Made by a program: the position numbers and the translations under genes
Notes under the pieces: generated by a model
Seen by the model: the letters and a program-made list of their open reading frames with translations, nothing else
The model's database searches: none
Told to the model about the DNA's origin: nothing
From: Sedimentisphaerales bacterium
Lineage (GTDB): Bacteria; Planctomycetota; Phycisphaerae; Sedimentisphaerales; SM23-30
Reading direction: 5' to 3'
Length of the DNA stretch: 51,475 bases
Assembly (NCBI GenBank): GCA_016934515.1
Contig: JAFGSR010000227.1
Location: 1-51,475, forward strand
In this document: piece after piece, positions 1 through 51,475 of the stretch
How the letters are laid out: every line of letters begins with the position of its first letter
Numbering within the stretch: the first letter of the stretch is position 1

Positions 1-80
1 GACAACCACGTTAATTCTTGGGACGTTATTATAACGATCCCGTGTCAAAAAACCCGGGAGGCTCCGGTTTCATAGTTTCT

Positions 81-122
81 CCGTGGATAAAAATCTTAAA
101 ATCAGTGTAAATCCGTGTCTAA
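81..122. repeat. Intergenic repeat-like segment (family D: 'CCGTGGATAA...ATCAGTGTAAATCCGTGT')
   Basis: Phrase-like AT-rich spacer with internal near-repeats (CCGTGGAT / ATCAGTGTAAAT / CCGTGTCTAAT); only one copy in the window. Confidence 0.3.
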
Positions 123-464
123 TAAGAATTTACATCAATTCTCTCAGCTAATTCCACCGTGGCAAAAGCGCGACAGCCGCTTTTAAAAAATCGCAAATTT
201 CTGCAAAAAACCGCTAAGTTTTCCCCAACTTTCTGCAAAAACCACCCAAAAACCACCCAACTTTCGATCCTGTTTTTTGACTGAATTTCATCTTTTCTCA
301 TTTTTGGCCCACTTTTGTCGCGCTTTTGGACACGTTTTCCCGTTCATTTTCGCCCCATTAATGGATACCACGCATCGAATAATGGGTCCGATTCTGCAAC
401 ACGTAAAACAAGGACTTATGGCCCAACCGAAACCTGATTTCAATTTGAAGCTGTGAGGTACGTC

Positions 465-487
465 GGTGCTTAGGATTTAGGATTTCT
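465..487. repeat. Intergenic repeat, family C ('GGTGCTTAGGATTTAGGATTTC')
   Basis: Reverse complement GAAATCCTAAATCCTAAGCACC resembles 14441-14470 (CGAAATTCTAAGCACTAAATCCGAAAC). Confidence 0.45.
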
Positions 488-490
488 TTT

Positions 491-535
491 CAGGCTTCAG
501 GCTTCATCCTTCAGGCTTTCTTCCCTACCCTTTTC
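491..535 (-). repeat. Intergenic repeat, family A (GCCTGAAG tandem), reverse orientation
   Basis: CAGGCTTCAGGCTTCATCCTTCAGGCTTTCTTCC is the reverse complement of GGAAGAAAGCCTGAAGGATGAAGCCTGAAGCCTG, as found in the 3.4-7.6 kb spacers. Confidence 0.7.
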
Positions 536-1418
536 CTTTGGCGTACCAGTCGGGGTCCTGAGCCAGCTTGCTCTTGGCTTCCTCGATCATCACCGTAAAA
601 GCCGGGTGATCGCTGTTCCACGATCGGCAAGCAAAATCCCCGTCCTTCATCTTCTCCAACTCAGGCTTGGCCTCGACAAAATAGCTGCCGTAAATGTGCA
701 GCGAATCACTGATATCCACATATCGTCCTACCCGCACCGGCTCGCCGATATTTTCGCTAATTCGTTCCGCCACAATCCTTTGCAGATCAGTCAACGCATA
801 AACATTCATGTACCAGGCTTTATACAAATCCCTGCTGCGCCAGTGCGAATTCATGTTCAGCACCGCCGCCCCAGCTTCATCCCGCATAATCCGAAACCAC
901 AACCGCTGCAGACAAGGCGGGTCATCGGTCGGCGGATCAGCCGTCGGCATCCAGGTAATCGCCTGAGCACGACGGGTATGGAATGTCTTACTGAGCTTCT
1001 CAACCACATATTCTATCTGATCCACCGCCGCGAAAGGCTTGGTAGCATTAGGGTTACGTAAATCCTCCACCGGGCAGTATTCAAACAGCCGCTCGTTGTA
1101 GGTGTAAGTCCATTTCCCCGCTACCGGGTCGATCCAGTGATTATGAATCCCGTTGCAGACCTCCTGACGATACGCCTCAAGCTCCTCCGGGCCGCCGGGG
1201 AAGTTCTTATGTATCCGAGGCTCGGCGAAGGGGTTTTCCACCGTTATCATCACCGTAGCGTCCCTGCTGGGCGGATCCTCCGGTTTGTCGTACTCCGTCT
1301 TGAACTCCACCCCATTTTCCCAAACCGCCAAAACCGCCTTTTCCCAGGCCTCTGGCAGGCAGCTTGCGCTCACCGATAATGTTGGAATATTGCCACTTTT
1401 TCCGCGGATTGAACTCAT
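525..1418 (-). CDS. Thymidylate synthase family protein
   Basis: 297 aa; motifs PPCLQRLWFRIM, LNMNSHWRSRDLYKAWYMNVYAL, GRYVDISDSLHIYGSYF fit the ThyA fold; SD-like AAGGAGT upstream of the ATG on the minus strand. Confidence 0.8.
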   Translation of the reverse strand: MSSIRGKSGNIPTLSVSASCLPEAWEKAVLAVWENGVEFKTEYDKPEDPPSRDATVMITVENPFAEPRIHKNFPGGPEELEAYRQEVCNGIHNHWIDPVAGKWTYTYNERLFEYCPVEDLRNPNATKPFAAVDQIEYVVEKLSKTFHTRRAQAITWMPTADPPTDDPPCLQRLWFRIMRDEAGAAVLNMNSHWRSRDLYKAWYMNVYALTDLQRIVAERISENIGEPVRVGRYVDISDSLHIYGSYFVEAKPELEKMKDGDFACRSWNSDHPAFTVMIEEAKSKLAQDPDWYAKGKG

Positions 1419-1584
1419 TTAGGACTCCTTTCCGTATTGATAGATAAGCTGTTGACAGCAAAGGGTTTACGTCGGTCAGCAATAATGTTCCGCCGGGGTT
1501 GGCTAAAACACCCTCGCGATCGGCTCTTAGGATAATTTAATAGCTTTTATTTGCAAGGTAAAATTGGCCCTGATTAATGCTTAT

Positions 1585-1613
1585 TGACGATTATCTAAAT
1601 ATAAACTAGGCTA
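1585..1613 (+). promoter_or_regulatory. Possible sigma70-like promoter upstream of gspE/pilB
   Basis: TTGACG - 17 nt - TAGGCT, about 45 nt upstream of the ATG; weak -10. Confidence 0.25.
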
Positions 1614-1657
1614 TTAGGCAGATAAAAGGACTGACTTCAAATGAGAATGCAGTAACT

Positions 1658-3454
1658 ATGGAAGAATTTGGTGCTTATTTACTGGCGAACGACATCGTTC
1701 AGCCTGCTCAGCTCCTGCAGGTTGACAAAATCGAATCCGCCGGCACCGGGGCCATGCCCATCTATTACCGCCTGCTGAAAAGCTTCCCCGAACTGGAAGA
1801 AGTTATCTGGCGGGGACTTGCGGATTTTTTGCAACTTAAACTGCTCGATATCCATCGGCTGCAGATCGACACTTCGCTATCGCGGATCTTACCGGCCCGG
1901 CTGGCCCATGAATATTCCATCGCTCCGGTTGCCCATCGACAAAACCGAGTCGATATTGCCCTGGCGGACCCCGCTCAGTTCGATAAGTGCAGCGAATACA
2001 GCATGTTAATAAGCGAACTGCCGAACAGCAATTTCAGTGCCGGCGTTACGGTGATTCCTCACCTGGCAAAACCCAGCGATGTCGGTGAGATAATTCGTAA
2101 GGTTTACGGCATCGGGGCGGATTCAGTTCAGGAGGTGCTCGATGATCGGCCGGACGAATACGTTATCGAGGAAACCGCCGGTTACGAAAGCACTGCAGTA
2201 GTTGATCTTACCAAAGTGCAGGGCCCCGGCGAAGATGTGGCGATTATTCGTTTTGTAAATCAACTGCTGCTGGAAGCGGTCAAAATCGGGGCTTCTGATA
2301 TTCACCTGGAGCCTTTCGAAGAAATGTTACGCGTTCGTTATCGACTGGACGGGATGCTGCAGACCGAGCCGGTGCCGGAGCGCATTAAACACCTGGAAGC
2401 GGCGATAATATCGCGATTAAAAATCATGGCCAATCTGGACATTGCGGAAAAGCGCTTGCCTCAGGATGGGCAGATTCGCTTGAGTATGATGGGGAGGCCG
2501 ATTGATGTTCGAGTGTCGGTGCTGCCGACCATGTTCGGGCAGGGATTGGCGTTGCGGTTGCTGGATAAGCAGTTGACATTCCGTCAGTTAGGCAATCTGG
2601 GTATTCCCGATGATTACCTGCGGCTGTATCGGGAGGTGCTGAGGTTGTCGCACGGCGTGGTGCTGGTAACCGGTCCGACCGGCAGCGGCAAGACGACAAC
2701 GCTTTATGCTTCGCTGAATGAGCTTAACATTGCCGAGCGTAAGATTATTACGGTTGAGGATCCGATTGAGTATCAGTTGGAGGGGATTTCACAGATACAG
2801 GTCAAGCCGACTATTGGGCTGGAATTCAGTACGATATTGCGTCATATTTTGCGTCATGACCCGGATATTGTGATGATTGGTGAGATTCGGGACTTGGAAA
2901 CGGCCCGGATAGCGATTTCGGCGGCGATGACGGGTCATCTGGTATTCAGCACGTTGCATACCAATGATGCCCCGTCGGCCCCGGTGAGGCTGCTGGAGAT
3001 GGGATTGGAGCCCTATCTGGTTTCTTCGGCGTTGGAGGCGGTTATTGCCCAGCGTCTGGTGCGGATGCAGTGTAAGGGGTGCCGCGTGCCGGTTCAGGAA
3101 ACTGAGGGATTTCCGGCAGATGAATTGGAACTTATCCGTTCGGGATGTGTCTATGATAGTAAAGGGTGCCCGGTGTGCAGACATACCGGATATCAGGGCA
3201 GGACGGCGATATTCGAGATGTTCAGCCTGAACGACGAGATCAGGCAGATGATATTGAAGCGGGCCAATGCGGCGGAGATACGTCATGCGGCGACGCGGAT
3301 GGGGATGCGTACGTTGCGGCAATCGGGGTTGGAGAAGGTGAAAGCCGGGCTGAGCTCGCTTTCGGAGGTGTATCGCGTGGCACGGGAAGAGATGGTTGAT
3401 ATGCGTGGGGTAATGGGGGAGGTTAAAGAAGAAAGCCTGAAGCCTGAAGCTTGA
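1658..3454 (+). CDS. Type II secretion/type IV pilus assembly ATPase (GspE/PilB family)
   Basis: Walker A GPTGSGKTTT, ITVEDPIEYQLEGISQIQVKPTIGLEFSTILRHILRHDPDIVMIGEIRD, zinc-binding CxxC pairs (CKGC, CPVC). Confidence 0.97.
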   Translation: MEEFGAYLLANDIVQPAQLLQVDKIESAGTGAMPIYYRLLKSFPELEEVIWRGLADFLQLKLLDIHRLQIDTSLSRILPARLAHEYSIAPVAHRQNRVDIALADPAQFDKCSEYSMLISELPNSNFSAGVTVIPHLAKPSDVGEIIRKVYGIGADSVQEVLDDRPDEYVIEETAGYESTAVVDLTKVQGPGEDVAIIRFVNQLLLEAVKIGASDIHLEPFEEMLRVRYRLDGMLQTEPVPERIKHLEAAIISRLKIMANLDIAEKRLPQDGQIRLSMMGRPIDVRVSVLPTMFGQGLALRLLDKQLTFRQLGNLGIPDDYLRLYREVLRLSHGVVLVTGPTGSGKTTTLYASLNELNIAERKIITVEDPIEYQLEGISQIQVKPTIGLEFSTILRHILRHDPDIVMIGEIRDLETARIAISAAMTGHLVFSTLHTNDAPSAPVRLLEMGLEPYLVSSALEAVIAQRLVRMQCKGCRVPVQETEGFPADELELIRSGCVYDSKGCPVCRHTGYQGRTAIFEMFSLNDEIRQMILKRANAAEIRHAATRMGMRTLRQSGLEKVKAGLSSLSEVYRVAREEMVDMRGVMGEVKEESLKPEA

Positions 3455-3508
3455 AGCCTGAAAGAAGAAAAGAAGAAGAAAGCTTTAAGCTTGAATCCTG
3501 AAGGATAA
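3427..3508 (+). repeat. Intergenic repeat, family A (GCCTGAAG tandem)
   Basis: GAAGAAAGCCTGAAGCCTGAAGCTTGAAGCCTGAAAGAAGAAAAGAAGAAGAAAGC; overlaps the 3' end of gspE (encodes ...KEESLKPEA). Confidence 0.8.
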
Positions 3509-3523
3509 AGCAAGAAAAATTTT

Positions 3524-5095
3524 ATGCTGGGAATTGATGTAGGACAAGAAGAAATACGGGTGGTGAATCTGCGGCGGCGTGGAGGCAGTTACCATTTGCG
3601 TGCGTCTATCAAGGTGCCGGTGGGAGCAGCACAGGCAGATGATGCGTTGGAGTTGGGCAAGTTGCTGGCGCGGGCGGTAGCTGGTCAGGGGTGGAGCGGT
3701 CAAAGGGCGGTAATGACACTGGGTTGGCGGCAATCATTTGTGCGGAATTTTACGTCAGAAGTGAAATCGGGTCTGGATGTCGGCAACGGTGGTCAGATAA
3801 GTAAGGCGTTGGATTCGGCGTTGCTGGAATCGGCGCGGGAGATGATGCTGGTTCCGCAGGATCAGATGGTGATGGATATCTGGAGGAGTTCATCGGTGTC
3901 GGCCCGGAGGGAGGCGGCAGATGAAGCTCAAGCGGGATTGGGGTCGGTGCTGGTGGCGGCGGCGCGGAAAGAAGCGGTGTCTTTCCATCGTCAGTTGGCG
4001 GAGAGTTGCGGCTTGAGAGTGACGGCGTTGGAATCGCGAAGTCTGGCGGCGATTAATGGATTATTGCAGTACTGGCAGGAGTCGGTGGAGGAAAACATTG
4101 CGGTGGTTTTTATGGAAGACGACCACGCGGATGTAGCGGTGTTTGATTGCAACGGGTTGGTGGTTTTGCAAACGGTGAATGTTGATTTGGCGGAGGTAGG
4201 AGGGGAAAGGATTGTCGGAGAGTTGTTGGGGAATTTGCAGCGGATATTTAATACGAGCCGGCTGAGCGAAGGAAGTTGTTATCCGGAACGGGTATTTTTG
4301 GGAGCGGGGACGAGGGCAATGCGAGGTGTGTTGTGGGGTTTGAGCGAGGCGCTAACCGAACAAGCACAATCGTCAGTAGCAGTGACTTTGTGCAGTGACG
4401 TGGACAGCGAATGGGAAGGCATTGGAGGATTCAACAAGGAGGATGAGCCGGAGGCGGGAGAATATGTGCCGGCGACGGGAGCGGCGTTGGACGGGATGCG
4501 AATTAGTCCGGTGTGGTTTGATTTTTTTCATCCGCGTGGCGCCCGTCAGGAAAAGAAGCATGCGATTTCGTGGAAGCCATTCGTTTTGATGGCGGTGGCG
4601 GCGATGGTGATGTTTGGAGGATTTTGGCTTAATCTGGTGCAGAAGAACCAGCGGCAAATCAGGCAGTTGGAAGATGCGGTGAATCAGACGCAGCCGGAGT
4701 TATTGAAGATTGATGAGGCGCGGGCGAAATGGCTTTTGTTTCGGTCTTACCTTCCGAAGTACAGAGGAGGTAACCGACGAGCTTATCTGGAGATATTGGC
4801 GGAGATCAGCCAGGCGTGTCCGAGTACGGAAGAAGCGTATGTTACCAAGCTGGACATTTCGGATCGGGGCAGTGACCGGGTGAATTATGATATTGTGATA
4901 AGCGGGAAAGTCAGTGCAAAAGGGATACTGGATGATTTTATGAAGAAGTTGAGTGCGTCGCCGATGTTTCAGGATGTCAAGCAGGACAAGGAGTTGGCGG
5001 TGAATTTGCGAGAAGAATATTACCAGTTTAGTTTTTCGATAACCTGTAAGTTGCGTTCGGAGCAGTTAGTGGGTAAGGTGACGAGTGGTGAATAG
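3524..5095 (+). CDS. PilM-PilN / GspL-like inner-membrane platform protein
   Basis: N-terminal actin-like start MLGIDVGQEEIRVVNLRRR, TM segment FVLMAVAAMVMFGGFWLNLV followed by a PilN-like region; between PilB-like and PilO-like genes. Confidence 0.75.
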   Translation: MLGIDVGQEEIRVVNLRRRGGSYHLRASIKVPVGAAQADDALELGKLLARAVAGQGWSGQRAVMTLGWRQSFVRNFTSEVKSGLDVGNGGQISKALDSALLESAREMMLVPQDQMVMDIWRSSSVSARREAADEAQAGLGSVLVAAARKEAVSFHRQLAESCGLRVTALESRSLAAINGLLQYWQESVEENIAVVFMEDDHADVAVFDCNGLVVLQTVNVDLAEVGGERIVGELLGNLQRIFNTSRLSEGSCYPERVFLGAGTRAMRGVLWGLSEALTEQAQSSVAVTLCSDVDSEWEGIGGFNKEDEPEAGEYVPATGAALDGMRISPVWFDFFHPRGARQEKKHAISWKPFVLMAVAAMVMFGGFWLNLVQKNQRQIRQLEDAVNQTQPELLKIDEARAKWLLFRSYLPKYRGGNRRAYLEILAEISQACPSTEEAYVTKLDISDRGSDRVNYDIVISGKVSAKGILDDFMKKLSASPMFQDVKQDKELAVNLREEYYQFSFSITCKLRSEQLVGKVTSGE

Positions 5096-5097
5096 TT

Positions 5098-5175
5098 GGA
5101 AGAAAGCCTGCTCGCCGCCGCGAAGCTATGGCGTAGCGGGGAAGCCTGAAGCCTGAAGGAAGAAAAGAAGAAGAA
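5098..5175 (+). repeat. Intergenic repeat, family A with GC-rich imperfect palindrome
   Basis: GGAAGAAAGCCTGCTCGCCGCCGCGAAGCTATGGCGTAGCGGGGAAGCCTGAAGCCTGAAGGAAGAA; nearly identical to 6769-6810 and 7503-7570. Confidence 0.85.
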
Positions 5176-5231
5176 AGAATAAGAATAATAAATCGGATTG
5201 TTTGTTTGGAGCAATTTATTGATTAGATAAA

Positions 5232-5840
5232 ATGAATAGCAACCGGAGAAATATTATATTGTTGACGGTGGTGCTGTCGGTGGTGGCGGTATTAGTGGGA
5301 CAGCGTCTGGGGATGCGGATGCTGGATTATCTGGAAGAGCAGGAGTATCGGATAGATGAGTTGAATGCGGAGTTAAGGCAGACGTTGTCGCGGATAGAGG
5401 AAGATCATCGCTATCTGGAGCAATGGCAGGCGATAAGCGAGCCGCTGGATAAGCCGATTGAGGAGCGTCAGCAGAGATTCAATACATATCTGGAGGAGAT
5501 TGAGAAGGAAAGCGGAGTGTTTGTGACATCGCGAAGTCCGTTTAGTAAGCGAGATATGGCGGCCGATCCGGAATTCAAGCTGGTGAACTGTTCTTTAGGA
5601 ATTACGTGTGATTTGAATTCTCTGGTGGAGTTGTTAGCATTGTGGGACGCAGACGATAAGCATTTGTTTCGGGTGGAGTCAGTTTCGATAAATCCCAGGC
5701 CGTCATATTTTTTGCCGGGAGGTCGTACGCGTCATGTGTCGAAGCTGTTATCGACGACGGATTTGACGGTGGATATTACGGTGACGATACCATCGAAGGC
5801 GTCGGTTGAAAAAGCTGGGAGTCTGGAGGGGGCTTCATAA
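5232..5840 (+). CDS. PilO/GspM-like protein
   Basis: 202 aa; single N-terminal TM, coiled-coil (MLDYLEEQEYRIDELNAELRQTLSRIEEDHRYLEQW); position in operon. Confidence 0.6.
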   Translation: MNSNRRNIILLTVVLSVVAVLVGQRLGMRMLDYLEEQEYRIDELNAELRQTLSRIEEDHRYLEQWQAISEPLDKPIEERQQRFNTYLEEIEKESGVFVTSRSPFSKRDMAADPEFKLVNCSLGITCDLNSLVELLALWDADDKHLFRVESVSINPRPSYFLPGGRTRHVSKLLSTTDLTVDITVTIPSKASVEKAGSLEGAS

Positions 5841-5842
5841 AA

Positions 5843-5929
5843 ATGACGAATGACGAAACCAGACCCGGCTTCGCGATGGCTACGCCGCGGCAAGATGACG
5901 AATTAATGACGAATAGCGAAGTTCGAAAG
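5843..5929 (+). repeat. Intergenic repeat family B (ACGAA words) with an embedded GC-rich palindromic segment
   Basis: AATGACGAATGACGAAACCAGA[cccggcttcgcgatggctacgccgcggca]AGATGACGAATTAATGACGAATAGCGAAGTTCGAAAG; compare 15220-15290. Confidence 0.6.
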
Positions 5930-6718
5930 ATGAATATCAAAAGAAGAAATTTAGTGGAAAAAAAGCATAGGCTAAAGTCCATCTTACAGGAGGCCAGGGA
6001 GTGTCTGGTTCGCTTACTGCTGAGTGCGACGGTTGGTTTTTTGTTAATTATGCTGTTTTGCGTCGTTGCGAGTTATGGTGCCGAAGGTGATAAGGAGGCA
6101 GTTGTAGTTAAGGAAACGAAGGCGAAAAAGGAAAAGGATTCTGTCGGAGTTGACGAAGCGAAGGTGGCGGCCCTGAAGGCGGCGATATTGAAGAAAGATA
6201 TATTTAGTCCGGCCAAGGTGACGTCAGTACCGTTGAGTGTGGATGTTAATGAGACGGAGGTAGATACGGGGCCGAAGGCATTGAAGCGGCCGTTTCGGGT
6301 GATAGGCATTCAATCGACGGAGGAGGGTCGTTTGGTGGATTTGTATTTTGAGAATCCTCCGGAAGTGGCGCAGAAGAAGGTGGGAGAAGTTATTGAAAAG
6401 ACGGTGACGATCCTGGCGATAGAAGCGACGTTTTTGCGTTGTGAATATGCGGGTCTGGAAGTGCGGATCGAGCAGGGCGAGACCAGTAACGATGCTCTGG
6501 AGCGCTTGAGGGGTCTGGAGGAGAGTAAATACGAGCTGATAGGAACGACCTTGAAAGAGGGAGGTTTTGTGGCGGATATATATTTGCCGAGGCAGGATCG
6601 GACGCGTCGGATCGAGGTGGGTGAGATTCTGGGAGAGGCGACGGTGATGAAGATCGAGAAGGGCAGAGTTACTCTGATTGATCCGGATGGTAATCAGATT
6701 ACGATTAGTAACGAGTAA
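5843..6718 (+). CDS. PilP/GspC-like type II secretion/pilus protein
   Basis: N-terminal TM (LLLSATVGFLLIMLFCVVAS), then an HR-like region (IFSPAKV..., RPFRVIGIQSTEEGRLVDLYFENP, VGEILGEATVMKIEKGRVTLIDPDGNQ). True start may be ATG 5930 (MNIKRRNLVEKK), because the first 29 codons lie in a repeat. Confidence 0.6.
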   Translation: MTNDETRPGFAMATPRQDDELMTNSEVRKMNIKRRNLVEKKHRLKSILQEARECLVRLLLSATVGFLLIMLFCVVASYGAEGDKEAVVVKETKAKKEKDSVGVDEAKVAALKAAILKKDIFSPAKVTSVPLSVDVNETEVDTGPKALKRPFRVIGIQSTEEGRLVDLYFENPPEVAQKKVGEVIEKTVTILAIEATFLRCEYAGLEVRIEQGETSNDALERLRGLEESKYELIGTTLKEGGFVADIYLPRQDRTRRIEVGEILGEATVMKIEKGRVTLIDPDGNQITISNE

Positions 6719-6813
6719 AGAAAGCCTGAAGCCTGAAGCCTGAAGGAAGAATAAGAATAAGAATAAGAAGAAAGCCTGCTCGCCGCCGCGAAGCTATGGC
6801 GTAGCGGGGAAGG
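6719..6813 (+). repeat. Intergenic repeat, family A
   Basis: AAGCCTGAAGCCTGAAGCCTGAAGGAAGAATAAGAATAAGAATAAGAAGAAAGCCTGCTCGCCGCCGCGAAGCTATGGCGTAGCGGGGAAGG. Confidence 0.85.
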
Positions 6814-6854
6814 GTGAAGATAGTGAAGAACAGGAACAGGATGAAGGAATATAG

Positions 6855-7502
6855 ATGAGAATTACATCGGGAGAGGCACTGCGAAGAGCGATGTATGGGA
6901 TGGGCGAGGTAATTCTGTTGCTGTTGCTTTTGTTGTTGTTTTTGGGTTCGTGTAATTCGCCGAAGCGGGACAAGAAGATGGTGGTGCTGTCGGAGCCGGT
7001 TTTGGCTGGTCAGGATGAGGAGGTGATGATTAGCGGGCAGGTTTTGTTCGAAAAATGTTTTGCTGCGCCGGATGAATCGACGGGAGATGATGTACTGAGG
7101 GAAGTGGTGTTGACGTATGTTAATTCGGGACGAGATTTTCGCAGCCCGGCAGGTCCGGATGGATATTTGTTGCGCGTGATCCCGCTGAATCGGATGATGC
7201 GTTCAACGGAAGTGGCAGCGGATTTGACCATTGGATTGTTTGCGGCGACGGAGGACGTTTCGGAAGTATTGAAGATGCGGCCGTTGTGCTACTGGCGGAT
7301 AGGCAAGGAAGAGCTGGCGAATTACTGGGTGCCGACGAGTCTGCTGGATGGTTATTTGTTTCGGCTGGACTGGGGCGAGAGTGAAATCGGTCCGGGTGTT
7401 TACCGGATAGTAGTGAAATTTGAATACGAGGAATCGGGACGGGACAAGATATTCTGTCGTGAGATGGTGATTGAGGATCGGTACCAGGTAAATGACGAAT
7501 AG
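6855..7502 (+). CDS. Putative lipoprotein in secretion operon
   Basis: 215 aa; hydrophobic stretch ILLLLLLLLFLGSC with lipobox-like LGSC; no recognised domain. Confidence 0.6.
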   Translation: MRITSGEALRRAMYGMGEVILLLLLLLLFLGSCNSPKRDKKMVVLSEPVLAGQDEEVMISGQVLFEKCFAAPDESTGDDVLREVVLTYVNSGRDFRSPAGPDGYLLRVIPLNRMMRSTEVAADLTIGLFAATEDVSEVLKMRPLCYWRIGKEELANYWVPTSLLDGYLFRLDWGESEIGPGVYRIVVKFEYEESGRDKIFCREMVIEDRYQVNDE

Positions 7503-7652
7503 TAGGAAGAAAGCCTGCTCGCTGCCGCGAAGCTATGGCGTAGCGGGGAAGCCTGAAGCCTGAAGGAAGAATAAGAGGAAGAAAGCCTGCTTGCTGCCGC
7601 GAAGCGCTCCCGCCGTGCTCGCGCCCGTCGCGGTAGGTTGGCGTAGCGAGGA
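7503..7652 (+). repeat. Intergenic repeat, family A, two consecutive units (second with an expanded palindrome)
   Basis: AGGAAGAAAGCCTGCTCGCTGCCGCGAAGCTATGGCGTAGCGGGGAAGCCTGAAGCCTGAAGGAAGAATAAG then GAAAGCCTGCTTGCTGCCGCGAAGCgctcccgccgtgctcgcgcccgtcgcggtaggttgGCGTAGCGAGGAAGG. Confidence 0.85.
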
Positions 7653-7664
7653 AGGATAAGAATA

Positions 7665-7691
7665 GCCACAAAAAACACAAAAATCACAAAA
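7665..7691. repeat. Intergenic repeat-like segment (family E: GCCACAAAAAACACAAAAATCACAAAA)
   Basis: CACAAAAA-word tandem in a spacer; single copy in the window. Confidence 0.35.
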
Positions 7692-7921
7692 TTATATTAA
7701 TTTGAAGTTAAGTTTACCTGTGCCAAAAATCAATATAAGCTGTTGATACAACGCTATTTATATTAAGGTAAAATAAAAATAACGCATAACAAGAAGTTGA
7801 AGAATAGTAGTGTACTAATTTACACGAAAAAACCGAATTTAATTTTTCTATTAAACAAGAATTAAGAATGAAGCAGTTAAGAATGGGGTGAGGAGAAGGC
7901 TTTTTGCCAAGGAGAGTAAAT

Positions 7922-10297
7922 ATGAGTCAGAACCCGGGACAGAAGACTGTTGTTGCCAAGAGGATTCAGGAAGGTTTGCGGGGCATGAAAATCGCTGTTT
8001 TGGTGTTTGGGGTGGGATTGATTTTTTTGCCGAGGATGCTGAGTGGGCAGGAAAGTGCTGCCGAGGGTGAGGCGGCAGCGACGGTGGAGAAGAAGGTTAG
8101 CGCGACTTTGTATTACCGAGAAGTGGAACCGAAGTTGTTGTTTCCGATATTGCAGCAGATTTTTCATGTGCAATTCGAAGGAGCGGATACGGTTACCGTG
8201 CCGATTACGCTGATAAGTCCGGGCGAGAAGGAGGTGGATCTGGCGGGGATGATTCAGTTGCTGAATGAGGCGCTGAAGGGTTCGGGAAAAATAGCAGAGC
8301 TGGACGGACAGATTGTGCGGATTGTTACGTTGAAGAAGTTTGAGGACCGCAAGATAGTGCTGAACTATGCCAATCCAAAGGATGTGGTGCCGATACTGAA
8401 GCAGTTGTTTACGGCGTCGGCAGATGCGTCACCGGAAGAGAAGGCGAAAAAGGCGAGTTACATAGAAGTGCATCCGTCGATGAACGGCGTTTTGGTGCGG
8501 GCCAGCGATGAGGTATATAACGAGATAGTCAAGTACATTAAAGATACGGAGTTGGATCCGGTGCCGGTTCTGGAGCCGATACCGGGTGAAGTGGTGGAGC
8601 CGGGTCCGGCGGAAGTTATTCCGGGTGAGCCGACGGTGGAGGAGAAGAAGCCACTGCTGCGGGAGTATATATCGCTGAATTATATTGATCCGATTGAATT
8701 TAAGGGTTTGCTGGAGCAGGATGAAACGATCAAGGGGAATTTTACGTCGGCGCCGGTGCGTAACAGTTTGCTGGTGTTCAGTTATGATGCGGAAGTGTTT
8801 AAAAAGATCAAGGAAGTGAAGGCGGCGTTTGATATAGATCGCTTGGAGATTCGCTATTTGCCGCTGGCGAATGCGGATCCGGTGAAAGTGGCGGCGTTGT
8901 TGGCGGCGATATATCCGGCGGAGGCCAAGCCGGAGGAGTTGGCGGTGCCCTCTCAACTTGAGCAGGTGCGGCGTACGGGTGATAATCTGTCGCGGTATGG
9001 ATATGACGAGGTTATAGTTTCTGATTTAGCAGATGCGTTGACGGGAGTTGGCGTGCCGGAGACAAAGACGGAGGAAATGCTGAGCGGGGCGATATCGGTT
9101 TTGACGTCGGGGGAATTTGTGATTGTGCCGGATCCGGAGAGGAATGGTCTGTTGATTCGGACATATTCGCGGAATTTTCCGAAGATAATTGAGCTGATTG
9201 CGGAGTTGGATCGTCCGCGAAAGCAGGTTTTTATCGAGGCGTTTATAACGGAGGTGTCGCTGGATGATCTGACGGAGTTAGGTGTGGATTTTTCGCACAC
9301 GCAAGTTCACGGTACGGGGACGAATACGCTGAGACAAGCGTTTCCGGGGACGACAACAAATCCGGTGGGCTTTGCAAATCCGACGGCATTGAGTTATCAG
9401 TTAATCAGCGATAACTTTACGGCATTTTTGCGGGCGTTGCAGTCGCTGGGTAAGGTGGATATTATATCGAGGCCGTCGGTTACGACCAAGGATAACAAGG
9501 AGGCGATTATTGAGGTAGGAAACAAGGTGCCGATAGTGGCTAATGTTAAGGTCAGCATTGAGGGATTATCCAGCAGTACCGTGAATTATATAGATGTGTT
9601 GCTCCAGTTGAAAGTGTTACCGCATATTCATCCGGACAATTATATATCGCTGGTGATATCACAGACGATGGACGACATCAGCGCTGAGACGGTGCAGATT
9701 TCGCGAGATTTTAATCCGCAGATATTGATTAAGCGGAAAGCGACGACGGAGTTGCGGGTTAAAGACGGGCAGACGGTGTGCATTGCGGGCTTTATCAGCG
9801 ATGAGATCCAGGAGAGAGAGAATCAGGTTCCGCTGTTGGGTAGTATTCCGTTGTTGGGAGAGTTGTTTAAATATTCGGAACGTCAGCGGGTGAAGTCGGA
9901 ATTGATAATTTTTATTACGCCGCACATAATTACTTCGCCGCAGGAGATGCTGCGGATGACCAATGTGCATCGTCGTCAGAGCAAGCTGGATACGCGTGAG
10001 GGTCGTGGCGAAGTGATAGAGCCTCAGCGAGGTTTGCGTTATCCGCCGTTGCGAGATCCGCTGCCGGAGATTCCGTTGCCGGATGATTCGGCGATTGAAC
10101 TTCCGGATGCGGGCGATCTGGTTCCGAAGGCGGAAGAGCCGGGAGCTGCTGTTCCGCCGGCTCCGGCGGCCCCGCCGGCCCCGGCGGCACCAGCACCGGC
10201 CCCTGCTGCCCCAGCACCGGCTCCTGTTGCTGCCCCTGCTGCTGCTCCTGCTGCGCCTGCTGCTGCTGCGGAAAAGCCAAAAGAGCCTGCGAAGTGA
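7922..10297 (+). CDS. Type II secretion/type IV pilus secretin (GspD/PilQ family)
   Basis: Secretin signature region (VGNKVPIVANVKVSIEGLSSSTVNYIDVLLQLKVLPHIHPDNYISLVISQTMDDIS...DGQTVCIAGFISDEIQERENQVPLLGSIPLLGELFKYSERQRVKSELIIFITPHII). ATG 7922 has SD AAGGAGAG. Confidence 0.95.
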   Translation: MSQNPGQKTVVAKRIQEGLRGMKIAVLVFGVGLIFLPRMLSGQESAAEGEAAATVEKKVSATLYYREVEPKLLFPILQQIFHVQFEGADTVTVPITLISPGEKEVDLAGMIQLLNEALKGSGKIAELDGQIVRIVTLKKFEDRKIVLNYANPKDVVPILKQLFTASADASPEEKAKKASYIEVHPSMNGVLVRASDEVYNEIVKYIKDTELDPVPVLEPIPGEVVEPGPAEVIPGEPTVEEKKPLLREYISLNYIDPIEFKGLLEQDETIKGNFTSAPVRNSLLVFSYDAEVFKKIKEVKAAFDIDRLEIRYLPLANADPVKVAALLAAIYPAEAKPEELAVPSQLEQVRRTGDNLSRYGYDEVIVSDLADALTGVGVPETKTEEMLSGAISVLTSGEFVIVPDPERNGLLIRTYSRNFPKIIELIAELDRPRKQVFIEAFITEVSLDDLTELGVDFSHTQVHGTGTNTLRQAFPGTTTNPVGFANPTALSYQLISDNFTAFLRALQSLGKVDIISRPSVTTKDNKEAIIEVGNKVPIVANVKVSIEGLSSSTVNYIDVLLQLKVLPHIHPDNYISLVISQTMDDISAETVQISRDFNPQILIKRKATTELRVKDGQTVCIAGFISDEIQERENQVPLLGSIPLLGELFKYSERQRVKSELIIFITPHIITSPQEMLRMTNVHRRQSKLDTREGRGEVIEPQRGLRYPPLRDPLPEIPLPDDSAIELPDAGDLVPKAEEPGAAVPPAPAAPPAPAAPAPAPAAPAPAPVAAPAAAPAAPAAAAEKPKEPAK
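10145..10285 (+). repeat. Low-complexity Pro/Ala-coding tract at the secretin C-terminus
   Basis: PPAPAAPPAPAAPAPAPAAPAPAPVAAPAAAPAAPAAAAEKP encoded by CCGGC/CTGCTG-type microrepeats. Confidence 0.8.
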
Positions 10298-10351
10298 TTT
10301 TGCATTAAAAAAGTCAGTTATTTTAGTAATAGGCTGTCAATAGTTTTCCCC

Positions 10352-10382
10352 AAAAGGCGGTTTTGTCAAGGCCGCCTTTTTT
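10352..10382 (+). terminator. Rho-independent terminator after the secretin gene
   Basis: AAAAGGCGG-ttttgtcaagg-CCGCCTTTTTT: 9-bp stem and U tract. Confidence 0.8.
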
Positions 10383-10440
10383 ATATGTAGATTTTGAAGT
10401 GAGCGGTGGATTGAGGTGAACAGTTGTCGGGCGGAAGAGC

Positions 10441-13400
10441 TTAGCGTTTTTTGGGTTGGGGGCGGGGACGTTTTTTTGGTTGTTCGTTGGTGAGTTGTTG
10501 TAGGGCTTTTTCGAGAGAGGGAAAGGCGACGGGTTCGACGATGGGGTTGTCGAAGGTTCCGGTGACCTGTACCTGGGCGATGCCGGGTTTGATAGCTCTG
10601 AGGAAGCTGGAGATGACGGGGATTTCGGGGAGTTTGTGGGGGCTGTCGGCGACGAAGTAGAGTTCGAGGGTGTTGTTGGGATCGGTCATGATGCCGGCGC
10701 CGGTAAGGGTGAGAGCGCTACCGCGGAGGATGACGGGGTCGAAGATGGTTTTTTCGCCGACGATGTCACCGGTGAGGGAGGCTTCGTTGAAGGCGCCCTC
10801 GCGGGGCAGGGAGAGGTTGAGTACGTGGAGCAGTGAAGCGGTGAAGGGCAGTTCCCCTAAGACGGCATCGCTGACGTTGAAGGCGAAGGAGCCGTGTCTG
10901 GAGGAAGGAGGTCCCTGGCAGGAAGTGTCGAGGAAGCCACTGAGCTTTCCGCTGAGTTTTTTGTGTTTTTTTTCGGGTGGTTTTTCGGCGTTGAGCAGGA
11001 GGGGTAGATCGAGTTGATGGAACTGGAGGTCGAGTTCGTAAGCGGCGGGGGAGGACTGGAGGTTGAAATTGATTTCGCCGGCAAGTCGGCCGTCGCAGAA
11101 TTGGCTGGAGATGTCGGTGGCGTCGAGAGTTTTTTTATCGGAGTTGTAGATGACCTGGGCGGAGAGGTTTTTGAGGGGGATTTTTTTGGCGGTCATGGAG
11201 GTGGCGGCTAAACGTCCGGAGAGGTTGAAAAGTTTGGATTGTGATTGGTAGTGGGCTTCGCCGACGAGGGAAGCGTTGATTTTTTCGCAGAGCATGGGCC
11301 ATTTTATGGAGGAGTTGAGCAGGGCGGCGGTGCCCTGGAAATGCCAGGTGTCGGAATGGTCGGGGTTGGAGCGGCAGGTTATGCGGAAAAGGTTCTGTTG
11401 GTCGAAGGCAGAGTTGTTGACCGAGGGCGAGTGGGGAGGAGTGATGAGAATGGTGTCGGAAGATGATTCGGGAGTTTGGGAAGAGGCGCCAAAGAAGGAG
11501 ATTTTTCCGGTGGGACTGAGCTGAGACCAGAGGCGATGGAAATCGGCGGGGAGAGCTTTGGGTAGTTTTTCGGTGAGGGTGAGGTATTCGATGAGCATTT
11601 CGAGTTCGTAATATTTTTTTTGGTTGCGACGATCGAGAAAGCCGCGGAGGAAGATTGAGCTGTTGGAGTCGTGGTTGGTAAGATTCTCGATTTTAATGAA
11701 GTTGGGTTCCATGAGGACGCGGCCGGTTACGTTGGTGAAGGGGAAATCGAAGGCGGCGGGGGTGATTTTGAGGTTGAGTGGGGAGATGTCGGCGAGATAA
11801 TGGCTTTTGGATGAGGCGGAGGTTGAGGTGGAGGGGGAGGTGGAAGGGGAGGTTGAAGGGGAGGGGGTGGTTTTGTTGAGGTTGAGGTCGAGGTTGATGT
11901 TGCCCTGGGGGTTAAGGTCTTTGAAGGGAGAGAAATTTTTTCCCAGAGCCAGTTTTAGTTCTTCGGACAGTTCGAGAGGATTGGCGGCGATGTTAAGTTG
12001 GTAGTTTTGGTCGTTTTTGATTTTTCCGGTGATGCTGATGCGGCTTTGTTGATTTTGAGCGGTGAGATTGCGGAGTTGCAGGTCTTGGCGGGTTAGTTCG
12101 AAATTGCTTTGAAGTTGGTTTAATTGGTAGGGGAATAAATCGTAATTTAAACGGCCGTTGGCCAAGCGGCCCTGGATGGTGTAGGCGAGGTTGGGCAGGG
12201 GGTTGGCGTTTTGGCTGTTTGGATCGGGAGTGGTGAGGTTGATGCTGAAAGGTGAGTCAGCGGTGGTGGCAGTTTCGGTGGCGGTTTCGGCGGGAGTTTG
12301 GGTGGTGATTTTTCCGGAGCCGCTGAGCAGGGCGGTGAGGTTAAGTTGTTGATATGAGGAGCGAGTGTTGGGGGAGAGATACTGAGCGAAAGAGGGGTCG
12401 AGATTGAGATTTTCGAATTGCAAATCGCAATCGAGGAAGGGTGCTTTGGTGTTGAGGTTGGCGGCGGTGGCCTGGATTTTTACGGAGCCGTTGAGGGCGT
12501 CGGCGTGGTCGAGGTTAAGTGAGAATTGATTATTGGCGTAATTTATTTTTCCGTGGATGTTTTTGAGGGGCACAGGGAAGTTGCGGTAGGTGAATTGGGT
12601 GTCGGTGACAATGATATCGAGATTTTCGAAGAGGTTATTGGGCCCCTGGCGTTGTAGTTGGTAGTGGGCTTGGGCGTTGCCGCGGGGCTGGAAGAGATTC
12701 CATAGATTTTGCTGCCAGGGTTGTAGAGTGTGGTAGAGGGTCTGGTCGAGGGGGGTGTTTTGGCTATTGATGTCGAGGACGAGCAGGTTGTGTATTTGTC
12801 CGAGCTGTTGGGTGCCTTGGATGGTGACCTGGTGTTGGTTGTGTGAGGTAAGCAGGGGGCCGATTAGAATTTGTTCGGGCTGAATGAGAAGGCGGCCGCT
12901 GACGTGCTTTAAAGGGTAAGGAAAGCGATAATAGGAGGCGTTGACATCAAGAAGGTTAAGTTGAGCGGAGAAATCCAGCGAGTTTTTTGGTAAGGGCTTA
13001 TCGTCAGTGTTGGGGGTGAAATAATCGAGAGGATTATCAGCAGGATTAGTGGTTGGTTTTCTAAGGAGATGGATGAGCAGGTCCATGCTTCCGGTGGGGA
13101 TGAATTTGGCGATGCCGAGGCAGATTTTTGGATTGAAAAGTGTCAAGGCCGGGCCGAGCGGGGGCGGCAGGGTGAAATCGGAATTGATTAGTGAGTTTGG
13201 GTCGGAGTTGAGAAGGTGTTGGGGGAAGTTATCCCACTGGTTAGCGGGGATGAAGATGTTGTTGGCGGTGATATTTAGGTCGAAGGGGGAATCGGGTGAG
13301 TAGCCTTGGATGTTGCCTTTGACGTCGAGCTGGCAGAATTTGTTGAAAAGTCCGTTGAGTTTTTCAATGTTGATTTGTTGTGGAGTGCAGAGGATTTCGG

Positions 13401-14358
13401 CGTGGACGTTTTCGAGGGGGATTTTGACGTCCGGGCCGGGTAGGAGCAGACGTCCGTCGCGGAGGCTGAGGTGTAGGGTGTGGCCGGTGTCGGGATGATA
13501 ATAGCTTTGGGTGATGAGTTGTCCGCTGGGGCTGGATTCGGAGATGTCGTAATCTTTTTGCCAGCGGGAGACCAGGCCTTTGAGGCGAGAGAAATCGACC
13601 TGTTCGAGCCGGAAGATACCTGAAGTTATTAAGGTGCGGGATTTGGTATTGTAGATGCCGGTGACGGTGGATTTTTTCAGGGCACCCTGTTGACCGGTGG
13701 TGAGTTTGAAGCGGAGGTTGCGTTTGTCGTTGGGGTCGGGGTAGATGATGCCGTCGAGTTCCTGTTGGGTAGAATTGGTGAAATGGCGGTTGATGATGTC
13801 GTTGTAGAAGATGATTCCGTGTCGGAGGTTGATGGTGGGGGGGAGTTTTCTTTTGGTAGCTGGTCGGGAGATGTCGAGCAGCATCTGGATGTTGTTGATT
13901 TTGTGGTCGTGATCGTCCCAGATGTACAGTTCGGGAGACTGGGCGATGATTTGTTTAATTTGCAGTTGCCGGGTGAGCAGACTGAGAGGGTCGTGTTTGA
14001 TGATGACGTCTTCGGCGGAGAGAATGAGGTCCTGTTGGTTTTGAAGATTATTTTTAAGATTATCATAGTGGTTATTTATGATGTTGGCAGGGAGGTAGAT
14101 GCGCATTTTTTTTATGCGGATTTCGCGGAGCAATTCGAGCCAGGCTTGGTCGATTTCGACGCGACAGCCGGTGAGGTGTTCGAGAGATTTGATGGTTTGC
14201 AGTCGGATGCGTTCCTGGCTGGAGGCGTAATGCCAGATGAGAGTGACGGCGATGAGCAGCAGGAGCAGGATGGAGGCGGCGATTTTCCGGCGGCGCCAGT
14301 GGTGAGGTGAAAAGCGCCAGGGTCTTCTGGTTTTGAAATGGTTTAGCCGGGACGACAT
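10441..14358 (-). CDS. Large AsmA-like/DUF3971-type membrane-anchored protein
   Basis: 1305 aa; N-terminal TM (IAASILLLLLIAVTLIWHYA); long beta-rich repetitive body; C-terminal AsmA-like region (LSGKLSGFLDTSCQGPPSSRHGSFAFNVSDAVLGELPF...LRGSALTLTGAGIMTDPNNTLELYFV). Confidence 0.65.
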   Translation of the reverse strand: MSSRLNHFKTRRPWRFSPHHWRRRKIAASILLLLLIAVTLIWHYASSQERIRLQTIKSLEHLTGCRVEIDQAWLELLREIRIKKMRIYLPANIINNHYDNLKNNLQNQQDLILSAEDVIIKHDPLSLLTRQLQIKQIIAQSPELYIWDDHDHKINNIQMLLDISRPATKRKLPPTINLRHGIIFYNDIINRHFTNSTQQELDGIIYPDPNDKRNLRFKLTTGQQGALKKSTVTGIYNTKSRTLITSGIFRLEQVDFSRLKGLVSRWQKDYDISESSPSGQLITQSYYHPDTGHTLHLSLRDGRLLLPGPDVKIPLENVHAEILCTPQQINIEKLNGLFNKFCQLDVKGNIQGYSPDSPFDLNITANNIFIPANQWDNFPQHLLNSDPNSLINSDFTLPPPLGPALTLFNPKICLGIAKFIPTGSMDLLIHLLRKPTTNPADNPLDYFTPNTDDKPLPKNSLDFSAQLNLLDVNASYYRFPYPLKHVSGRLLIQPEQILIGPLLTSHNQHQVTIQGTQQLGQIHNLLVLDINSQNTPLDQTLYHTLQPWQQNLWNLFQPRGNAQAHYQLQRQGPNNLFENLDIIVTDTQFTYRNFPVPLKNIHGKINYANNQFSLNLDHADALNGSVKIQATAANLNTKAPFLDCDLQFENLNLDPSFAQYLSPNTRSSYQQLNLTALLSGSGKITTQTPAETATETATTADSPFSINLTTPDPNSQNANPLPNLAYTIQGRLANGRLNYDLFPYQLNQLQSNFELTRQDLQLRNLTAQNQQSRISITGKIKNDQNYQLNIAANPLELSEELKLALGKNFSPFKDLNPQGNINLDLNLNKTTPSPSTSPSTSPSTSTSASSKSHYLADISPLNLKITPAAFDFPFTNVTGRVLMEPNFIKIENLTNHDSNSSIFLRGFLDRRNQKKYYELEMLIEYLTLTEKLPKALPADFHRLWSQLSPTGKISFFGASSQTPESSSDTILITPPHSPSVNNSAFDQQNLFRITCRSNPDHSDTWHFQGTAALLNSSIKWPMLCEKINASLVGEAHYQSQSKLFNLSGRLAATSMTAKKIPLKNLSAQVIYNSDKKTLDATDISSQFCDGRLAGEINFNLQSSPAAYELDLQFHQLDLPLLLNAEKPPEKKHKKLSGKLSGFLDTSCQGPPSSRHGSFAFNVSDAVLGELPFTASLLHVLNLSLPREGAFNEASLTGDIVGEKTIFDPVILRGSALTLTGAGIMTDPNNTLELYFVADSPHKLPEIPVISSFLRAIKPGIAQVQVTGTFDNPIVEPVAFPSLEKALQQLTNEQPKKRPRPQPKKR
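11814..11870. repeat. GGWGGAGG-type microsatellite inside the AsmA-like CDS
   Basis: gaggcggaggttgaggtggagggggaggtggaaggggaggttgaaggggaggggg; encodes TPSPSTSPSTSPSTSTSAS on the minus strand. Confidence 0.75.
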
Positions 14359-14437
14359 TATTTTTATGTTTTTTACTGTTTTATAACTTTTGAGATTTTT
14401 CTCGGTTCAATGTGGTCAAGAAGAATAAGGTGTTAAA

Positions 14438-14502
14438 AAATTCGAAATTCTAAGCACTAAATCCGAAACAAATTCAAATTTTCAAAAGCAATAAATTCGA
14501 AA
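14438..14502. repeat. Intergenic repeat family C (TTCGAAATTCTAAGCACTAAATCCGAAACAAATTCAAATTTTCAAAAGCAATAAATTCGAAAC)
   Basis: AT-rich spacer phrase with internal TTCGAAA direct repeats; resembles 465-487 on the opposite strand. Confidence 0.5.
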
Positions 14503-14503
14503 C

Positions 14504-15166
14504 TTAACCATCGCAATACTTAGGGGATTGGTTGCAGGAGCAATGGTTATTGTTTAAGAAATCGGTAAGTTCTTTGGTGGTGTATACTATTTTGTAGGGA
14601 TTTGCGGTGCTGAGTTTTTCGACGGAGTGCCAACCCCAGGAAACGGCGATGGTGCGGGCGCCGGCTTTTTGTCCTTCTATCATGTCGCCGAGTGTGTCGC
14701 CGATATAATAGTATTCAGCGTTGGGGAACCGGCGGATTTGGCTCTGGATTTTTTTAACTTTGCTGGTTTCTTTATCGGCACCGAGGATTTCGGTTATTGA
14801 GGTGATGTGATTGTCGGCGAAGAAGTTTTCGACGACGGGGGTGGAATTTGAGGTGATGATTATGAGGGTGTGGTTTTGTGTGAGTATGTTGAGCATGTCA
14901 GTGATGCCGTCGAAGAAGCGCATTTTTGGGCCGGTCTGGTCGATGCCGAGTTCGAGGTTTTTGTAGATGTCGGAGATGATTTCTAGTGGGATGCCGGAAT
15001 TGGCGATTTCTTCGTAGAAGTTTCCGTTGAGCAGGTCGAGGAAGCGGTCGTTATCGGAAAATTGTTGATGTCCAGATTTTTTACAGACGGCGGTAAAGTT
15101 GGAGCGGAAGATTTCCAGTGAATCAACGATTACTCCATCAAAATCGAACATGATGATTTTTTGCAT
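14504..15166 (-). CDS. HAD-family hydrolase (phosphoglycolate phosphatase-like)
   Basis: DFDGVIVDS motif I, IITSNSTP motif II, YYIGDTLGDMIEGQKAGARTIAVSWGWHS motif IV. Confidence 0.88.
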   Translation of the reverse strand: MQKIIMFDFDGVIVDSLEIFRSNFTAVCKKSGHQQFSDNDRFLDLLNGNFYEEIANSGIPLEIISDIYKNLELGIDQTGPKMRFFDGITDMLNILTQNHTLIIITSNSTPVVENFFADNHITSITEILGADKETSKVKKIQSQIRRFPNAEYYYIGDTLGDMIEGQKAGARTIAVSWGWHSVEKLSTANPYKIVYTTKELTDFLNNNHCSCNQSPKYCDG

Positions 15167-15219
15167 GTTTACCTCTTAGGGGGAAGGTTATGGTTTTTTC
15201 GAAAGCGTTAACAGTTTAG

Positions 15220-15310
15220 ATTGACGAATATATTAATGACGAATTACGAAACCAGAATGACGAAACAATGACGAATAACGAAGTCCGAATGCCGAGACGG
15301 TGCGAAGCGG
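15220..15310. repeat. Intergenic repeat family B (TGACGAAT/ACGAA words)
   Basis: ATTGACGAATATATTAATGACGAATTACGAAACCAGAATGACGAAACAATGACGAATAACGAAGTCCGAATG, matching words at 5843-5929. Confidence 0.65.
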
Positions 15311-15407
15311 AGAACATGTTGGACGGTTTTTTGCAAAGCTTAGCGGAATTATCCGAGCCATGCTGCAATAATGTGAACAGTTACATGTTGTTTTCATCAT
15401 TAAATGG

Positions 15408-16496
15408 TCAATTTGAACGTTTAAGAAAGATATTTACCTGCTCGAGCAGGGTGTCGACGGCTTGGTCGGCGGGTACGGAGGCGACTTTTTGGCCTTTACG
15501 ATAGATGACGGCGAAGTTTTTGCCGCCGCAGAGAGCGACGTCGGCGCCGTCAGCTTCCCCGGGTCCGTTGACTACGCATCCCATGACGGCGACGGTGAGG
15601 TGTTGTTTGATGGGTGTCAGGGCGAGTTTGACTTTTTCGACCATTTCGATGAGGTTGATTTCGGTGCGGCCGCAGGTGGGGCAGGCGATGAGTTCGGGGG
15701 CGTTTTTCTGGCGGAGGCGTAAACTGGAGAGGATTTCCCAGGCGACGTCCACTTCGGTGAGGGGATCGCCGGCGAGCGAGACGCGAATGGTGTCGCCGAT
15801 GCCTTCGGCGAGCAGAGTGCCCAGGGCGGCGGCGGAGCGTACCGAGCCGGTCTGGATGTCGCCGGCATGAGTGACGCCGAGGTGAAGTGGGTAATCGAAA
15901 TTTTGGGTGATGGCTCGATTGACGGCGATGCAGCGGGCGGCGTTGTGGCATTTGGCGGAGAGCACGAGGTTTTCGAAATTGTTATCTTGGAAGATTCTGA
16001 CGTATTCGGTGAGTTTTTCGATCATCAGGTCGATGATGTTAAGCTGTTGTTCGTGTTGGCGGCGATGTGAGTCTTTTCTTTCGACGATGCTGCCTTCGTT
16101 GACGCCGACGCGGATGGCGGTGTGGTTAGCTTTGCAGGCGGCGATGACCTGTTCGACCTGTTGTCGGTCGTTGATATTGCCGGGGTTGAGGCGGATTTTG
16201 GGGATGCCGGCGTTGATGGAGTCGAGGGCGCGTTGGTAATGGAAATGGACATCGGCGACGAGGGGGACGGGGCTTTGGCGGATGATTTCGGGAAGGGCGT
16301 CGGTGTCGGCTTTGGTAGGGACGGCCAGACGGACGACTTCGCAGCCTTTCTGGGCCAGGGCGTTGATCTGGGCGAGGCAGAGGTCGATGTCGCGGGTGTG
16401 GACGTTGGTCATGCTCTGGACGACGACGGGCGAGCAGTCGCCAATTACGAGGTTGCCCAGGGTGATTTTTTTTGTTCGTCGTCGGTTTGTAAGCAT
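15408..16496 (-). CDS. ispG: 4-hydroxy-3-methylbut-2-en-1-yl diphosphate synthase (flavodoxin)
   Basis: GcpE/IspG signatures: VVVQSMTNVHTRD, VPLVADVHFHYQRAL, KIRLNPGNI, HLGVTHAGD, ACPTCGR, VAVMGCVVNGPGEA. Start taken at the internal Met (MLTNRRRTKKI); the ORF extends to 16592. Confidence 0.96.
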   Translation of the reverse strand: MLTNRRRTKKITLGNLVIGDCSPVVVQSMTNVHTRDIDLCLAQINALAQKGCEVVRLAVPTKADTDALPEIIRQSPVPLVADVHFHYQRALDSINAGIPKIRLNPGNINDRQQVEQVIAACKANHTAIRVGVNEGSIVERKDSHRRQHEQQLNIIDLMIEKLTEYVRIFQDNNFENLVLSAKCHNAARCIAVNRAITQNFDYPLHLGVTHAGDIQTGSVRSAAALGTLLAEGIGDTIRVSLAGDPLTEVDVAWEILSSLRLRQKNAPELIACPTCGRTEINLIEMVEKVKLALTPIKQHLTVAVMGCVVNGPGEADGADVALCGGKNFAVIYRKGQKVASVPADQAVDTLLEQVNIFLKRSN

Positions 16497-16715
16497 TATC
16501 TTTATTAAATAGTCTTGGTTTGTACAGTGAAACCAAGGAAAATCGCGGTTAATAGATAATTCTATAGTTTCGAAGCATAGATTTTTTAGCATAAGTGCTT
16601 ATGGCAGCGTAGTCAAGGGGCAGATTTTTCCCTTGCCGAAGTGGGTGGGTAGATTTATCCTACGGCCAGGTTGGTAGGGGAAGATAAAAGCGTGGGTATG
16701 ATGGAGTGAAAAAGG

Positions 16716-17606
16716 TTGAAAAAACGGTATCTCTTTTTGTCGGCGATGCTTATGGGGCAATTGGTCCTGATGGGCTGCGCTGTAGATTTGCCGGTGATTC
16801 GCCTGGCGGGGATTGGCAGGTCCATTAAGATGCCGGATGGTTATGAGGGCGGATTTGTGGTGGGTGAAGTGGTGTGGGATGAGCCGGGGCGGAAGCAATA
16901 TGCGGAATATGTGAAGAATTATCTTGTTGAACAGTTGAGCGAGAGAGTTGCGAAGCAGGATTCGCGGGGGTTGGCAACGGAGAATGTTGAGCCGACGGAA
17001 GGTAGCGTGTTGATTGACGGTGAGGTGGGGATGCGAATCGGGGTGGCGGCTGAGGATTCCAGTGTAATTACAGTGGTTGTGGAAGTTTCATTTTTTTTGC
17101 GACGGGGAGTTGTTGGGCGGGATGAAGCGGGAGGGCTGATGAAAGGGAGAGGGGCGAAGTTTTATTCGGTTTCACTGGTTGAGGAGCAGGTGCGGCTGGT
17201 TGATGAGGCGGGGATACGTCGCGTGTTGCGGGGGAGTGTGGATGAGTTTTTGAGCAGATTGTTTGCATCGGAGAGGTTGGTGGAATGTCGGTTGATGGAA
17301 TGTGGAGGCGGGAACTGTCGGCGGGGTAACGAAGCGGCGCGAAGAGGTGATTACGCGGCGGCTTTGGAATGGTTTGGCAGGGCGGCGGATGGGCGGCTGG
17401 GTGATGAGGGGGCTTTGTATAATGCGGCGGTGATGTGTGAGGCGTCGGGAAAGTATCGGTTGGCAGAGCAATATTACAAAAGAGCACTACGGTTGAAAGG
17501 TCGGCAGGAATATGTGACGGGTTTGGAGCGGGTTCGTGAATTTCTGAGTCGAGAGCGTTTGGGTAGTGGATATTCGGTTGATGACTGTCTGGCGGGGGTG
17601 AAGTAG
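16716..17606 (+). CDS. Lipoprotein with C-terminal TPR-like repeat
   Basis: TTG start, MKKRYLFLSAMLMGQLVLMGC lipobox; C-terminal AARRGDYAAALEWFGRAADGR / KYRLAEQYYKRALRLKGRQEYVTG. Confidence 0.7.
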   Translation: MKKRYLFLSAMLMGQLVLMGCAVDLPVIRLAGIGRSIKMPDGYEGGFVVGEVVWDEPGRKQYAEYVKNYLVEQLSERVAKQDSRGLATENVEPTEGSVLIDGEVGMRIGVAAEDSSVITVVVEVSFFLRRGVVGRDEAGGLMKGRGAKFYSVSLVEEQVRLVDEAGIRRVLRGSVDEFLSRLFASERLVECRLMECGGGNCRRGNEAARRGDYAAALEWFGRAADGRLGDEGALYNAAVMCEASGKYRLAEQYYKRALRLKGRQEYVTGLERVREFLSRERLGSGYSVDDCLAGVK

Positions 17607-17609
17607 TTT

Positions 17610-18608
17610 ATGCAGGTTTATCGGTGTTTATCCTTGAATGATTATCCCCGGTCGGAGGGGGGATGTGTGTTGAGTGTGGGGAATTTTGACGGTGTTCATC
17701 TGGGTCATCAGGCGATTATCCGGCACGGTCGTGAGGTGGCGGATGGTGAATCGTTGCCGCTGGTGGGATTGACATTTGATCCGGCTCCGGTGCGGCTGTT
17801 GCGGCCGGACAAGGCGCCGCAGATTTTGTCGCCATTGCAGATTAAGACGCGGATGCTGGAAGAAAGCGGTTTGGATCAACTGATTATTGTGGAAACGACG
17901 GCTCAGTTTTTGTCGCTGTCGGCGGAGCAGTTTGCCGAGTTCATTCTGTTGAAACGGATAGGGGCCCGGCACGTTGTCGAGGGGCAGACGTTTGGTTTTG
18001 GCAAGCGGCGGGGCGGGACGGTGATGAATCTGCAGGAGTTGGGCAGGAAGCTTGGCTTTGAGGCGCATATGACGGAGAGTTTTCGGGTTTCGCCCGATGG
18101 TGGATCTCCGGTGGCGGTGAGCAGTACACTGATTCGTGGACAGTTGCTGGAAGGGGCTCTGGAGGAGGCACGGTGTTGCCTGGGTCGTTATTATGTACTG
18201 GGCGGCGTGGTGGTGCGAGGGCGAGGCCAGGGTCGGCGGATGGGATTTCCGACGGCCAACATGGAATTGTATCATCAGGATCAGTTGGTGCCGGGCGATG
18301 GAGTTTATGCCGGTTTTGCGCGGCTGGGTGATACATCACAGGAGGCCTGGAGGAGCAGGGAAAATTTTCCGGTGGCGATAAGCATCGGCAGTTGTGAGAC
18401 TTTCGATGAGGGCAGGTGGCAGGTGGAGGCTTATTTATTGGATAAGCCTCATGGGGCGGGTGAATTTTACGAAAAACACATAATGTTGTCTTTGGTGGAA
18501 AAGATTCGCGACCAGAAGCGGTTTGAAACACCTGAGGAATTGCGTCAGGCGATTGAGAATGATTGCCGGGATATTGAAAAAGTATTGCAAGGCAGGGAAG
18601 GTCCATGA
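17610..18608 (+). CDS. ribF: Bifunctional riboflavin kinase/FAD synthetase
   Basis: SVGNFDGVHLGHQAII, VVEGQTFGFGKRRGG, SSTLIRGQLLEG, GRGQGRRMGFPTANM, DGVYAGFA. Confidence 0.95.
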   Translation: MQVYRCLSLNDYPRSEGGCVLSVGNFDGVHLGHQAIIRHGREVADGESLPLVGLTFDPAPVRLLRPDKAPQILSPLQIKTRMLEESGLDQLIIVETTAQFLSLSAEQFAEFILLKRIGARHVVEGQTFGFGKRRGGTVMNLQELGRKLGFEAHMTESFRVSPDGGSPVAVSSTLIRGQLLEGALEEARCCLGRYYVLGGVVVRGRGQGRRMGFPTANMELYHQDQLVPGDGVYAGFARLGDTSQEAWRSRENFPVAISIGSCETFDEGRWQVEAYLLDKPHGAGEFYEKHIMLSLVEKIRDQKRFETPEELRQAIENDCRDIEKVLQGREGP

Positions 18609-19621
18609 AGGTGAAATACGAAGAAGCTTTGAAAATGATTGCGTTGTCACGGAAAATTCTGTTGACGACGCACACGCGGCCGGATGGAGATGCGGTGGGC
18701 ACTCTGGCGGCGATGAAATTGTTGATTGAGCAGGCGAAGCTGCGTGAACAGCGTAGTTGCAAAGTGGAAATGTTGTTTCTGGGCAAGATACCGGAGAATT
18801 ATGAGTTTTTGCTGGATGAGGAGCCTTGGCGGGAGAAGGGGGATGTGAGTCTGGAGGATCTGGATACGAAGCGGCTGGACAGTTTTGATTTGATAATTGT
18901 GGCGGATACGAGTTCGGCGAAGCAATTGCCGGGTTTGTTTGATTATTTTCGCGGTCGAAAGGGGCCGGTGTTGGTGATTGACCATCATCTGGACGGTGAT
19001 GAATTTGGTGATTTTCGGCTGGTGGACACTTCGGCGGCGGCGGCGGGGGAGATTGTGTTCAATCTGAGCAGATTTGCGGGTTGGTCTTTGGATGAGAAGT
19101 CGGCGACGGCGTTGTTCGCGGCGATCAGTACGGATTGCGGTTGGTTTCAATATGATAACACATCGACGGATACCTTTCGAATTGCGAGTGAGTTGGTAGC
19201 AAAAGGTGTCCGGCCCCGGAAGCTTTACCAGAAGTTGTACCAGAATTTTCCTCCGGAGCGGTTGAAGCTTTTGGCGCAGGTGCTGAATACGCTGGAGATG
19301 TATTGTGATAATCGGCTGGCGGTGCTGCATATCAGCAATGAAATGCTGGCGGCGAGTGGAGCGCATCGGACGTTGATTGAAAACATGGTCAACGAGTCTC
19401 AGCAGATTGGGTCGGTGGAGGTTTCGATTTTGCTGGTGGAGCAGGAGAACGGTTCGACGCGGGTGAGTTTTCGCGGTCGAGGTGAGCTGGATGTTAACAC
19501 AATAGCACGTCAGTATGGCGGCGGGGGGCACGCCAAGGCGGCAGGGGCGACGGTGGAAGCTGGGCCGGACAAGGCCAAGGCAGACATTATCGCGACGATT
19601 TCAAAAGCGATTGCTGAATAA
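18605..19621 (+). CDS. DHH-family phosphoesterase (NrnA-like oligoribonuclease/pAp phosphatase)
   Basis: THTRPDGDAVGTL, VIDHHLDGDEFGDF, AAISTDCGWFQYDNT, GGGGHAKAAGATV; overlaps ribF by 4 bp. Confidence 0.9.
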   Translation: MKVKYEEALKMIALSRKILLTTHTRPDGDAVGTLAAMKLLIEQAKLREQRSCKVEMLFLGKIPENYEFLLDEEPWREKGDVSLEDLDTKRLDSFDLIIVADTSSAKQLPGLFDYFRGRKGPVLVIDHHLDGDEFGDFRLVDTSAAAAGEIVFNLSRFAGWSLDEKSATALFAAISTDCGWFQYDNTSTDTFRIASELVAKGVRPRKLYQKLYQNFPPERLKLLAQVLNTLEMYCDNRLAVLHISNEMLAASGAHRTLIENMVNESQQIGSVEVSILLVEQENGSTRVSFRGRGELDVNTIARQYGGGGHAKAAGATVEAGPDKAKADIIATISKAIAE

Positions 19622-19656
19622 TTAGGTTAGTTTGCTGGAGATTCAATGAAGCAAGG

Positions 19657-20337
19657 TTATTTTGTTTTTTCTCGAATTTGTTTAATCAAGTCAATCGTTT
19701 CTGCGATTTTTTTGGTGATGCCGGCGTAGTCCTTGGCGGCGAGGAGTTCCTTTGAAATTAATTTGGATCCCATGCCTGCGCAGGCGATGCCGGCCTCGAA
19801 CCACTGGGTGAGATTTTCGCGGTTAGGTGAAACGCCGCCGGTGGGCATGATTTCTGTCCAGGGGCACGGTCCTTTGAGAGCTTTGACGAAGCCGGGTCCG
19901 CCGACTTCGGCGGCGGGGAAGAGCTTGACGATTTCGGCGCCCAGCTTGTGAGCGTTGTGGATTTCGGTTACGCTGCCGCAACCGGGGATATAGGGAATTT
20001 TTCTGCTGTTGCATAAGAAGGCGGTTTGTTCGTCGAGCAGGGGGCTAACTACAAAATCCACTCCGGCACCGATGAACAGGGCAGCGGTAGGGGCATCGCA
20101 AATAGAGCCGGCGCCGAGAATTATGTCAGGTCTTTCCCGGTCGCGGAACTCAGCGAGCCGGGTGAAGACATTTAATGCCCGGTCGCCGCGGTTGGTAAAT
20201 TCGACTACCTTGGCGCCGCCGTCGGCGCAGGCACAGATGACATTTTTGGCTAGGTCAAAATCGGCATGGTAAAATACCGGTACCATCCCAATCTGCTTCA
20301 TTGCGGTTAGTACGGTTAGTCGGTTGTGCTTGGCCAT
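19657..20337 (-). CDS. KDPG/KHG aldolase family (bifunctional 2-keto-4-hydroxyglutarate / 2-dehydro-3-deoxyphosphogluconate aldolase)
   Basis: VPVFYHADFDLA, KVVEFTNRGDRAL, IILGAGSICDAPTAALFIGAGVDFVVSPLLD, IPYIPGCGSVTEI, KLFPAAEVGGPGFVKALKGPCPWTEIMPTGGVS. Confidence 0.9.
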   Translation of the reverse strand: MAKHNRLTVLTAMKQIGMVPVFYHADFDLAKNVICACADGGAKVVEFTNRGDRALNVFTRLAEFRDRERPDIILGAGSICDAPTAALFIGAGVDFVVSPLLDEQTAFLCNSRKIPYIPGCGSVTEIHNAHKLGAEIVKLFPAAEVGGPGFVKALKGPCPWTEIMPTGGVSPNRENLTQWFEAGIACAGMGSKLISKELLAAKDYAGITKKIAETIDLIKQIREKTK

Positions 20338-20358
20338 TTATGCTGATTCCTTTCGATT

Positions 20359-22389
20359 TTAATAAATTTTATTTTTGCGATAATCCGACCAGGCCGACTC
20401 GAAGGCTTTTCGCTCGGTGGGTGCGGATCGGACCGGGGAGACTTTGTGAGTGAATAAATCCGGGGAATTCTCATCGTATTGCAGAGTGAGGATTGATTCG
20501 CGCAGCTTTTGGTTTTCCGGTTTGAAGCGCAGGGGCTGGTTTGTGGAAGGGTCTTTGATGTCGGGGTGGATTTCTATGCCGTTGCGGTCTAATACGAGGT
20601 GTGAGCCTCTGGAGCCTTCGTCCATTTTCAGCAGTTCGGTGATGGCTTTTAGGTAGGCGATGCTGGTCAGGGCGAGATGTTCAGCCTGGAGTGCTTTTAC
20701 TATGTCCCTGGGTTTTTTGAGTTTGAAGCCATTATGATGGATACTTTTGCGCAGTTCCAGGGCATTGACGAGGGCTTTTTGGGTTGATTCGGTTTCCCTG
20801 ATATGTCCGCCGGAGACGGTCATGCGGAGTTGGATTTGTTTAATGGTGTCATCAGCGGTTAAAGGGGATTGTTTGTTGTTGAGGTTGTCGAGTTGGTTAA
20901 TGAGTTGTTCGAGTTGTTTGGATATGTCGATCCCGGAGACGGGGCTGTTTTTGTTGAAATAGGCGTTGACGATGAATTCAGCAGCTCTTTGGGCGCCGAC
21001 TTGTCCGGCGTTTAGAGCTGAGCCGCCCGGTCTTTTGACGCCATGGGTTCCGGCCATTTCACCGATAACGAAGGTGTGCGGGAGGTTTGATTCCCACCAC
21101 TTATTAACCGCGAAACCGCCATTGTTGTGTTGAGCGCAGACGGCGATTTCCAGGGGTTCTTTATGCAAATCGATGTTGTGTTCCCGGTAGATTTCGATGG
21201 CCGGCGGATTCATGTGTTCGAGTCGCTCAATGGGCAGTTTCTGCATTGCACCGGCGGCTTTGAGGTAGCTGAGGGCCTCTGGTTCGAGGTCCTCGATGCG
21301 AAAATCAGTCATTTTGTCGTTGCCGAGGGGATTATGCAAAAAGTCCATGAATACCCGTCGGCCTTTGCTGGTTTCGTTGAATACCAGGATGTCGATGAGC
21401 GAAGATTGCAGGTTCTCGATTCTCTGGGGGTCGAAAGGCCATTGGTACCCCTTCAGAAAGATATTGGTAGCCAATTTGCTCATGGTGGGAAAGAAGTCAT
21501 TCAGAAAATCTTTAGGTTTGTTACCTTTTGAGTCGGTGCTGAATATACGCGGGATGGCCTGCATGTAGGTTCCCGATACATTCCAGCGAAATTTGGTGCT
21601 GGCCAAGCCGAATTGCGATTCGGTGAGGTTTTCGGCGGCAAGGCCGGCTTTGAATGCGAGGCCATGAATGCCGGTTTGGCCCAAGGGATATACACTGGTT
21701 TTGTACAAGGCGCCCGGGCCGCCGCCGGCCAGGACGAGATTGTCGCAATAGAAGACGTTCAGGCCGTAATCCGAAGCGTTGATTTGTTTTTTGTTGAGAG
21801 TTACCACGGCAGCAATTCTTTTATCCGGGCCGCTGCCGTGAGTGACCAGCTCGGTAAGCTCCTGATGGTCGAAAATTTTGATTTTGTTTCGTCGGACAAT
21901 TTTTTCCAGGTGTTTACTCATAAACCTGCTGGTTTTTGGCCCTGCCGAGGTGGCGCGTTCGTAAGGGTCATGGTCGGTTTTATAGCCGATGTAGGTTCCC
22001 ATGTGGTCGTGGGGGAACGGGACGCCGGTTTCGATGAGATTGTAAAAACCTCTGAGTGAACCAATCGCTTCGGCGAGAGCTAGATCGCCGTGACAGCAGC
22101 CTGCGGCGGTGAGGCTTTGGGCAAAGCTTTCGGCGCTATCGGGGACGTCCGGGCTGGTACCCATTTTGTAATAGGTCTGTTTATCCGAGCCACTCATCCG
22201 GGAAGCACCCAGGGGCAAGCCTGCTGTTACAACGGCAATTTGCTTTTGGGGCGAATCAAAGCCGCGGGCCTGCATATATTCATAGAGTTTTTTGGCGCAG
22301 TTCATGCCTGCTGCACCGGAACCGACAATAACCGTGCTGAAATGATGTTCGGTTACATTTTGTCCTGCGATGTATCGTGTTTTGTTCAT
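20359..22389 (-). CDS. FAD-binding succinate dehydrogenase/fumarate reductase flavoprotein-like oxidoreductase
   Basis: STVIVGSGAAGMNCAKKLYEYM dinucleotide-binding motif, LVLAGGGPGALYKTSVYPLGQTGIHGLAFKAGLAAENLTESQFGLAST, GGFAVNKWWESNLPHTFVIGEMAGTHGVKRPGGSALNAGQVGAQRAAEFI. Confidence 0.85.
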   Translation of the reverse strand: MNKTRYIAGQNVTEHHFSTVIVGSGAAGMNCAKKLYEYMQARGFDSPQKQIAVVTAGLPLGASRMSGSDKQTYYKMGTSPDVPDSAESFAQSLTAAGCCHGDLALAEAIGSLRGFYNLIETGVPFPHDHMGTYIGYKTDHDPYERATSAGPKTSRFMSKHLEKIVRRNKIKIFDHQELTELVTHGSGPDKRIAAVVTLNKKQINASDYGLNVFYCDNLVLAGGGPGALYKTSVYPLGQTGIHGLAFKAGLAAENLTESQFGLASTKFRWNVSGTYMQAIPRIFSTDSKGNKPKDFLNDFFPTMSKLATNIFLKGYQWPFDPQRIENLQSSLIDILVFNETSKGRRVFMDFLHNPLGNDKMTDFRIEDLEPEALSYLKAAGAMQKLPIERLEHMNPPAIEIYREHNIDLHKEPLEIAVCAQHNNGGFAVNKWWESNLPHTFVIGEMAGTHGVKRPGGSALNAGQVGAQRAAEFIVNAYFNKNSPVSGIDISKQLEQLINQLDNLNNKQSPLTADDTIKQIQLRMTVSGGHIRETESTQKALVNALELRKSIHHNGFKLKKPRDIVKALQAEHLALTSIAYLKAITELLKMDEGSRGSHLVLDRNGIEIHPDIKDPSTNQPLRFKPENQKLRESILTLQYDENSPDLFTHKVSPVRSAPTERKAFESAWSDYRKNKIY

Positions 22390-22391
22390 GT

Positions 22392-23189
22392 TTAAAGCCT
22401 TTGTAGATGGAAACCGCCGTCGACGTTAATTACCTGGCCCGTGGAAAAGTCCATTCTGCCCTGGGCAACAGCGCCTACGGCACGGGCAACGTCTTCCGGC
22501 TGACCCCATCGTTTGATTGGTGTTAAGCCTTGCGAGATGAGTTTGTCGTATTTATCCTTAACCGTGCTGGTCATGTCTGTCATGATTATACCGGGGCGAA
22601 TCTCGAAAACGCCGATCTCATACTCAGCCAGCCGGTCGGCGTAAAGTTTGGTCATCATGCTAAGGCCCGCTTTGCTGAGGCAATATTCGCCTCGTGCAGG
22701 ACTTGAGGTATAGGCAGAAATGCTGGATGTGCTGCAAATCCGAAAGGACCTTTCAGGATTTACCTTTTTTTGTTCGATCATCCAGTTGGCTACCAATTGC
22801 GTTAAAAAGTAAGGTCCTTTGAGGTTGATGTTCATCACCCGGTCATAGCTTTGCTCGGTTGCTTCAAGGAGGTCTGTGCGTTTTGAGGGAGCGACCCCGG
22901 CGTTGTTGACCAGCATATCGCATCGGCCAAAATGCTCACGGGTGAAATCGACAAGTTTTTGTCGGTGTTGGGCGTTGCTGATGTCTCCACGGAGAATTTG
23001 ACATTTGGCCGGGGTTGCTTGAATCATTTCCTGAGCTTGCTGGGCAGTTGAGTCGTCGGGTTCACCGGCGGCGTTAAAATCCCAGTAATTTATCATGATG
23101 TCGAAATCCAACTGGGCAAGTTCCAGAGCTATAGCTCTGCCGATTCCCCGACTTGCGCCGGTTACCAGGGCTAATGGTTTGCTGGTCAT
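22392..23189 (-). CDS. Short-chain dehydrogenase/reductase (SDR)
   Basis: LVTGASRGIGRAIA, NNAG, S..Y..SKAGL (YCLSKAGLSMMTKLYADRLAEY), VINVDGGFHL. Confidence 0.93.
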   Translation of the reverse strand: MTSKPLALVTGASRGIGRAIALELAQLDFDIMINYWDFNAAGEPDDSTAQQAQEMIQATPAKCQILRGDISNAQHRQKLVDFTREHFGRCDMLVNNAGVAPSKRTDLLEATEQSYDRVMNINLKGPYFLTQLVANWMIEQKKVNPERSFRICSTSSISAYTSSPARGEYCLSKAGLSMMTKLYADRLAEYEIGVFEIRPGIIMTDMTSTVKDKYDKLISQGLTPIKRWGQPEDVARAVGAVAQGRMDFSTGQVINVDGGFHLQRL

Positions 23190-23202
23190 TTTTAAACCTT
23201 TC

Positions 23203-24585
23203 TTATGTTACTTTACCGCCGGTTATGGCGTCGTAGAATTTACGATCTCTGATCACGCAGCCAGTCATGTGGTTGTCGCGCATCAGTTGGGTGCAGCCAC
23301 TGCATGCGATACAAACCTTTTTTGCATCGAGCGTGCCAGTGTTTAGTATGTCCCGGGCGAAGTCAGGATAGGCAAAAGCCAATCTGCCGGCGCCAAAGAG
23401 TTTTGCTTTACCTTTGATTTTGGCGGCGGCGGCGATATTGGGCATCAGATGTTTGAGCCAGGAATAGCCGGTCCCTACGAATGCGATTTCGGGGAACTCC
23501 TTCTGCATTTGGCCGCAAAGATTGATTAATCTTTCAACGCCTTTTAAGGGGTGCTCCGGCTCGGTATAGGCATTTTTGGCAGGCTGGTTGAAAGGGCGGT
23601 TGACGTGAGGATTATAATATGGATTACCAATGGTAAAATTGATAAGCCTTACCCCACGTTGAGACAATAACTTTACCAGTTTTTTTGGTTCGTCGAGGTT
23701 GCACCGGGTGTAATCCTGTTCGTCCACGCCCCAGCCGAAAGGATAGGGGAGGGCATCATAAAAGCCTAATCTGGTGCAGATTTCAATTTTGTCACCAAGT
23801 TCGGACTTTATTTTGTCGATTACTTCCAGCAAAAAGCGGGTTCGGTTTTCAAAATTGCCGCCATATTTGCCCGGTCTGTTTCTGCTCGACAGTAATTCAT
23901 TTATCAGATAACCATGACAGGATTTGATGTCTATCGCGTCGAATCCGGCTTGATATGCTAAATTTGCGGCTTTGACATAAGCGTCCTGAAGATTATCGAG
24001 ATATTCATCGGTTACTACCGAACTGTCATCAACCTTACTCGTTCGGGTGGCAGTCGGTTCGGGTTCGGGTAACAGCGGATCTCGGTACGGGTCCCTTTGA
24101 GGTATCAGCGGCTTGGAAGTTCCATCGGGTTTGCTGTACCTTCCCGAATGAGTAAGTTGCAGGGCTATAATCGGCTGGTGGTCAGTTGCAATACTCTGGG
24201 CGGCGTGGTGACGCATCATTGAGACCATGTCAGCAAAAGCACCTTTATTATTGTCGTTGAGCCACAGTTGTCTGGGGTTGGCTCTGCCTTCATGGACGAC
24301 GGCGGTTGCTTCGGCCCAGATGAGGCCGGCTCCTCCGGCGGCGAAACGCTGGTAACGTCGAAGCGTAAGTTTTCCCGGATTACCCTGACGGTCCCCGTCA
24401 CAACCTTCCATCGGATGAACCACCAGTGAATTGGGGATGACCAGATCGTTAACCATAACCGGCTCCGCCAGTGAAGAAGTGTCCTCTACAGCATCAATTT
24501 CACAGCCAATCTCGGCACACATGGCGTTGAAATCAGAGATGCTGCCCAAGCTGAATTTCCACGGTTTGTTTTTTTTGTCACTCAT
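23203..24585 (-). CDS. NADH:flavin oxidoreductase, Old Yellow Enzyme family, with C-terminal Cys motif
   Basis: VVHPMEGCDGD, ALQLTHSGRYSKPDG, AGFDAIDIKSCHGYLINELLSSRNRPGKYGGNFENRTRFLLEVI, GAGRLAFAYPDFARD, CIACSGCTQLMRDNHMTGC. The ORF track extends to 24732 but Met 24585 (MSDKKNKPW) is the likely start. Confidence 0.9.
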   Translation of the reverse strand: MSDKKNKPWKFSLGSISDFNAMCAEIGCEIDAVEDTSSLAEPVMVNDLVIPNSLVVHPMEGCDGDRQGNPGKLTLRRYQRFAAGGAGLIWAEATAVVHEGRANPRQLWLNDNNKGAFADMVSMMRHHAAQSIATDHQPIIALQLTHSGRYSKPDGTSKPLIPQRDPYRDPLLPEPEPTATRTSKVDDSSVVTDEYLDNLQDAYVKAANLAYQAGFDAIDIKSCHGYLINELLSSRNRPGKYGGNFENRTRFLLEVIDKIKSELGDKIEICTRLGFYDALPYPFGWGVDEQDYTRCNLDEPKKLVKLLSQRGVRLINFTIGNPYYNPHVNRPFNQPAKNAYTEPEHPLKGVERLINLCGQMQKEFPEIAFVGTGYSWLKHLMPNIAAAAKIKGKAKLFGAGRLAFAYPDFARDILNTGTLDAKKVCIACSGCTQLMRDNHMTGCVIRDRKFYDAITGGKVT

Positions 24586-24812
24586 AATCAGCAAATTTCC
24601 TGGTGGTTCCGAAAAGGTTGTGCTGATGGACATTATACAAACAATATTAATCCCTTCAAGCCGCGTTTTTGTCTGGGCGATGCCAGATAAATCGGGATTT
24701 GTCCCCTGTCGAGCACGAAATATTGGATTCATGTAGGGTGGAAAATCTAATTTGGCGAACCTATAATTAGCATGAACGGTTATAATGGGAACTCCAATCC
24801 AGGAGGTTTGTC

Positions 24813-26300
24813 ATGATGAGAACAGTTAGTTTCAAATCAATGATATCGGCGTTTTCGGTAATTTTTATAATTACAATGGTTGCAGGGTGTTCCGAGGCGG
24901 CGGTTAATCCAAAAGAAGCCGGGGAAGTGACCGAAGATGGATATTATCTGGTGGAGGATTTTTCCTCGAACGAAACAAAACCTCCTGAAACCAGCTGGGA
25001 GTTTATCAGTGACCAGGTGATGGGCGGCGTTTCAACCGGTAAAATCGAGTTTGGTAAATGGGACAATCGTACTTGTCTGCACATGACTGGGGAGGTATCA
25101 CTGGAAAATAACGGTGGATTTATTCAGGCCCGAAAAGATCTCCGAACCAAGGGCGTTTATTTTAACGCTAAAGAGTTTGCCGGAATAAGCCTGCGGGTCA
25201 AAGGCGCCGGGCAAACTTACGCGGTTCATCTGCGGACCCAAAACAGTTGGCTACCCTGGCAGTTCTATCAAGCCGATTTTCAGACCGATGGTTCCTGGCA
25301 GCAAATTACGATTCCATTTGAAAAGTTTGTGGCTAATTCTTTGAAAAAGCCACTTGATACCGCTAAAATAAAGAGCATCGCCATCGTAGCCATTAAGAAA
25401 AAGTTTAAGGCGGATATTTTGGTTGACAGGATTTTATTTTATACCAAGCAAGCCATGTACAATAAACTGACTAAAGAAGAAGAGCAGGTAATTGTTCATA
25501 AAGGTACGGAAAGGCCTTTTACCGGCGAGTATAACGACCATAATGCAAAGGGAGTTTACACCTGCAAACGCTGTGGTGCCAAACTGTTTGAGTCGTCATC
25601 CAAGTTCAAATCTGAATGCGGATGGCCCAGTTTCGACGATCAGATTGAAGGGGCGGTAGAGCAAAAGCCCGATGCTGACGGAGTTCGCACGGAAATACTT
25701 TGTGCCAATTGTGGCGGTCACCTGGGGCACATCTTTTTGGGGGAAAGATTAACCCCCCAAAACGCTCGCTACTGTGTGAACTCGATTTCCATGAATTTTA
25801 CTTCAGCAGACAAGCTGAAAAACCAGAGAGCGATTTTTGCATCCGGATGCTTTTGGGGAACGGAGTATTACCTCCAGCGGGTCCCGGGCGTCATTTCAAC
25901 TACCGTTGGCTACATCGGCGGGCATGTTGACAGCCCCACTTATAAGCAGGTTTGCACCGGCAAAACCGGACACGCCGAAGCTGTGGAAGTGATTTTTGAT
26001 CCTGCCAAGACGGATTACGAAAAAATTGCCAAACTGTTTTTCGAAACCCATGATTTCACTCAGCTCAACCGTCAGGGACCGGACATTGGCGAACAGTATC
26101 GTTCCGAGATTTTTTACATGGACGAGGACCAGAAAAAAATCGCTTTAAGATTGATTGACACTCTCAAACAAAAGGGTTTCAACGTTAAAACCGCAATCAG
26201 CCCCGCCGGCAAATTTTGGCCCGCGGAAGATTACCATCAGGACTATTACAACAACAATGGCAAGTTACCTTATTGCCATGTCCGCAAAGAAATTTTTTAG
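24813..26300 (+). CDS. Lipoprotein with CIA30-like domain fused to MsrB and MsrA methionine sulfoxide reductase domains
   Basis: Lipobox-like MVAGCSE; CIA30 region (WEFISDQVMGGVSTGKIEF...VSLENNGGFIQARKDL...GISLRVKGAGQTYAVHLR); MsrB (CKRCGAKLFESSSKFKSECGWPSFDDQI...CANCGGHLGHIF...RYCVNSISMNF); MsrA (GCFWGTEYYLQRVPGVISTTVGYIGG...GHAEAVEVIFDP). Confidence 0.92.
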   Translation: MMRTVSFKSMISAFSVIFIITMVAGCSEAAVNPKEAGEVTEDGYYLVEDFSSNETKPPETSWEFISDQVMGGVSTGKIEFGKWDNRTCLHMTGEVSLENNGGFIQARKDLRTKGVYFNAKEFAGISLRVKGAGQTYAVHLRTQNSWLPWQFYQADFQTDGSWQQITIPFEKFVANSLKKPLDTAKIKSIAIVAIKKKFKADILVDRILFYTKQAMYNKLTKEEEQVIVHKGTERPFTGEYNDHNAKGVYTCKRCGAKLFESSSKFKSECGWPSFDDQIEGAVEQKPDADGVRTEILCANCGGHLGHIFLGERLTPQNARYCVNSISMNFTSADKLKNQRAIFASGCFWGTEYYLQRVPGVISTTVGYIGGHVDSPTYKQVCTGKTGHAEAVEVIFDPAKTDYEKIAKLFFETHDFTQLNRQGPDIGEQYRSEIFYMDEDQKKIALRLIDTLKQKGFNVKTAISPAGKFWPAEDYHQDYYNNNGKLPYCHVRKEIF

Positions 26301-26331
26301 CTGATGCAGAGGAATCTCCCCAGCGGTCATT

Positions 26332-28590
26332 TTATTGTGTCTTAGAGGGCTGTTTAGACTGGTAGTTCTGCAGATGCATTTTGATTTTTTCGCTAAATTG
26401 ATGGTTTCCTGCAGTTTCGGCCATTTGAAGGGCTTTTTCCCAATGGGCGATTGCCTGATCCTGCTGGTCCAATCTTGAATAAGCCAGCCCCAGGTTGTAA
26501 TAGATTCCATAATGATTTGGTGCCCACTTCAAAGCTTCTTTCCAATAATTGACAGCCTGATCGATTTTCCCCGCCGCCGCCAACTGCTGGGCCATCAGAT
26601 CGCGCAGAGTTACGTGATTCTGGTCCTGAGCAGGTAACAACTGCAGTGCCTGGTTCCAATAGGCAAACGCCTGGTCTAGTTTTTTCTGCTGGGCGAGGAC
26701 CTTGCCCAGATTAATGCAAGTTTGCACATCGTTGGGACGAATTATCAAGGCTTCTTTGTAGTGCAGCACGGCCTCGTCCCGTCGATCCTGCATCACCAGC
26801 GCCACCGCCAAATTAGCATGAGCGTCGGCGTCTCCGGGATGGAGTCGAAGAACTTCGCGGTAATGCTTTTCCGCCGGTGCGTATTTGCCTAGTTGGTTCA
26901 AGACCAGCGCCAAATTACCATGAGTCATGTAATCGTCAGGTTTGGCCTGGACTGCTTTTTCGAAATAAGTTACTGCCTCTGTCAGTCGGTTAACACGCAT
27001 CAAGGCCAGTCCCATCCGATAGTTAGTCTTGAAATTGTCCGGTTCCGATTGCAGGAATTTACCAAAGTCAGCAATTGCTTTATTAAACTGCTCTCCTTCA
27101 GAAGCTGCGTAACCCCTCAGATAGTAACTTTCATTCCTTTCGGGGTATTGCTTGAGCATTTCCGTGCAGATTTTAATGGCCTGATCAAAATGTTTGGTAT
27201 CCATGGCAATTTGGTATTTATGGGATAACCGGTGAAAATTTATATATTCTTTGGGATCGGGTTTTTGGGAGTCCAAATCAAAGCCTTCAACTGTGTGGCC
27301 GGAAACATAACCCAACGATTCCAGTCGGGCACGACTCTGAGCATCCAAAGTAATTGTGTTATCCGTTTGCTCCATTGGTGCTAATTCATCCAGTTTCTGC
27401 AGGAGAATACTTTGCATAAATCGGGCGCGTTTGTTCTCCTGGTCAGCCAGGTTAATGGTTTCATCAGCATCTTTTTCCAGATTGTAGATTTCCTCTTTCG
27501 AGGCGTAAATGTATTTCCAGGGTTCACCCACCAGGGCAAGCAAGGGGTTGCAGCCGTATTTGGTCGGATACAGCGATTCGCAAATTAAATAACGCGACTC
27601 TGAGGGCGATTTATCTGTTTCTTGATATTGGCGTAAATCTTCACCCGGCAGTTGCTGCGAAACCGGGATACCAGCGTAGCCGAGAACTGTCGGTACAATG
27701 TCAATTAATCCCACCAGCCGGTTGATATTTTGCCCCTTTTTGGAGTTGGGTGGTTTAACAATCAATGGAACTCTGGTGGTGCTTTGGTACACAAAATAGC
27801 TATGGAAATTTTCGCCGTGTTCCCCCAACCCTTCACCATGGTCGCCCACAATTATCACCAAGGCTGAATCATAGATTCCCAGTTGCTTCAATTTATCTAT
27901 AACGCCGCCGATGCAGTGGTCCGTGTATGCAATTTCGCCGGCGTAAAGATGGTCTTTGAATTTCGTCGCATAGGGTTCCGGAGGTCGATAGTCGGCATGG
28001 GGGTCGTAATAGTGTAAGAAGAAAAAAAACTCTTCCTGTTGATTGGCATCTAACCACTGATTGGCTAGCCGGGTAACTTCCTCGCCGCGTCGTTCGCTGA
28101 TCTCTAGATAAGTATGCTGTTGTTCAAATTGGTCGTTGTAACTTTCAAAACCCTGATCCAGTCCGAACTTATGGTCCAGCACAAAACTGCTGACAATGGC
28201 AGCGGTCTTGTACCCCTTTTTCCCCAAAATTTCCGCCAGGGTAATATTGGAACTGCCCAGTTGGTAATCCATATTGTCATGCACGCCGTGCTGATTGGGG
28301 ATGGTGCCGGTCATCATTGAACTGTGTGCCGGCAGCGTCAAGGGGACCGGAGTAATCGCGTTGTTGAAAAGTATTGCCTTTTGGGCTAACGCGTCAATGT
28401 GCGGGGTGGTTTCCTGAGAATAGCCGTAGCAGCTCAAGTGGTCGGCACGACAGGTGTCAATGCTGATCAGAATTATCTGTCGAGGTTTTTCGCTGGACGG
28501 GTACTTTTGGCAACTATTGATCATGAAGCTTGTTGCAAGCAGCAAAAACACATTAAAAAACCAGATTGTATTCATTTTTCGGGATGACAT
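26332..28590 (-). CDS. Sulfatase-like hydrolase/transferase lipoprotein with C-terminal TPR repeats
   Basis: IILISIDTCRADHLSCYGY, PVPLTLPAHSSMMTGTIPNQHGV, VIIVGDHGEGLGEHGE; then multiple TPRs (YMTHGNLALVLNQLGKYAPAEKHYREVLRLHPGD...); lipobox SFMINSC. Confidence 0.9.
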   Translation of the reverse strand: MSSRKMNTIWFFNVFLLLATSFMINSCQKYPSSEKPRQIILISIDTCRADHLSCYGYSQETTPHIDALAQKAILFNNAITPVPLTLPAHSSMMTGTIPNQHGVHDNMDYQLGSSNITLAEILGKKGYKTAAIVSSFVLDHKFGLDQGFESYNDQFEQQHTYLEISERRGEEVTRLANQWLDANQQEEFFFFLHYYDPHADYRPPEPYATKFKDHLYAGEIAYTDHCIGGVIDKLKQLGIYDSALVIIVGDHGEGLGEHGENFHSYFVYQSTTRVPLIVKPPNSKKGQNINRLVGLIDIVPTVLGYAGIPVSQQLPGEDLRQYQETDKSPSESRYLICESLYPTKYGCNPLLALVGEPWKYIYASKEEIYNLEKDADETINLADQENKRARFMQSILLQKLDELAPMEQTDNTITLDAQSRARLESLGYVSGHTVEGFDLDSQKPDPKEYINFHRLSHKYQIAMDTKHFDQAIKICTEMLKQYPERNESYYLRGYAASEGEQFNKAIADFGKFLQSEPDNFKTNYRMGLALMRVNRLTEAVTYFEKAVQAKPDDYMTHGNLALVLNQLGKYAPAEKHYREVLRLHPGDADAHANLAVALVMQDRRDEAVLHYKEALIIRPNDVQTCINLGKVLAQQKKLDQAFAYWNQALQLLPAQDQNHVTLRDLMAQQLAAAGKIDQAVNYWKEALKWAPNHYGIYYNLGLAYSRLDQQDQAIAHWEKALQMAETAGNHQFSEKIKMHLQNYQSKQPSKTQ

Positions 28591-29001
28591 TATTATTTTG
28601 ATAATTGAATTTCCGTAATTTGCAAATCAACAAAAAACCGGTGACATACTTATAGTAGCGAAGCAACAATGATCCGACAATACAAATTGGCCTATTATGC
28701 CCAAGCGGATCTACAGTTCAGGTTATGAACGGGTATAAATTGGCTGATTTCATGTTGTTTTTTTTCAAGTGTAGCTGTTGATTATCAATAATCAAAATAT
28801 TCCGTAAAGTGTTATGTGGCAAATGTTTATGTGGCTGCAATGGCGATATTTTGGGATAAGGTGTTTCCTGAACGCATCAATCTACTTACTGCAATGATAG
28901 AATGCAAAACGGTAATAGCACAATTCAAAGGATAACTAAATCAAGGCCTGCAAAAAGGTTGTGAATACCGGTGTAATATACTCCCATTAGTTTAGGGGCT
29001 A

Positions 29002-29016
29002 TGGCACGTTTTTTGC
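29002..29016 (+). promoter_or_regulatory. Sigma54 (RpoN) -24/-12 promoter
   Basis: TGGCACG-TTTT-TTGC matches the consensus TGGCAC-N5-TTGC, in an otherwise non-coding 0.9 kb region. Confidence 0.6.
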
Positions 29017-29027
29017 GTTTATTCGTA

Positions 29028-29255
29028 CCATATCTATAAATCTAAAGATTTGATTGCGGCTAATCTGTTATTCGTTTTTCAGGTAACCTGAATTAGAGTG
29101 AATCGTAATTTTTTGTTTTTAAGCTGTTTTTAGGGTTTTTGTCTCTATATATCTTGTCTCTGAGCCAGGAGTGGAAGGAAGAGAAGGAGGGGTTTAGGCT
29201 CGACAAGATTTTTACAAGCAGCGGGCCACCGGAGGGGCGGTCCGCTGCTTATATT
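29028..29255 (+). ncRNA. Candidate structured small RNA, sigma54-driven, with purine/GGA-rich hairpin loop and terminator hairpin
   Basis: Downstream of the -24/-12 element; hairpins AAATCT-AA-AGATTT (29038-29051), TTCAGGTAACCTGAA (29078-29092), CTTGTC-tct-GAGCC...GGCTC-GACAAG (29153-29207) with loop aggagtggaaggaagagaaggaggggttta; terminator-like AGCAGCGGGCC...GGTCCGCTGCT (29217-29249). No convincing ORF. Confidence 0.45.
29217..29255 (+). terminator. GC-rich hairpin followed by an AT-rich tail
   Basis: AGCAGCGGGCC-accggaggggc-GGTCCGCTGCT, 11-bp stem with one GU pair, then TATATTTTATAAA. Confidence 0.65.
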
Positions 29256-29474
29256 TTATAAACCATTGAATACAAAGTGTTTGGGGAAATATCCGTTTTT
29301 ATCTTGGAGCTTTACTTAGTTCATTTGCTGGGATACTACATATATTCTGGAAAAGACGTGAAAATCCCCCCGCATCTAAATCTAATCCGGTTCTAATCCG
29401 GGATTTTCCGGTTCCTATAATTACTTGTTGTAAATAACCGCTAAAGATTTCACTTAGAAGCTATATAGTGAAAT

Positions 29475-29969
29475 TTATTGCTTACCTCTGCATTTCGGAC
29501 ACGTCATGGAAACTTTATCCAGGAGCGTTTCTATAATAAAAATCTCGTTACATTTTCTGCAATTCAACGCCCTGTAACTCGCATACTTTCCGCACGCCTC
29601 GCATTTTGCCGGAAGATCCTCGGTCATATCCCCCCAGGCAGCAATAATCCTTCGTTCAATTTCTGCATCAGTCACAGTCGCCGGATCAACCGGCATCTCA
29701 GATTCTGCCGGAGCTTGCGCAAAATCATTCATAATATCATTAACCAGGTCCGGATCAGCAATCTTTAACTCATCAAACTGCTTCCGGGCGAATATGGCAA
29801 AATCATCTAAAGTGAAACTTTTTACATCGCCACATGCCTGACACTTCAAATATACATCTAAACCTACCATGTCGGCACTTGAAGGAGTACTAAACATCAT
29901 GAAACCAGCACTAACTATTACCAGGACACAACTAGCGACCAATAATCCCTTTGCTAATTCACTGCTCAT
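29475..29969 (-). CDS. Membrane-anchored protein with two zinc-ribbon (4x CxxC) regions
   Basis: 164 aa; N-terminal TM (GLLVASCVLVIVSAGFMMF); CQAC, CEAC, CRKC, CPKC motifs. Confidence 0.6.
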   Translation of the reverse strand: MSSELAKGLLVASCVLVIVSAGFMMFSTPSSADMVGLDVYLKCQACGDVKSFTLDDFAIFARKQFDELKIADPDLVNDIMNDFAQAPAESEMPVDPATVTDAEIERRIIAAWGDMTEDLPAKCEACGKYASYRALNCRKCNEIFIIETLLDKVSMTCPKCRGKQ

Positions 29970-30073
29970 ATTACTTGTTACATCCTTAACTAAAATTGTA
30001 AGTAAAATAACCTAAGATTTCTATAGGACAACCTAATAACATACACTTGATCAGCTTTCCGACACCTAATCGC

Positions 30074-31000
30074 CTATTTATATTGAGTCTTAAAGTACAC
30101 GAACCATCTTTCATCAATGTCTTTGCCATAATCGTCAAGGCCTTCGGTAACTAAGTTTGAAACGTGGCTGTCCATCCAGAGCGCATTACAGAAACGGTTT
30201 GAATGGCGAAAAACCTGCCAGAAACCGTAATCAATTGGACCATATCTGGGCCTTGATACTGTTCGCCACTGATTCAGGTTCCATTCAACACCATCCGTAG
30301 CCGACAAACTACCGACGAAGTGTCTGGGCGGGGCAGGTATATCACCTGGTATGCTTTGAAACGATCCCTCACAGGTTTGTTCCATACTGTCAAAGGCATA
30401 TACCAACTCCTCCGGCAGTCTGTCGGCGGAGGACACTTTAAGGCCGTTATTCAATCTAACGTTGCCGTACGATGAATAATAAAAATATTGTTGGAATGCC
30501 TCCGTACCTAACCCTATACTCCCCGGTATCCCCCAATCATCACACAACCCCCCATCGGGGCAATGGTAAAGATCTTTCCGGTCCGAATAATCCCTGAAGG
30601 CCACACCCCAATAAGCCGTTCCCGCTGGGCCGTAAGGATTATAACCACTAACTGTAAGTTCAGGATAATACGTATTAATATGTTTGGGCTGATACTCATA
30701 ATAAGGTTTTGAGTCACCAAAGTAATCAATCGTCCATTGGTTGTCCCACACTCCATAACTGTTGAAACCTCTAACCATTTGGGTGTCGCCTGGACGAGCC
30801 ATAGGAAGGCGGTTTTCATTCTCCACCAGGTACATAGCTATCGAGGAACCCAATCCTTTGAGGTTAGCCATACAGGTCACTCTTTTGGCCTGTTCCCGAG
30901 CAGCCCGCAAGCCTGGCATCAATATCGACATCAGGATTGCGATAATAGCGATTACCACCAATAACTCAATTAAAGTAAACCCTTTGATAGGCCTTTTCAT
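30074..31000 (-). CDS. Prepilin-type N-terminal cleavage/methylation domain protein (pseudopilin-like)
   Basis: [52 protein letters not shown]-terminal [16 protein letters not shown]. Confidence 0.92.
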
Positions 31001-31470
31001 AGATTTTTAACTCCTTTACTAATGAAAACGCTTTTTTGTCCTATAAACAATATAAACCGACATTCCCTATTTAATTTAAAACAATCAGGATGTCTCTCTC
31101 TCTGTGCGACATCGAGTTTTACCAAATTCACATTACAATATCAAGAAAAAACCACCCTCAAAGCCATTTTTTGTAAGAGAACACGGTATCATATTATCAA
31201 TGTATTATACTCAAGCCAAATGTAAATGTCCAGTAGTCAAAATCGCAAATTATTGCTTACAATGGTTATACATCTAAGTTTTTGTACAGATATCGCCTGC
31301 TCGTAACTCCATAAATCAAAGTATTTTCAACAATTTATATTTTTGGTAGTACCATAAGTGCACAGACTCCAAACGCTGGGGGTGTGCAATAGCCTTCTGA
31401 AATAATTGGCACAACAACCTCTGCTATAGGAAAATAATAAATTTATCCTCCATGAAAAACAGCATATAAA

Positions 31471-31504
31471 CCAGAGACTGTGAAATTGTTTTCACAGTCT
31501 CCGG
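31471..31504 (-). terminator. Strong hairpin downstream of the 1141-aa ORF
   Basis: CCAGAGACTGTGAAA-ttg..-TTTCACAGTCTCCGG inverted repeat just beyond the stop of the minus-strand CDS. Confidence 0.6.
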
Positions 31505-31533
31505 TTATACGCGTTTGGCGTTTTTTCCGGCTG

Positions 31534-34500
31534 CTAATCGGATAGATCGACACAGCCGCTCTGATACGGCATTGTGCATCCCAGCCATTCGGAAATAAGG
31601 CTTGCCATGTCAACCAGATCAACATAGCAGTCCTCGTTGAAGTCCATGGGGTCGAATCCCCAATGGCCGCACTCGTCTTCCAGGATGGTAACCAACTCAT
31701 CATCACCAGTGACCTGATCATAATCACCTGCACTGGCAGCAGTATGAGTGATTCTGCTAATACGATCTGCGGTTAGAACCGTATCACCTATAACGGTTAC
31801 GGTTATGGTTTGCGGGGTGCTGTAGTTGCCTGTGGTAAAGGTCAGGACGACAGGAACACCGAAGCCATTACCCAGATTGACTTCCATACCGTTTTCTTCG
31901 GGCGCACCATTGGGATCAACGGTGACAAGTACATCGACCTTGGGATTGAGGTCTAATACGACGGTATAGGTGTCAGAATCAGCTTCAATGATGGCCAGAG
32001 AAGGTGGATCAATGGTCATTGTCGGCGTGTCATTTTCAACGTATTCGACGTCAATCGAGGCAGTTACACCCAGATAATCTGCATCGCCGCTAGCTTCCAT
32101 TGAAATAGTTATAGTCGGCTCATCATTGTAAGTGGTGTCATCCACGGTGGAGATGGTAACGGTTTGCTCGGTGTCCCAATTAGCACTGGTGAAGGTCAGG
32201 GTGACATTAACGCCGAGTCCGGCACCCAGGCTTACTTCATTGGGATCCGGGTCGAGTTCCACAAACACATCTGCACTGGGTTGAGTATTAAGTGCCACGG
32301 TGAAGGTGTTAGGATCGCCGCCTTCGGCCACGACTAACGGTTCTGCCGCGGGGGTAACTCTTAAGCCTGGCCCATACGGGGCGGGCTGGTTGTTATAAGC
32401 CAAACGAGCTATCTCAAGCGGGCTAAGCACGCGAGTCCAGATTGCGACATCGTCAATAAGAGCATCAACAAACTGGCTGGGATTGGTATCCCATTCCTGA
32501 CCTATTGACCACAAGTCATCCGCATTCATGACGAATGTAGAGTTATACGTGTGTTCAGCAACTCCATCAACGTACAGCGTTGTGAGCGCACCGCTTCGAG
32601 TAAAGACCAGGTGATGCCATTGCCCGTCACTTATCGGCGTTTGGGTAAGGTGGTTCGAGGTGTCATATGCTTTATACAATCCGTATTGCTCACCAATCAA
32701 GACGACATTACCCTTAGCTGCAGTATTACAAGAAACGAAGTATTTGTCCGCTATTTCTACTGTTTTGACCCACTTACTGACCGTTATGTGAGTCTCGCAA
32801 CCAGCGGTGTATGGGGCCACTTCATCTACTTCAATCCAGTCGTTCACGCCATCCAAATCTATGGCTTGGCCGAACCTGCCTGTATCGTATGTGCCGGCAC
32901 CACCCATTGCGGTGCCGTCGTTATTGTGTCCGGAGTAATCCTTGAGGTCTCCATCAAAGGGAACATAAAGGACTATATCTTTATACAACGCGGGAGAAGG
33001 TGCTTCGTCGTCTTCTATGAACACCTTTACGTCACCCAACGGGTATCCGGCGTATTGACTGGTGCTGACTGTAGAAGCAAGCATAGTATAACCCCACCCT
33101 TCGACATCAGCATCATCATCGGCCGTGACAGTGACGGTTTGTGGTGTTTCCCAGTTACCCGTTGTAAACGTCAGGGTAAGTGTTGCTCCGGCAGTTCCAC
33201 CGTTGAGTTTGACCTCGGCATTGTTCGGGTCAATCTCCACCAGCACCGAAGCATTAGGCTCGACGCCGGTAATTGCCACGACGTAGCTGTCGGTTGCGCC
33301 ACCTTCTTCCACCAATGTCCAGTTGTTTGATTCGGTAATGGTCATGGCGGGCACATCATCATCTGTAACTGTTGCAGTAAAATCCTTTACCAAATAACCA
33401 TCAAAGTCGGGGTCGGTACTTACAGCTGAGTGTTCGACTACGAGGGTGTAGGTGTCTTCATCATAGACACCCGGACGGTTCCAGATGCCGTCGTCTTTAA
33501 TAGTAACCGCAACCGTTTGAGGAGTTTCCCAGTTAGTCGAGCTGAACACCAGGCTGATGGATTCACCCCAACCAGCGGCATTGAGCTTGATGTGGTTGGG
33601 TTCACCGATGCCGTAGATAGAAGACGGCGTTGCGATAATCACCACATTCGGGTCCGGCTGCTCCTCGCACGTTACGGTGTAACTGCCTGTGGTTGGACCG
33701 GCTTCGGCCAAATCAAGTTGGAGGGTATCAAGCGTTATGATTTTTTCCGATACGATGGAATACACATAAATCTGATCCTGCCCATCAGAAGCACATACAG
33801 CCAAATACTTACCGTCGGGTGAAATGGCAAATCCATTCGTAACGACATTGTAGCCGTCATCATCGGTAATTGTAACCTCTGCGGTTATCTCCGCCAGATA
33901 ATAGCCTCCGCCCAAGGATGCTGCATTTGCTGCATCGATACGGTAATATATATGATCCTGTGTGCCAGGTGTCCTGATCGGTATCCATACCGAACCATCA
34001 ACCGGATTACACTCGATAGAATTATCAATCTCCCGCTGCATGGTGGGATCGTTCAGGTAAACACGTTCCATCGTTCCGTTGCTCTTCATGCGTTCGATGT
34101 AGGGCAGGGTATCGCTTCCCACAACACCCGTTAGAAGAAGGGTACCGGAGCCGTAACGTGCCACATAATAATAACCATCGAACTTGTTGGAAGCGCCATA
34201 CCCATTTTGTCCAGCAGAAGAACTCCATATAGTGTCGAAGATCTGGGATGCCAGAGTGCTGTTTTTATCAACGATGGTAACTGCTTCGGGGCCACCCTGG
34301 CCGAGATCATTATCAAAAACAACCAGATCAAGACCCGGCTCAAAATTGTCGCCACCGACGTTAAAACGCCACGACGGTACCACATCCACACAGAAAGGAT
34401 CATCGTCAGTACCTGGGCCATAGAGTCCCAGCGTCTGGGTTACGGTCGGGGTGCCCAGGGGATCGGTAATCTTCCATAGCTGGGTCGTATAGTCATAGAC

Positions 34501-34863
34501 GAGATAAGCATTACCCTTGTCATCAACAACACAGTCGTTTGAATGAGTTTGAACACCACTCCCCGCCAATGGGCCGCTGTAGGTGCTATTGTAGATGTCA
34601 ATTACGTAGAGTCCTGACTTGGCTGCGGTGGTGGCCTCGTCATTGGCTAAATAGATTCGGTCGTAGCCATCAGGGCCGGTATGGGTGGGGTCAAAACACG
34701 GGCCTTGTCCAACTGTTATCCACGTCTGACTTGCATCAGTCGTATAGAAATTTCTGTATAATCCTGTCACATGGTCGCCGTACGTTACAGCGGCCTGTAC
34801 GGTTAATGGTGCCGTGAGCAGCAACAAAACAGCGAATAACATAATAAAAATTAATCTGTTCAT
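31534..34863 (-). CDS. Exported beta-propeller/Calx-beta-like/LamG protein with C-terminal dockerin-like motif
   Basis: Signal peptide MNRLIFIMLFAVLLLLTAPLTVQA; SD AAGGAGAAAGGT; repeated LTFTTGNW.TPQTVTVTADDD units; LamG-like GRFGQAIDLDGVNDWIEV...WHHLVFTRSG; DFNEDCYVDLVDMASLISEWLGC. Confidence 0.8.
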   Translation of the reverse strand: MNRLIFIMLFAVLLLLTAPLTVQAAVTYGDHVTGLYRNFYTTDASQTWITVGQGPCFDPTHTGPDGYDRIYLANDEATTAAKSGLYVIDIYNSTYSGPLAGSGVQTHSNDCVVDDKGNAYLVYDYTTQLWKITDPLGTPTVTQTLGLYGPGTDDDPFCVDVVPSWRFNVGGDNFEPGLDLVVFDNDLGQGGPEAVTIVDKNSTLASQIFDTIWSSSAGQNGYGASNKFDGYYYVARYGSGTLLLTGVVGSDTLPYIERMKSNGTMERVYLNDPTMQREIDNSIECNPVDGSVWIPIRTPGTQDHIYYRIDAANAASLGGGYYLAEITAEVTITDDDGYNVVTNGFAISPDGKYLAVCASDGQDQIYVYSIVSEKIITLDTLQLDLAEAGPTTGSYTVTCEEQPDPNVVIIATPSSIYGIGEPNHIKLNAAGWGESISLVFSSTNWETPQTVAVTIKDDGIWNRPGVYDEDTYTLVVEHSAVSTDPDFDGYLVKDFTATVTDDDVPAMTITESNNWTLVEEGGATDSYVVAITGVEPNASVLVEIDPNNAEVKLNGGTAGATLTLTFTTGNWETPQTVTVTADDDADVEGWGYTMLASTVSTSQYAGYPLGDVKVFIEDDEAPSPALYKDIVLYVPFDGDLKDYSGHNNDGTAMGGAGTYDTGRFGQAIDLDGVNDWIEVDEVAPYTAGCETHITVSKWVKTVEIADKYFVSCNTAAKGNVVLIGEQYGLYKAYDTSNHLTQTPISDGQWHHLVFTRSGALTTLYVDGVAEHTYNSTFVMNADDLWSIGQEWDTNPSQFVDALIDDVAIWTRVLSPLEIARLAYNNQPAPYGPGLRVTPAAEPLVVAEGGDPNTFTVALNTQPSADVFVELDPDPNEVSLGAGLGVNVTLTFTSANWDTEQTVTISTVDDTTYNDEPTITISMEASGDADYLGVTASIDVEYVENDTPTMTIDPPSLAIIEADSDTYTVVLDLNPKVDVLVTVDPNGAPEENGMEVNLGNGFGVPVVLTFTTGNYSTPQTITVTVIGDTVLTADRISRITHTAASAGDYDQVTGDDELVTILEDECGHWGFDPMDFNEDCYVDLVDMASLISEWLGCTMPYQSGCVDLSD

Positions 34864-34982
34864 ACCTTTCTCCTTTTTGAAGAAAACCATATTCTTTTTC
34901 CTGTTTAATGCGGTGTCCTGACCACCAAGCCACCACTGAATTTTCTTTTTTGACTTCATCTAATCTTACCGTTATCGGCGGG

Positions 34983-35014
34983 CAGCGCCCCGGCGGTTTA
35001 TCGCCGGGGCGCTG
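34983..35014 (-). terminator. Perfect 13-bp GC-rich inverted repeat between tandem paralogs
   Basis: CAGCGCCCCGGCG-gtttat-CGCCGGGGCGCTG; 3' of the 1252-aa CDS on the minus strand; no clear U tract. Confidence 0.55.
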
Positions 35015-35043
35015 ACGCTCGTAATCATCTAAATATGCCTATC

Positions 35044-38000
35044 CTAAAAAGGAGTGCGGCCGTTACCACTATTCCAAAGATCTAACATGTGATCCGCTCT
35101 AAGGGCACGATTCCAGATGCAGACCTCGTCGACAACACCGATCCAGAAGTTGCCTTTGCTAAGCCCTCCATCATATTCCTGACCGATAGACCACAGGTCA
35201 TCAGAAGAGAAGACGGTAGTGGTAGTAAACGAACCACGAAGCTGGCCGTCAATGAATATCTTCAGTGTAGTTTCGTCCTGACTGTATCCGATCAGATGCC
35301 ACTGGCCGTCATTCAATTCGCCCGGATCACCGGCGTTGTAGGTCGTGCCATTATAGATGTTAACTATTCCTGTTTGCTTTACACCAAACAGGAGTACGTT
35401 ACCGCCCGTAGCGGTGTTAGTAGCCACCACATAGCGATCACCGCCGCTGGTACTGGTAGTATTAATCCAGGCAGAAACCGAAACGGTGTTACCCGTGGCA
35501 AATTTAGCCACATCATCTATAGTGATATAATCATCACCATAAAGCTGTATGCCCTTGCCGATCTTCGCGGCGACGAGATTCGGCTCGCCCACGCCGACAG
35601 GAGTGCCGTCGTTAGGCAAAGCGTAATCGCTCCGGAAATCTTCGTCCAGTGACCAGTATCCTACCAGTTCATCCAGGAAGTCACGCCCGCAACCGGTAGT
35701 ATAAGGCTGGGAGCAATTGGCCCAACTCATAGCGAACCAGGAATAGTCAAGCAGGTCCACCTGGCAGTCCTCGTTGAAGTCCATGGGATTGAAGCCCCAG
35801 AGACCGCAGTCGTTATCATGACCGGTAACGTACACCTTGCGTACGCCGGAACGGTCGAAATCAGTATCGCCGGCACTGGAGATGCTATGCTCGATAGTCA
35901 AGAACTCATCGCCTTCTAATTCGTCGTCATCGACAGAGGTAACTACCACCGTCTGTTCGGTGTTCCAGTTGCCCGTGGTGAAGGTCAATTCAATCGAAAC
36001 ACCGGCGCCGGCACCCAAATCGAGGTCGATCGGCGGTTCGGCGACAATATATACATTCGCGTCGGGAGCAATATCCAGCACCAACGTATAGGTATCGTTG
36101 GTGGGACCTTCCTCAAGTACGCTGGTGGAACCGTCGCTTTCGGTAACGGTCGTCAGGCTGCCCGGAGGCATAGTAACATAATGGTCCATGATGGTGGAAG
36201 CATCCAGGGCGTAGTTATACATCCGTAGATGCTCCATACTACCGCTGAAACTATTATGTTCATTATCATCGATCCAGGTGCACAGGCCGAAGGTAAAGTC
36301 GGTATCGGAGTAGTCTATGCCGCCGGGATTTCTTTCGAGTTCGTTTTCCAGAAGCCCATCGACATAAATCTGCTGTTTACTACCGTCCCAGATACCTACG
36401 ACATGGACCCACTGGCCCACCTCCGGGATAGTGGTACTGCTAACGTATTGCATACTGTCGTCGTTTTCGTAACCTTCCACCGCCACGGCGAAATTCATCG
36501 CCCCGTCAAAATTGCCACCGTTCAGGCGAAATCCGCGTTCGAAGACGCCGGTATCCACCCCGCAAGCAAGCAGAGCCGCGTTACCAGTGGTAGCATCCCG
36601 GGCAAACCAGGCTTCAACTGAAATGGCATCCTGCGGCATATAATTACCCACATCACCGGCAAAGACTATGATGTCATAGTTCGGGTCAGCCGCCGGGGTG
36701 GGTGTCTCGGCAATCAGATACTCCGGATCGACGTTCTGCGTCATGGTAGTGACTTCGCTATCAAAGTCGACGTCAGCATCATAATCGGCATCTACCGTAG
36801 AGGTATCAGCCAGGGAACCGGGGTGTGGTATGCTCAGGCTGGCGCTATTGAAGAGCCACTTACCGACCGGAACACCGGTGAAAGCTTCGTTATCGGTAAC
36901 GTTGACCCAGAGGTTATCCACAGTTACGGCATCAAAACCTGAAGTGTCATTGTTGCTATCGACAGTAATGTTGATTCTGCCGGCGTGGTTGCCTTCTTCA
37001 TCGTTATCATCAACCGCGGCGACGGTTACCGCTTGCGGCATGCTCCAAGGTGAAGCGCCGCCAGACATGGTAAAGGTCAGGGTAACCGCATCGGAAGCTC
37101 CACTTCCGGCATCTACCGTTGTTTCATTAATCGGGTCGTTTACAGTAAGGGTTACCATGACGGTAGCATTACCTGCGTCGTTATTCGGCTCGCCAAGCAG
37201 TGACACCAGCACGATATCGTTGGCCCCGCCTTCAGCCACATCGGTCGAACCGCCGGTCTCATCTATTATTACGCCGGCTACATCATTATCTGTGATGTTG
37301 GCAACGCACGGATAAATATAAACGCCGTTGTAAACCGAATCGCTACTAACGGCGGTGTGTTGTACTCTAACACTGTGATTGCCTTCCTTGACAACGTCGT
37401 CCACCGCCGAAACGGTAATAGTTTGAGGTGTATTATAATTTGCGACAGTAAAGGTCAAAGTTACCGTGCTGCCGCCGTTAATCTTAACCTGGCCGGCAGG
37501 TTTCGGTGTGGCAGTAACCACAACATTAGCATTCGGCTCCTGATCCAAAACAATTGTGTAAGTACCGGAAGTTTCGCCTTCTTCGGCCAAATTGACCAGC
37601 AGAGGATCAACCGATACGTCACCGTAATCCGATACAAGATCATATACATATAACGAATCCGGAAGGCTTGTATTGCCTGCATTGCCGTTAGGAGCCTCTA
37701 AAACCAAATACTTGCCGTCTGGCGAAATGCAAATTCCGTTCGTGACCACATTGTAACCGTCATTACCGGTAATGATAATTTCCTCGCTAACCTCTGCCAG
37801 AACATCACCACCGCCCAAGGATGTAGCATTTGCTACATCGACGCGGTAAATTATATGGTCTTCACCTGATACTCTGTTCGGCAACCAGATCGAACCATCG
37901 ACCGGATTGGCCTCGATTGAGTTATCAACCTGCATGGCCATGTCGGGATCGTTCAGGTAAACACGATGCCACACTCCGTCGGCCTTAGTGCGGCTGATGT

Positions 38001-38775
38001 AGGGCAAGGTCTCGCTGCCCACAGTATCCGTTGGAAGCATGGCGCCAGCATGAAACACATTATAAGCGTAGCCATCGAACTTACTGCAAGTGCTATACAT
38101 CCCCTTCCCCGTATTTTCAGTCCATAAGACGGCGGCGAGCGGGATTGATGGAGTACTGTTTTTATCGATGACTACAAGTGCTTCGAAAGCATTGTCATTC
38201 ATGCCGTTGTCAAACAGAACCACATCAAAACCAGCTTCAAAACTACCGCCAAAACCCGGCGGAACCAAATCTATACAGACGGGATCATCGTCACCACCTG
38301 CATCATAGTTTCCCACCAACAGCGTTTCGAATGGGGTGCCGGGGCCGCTGGGATTGTCAACCCTCCACACCTGGGGCGTATAGTCATAACAAACATAGAC
38401 ACTGCCATTTTCATCGACAACACAGTCCTGTGCATGTTCAAGGGCAGATGCCGCACCACCCAGTGCTAACCGGTCGGTGTAAGTTCCGTCGTAAATGTTA
38501 GCGGAGTAGAGCCCACTGTTGGCGTTAGTACCGGCGTCATTGTCACATACTAAAAAGAGCCGGTCGTAATTTCCATTGACATCAAAATGGGTTGGATCAA
38601 AACACTGGCCTTGTCCGGTGATAAGATACGGACTTACAGGGCTTGCAGAGGCAATATCGAAATGCTTGTTTAACCCTGTCACATAGCTGCCGGGGTACGT
38701 TACCTCGGCCCGGGCCGCCGATGGGACCACGAGCAGCAATAAAACCACGATCAACATAAAATTTAATCTGTTCAT
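35044..38775 (-). CDS. Exported beta-propeller/Calx-beta-like protein with two LamG-like domains and an internal dockerin-like motif
   Basis: Signal peptide MNRLNFMLIVVLLLLVVPSAARA; propeller region homologous to neighbours; GVFERGFRLNGGNFDGAMNF and GKGIQLYGDDYITIDDVAKF LamG-like units; DFNEDCQVDLLDYSWFAMSWANC. Confidence 0.8.
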   Translation of the reverse strand: MNRLNFMLIVVLLLLVVPSAARAEVTYPGSYVTGLNKHFDIASASPVSPYLITGQGQCFDPTHFDVNGNYDRLFLVCDNDAGTNANSGLYSANIYDGTYTDRLALGGAASALEHAQDCVVDENGSVYVCYDYTPQVWRVDNPSGPGTPFETLLVGNYDAGGDDDPVCIDLVPPGFGGSFEAGFDVVLFDNGMNDNAFEALVVIDKNSTPSIPLAAVLWTENTGKGMYSTCSKFDGYAYNVFHAGAMLPTDTVGSETLPYISRTKADGVWHRVYLNDPDMAMQVDNSIEANPVDGSIWLPNRVSGEDHIIYRVDVANATSLGGGDVLAEVSEEIIITGNDGYNVVTNGICISPDGKYLVLEAPNGNAGNTSLPDSLYVYDLVSDYGDVSVDPLLVNLAEEGETSGTYTIVLDQEPNANVVVTATPKPAGQVKINGGSTVTLTFTVANYNTPQTITVSAVDDVVKEGNHSVRVQHTAVSSDSVYNGVYIYPCVANITDNDVAGVIIDETGGSTDVAEGGANDIVLVSLLGEPNNDAGNATVMVTLTVNDPINETTVDAGSGASDAVTLTFTMSGGASPWSMPQAVTVAAVDDNDEEGNHAGRINITVDSNNDTSGFDAVTVDNLWVNVTDNEAFTGVPVGKWLFNSASLSIPHPGSLADTSTVDADYDADVDFDSEVTTMTQNVDPEYLIAETPTPAADPNYDIIVFAGDVGNYMPQDAISVEAWFARDATTGNAALLACGVDTGVFERGFRLNGGNFDGAMNFAVAVEGYENDDSMQYVSSTTIPEVGQWVHVVGIWDGSKQQIYVDGLLENELERNPGGIDYSDTDFTFGLCTWIDDNEHNSFSGSMEHLRMYNYALDASTIMDHYVTMPPGSLTTVTESDGSTSVLEEGPTNDTYTLVLDIAPDANVYIVAEPPIDLDLGAGAGVSIELTFTTGNWNTEQTVVVTSVDDDELEGDEFLTIEHSISSAGDTDFDRSGVRKVYVTGHDNDCGLWGFNPMDFNEDCQVDLLDYSWFAMSWANCSQPYTTGCGRDFLDELVGYWSLDEDFRSDYALPNDGTPVGVGEPNLVAAKIGKGIQLYGDDYITIDDVAKFATGNTVSVSAWINTTSTSGGDRYVVATNTATGGNVLLFGVKQTGIVNIYNGTTYNAGDPGELNDGQWHLIGYSQDETTLKIFIDGQLRGSFTTTTVFSSDDLWSIGQEYDGGLSKGNFWIGVVDEVCIWNRALRADHMLDLWNSGNGRTPF

Positions 38776-39928
38776 ACCTTTCTCCTTTTTGAAGAAAACC
38801 AAATTTCTCTACCTGTTCAATCTGCGGCGCCCTGACCACCAAGGCACCTCAATCTAAACTTTACTACTTTTTATATCCGCAGCCACAACAAATAGTTGCG
38901 GCAATTGATACTGCCCTCACCGGTTACCCGCTTTTTCTGTCCTCCGAAGCCGAATACATTAATACCCTGCTATCCGTAATGACAGGTGAAGTTGTAACTG
39001 CTTCTAACTCAAACATATAAATCTCTTGAGCAAAACCTCCATCTTTATCAACCGGCTGATTCCGGCAATGTGAATAAAAACGCTATCTCCTTTTCATCTA
39101 GACTATCAGAAAACGGCCTTCTGGTTTCACCATATTGCGCATATAAATAACCATTTTCCGCATACATAATCCTATCGCCTTTGCCTACCTAATTATTATG
39201 GGTCCCTTGTTGTTTTCTTGGCCTAAATCTTCACGGCATCTCAGCCGGCTAGGGCAAATCGAAGGTGTAAATCAGGTTTTCCGGAATCCATTCCACTATG
39301 CTTAATCGACAAAAGAACCCACCGAAAAAAGTACAAAATAGCAACGTGGACTCTCGATGGGGCAATACCTAAGAAGTGTTCTGCGTGTTTTTCCAGAATA
39401 TACATTGCCATTTTTAAGCAAAACAAATGATCCCATTAATGTATGCATGGATTGTTAACGGAATTATGTCTGCAGATGATGGTATGCGGGTTTTTTGCTT
39501 ATTTCTTACAATTTAAACCGTTTAAACTCAAAGTCAAAGATTCTTAAGCACGTCCGGAATAGTCTAATATATCGATCCCGCCGGCAGTTTATAATTCCCA
39601 AACAGAACATTGATACATGTTTAAAAATTTACTGTGATTCGGTCAAGACCTGTTTGCGTCTTACGCAAAATGGTTAAATCCGTGCGCAACATGGTGATTT
39701 ACGGGAGGATTTTCTGACTATACTCAAAATACGATAAGGATTGTAAAAAAAGGACTTAATTATCGTTTTCACTTGACATTCTTTTTTGACGATGATAGAA
39801 TAGCTGAAAAGAAGCTGAATGGGGTTGTGCAGTTTCGACTTGCTGTTTTTGAGCCTTATATTAAAGTTACGTAATGGGGGCTTGTGTGTGGTTACGAACA
39901 GATTTTTCAGAAGCAAAGTGTAGTTGAT

Positions 39929-42871
39929 ATGAACAAATTAATTTTTATTATGTTATGCGTTGTTTTGTTGCTGTTTGTGGCACCATTATCGGTCCGGGCC
40001 GCGGTAACCTACGGCGACCATGTGACAGGGTTATACAATTGGTTCTATATAACTGATGCATCTTCAACCTGGATCAGTTGTGGACAAGGTCCGGCTTTTG
40101 ATCCTACACATACCGGCCCCGATGGCTACGACCGGGTCTATTTAGTCAATGACTCAGACAATGCAACCACCGCGGGACTCTACTCGGTTGACATCTACAA
40201 TGGTACCTACAGCGGCATATTGGCGCTGAGTGGTAATCAGTATCATGCACAAGACTGTATTGTTGATCCCAGTGGTAATGCTTATGTTATCTATGACTAT
40301 ACGCCCCAGGTATTTAAGGTTACTGATCCCAGCGGCGCCGCGATCGTAACCCAAATGCTGGGAAACTATGATGCAGGCGGTGACGATGATCCTTTCTGTA
40401 TAGATTTGGTGCCGCCGGGTTTTAACGTTGGTGGCGACACTTATGAGGCGGGTCTTGATCTGGTTGTTTTTGACAACGGCATTAATGACAATGGTGTCGA
40501 AGCAGTTCTAGTCATTGATAAAACCAGCACGGTGGCATCTCCGCTCTTCACCGTCGAATGGTCTTCTAGCGCTGGAATTAATATGTATGGCACTTGCAGC
40601 GAGGTCGATGGCTACGCTTATGCGGCATTTTACGGCACCGGCACCCTTCTTTTTACGGATACTGTGGGAAGCGATACCCTGCCTTACATCAGCCGCATGA
40701 AGAGCGATGGAGTGTGGGAACGTGTTTTCCTGAACGATCCCACCATGGAATTGGAGATTGATAATACACTCGAGGCCAACCCGGCCGATGGTTCGTTATG
40801 GATGCCGATCAGGACACCGGGTACGCAGGATCACGTATATTACCGTATCGATGCAGCAAATGCAGTTAGCCTGGGCGGAGGTGATTATCTGGCGGAAATT
40901 ACCGCCGAGGTTACTCTTACCGGCGCTGACGGTTACAATGTCGTTACGAACGGATTTGGCATTTCACCAGACGGCAAGTATTTGGCGGTATGTGCTGCTG
41001 ACGGTCGGGATTCAATGTATGTATTTTCTATCTTGTCGGGAAGCGTTAATATTGATCCTGTTCAGCTCGAATTGTCCGAGGCCGGTCCCACCACGGGCAG
41101 TTATACCGTGGCTTGCTCGCAGGAACCGGGCCAGAATGTCTACATTACCGCGACGCCCTCCAGTGCCGGTACCGGCAGTCCTGACAATATCAAGCTTAAT
41201 ACCGCCGACTGGGGTGATCCCATCAGCCTGACATTCACTACGGGTAACTGGAGCATTCCTCAAACGGTTGCGGTTACTATTAAGGATGACGGCATCTGGA
41301 ACCGTCCGGGTGTCTATGATGAAGACACCTATACCCTCGTAGTCGAACACACCTCCGCAAGTGGCAATCCTGCCTATGATGGTGTTCCGGTAGCTGATTT
41401 TACTGCAACAGTCACGGATGACGATTTTCCAGAGTTGGAAGTTTCCGTCAGCAATAACTGGAACCATGTGGAAGAGGGCGGTTTCACCGACAGTTACGTT
41501 ATTCAGATTACCGGGTGTGAGCCTGATGTATATCCGATGATTATTGAAGTTAACCCGGACAATGCCGAAGTCAAACTCAACGGCCTGGCCGCCGGGGCAA
41601 CACTTACCCTGTCGTTTACGGCAGGTAACTGGGCCACGCCACAGACGGTCAATATCGAGGCCGACGATGACGGCGATTCGGAAGATTATCACACCTCCGT
41701 GCTTACTCAAACAGTTAGTGGGGGAGTCTATGATGGTTATTCATTGGCGGTTCAAACGGTCTGGATCTCCGATGACGAAATCCCTGCCCCTCCTCTGTAC
41801 GAGGATATGGTTCTTTACACCCCGTTAAACGGAAACACCCTGGATTTTTCCGGATTGTCAAACAACGGTATCCCAATGGGAGGTCCCGGGTATGACACAG
41901 GCCGGTTCGGCCAGGCTGTGGATTTGGATGGCGTAAACGATTATGTTGAAGTGAATTTGGTGGCTGATGACATCGCTGGTAGTCAGACTCATGTCTCAGT
42001 TAGCAAGTGGGTCAAAACAACAGACTACGCTGATAAATATATCGTTGCTTGTAATACTGCAGATAAGGGTAACGTCGTCTTGATTGGTATGCAAAACGGA
42101 CTTTATAAAGCGTATGATGGTGCGAACCATTTTGCCTCTTCGCGGGTGGATGACGATCAATGGCATCATCTGGCTTTTACTCGAAGCGGCTCGACCACGA
42201 AACTGTACATTGATGGAATTGCCGAAGCTACCTATAGCTCTTCGTTCGTTATGAACTCGAACGATCTGTGGTCAATAGGCCAGGAATGGGATCCCGCCGG
42301 TACCAGTCAGCATATTGAAGCTGTTATTGACGAGGTTGCTGTCTGGAAACGCACGTTGAGTCCTATCGACATACTCCAAATAGCTCGGGACGGGCTTCCG
42401 CTGCCTTTTTTGGGTATCATTGTCTCCCCGGCGGCAGACCCCTTATCCGTGACCGAGGGCGGCGATCCCAATACTTACACATTGGTGCCTAATCGTGCAC
42501 CCAGTGCGGACGTGCAGGTTACGGCAACTCCGGTAGACGAAAATGTTGATCTGGGCAGTGGTCCGGGGGTGGCGATTACATTGACCTTTACTACCAGTAA
42601 CTGGGATACGGCTCAAACCATAACGGTATATGCCGTAGATGATGAAGAATTCGAAGGCAAGATTCCTCATATTGCCATAATTAACCACAGTTCCGTGAGC
42701 GGCGATAGTTATTTCAATAATCTCAACATTCAATCGGTGAATGTTAGTATTACCGATAACGACTGTGGCTACTGGGGTTTTCTGCAGACAGATCTAAACC
42801 ACGACTGCTTTGTTAACCTGGAGGATTTTGCCTTGCTTGCCCTGCGATGGCTTGATTCTGGTTTACCTTAA
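39929..42871 (+). CDS. Exported beta-propeller/Calx-beta-like/LamG protein with C-terminal dockerin-like motif
   Basis: MNKLIFIMLCVVLLLFVAPLSVRAAVTYGDHVTGLY, highly similar to the 31534-34863 product; DLNHDCFVNLEDFALLALRWL at the C-terminus. Confidence 0.8.
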   Translation: MNKLIFIMLCVVLLLFVAPLSVRAAVTYGDHVTGLYNWFYITDASSTWISCGQGPAFDPTHTGPDGYDRVYLVNDSDNATTAGLYSVDIYNGTYSGILALSGNQYHAQDCIVDPSGNAYVIYDYTPQVFKVTDPSGAAIVTQMLGNYDAGGDDDPFCIDLVPPGFNVGGDTYEAGLDLVVFDNGINDNGVEAVLVIDKTSTVASPLFTVEWSSSAGINMYGTCSEVDGYAYAAFYGTGTLLFTDTVGSDTLPYISRMKSDGVWERVFLNDPTMELEIDNTLEANPADGSLWMPIRTPGTQDHVYYRIDAANAVSLGGGDYLAEITAEVTLTGADGYNVVTNGFGISPDGKYLAVCAADGRDSMYVFSILSGSVNIDPVQLELSEAGPTTGSYTVACSQEPGQNVYITATPSSAGTGSPDNIKLNTADWGDPISLTFTTGNWSIPQTVAVTIKDDGIWNRPGVYDEDTYTLVVEHTSASGNPAYDGVPVADFTATVTDDDFPELEVSVSNNWNHVEEGGFTDSYVIQITGCEPDVYPMIIEVNPDNAEVKLNGLAAGATLTLSFTAGNWATPQTVNIEADDDGDSEDYHTSVLTQTVSGGVYDGYSLAVQTVWISDDEIPAPPLYEDMVLYTPLNGNTLDFSGLSNNGIPMGGPGYDTGRFGQAVDLDGVNDYVEVNLVADDIAGSQTHVSVSKWVKTTDYADKYIVACNTADKGNVVLIGMQNGLYKAYDGANHFASSRVDDDQWHHLAFTRSGSTTKLYIDGIAEATYSSSFVMNSNDLWSIGQEWDPAGTSQHIEAVIDEVAVWKRTLSPIDILQIARDGLPLPFLGIIVSPAADPLSVTEGGDPNTYTLVPNRAPSADVQVTATPVDENVDLGSGPGVAITLTFTTSNWDTAQTITVYAVDDEEFEGKIPHIAIINHSSVSGDSYFNNLNIQSVNVSITDNDCGYWGFLQTDLNHDCFVNLEDFALLALRWLDSGLP

Positions 42872-42975
42872 ACGAATAAGCCTTCCGAATTATTGGTGAA
42901 ATGAAACATCTAAATTAATACATCAATGATTACCTTGCCTGGGTAGATAAGTTAAAGAAGTTGAGGAGATGCGTT

Positions 42976-44928
42976 ATGGCCAAATGTATGAAATGCTGCA
43001 TCGCGGTGCTATTTTTGGGGACAATCCTCCTGACCGGTCCGGCTGGAGCACAGGGTGCATATCCTGTCGATGGATTGACTTCTTCGTATGAGGCTGCGGC
43101 TCAGTATATTATTGACCAAACCGGATTTACAGGCAAGGGATATTGCTTTGTCTTCGGTGCCGGCCAAGGCCGATTGGCCTACGAGTTGACCGCTCGGAGT
43201 GATCTGGAAATCATCGGCGTAGAAGGAGATTCCAGTCAGGTTGACATCGGTAGAGAGATTTTGCTGGATGAGGGTGTGTACGGATCGAAGATCACCCTCC
43301 ATACCGGTTCACTCAATAGTATTCTCAAGTACCGTGATTATTCAGCTGTTTTGGTTGTATCCGATTCCATCATAGCCAATGGAACATGCACCGGATACGC
43401 CAGTGAAATGTATCGAATGGCCAGACCCGCCGGCGGCGTAGTGCTCATCGGCCAACCGGTTGGTTGTCCAAATGTTCTAAGCCGGACTAATCTGGAAGCT
43501 TGGCTCGACGCCGGGGGACTCAATGGTTCATATAGCATTGTCGAGAATCCCACCGATGGTTTGTGGGCTCGTATCGACCGGGGACCTCTTTCCGGTGCCG
43601 GCGAGTGGACCATGCAGTGGGGCAACCTGGGCAACACCGCCTGTAGTGGTGAAGAAGGTATTACCGATGACTGGACAGTGCTCTGGTATGGCGAGCCCGG
43701 CCCGCGCGTGATAGCAAACCGCCACTCTCGAGGTGCGACCGACCAATACAAATCCGGCAAGTGGATTATCCCCGGCGGGGACCGAGTTATCTGTATGGAT
43801 GCCTACAATGGTGCCCGTTTATGGGACTTGGAGGTCACTGATTCCTCGCGCATTGCGATAAACCATGACTGTGGCTGGTTTACTCTTGATGATGATTACG
43901 TTTTCGTAGCGGCTCAGGATGATTGCCATAAGGTTGACGTCGAAACCGGCACCATTACCGATACTTACCATCCACCTACCGGGGGCAGGGATTGGGGCTA
44001 CGTGGCGGTTGATGGCGATTTGCTCTACGGCAGCGAACAGACCACCAACGCCTCTGTTATTATAGAATACCACCTGGACGGTTGGAACTATTCCCATTTA
44101 GAATATTTGCCTACCGTTACCAGCAAGGCACTTTTTTGCCGCAACCGGAACACCGGCGCGTTGATTTGGACTTATGATAGTTCCGACGGAATCGGTAGTA
44201 ATCCGTTTGTCATTGCCAATCCCACCATCTGCGCAGATGATGATTATTTCTATTTTTTCGAAAGTTATAATCCCTCCGCAGTAAGCGACAGCGACGGCCG
44301 GGTACTTCTAAGCGATTTCACTAATGGAAGCAACGAATACCTGGTTAAGCTAAACAGAAACACCGGTGTTGTCCAATGGCGCTTGCAGAAGGAATTGACC
44401 TTCCAACACGACATATACCTTAGTTGTGCTAACGGTATGCTATTGGCCTCCGGTAGTCGTACTAGTAGCTATTATGTATATGACTTCCGCGCCTACGACG
44501 CCAGTGACGGTAGTCTGGTCTGGTCTGATGACGGCATTAGTTCCGGCAAAATCAGCGATAATCATGGCTACCATGATAAACATCCCATGATTGTCGGCAA
44601 TAACGTTTACTTTAAATATAAAAGCTACAACCTGCTTACGGGTAGTTCACTTGGTTTCACCTGGGAACTCGGCACATCGCATTGTGCTGACTCCTGTGCC
44701 TCTATGACCCATTTCTTCACTCGTAAAGTTAAATCTGGTGGCGGTGGCGCCACTATCACCAGTTTCAGCGGTGGTGCATCGAGTGCCCAAAGACTATCCG
44801 AAGTCATTAGGCCACACTGTTACATAAGTATGATCCCCGTCGGCGGTCTCATTTTGTTGCCGCCCTTTGGTAGTGGTTGTACCTGCGATCTCGCCCTCCA
44901 GCCAACCATCGCCTGGTTGCCACAATAG
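42976..44928 (+). CDS. Exported protein with SAM-methyltransferase-like domain fused to PQQ-type beta-propeller
   Basis: ATG 42976 with GAGGAG upstream; signal MAKCMKCCIAVLFLGTILLTGPAGA; GKGYCFVFGAGQGRLAYELTARSDLEIIGVEGDSSQVDIGREIL; then PQQ-like blades (WIIPGGDRVICMDAYNGARLWDLEV, LFCRNRNTGALIWTYD, YLVKLNRNTGVVQWRLQ). Confidence 0.78.
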   Translation: MAKCMKCCIAVLFLGTILLTGPAGAQGAYPVDGLTSSYEAAAQYIIDQTGFTGKGYCFVFGAGQGRLAYELTARSDLEIIGVEGDSSQVDIGREILLDEGVYGSKITLHTGSLNSILKYRDYSAVLVVSDSIIANGTCTGYASEMYRMARPAGGVVLIGQPVGCPNVLSRTNLEAWLDAGGLNGSYSIVENPTDGLWARIDRGPLSGAGEWTMQWGNLGNTACSGEEGITDDWTVLWYGEPGPRVIANRHSRGATDQYKSGKWIIPGGDRVICMDAYNGARLWDLEVTDSSRIAINHDCGWFTLDDDYVFVAAQDDCHKVDVETGTITDTYHPPTGGRDWGYVAVDGDLLYGSEQTTNASVIIEYHLDGWNYSHLEYLPTVTSKALFCRNRNTGALIWTYDSSDGIGSNPFVIANPTICADDDYFYFFESYNPSAVSDSDGRVLLSDFTNGSNEYLVKLNRNTGVVQWRLQKELTFQHDIYLSCANGMLLASGSRTSSYYVYDFRAYDASDGSLVWSDDGISSGKISDNHGYHDKHPMIVGNNVYFKYKSYNLLTGSSLGFTWELGTSHCADSCASMTHFFTRKVKSGGGGATITSFSGGASSAQRLSEVIRPHCYISMIPVGGLILLPPFGSGCTCDLALQPTIAWLPQ

Positions 44929-45016
44929 GTTAAAGTTTCGTACATGAAAAAAACAAGCAAAAGACTGATATTCGGATAAGATAAACGGAAATTAGTGAAG
45001 TATTGAGGTTATAATT

Positions 45017-46351
45017 ATGTCTAAGTCGGTAAATACAGCTATCAGGTTGTTAACAGCAGCATTTGTTCTGTCCCTGGTATTCTGTTCTATTACTGCGGCG
45101 GAGGATTGGCCCTGTCGTTTGCACGATATTCGGCGTGGTGGTATTACTTCCGATGAATTCGACTGGCCCATTGTGCAAAAGTGGGTAAAAAGCTACGGTA
45201 CGCCCGAACCGGCCTGGATTGAATCGCCTGCTATTACTGGCCAGACACAATCGAACCTCAAGCCTCGGCAGAATTTCGATTTCTGCTACGATGTCGCGGT
45301 TGTCGGTGATTTCCTTTACTTCGGTTCTTCCCGGAGCGGCGCGGTTACTTGCCTCGATACCGCTACCGGCAGCGAGGTTTGGACCTATGTTACCGATGGG
45401 CCTGTTCGACTGGCACCCCATGTTGCTGATAACAAGGTTTATTTTGGCAGTGATGATGGTTACGCCTATTGCCTGGACGCTTCCGACGGTTCGCTCATCT
45501 GGAGTGAACGTGCCGGACCTACCAGCGAAATGCTGTGGGGAAACGGGCACATGATATCGCTTTGGCCGGTTCGCAGTTCAGTGTTGGTCGATGGTTCGGA
45601 TGTCTTCTGGACCGCCGGTATCTTTCCAAGGGAAGGCATGTATATCTGCAAACGAAACGCGGCGGACGGTACCGGCGGTTGGACTGCCACAGCAATGAAG
45701 CCCCACCAGGGGTATCTCCTCGCCTCATCGAATGCCCTGTTTGCTCCCAGTGGAAAAAGTTTCCCAGCCTCTTATTCCCGCAGCAGCGGCTCGCTGCTGG
45801 GGTACTTCAATAACAGTGCCAGAGATGGAGGCTGCTGGGCGCTGCTGAGCCCCCAGCAAGACCAATTCTGGGTGGCTCCGTCCGAGTATAACGACTCCAA
45901 ACAATACTACGCCGAAAGCAGGTCTTACATCGCATCAGTTTACAAAGCGAACTACCTGATCGCCGATTCCTCCTTCGCCTATTACAATACCGATACCCAG
46001 ATTATCAAATTCAACCGCACTGATAGTATCGTGGCCTGGAGCGAGGCTTATGCCTATCCTTACGCCCTGATAAAAGTCGGAGATAAAATCATTACCGGCG
46101 GCGATGGCGAAATAGCAGTTATAGAAAGCGAAAGTGGTGAACTTTTCTGGACCGCACCTGTTGACGGCAAAGCTTACGGCTTGGCAGCGGCCAACGGGCG
46201 TCTCTTCGTCAGCACCGATACCGGAAAAATCTACATGTTTGGCCAAAGATATTTGTCCGAGGATTTCAACAAAAATGATACTGTCGATCTGTCCGACCTC
46301 ATGATATTCCTGGAATCTTTTCTTGACACCACACTTCCCGACGAAGACTGA
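45017..46351 (+). CDS. Exported PQQ-like beta-propeller protein with dockerin-like C-terminus
   Basis: Signal peptide; GAVTCLDTATGSEVWTYVTDGPVRLAPHVADNKVYFGSDDGYAYCLDASDGSLIWS; C-terminal DFNKNDTVDLSDLMIFLESFL. Confidence 0.85.
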   Translation: MSKSVNTAIRLLTAAFVLSLVFCSITAAEDWPCRLHDIRRGGITSDEFDWPIVQKWVKSYGTPEPAWIESPAITGQTQSNLKPRQNFDFCYDVAVVGDFLYFGSSRSGAVTCLDTATGSEVWTYVTDGPVRLAPHVADNKVYFGSDDGYAYCLDASDGSLIWSERAGPTSEMLWGNGHMISLWPVRSSVLVDGSDVFWTAGIFPREGMYICKRNAADGTGGWTATAMKPHQGYLLASSNALFAPSGKSFPASYSRSSGSLLGYFNNSARDGGCWALLSPQQDQFWVAPSEYNDSKQYYAESRSYIASVYKANYLIADSSFAYYNTDTQIIKFNRTDSIVAWSEAYAYPYALIKVGDKIITGGDGEIAVIESESGELFWTAPVDGKAYGLAAANGRLFVSTDTGKIYMFGQRYLSEDFNKNDTVDLSDLMIFLESFLDTTLPDED

Positions 46352-46591
46352 TATGAATAAAGCTCCATAATAATCGGTATCAAAGGTTGTTACCTATAAA
46401 TCGCAGTTGTTTTGTGTTATAAGAATCCCATCTTCTCTGAATTCCTGACCATCTGTACTCCGCCGGCAGAACACACTATCCTGGGGGCTTAGGCTGTCGT
46501 CGCTTTGCTGTATTCGGGTGAAGCGGTTAAAAATAAGTTGCAAAAGAATTGAATATGCAGTATTCTTGTCGCAATCATAAAGGATATTGCT

Positions 46592-48646
46592 ATGTCTGAA
46601 TGGATTGCAAAAATTGATTTCTCATCGGTAAATAAGATATTTAATCTTAAGAAATTATTCATTGTTGACGTCATTTTTATTTTGGCTTTTTCTACAAACC
46701 TGACCGCCGCAACAGGGTTACAGCGTGTCAAATATAACCATCCCGGTCTGGTTGTTGATCTTGGAGTAGGACTTTGGGCTTGGCCGATACCAACGGACTA
46801 TGATGAAGATGGCGACAATGATTTATTAGTAAGCTGCTCTGATAAGCCCTGCAACGGCATATATTTTTTCGAAAACACTTCGGGCAATGTAAAGCTGCCC
46901 ATTTTTAAAGCCGGTATCTATCTGGGGCCCGCTCATAAAAATATTCAACCTTCATACGTCGATGGTGAGTTGAGGTTGCTTTCAGCTAATTATGAAATTT
47001 GCGACTACAAAAAAAACAATTTCACTAAACGGGAACGTATATATCCCACGCCCTGGCTTCACCAGCATAAAGAAAATCGCAAAATCCGTGCTAACCAGTG
47101 GCGCTACGTAGATTATGATGGTGACGAAATATACGATATTATAGCCGGGGTCGGTGACTGGGAGGATTATGGCTGGGACAATGCTTTCGATAAAAACGGA
47201 AATTGGACCCACGGTCCGTTGCACGGTTATGTCTGTTTTATGAAAAATCTTGGCTCGAACCATAAACCCGATTACGCCCCGCCGATTAAGTTAAAAGCCG
47301 ACGGTAAAATTATTGACGTTTATGGCATGCCTTCGCCTAACCTGGCGGATTTCGATAACGACGGCGACTTCGACCTCATCTGCGGTGAGTTTATCGATAA
47401 ATTCACCTATTTTGCAAACATCGGCACTCGACAAAAACCCCTTTATGCCGCCGGCCGGCGTTTGGTATATAATGACCGACCCATCCATATGGACCTCCAG
47501 ATGATTACTCCCGTGGCCTATGATTGGGACAAAGACCAGGATGTAGATTTAATCGTTGGCGACGAGGATGGCCGTGTTGCCTTTATCGAGAATACCGGTC
47601 AAATTATTGCCGACCTGCCCCAGTTCTTGCCCCCTCAATATTTTCGGCAACAGGCTGCTGATCTAAAATTCGGGGCTTTGGTTACCCCGGTTAGCTTTGA
47701 CTGGGACAGTGATGGTGATGAAGACCTGATTTGCGGGAATACCGCCGGTTACATCGGCTTTATTGAAAATCTTGATGGCGGCAATCCTCCCCGATGGGCA
47801 GCTCCTGAGTACCTTGAAGCTGATGGTCGGATTATAAGAATCCAAGCCGGCGACAATGGCTCCATCCAGGGACCTTGTGAGGCAAAATGGGGCTATACCA
47901 CCCTGAACGTGGCCGATTGGGATGCTGACGGTTTGGCTGATATCGTGATTAACTCTATCTGGGGGAAAGTGCAGTGGTTTAAAAACATCGGCTCAAAAAA
48001 CCTGCCGCTCCTCGCTGCTGCTCAGCCTCTTGAGGTCGAATGGTCCGGCAAGCCCGATCAACCTGCGTGGAACTGGTGGATTCCCAAAGGCAATGAATTA
48101 GTCACGCAATGGCGGACCACCCCGGTGGTAATCGACCTTAACCGGGATGGTTTAAACGACCTGGTTATGCTTGACCACCAGGGTTATCTGGCTTTCTTTG
48201 AACGTGTCAAAAAAAACAGCAAACTAATACTTTTACCGCCCCAACGTATATTCCAGGCACAAGGGCAATCAAAATTTCTTCAAAACCATAAGCCGGCACA
48301 GGATCAGCCTCAGGAAAAACTGTCGCCTCTTCAACTGAACGCTGGTTCAGCAGGTGCAAGCGGCAGAAGAAAACTTTGTTTAATCGACTGGGATCTGGAC
48401 GGAAAGCTCGATCTGCTTCTCAACAGTGTAAATATCAACTTTATGAAAAACGTTGCCGAAAAGGAAGGCCAGTTCGTTTTTAAGGATATGGGCCAGGTTG
48501 ACACCCGTATTTTGGCGGGGCACACTACATCTCCAACGACAGTTGACTGGGATAAAAATGGGATACCGGATTTGTTGGTCGGCGCAGAGGATGGACACTT
48601 CTATTACCTGAAAAATCCTCACGAGAAAAGGAAGACTAAAAATTAG
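46592..48646 (+). CDS. Exported FG-GAP/VCBS-repeat protein
   Basis: Repeated D.D.DGD.D motifs: DYDEDGDNDLLVSC, DFDNDGDFDLICGE, DWDKDQDVDLIVGDEDG, DWDSDGDEDLICGN, DWDADGLADIVIN, DWDLDGKLDLLLN. Confidence 0.85.
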   Translation: MSEWIAKIDFSSVNKIFNLKKLFIVDVIFILAFSTNLTAATGLQRVKYNHPGLVVDLGVGLWAWPIPTDYDEDGDNDLLVSCSDKPCNGIYFFENTSGNVKLPIFKAGIYLGPAHKNIQPSYVDGELRLLSANYEICDYKKNNFTKRERIYPTPWLHQHKENRKIRANQWRYVDYDGDEIYDIIAGVGDWEDYGWDNAFDKNGNWTHGPLHGYVCFMKNLGSNHKPDYAPPIKLKADGKIIDVYGMPSPNLADFDNDGDFDLICGEFIDKFTYFANIGTRQKPLYAAGRRLVYNDRPIHMDLQMITPVAYDWDKDQDVDLIVGDEDGRVAFIENTGQIIADLPQFLPPQYFRQQAADLKFGALVTPVSFDWDSDGDEDLICGNTAGYIGFIENLDGGNPPRWAAPEYLEADGRIIRIQAGDNGSIQGPCEAKWGYTTLNVADWDADGLADIVINSIWGKVQWFKNIGSKNLPLLAAAQPLEVEWSGKPDQPAWNWWIPKGNELVTQWRTTPVVIDLNRDGLNDLVMLDHQGYLAFFERVKKNSKLILLPPQRIFQAQGQSKFLQNHKPAQDQPQEKLSPLQLNAGSAGASGRRKLCLIDWDLDGKLDLLLNSVNINFMKNVAEKEGQFVFKDMGQVDTRILAGHTTSPTTVDWDKNGIPDLLVGAEDGHFYYLKNPHEKRKTKN

Positions 48647-48709
48647 TTAGATATTATACAGGTTTCGCTTCAGGTAAAATTGACACGTAAGAAAGCAAGG
48701 ATAAATACA

Positions 48710-50086
48710 ATGAATTCATTTGAAAAAGAAACCAATGAGAGATTAGAAGCTGCCGTGATAAAGGCGGACACTACAAAAAAAGTCGTTCTTGGTGCAGGCG
48801 TTATAGATTCCGTAAAGTCGCATTTTGAACAATGTTTCGGCTCGAAGCCGGTTCAAATTATTGCCGATGTCAACACCGCTAAAGCTGCAGGTCCCGCGGC
48901 AATCCAGCATATAAAATCTGCGGGAAGCAATGATGGTCTTGAACCATTTATCTTTTCTGACCCATATTTGCACGCAGATTATGAAAATGTCGAGCAGATC
49001 GAAAAATTACTCTCCAACAATGATGCGATTGCTGTAGCGATTGGCTCAGGAACTATGAACGACCTGGTTAAACTTGCTTCACATAATTGTAATAAAGAGT
49101 ATATGGTAGTTGCCACCGCGGCTTCTGTGGATGGCTACACCGCTTATGGTGCTTCGATAAATCGAAATAATTTTAAGCAAACCTTTTTCTGCCCTGCCCC
49201 CGTTGTGGTTCTTGGGGATCTTGACATTATTGACAAAGCTCCCAAGCTGATGAATGCCGCCGGCTACGCTGATTTGATAGCGAAAGTTCCTGCGGGCGCG
49301 GATTGGATTTTAGCAGATGCTTTAGGTGTCGAGGAAATCGACCATGGCGCCTGGGATCTTGTCCAGGGGTCGCTCAGAAAGTGGGTCGGTGATCCTGCCG
49401 GGGTACAAAAAGGAGAACATAAATCTCTGGTCAGGCTTATGGAAGGTTTAATTATGAGCGGCTTGGCTATGCAAAAAGCAAATTCTTCCCGGCCGGCCTC
49501 CGGTGCAGAACATCAATTTAGTCATTTATGGGACAATCTGAACCATACCCACAACGGCCAGACACCTTTACATGGCCTTAAAGTTGGAATAGGGTCACTG
49601 GCGTCAGAGGCGCTGTACAAAGCTCTTCTTGAGTTGGAGCCTGAGGACTTCTGCTCTGATATAGAGAAGATTAAGTCTTATTGGCCAAGTTGGCAGGAAA
49701 CAGAGAGCTTGATTAATAACTATTTTGGGGATGATGTCATTATGGCCCAGCAGGTTTTAGCTCAAAGTCGTGAAAAATATATAACTGTCGAACAATTAGC
49801 TCAAAGACTTGATCGCTTAAAGGCTGGATGGTCAAAATTGAAATTACGTCTAAAAGATCAGCTTCTTGGTGTTGAAAATTTGCAAATGGCGCTCAGGCAT
49901 GCCGGAGCGGCCTCTTGGCCCAGTGACATTAGTATTGATATCCCCATGATGAGACGAAGCTATAGACAAGCTCATCTCATTCGGAAAAGATATACCATTC
50001 TTGATTGTGTTCTTCAAAGCGGGCATTGGGATAATTGCATTGAATCTCTATTTGGACTAGACGGTTTTTGGGGTAAAGGCAGGTGA
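48710..50086 (+). CDS. sn-glycerol-1-phosphate dehydrogenase family (AraM/EgsA-like)
   Basis: AIGSGTMNDLVKLAS, ATAASVDGYTAYGASI, AAGYADLIAKVPAGADW, SSRPASGAEHQFSHLWD. Confidence 0.85.
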   Translation: MNSFEKETNERLEAAVIKADTTKKVVLGAGVIDSVKSHFEQCFGSKPVQIIADVNTAKAAGPAAIQHIKSAGSNDGLEPFIFSDPYLHADYENVEQIEKLLSNNDAIAVAIGSGTMNDLVKLASHNCNKEYMVVATAASVDGYTAYGASINRNNFKQTFFCPAPVVVLGDLDIIDKAPKLMNAAGYADLIAKVPAGADWILADALGVEEIDHGAWDLVQGSLRKWVGDPAGVQKGEHKSLVRLMEGLIMSGLAMQKANSSRPASGAEHQFSHLWDNLNHTHNGQTPLHGLKVGIGSLASEALYKALLELEPEDFCSDIEKIKSYWPSWQETESLINNYFGDDVIMAQQVLAQSREKYITVEQLAQRLDRLKAGWSKLKLRLKDQLLGVENLQMALRHAGAASWPSDISIDIPMMRRSYRQAHLIRKRYTILDCVLQSGHWDNCIESLFGLDGFWGKGR

Positions 50087-50147
50087 CCATTAATGAAACA
50101 GTGTAATTATCCAATAATATACTATTTAAATATGAAGTAACTCAATC

Positions 50148-51475
50148 ATGGCCAAATTATTCAAGTTTTTAGCCGGTGCACCGGACGCAGAACCAATCAC
50201 AGATCAGCAGCAAATACAAAAAGACTATCCCTACTGGCGATTCAGGGTTATGTATGCAATGCTTATCGGTTACATTGGCTTTTACTTTGTCAGAAAAAGC
50301 CTTTCTGTCGCAATACCTGTAATAACTAAAGATTTTGACATCTCAAAAGCACACATGGGATTAGTGCTTACTGTCTTTGGTTTGACATACGGCATTTCCA
50401 AATGCATAAACGGCTTTTTAGGAGACCGTTCGAATCCACGTTACTTCATGTCATTAGGACTAATCTGTTCGGCTGTAATAAATGTCTTCTTTGGGCTAAG
50501 CAGCGGAATAATTGCTTTTGGCCTTTTTTGGATTGCTAACGGCTGGTTTCAGGGAATGGGATGGGCACCGTGCACCAAAACTCTGGTAAACTGGTTCTCC
50601 GCTAAAGAAAGAGGCGTTAAGTTTTCTGTCGCTAATACTGCTGTTTCTATAGGCGCAGCTTCGGTTATGTTTTTAAATGGTTATTTGATAAAATACTATG
50701 GCTGGAGGTATTGTTTTTTTGTGCCGGCAGGTATAGCTTTTTTGCTGGCTTTATTTATTTTGAACAGATTAAGAGACCGGCCGCAATCGCTTGGACTGCC
50801 GCCTGTAGAACAATACCGAGGGGAAGAAGCCGATCTGGGCGACACCGGTCAGGGTAAAAGCCTAACCTATAAACAGGTCGTTAAACAATATATCTTTAAA
50901 AATCCAATGATGTGGATTGTCTGTCTGGCAAATCTCTTTGTTTATATCATAAGATATGCCGTTCTGGATTGGGGAACTGCGTTTCTCACAGAAGAAAAAG
51001 GTGTCGATATTATGCAGGCGGCATGGATTATCGGCGGATATGAGTTGGCCGGTATCGCGGGTATGCTCGTAGGCGGGTGGGCTATGGATAAATTATTCAA
51101 AGGATATGGCGGAAGAACATGCGCTATATTCATGGCTCTATGCTCGTTGTTTATTTTTCTCGTATGGAAATTATCCGTACAATCTGTCGTAGCAAATGGC
51201 CTTTTGCTTTGGGGGGCTGGGTTTATGATTTATGGGCCGCAATGTCTGGTGGCTGTTATCGCAGCAAATATGGTACCTAAACAGGCAGGGGCCGCCGCGG
51301 TCGGCCTGACTGGCTTGTTCGGATATCTCAGTACGGTTTTCTCCGGCTGGGGACTTGGAGCTGTCGTGGACAAATATGGCTGGAATATAGGGCTGTTGAT
51401 ATTAGTTGCCTCAGCTGTTATCGCTATGATTTTGTTTATTGTTCTCTGGAACAGCAATCCTCATTTGCCCGGATC
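50148..51475 (+). CDS. MFS organophosphate:phosphate antiporter (GlpT/UhpT family), truncated by the window end
   Basis: My translation: MAKLFKFLAGAPDAEPITDQQQIQKDYPYWRFRVMYAMLIGYIGFYFVRKSLSVAIPVITKDFDISKAHMGLVLTVFGLTYGISKCINGFLGDRSNPRYFM...; open to the end of the window, so absent from the supplied ORF track. Confidence 0.9.
   Translation, partial: MAKLFKFLAGAPDAEPITDQQQIQKDYPYWRFRVMYAMLIGYIGFYFVRKSLSVAIPVITKDFDISKAHMGLVLTVFGLTYGISKCINGFLGDRSNPRYFMSLGLICSAVINVFFGLSSGIIAFGLFWIANGWFQGMGWAPCTKTLVNWFSAKERGVKFSVANTAVSIGAASVMFLNGYLIKYYGWRYCFFVPAGIAFLLALFILNRLRDRPQSLGLPPVEQYRGEEADLGDTGQGKSLTYKQVVKQYIFKNPMMWIVCLANLFVYIIRYAVLDWGTAFLTEEKGVDIMQAAWIIGGYELAGIAGMLVGGWAMDKLFKGYGGRTCAIFMALCSLFIFLVWKLSVQSVVANGLLLWGAGFMIYGPQCLVAVIAANMVPKQAGAAAVGLTGLFGYLSTVFSGWGLGAVVDKYGWNIGLLILVASAVIAMILFIVLWNSNPHLPG

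Follow-up and report, generated by a model that had tools for sequence, protein, structure and literature searches.

We identified a putative sigma54-driven, intrinsically terminated non-coding transcript of ~220-225 nt in an intergenic gap of a Sedimentisphaerales genome, and we tentatively favour, at a little under an even chance, the reading that it is a free-standing, lineage-specific sRNA gene, acting most likely through Hfq-independent antisense pairing or Shine-Dalgarno (SD) mimicry. Such a transcript is well supported, because the promoter, the rpoN gene, the genome-wide pattern of sigma54 sites and the terminator all point to it, and to this extent our results bear out the earlier note on the window (the whole 51,475-nt stretch of DNA that was analysed), which had proposed a candidate sigma54-dependent non-coding RNA in this gap. 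With a sigma54 promoter, a strong terminator and no protein gene in between, the locus probably makes a small RNA without coding function, unless it is what remains of a lost gene, and our preference for the former is not a strong one. The features are as follows, with coordinates given as positions in the window:

28812..28835, + strand: direct repeat TTATGTGGC, two copies at 15-bp spacing, ~170-190 bp upstream of the promoter
29002..29016, + strand: sigma54 -24/-12 promoter TGGCACGTTTTTTGC, sole exact match in the window
29028..29255, + strand: putative non-coding transcript, ~220-225 nt
29039..29100, + strand: small 5' hairpins AAATCT/AGATTT and TTCAGG-TAA-CCTGAA, predicted folds
29151..29209, + strand: stem ATCTTGTC/GACAAGAT plus GAGCC/GGCTC, with a 30-nt purine loop
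29216..29250, + strand: intrinsic terminator hairpin, 12 bp plus 2 bp, loop GGAGG, tail ATATTTTATA
29360..29408, - strand: inverted repeat, probable 3' end of the minus-strand zinc-ribbon gene, outside the RNA

The probable sigma54 promoter and its locus

The gap spans ~880 bases between two minus-strand ORFs, at 26332-28590 (sulfatase-TPR) and 29475-29969 (zinc-ribbon). As had been observed from the letters, a consensus -24/-12 element stands alone in this long non-coding stretch: TGGCACG-TTTT-TTGC at 29002-29016 has both the GG and the GC with a 4-nt spacer, and is the single exact match in 51 kb, where ~0.03 would be expected by chance (by arithmetic from 11 fixed bases on both strands). 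RpoN is encoded in the window's own genome, in which the pattern TGGCACN5TTGC occurs 17 times against four times for a reversed-pattern control, and when totalled across 13 genomes of the family TGGCACG-N4-TTGC occurs 48 times against 17. The strictest form of the pattern gives six sites against one control match in the own genome, and five of the six are intergenic; several exact sites of this genome fall within coding frames. The intergenic sites precede, among others, the genes for a type III glutamine synthetase (GSIII), Hsp20, an M20 peptidase, ClpB and a sigma70-family factor, so that most of these predicted sites lie before genes known as sigma54 targets (GSIII, Hsp20, ClpB); chaperones are enriched in the sigma54 regulons of Planctomycetota (PMC12316311). 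Since rpoN is present, exact sites exceed the control and such targets lie behind the intergenic sites, the element at 29002-29016 is probably a genuine sigma54 promoter.

The direct repeat TTATGTGGC upstream of it is a possible site for an activator (an enhancer-binding protein, EBP), an idea that we consider speculative; no significant sharing of this region with the other sigma54 promoters of the genome was found. We rejected an upstream site in common with the sigma54 promoter of glnN (GSIII), as TGTAATATACT and TCATGTTGTTTT are shared by the two but shuffled sequences do equally well (P 0.06-0.2), and we put down to chance that 30 nt of the upstream gap (28826-28855) are matched in a gene for a membrane-type protein (C98, with a likely counterpart in G001). 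Elsewhere in the genome, a near-perfect -24/-12 element, TGGCACAGATGTTGC, lies immediately 5' of a sigma70-family sigma factor gene (L036, G000:C226:27980), which suggests a sigma54-to-sigma70 cascade. On the other side of the putative RNA, the nearby tail of the zinc-ribbon gene has matching tails in the paralogue regions of this gene at C37 and C83. The zinc-ribbon protein (window 29475-31000) is one of a family of paralogues, of which the genome has three other members (L043, L044 and L045), and in at least one of these (L044) the paralogue again adjoins a pseudopilin-like gene.

Structure and coding capacity of the putative transcript

We placed the transcript start ~12 nt past the GC of the -12 element, near 29028, and the terminator begins ~188 nt past this expected start. 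The hairpin segment at 29212-29255 is much stabler than its shuffles (z -5.95, and -5.76 by a second estimate), the T-run is confined to the + strand, and the tail is similar to that of the terminators at 10353-10379 and 31471-31504, which belong to neighbouring genes; the hairpin itself (29216-29250) has one of the longest stems of terminator type that the window contains. An 11-bp GC hairpin with an AT-rich tail had been described ~190 nt downstream, and its position is borne out and the hairpin is strong (z ~-6), but its length is corrected to 12 bp with two additional inner pairs.

Three further inverted repeats had been reported ahead of the terminator, and all of them are present, including the stem of the purine loop, in which the arms are ordered ATCTTGTC-[TCT]-GAGCC...GGCTC-GACAAGAT (29151-29209). 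This bulged 13-bp stem is equalled in 0.7% of shuffles (P ~0.007), and its 30-nt purine loop contains four GGA motifs and the word AAGGAGG. The fold energy before the terminator, however, is ordinary. On the + strand it is not significant for the purine-loop segment (29150-29212, P 0.28) or for the transcript from its start to the end of that segment (29028-29212, P 0.77), while the minus strand of 29150-29212 is more significant (z ~-4), presumably owing to fewer G-U options in the loop. The predicted 5' hairpins give P 0.008 over 29068-29100 and P 0.18 over the entire 29028-29149, and the fold of the full-length RNA is only mildly low (z -1.8).

There is no ATG across 29028-29262, no ORF follows the AAGGAGG word, no Pfam match was found in the + frames or in the one minus frame scanned, and, apart from antisense ones, there is no + strand ORF of at least 150 aa before position 39884. 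A leader or small-protein gene could still be sought in a 40-aa frame that starts with TTG (29139-29261). However, this frame reads through the terminator, has no relative in the searched genomes and no Pfam match, and lies in an interval without ATG; we therefore consider a coding role for the transcript very improbable.

Conservation and alternative origins of the element

The earlier note looked to relatives for conservation of the promoter and stems, and none was found in those searched. Using blastn we detected no homologue of the element in 98 relatives, and a covariance model detected none when run on 161 genomes from the order; this model was built from one sequence entered twice, so its E-values are rough and it detects only fairly close relatives. 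The hairpin pattern had no match in 85,462 species genomes, and phages, plasmids and viral contigs yielded no homologue either. An Rfam scan had likewise been proposed at the outset; strict and relaxed scans returned no family, the best score in 28900-29320 being 20.5 bits where the gathering threshold is 45, and a synteny search with the flanking proteins found no partner locus. The sampling behind these results is thin, with one congener that is 62% complete, so that absence there is uninformative.

The most serious competitor of an sRNA gene is a stump, that is, a unit once composed of a sigma54 promoter, a leader (perhaps with AAGGAGG as its SD sequence), a gene and a terminator, from which the gene has been deleted and which may still be transcribed without function. 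We consider this unlikely, though it is the likeliest of the alternatives. A precedent for it came from the family-wide survey of exact sigma54 sites, in which a gene-less unit surfaced in the congener G001 at another locus (L097). We had tried L097 as a homologue of the sRNA, and it turned out to be an hsp20 unit that has lost its gene: the lone TGGCACGGTTTTTGC and the terminator in G001 are 81-85% identical to those flanking hsp20 in the window's own genome (for L097/L110, G001:C126:1699-1954, against L131, G000:C226:36400-38400, the promoter is 81-84% and the terminator 85% identical), no hsp20 frame is left, and between promoter and terminator there is a dispersed ~78-nt repeat. L097 lies at the same locus as the hsp20 unit of the own genome, next to a gene assigned by eye to the queG type. 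Within the genus, therefore, a lone sigma54 promoter with a terminator can be a gene-loss stump, and this gene-less unit is a caution for the prediction of sRNAs from such a pair of signals. The window element resembles the hsp20 unit and its remnant (L037/L131 and L097) in having an exact -24/-12 element, a strong terminator and a distance of similar order between them, and resembles L097 in having no reading frame; its SD-like word lies ~155 nt past the start, within the local range of sigma54 leaders (75-160 nt), no start codon follows this word, and the element is not conserved. On the other hand, no homology to the hsp20 unit extends beyond the promoter, and the dispersed repeat of the genus, present in L097, was sought inside the window element and is absent from the window. 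Whereas a homologous intact promoter-terminator partner was found for L097, none was found for the window element, and the fetched loci include no sigma54 gene with the same leader or terminator. Moreover, no coding remnant is seen in the frames scanned, and the 13-bp stem straddles the point at which the gene would have been deleted; a random deletion would not create such a stem (P ~0.007).

Pure coincidence, i.e., a fortuitous -24/-12 match in an AT-rich gap next to an unrelated hairpin, appears less probable than a stump. It would agree with the four matches that the reversed control still yields in the own genome, which imply that some of the 17 exact sites are fortuitous, with the exact sites inside coding frames, and with the element being unconserved; against it stand the excess of the strictest form over its control, the mostly intergenic placement of those sites, and the right orientation and distance of the element relative to a strong terminator on the same strand. 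We favour a lineage-specific sigma54 sRNA over a relic, if not strongly, because neither an intact partner nor a coding remnant was found for the window element and its stem spans the would-be deletion point. In general, the sRNA reading is strengthened by the promoter together with rpoN, the terminator on the same strand, the lack of a coding remnant, the rare purine-loop stem and the failure to detect Hfq, and is weakened by the lack of a homologue, of an Rfam family and of a conserved activator site, by the ordinary fold before the terminator, and by the fact that a lone sigma54 promoter and terminator can be a gene-loss stump, as in the congener.

Two families of repeats were met in the course of these comparisons. 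The ~78-nt dispersed repeat is palindromic (TGACAAAATG...CATTTTGTCA; L097:1471-1549 and many G000 and G001 loci), has about a dozen copies per genome in the two genomes of the genus and is absent from the other relatives searched; it is REP- or MITE-like. The other is a ~210-bp repeat with three copies (L145, L146 and L147; G002:C92, C88 and C117) that are 82-86% identical and carry an exact sigma54 promoter with ~60 bases downstream, whereas two partial copies lack the promoter; it is a candidate for a spreading sigma54 promoter cassette or a multi-copy RNA family.

Proposed mode of action and known systems

The exposed GGA loops had been taken as the hallmark of an RNA that titrates CsrA/RsmA, in which case they would bind CsrA dimers and free mRNA targets when sigma54 is active. 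The suggested check of the genome for csrA did find the gene, in two copies, all five GGA motifs can be drawn in or beside loops, and in the full-length MFE structure two GGA fall in hairpin loops, where shuffles have 0.25 (P 0.03), which is weakly suggestive. GGA in the loop of a hairpin is what CsrA binds (PMC7652899). However, GGA is not enriched (5 against 4.9 in dinucleotide shuffles, P 0.59), and 31% of all 235-nt windows hold at least five. In CsrA ligands the GGA lies in small loops, which are often ANGGA hexaloops, and the CsrB of E. coli contains 22 GGA (PMC7652899); the present RNA has only two ANGGA, both in one large loop, and lacks the repeated short ANGGAN hexaloops of CsrB or of RsmE ligands (PMC7652899). 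The GGA that had been pointed out in the terminator loop is indeed there, but its context is CCGGAGG instead of ANGGA, and the stem that carries it is very stable. In addition, one csrA adjoins fliW, between flagellin-like genes. FliW and the BarA-UvrY sRNA route are almost mutually exclusive (anti-correlated at -0.97 in sequenced genomes), and Planctomycetes are listed as possible FliW users (PMC4682653). Since GGA is unenriched, ANGGA is scarce and csrA is paired with fliW, titration of CsrA by this RNA is unlikely, and we rate it below coincidence. The second csrA (L002, G000:C216:4403) clusters with response regulators and hsp20, apart from the flagellar csrA-fliW pair. Slimmer again is the chance that, in a bacterium with FliW and apparently without Hfq, an RNA under sigma54 control sequesters CsrA or acts as an SD mimic. 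Whether FliW and sRNAs are used together is unsettled according to a review of CsrA (PMC7652899), and a CsrA-sequestering RNA here would, if true, place RNA and protein antagonists of CsrA within one organism.

Returning to the favoured lineage-specific sRNA, we propose that the RpoN holoenzyme and an enhancer-binding protein would start transcription near 29028 and that the intrinsic terminator would stop it near 29255, so that the product would be a non-coding RNA ~220-225 nt long. Its exposed G/A-rich loop, AGGAGUGGAAGGAAGAGAAGGAGGGGUUUA, would most likely pair with a pyrimidine-rich RNA in an Hfq-independent antisense mode; alternatively, the AAGGAGG in the loop may mimic an SD sequence. 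The loop is the obvious contact for a pyrimidine-rich RNA because it is unpaired and lies in a genome (88% complete) where Hfq was not detected. By this means, a sigma54-type signal would adjust some target, and from the other sigma54 targets of the genome we guess this signal to be nitrogen, stress or motility. The promoter motif, RpoN, the terminator, the lack of a reading frame and the loop are all read directly from the DNA; transcription, the loop as the active part and any target are what we infer from them.

Genes for sigma54-dependent sRNAs are a known kind, represented by Qrr, CrcZ and GlmY/Z. The Qrr RNAs are conserved, depend on Hfq and often occur in several copies, and CrcZ depends on CbrB and sigma54 and sequesters Hfq via A-rich sites. 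To our knowledge, sigma54-driven small RNAs are mainly from Gammaproteobacteria, and we know of almost no sRNAs characterised in the host lineage; if transcribed, the candidate would thus be a small RNA from a lineage with almost no characterised ones, in a genome without detected Hfq. A 2025 survey of sigma54 regulons that covers Planctomycetota nowhere mentions small RNAs (PMC12316311). The candidate is like CsrB/CsrC and RsmY/RsmZ in having some GGA in predicted loops and csrA in the genome, but differs from them in that GGA is unenriched, ANGGA is scarce and fliW is present. It differs from CrcZ of Pseudomonas in its purine motifs containing GGA, the undetected Hfq and the lack of an Rfam match, and is like CrcZ in being a putative sigma54-driven RNA with repeated unpaired motifs and a potential sponge (PMC4063720). 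Finally, unlike the Qrr sRNAs of Vibrio, it is single-copy, has no homologue among the genomes searched and comes from a genome in which no Hfq was found; it resembles these sigma54/LuxO-dependent RNAs (PMC10162802, PMC2680268) in its lone intergenic -24/-12 promoter and its intrinsic terminator.
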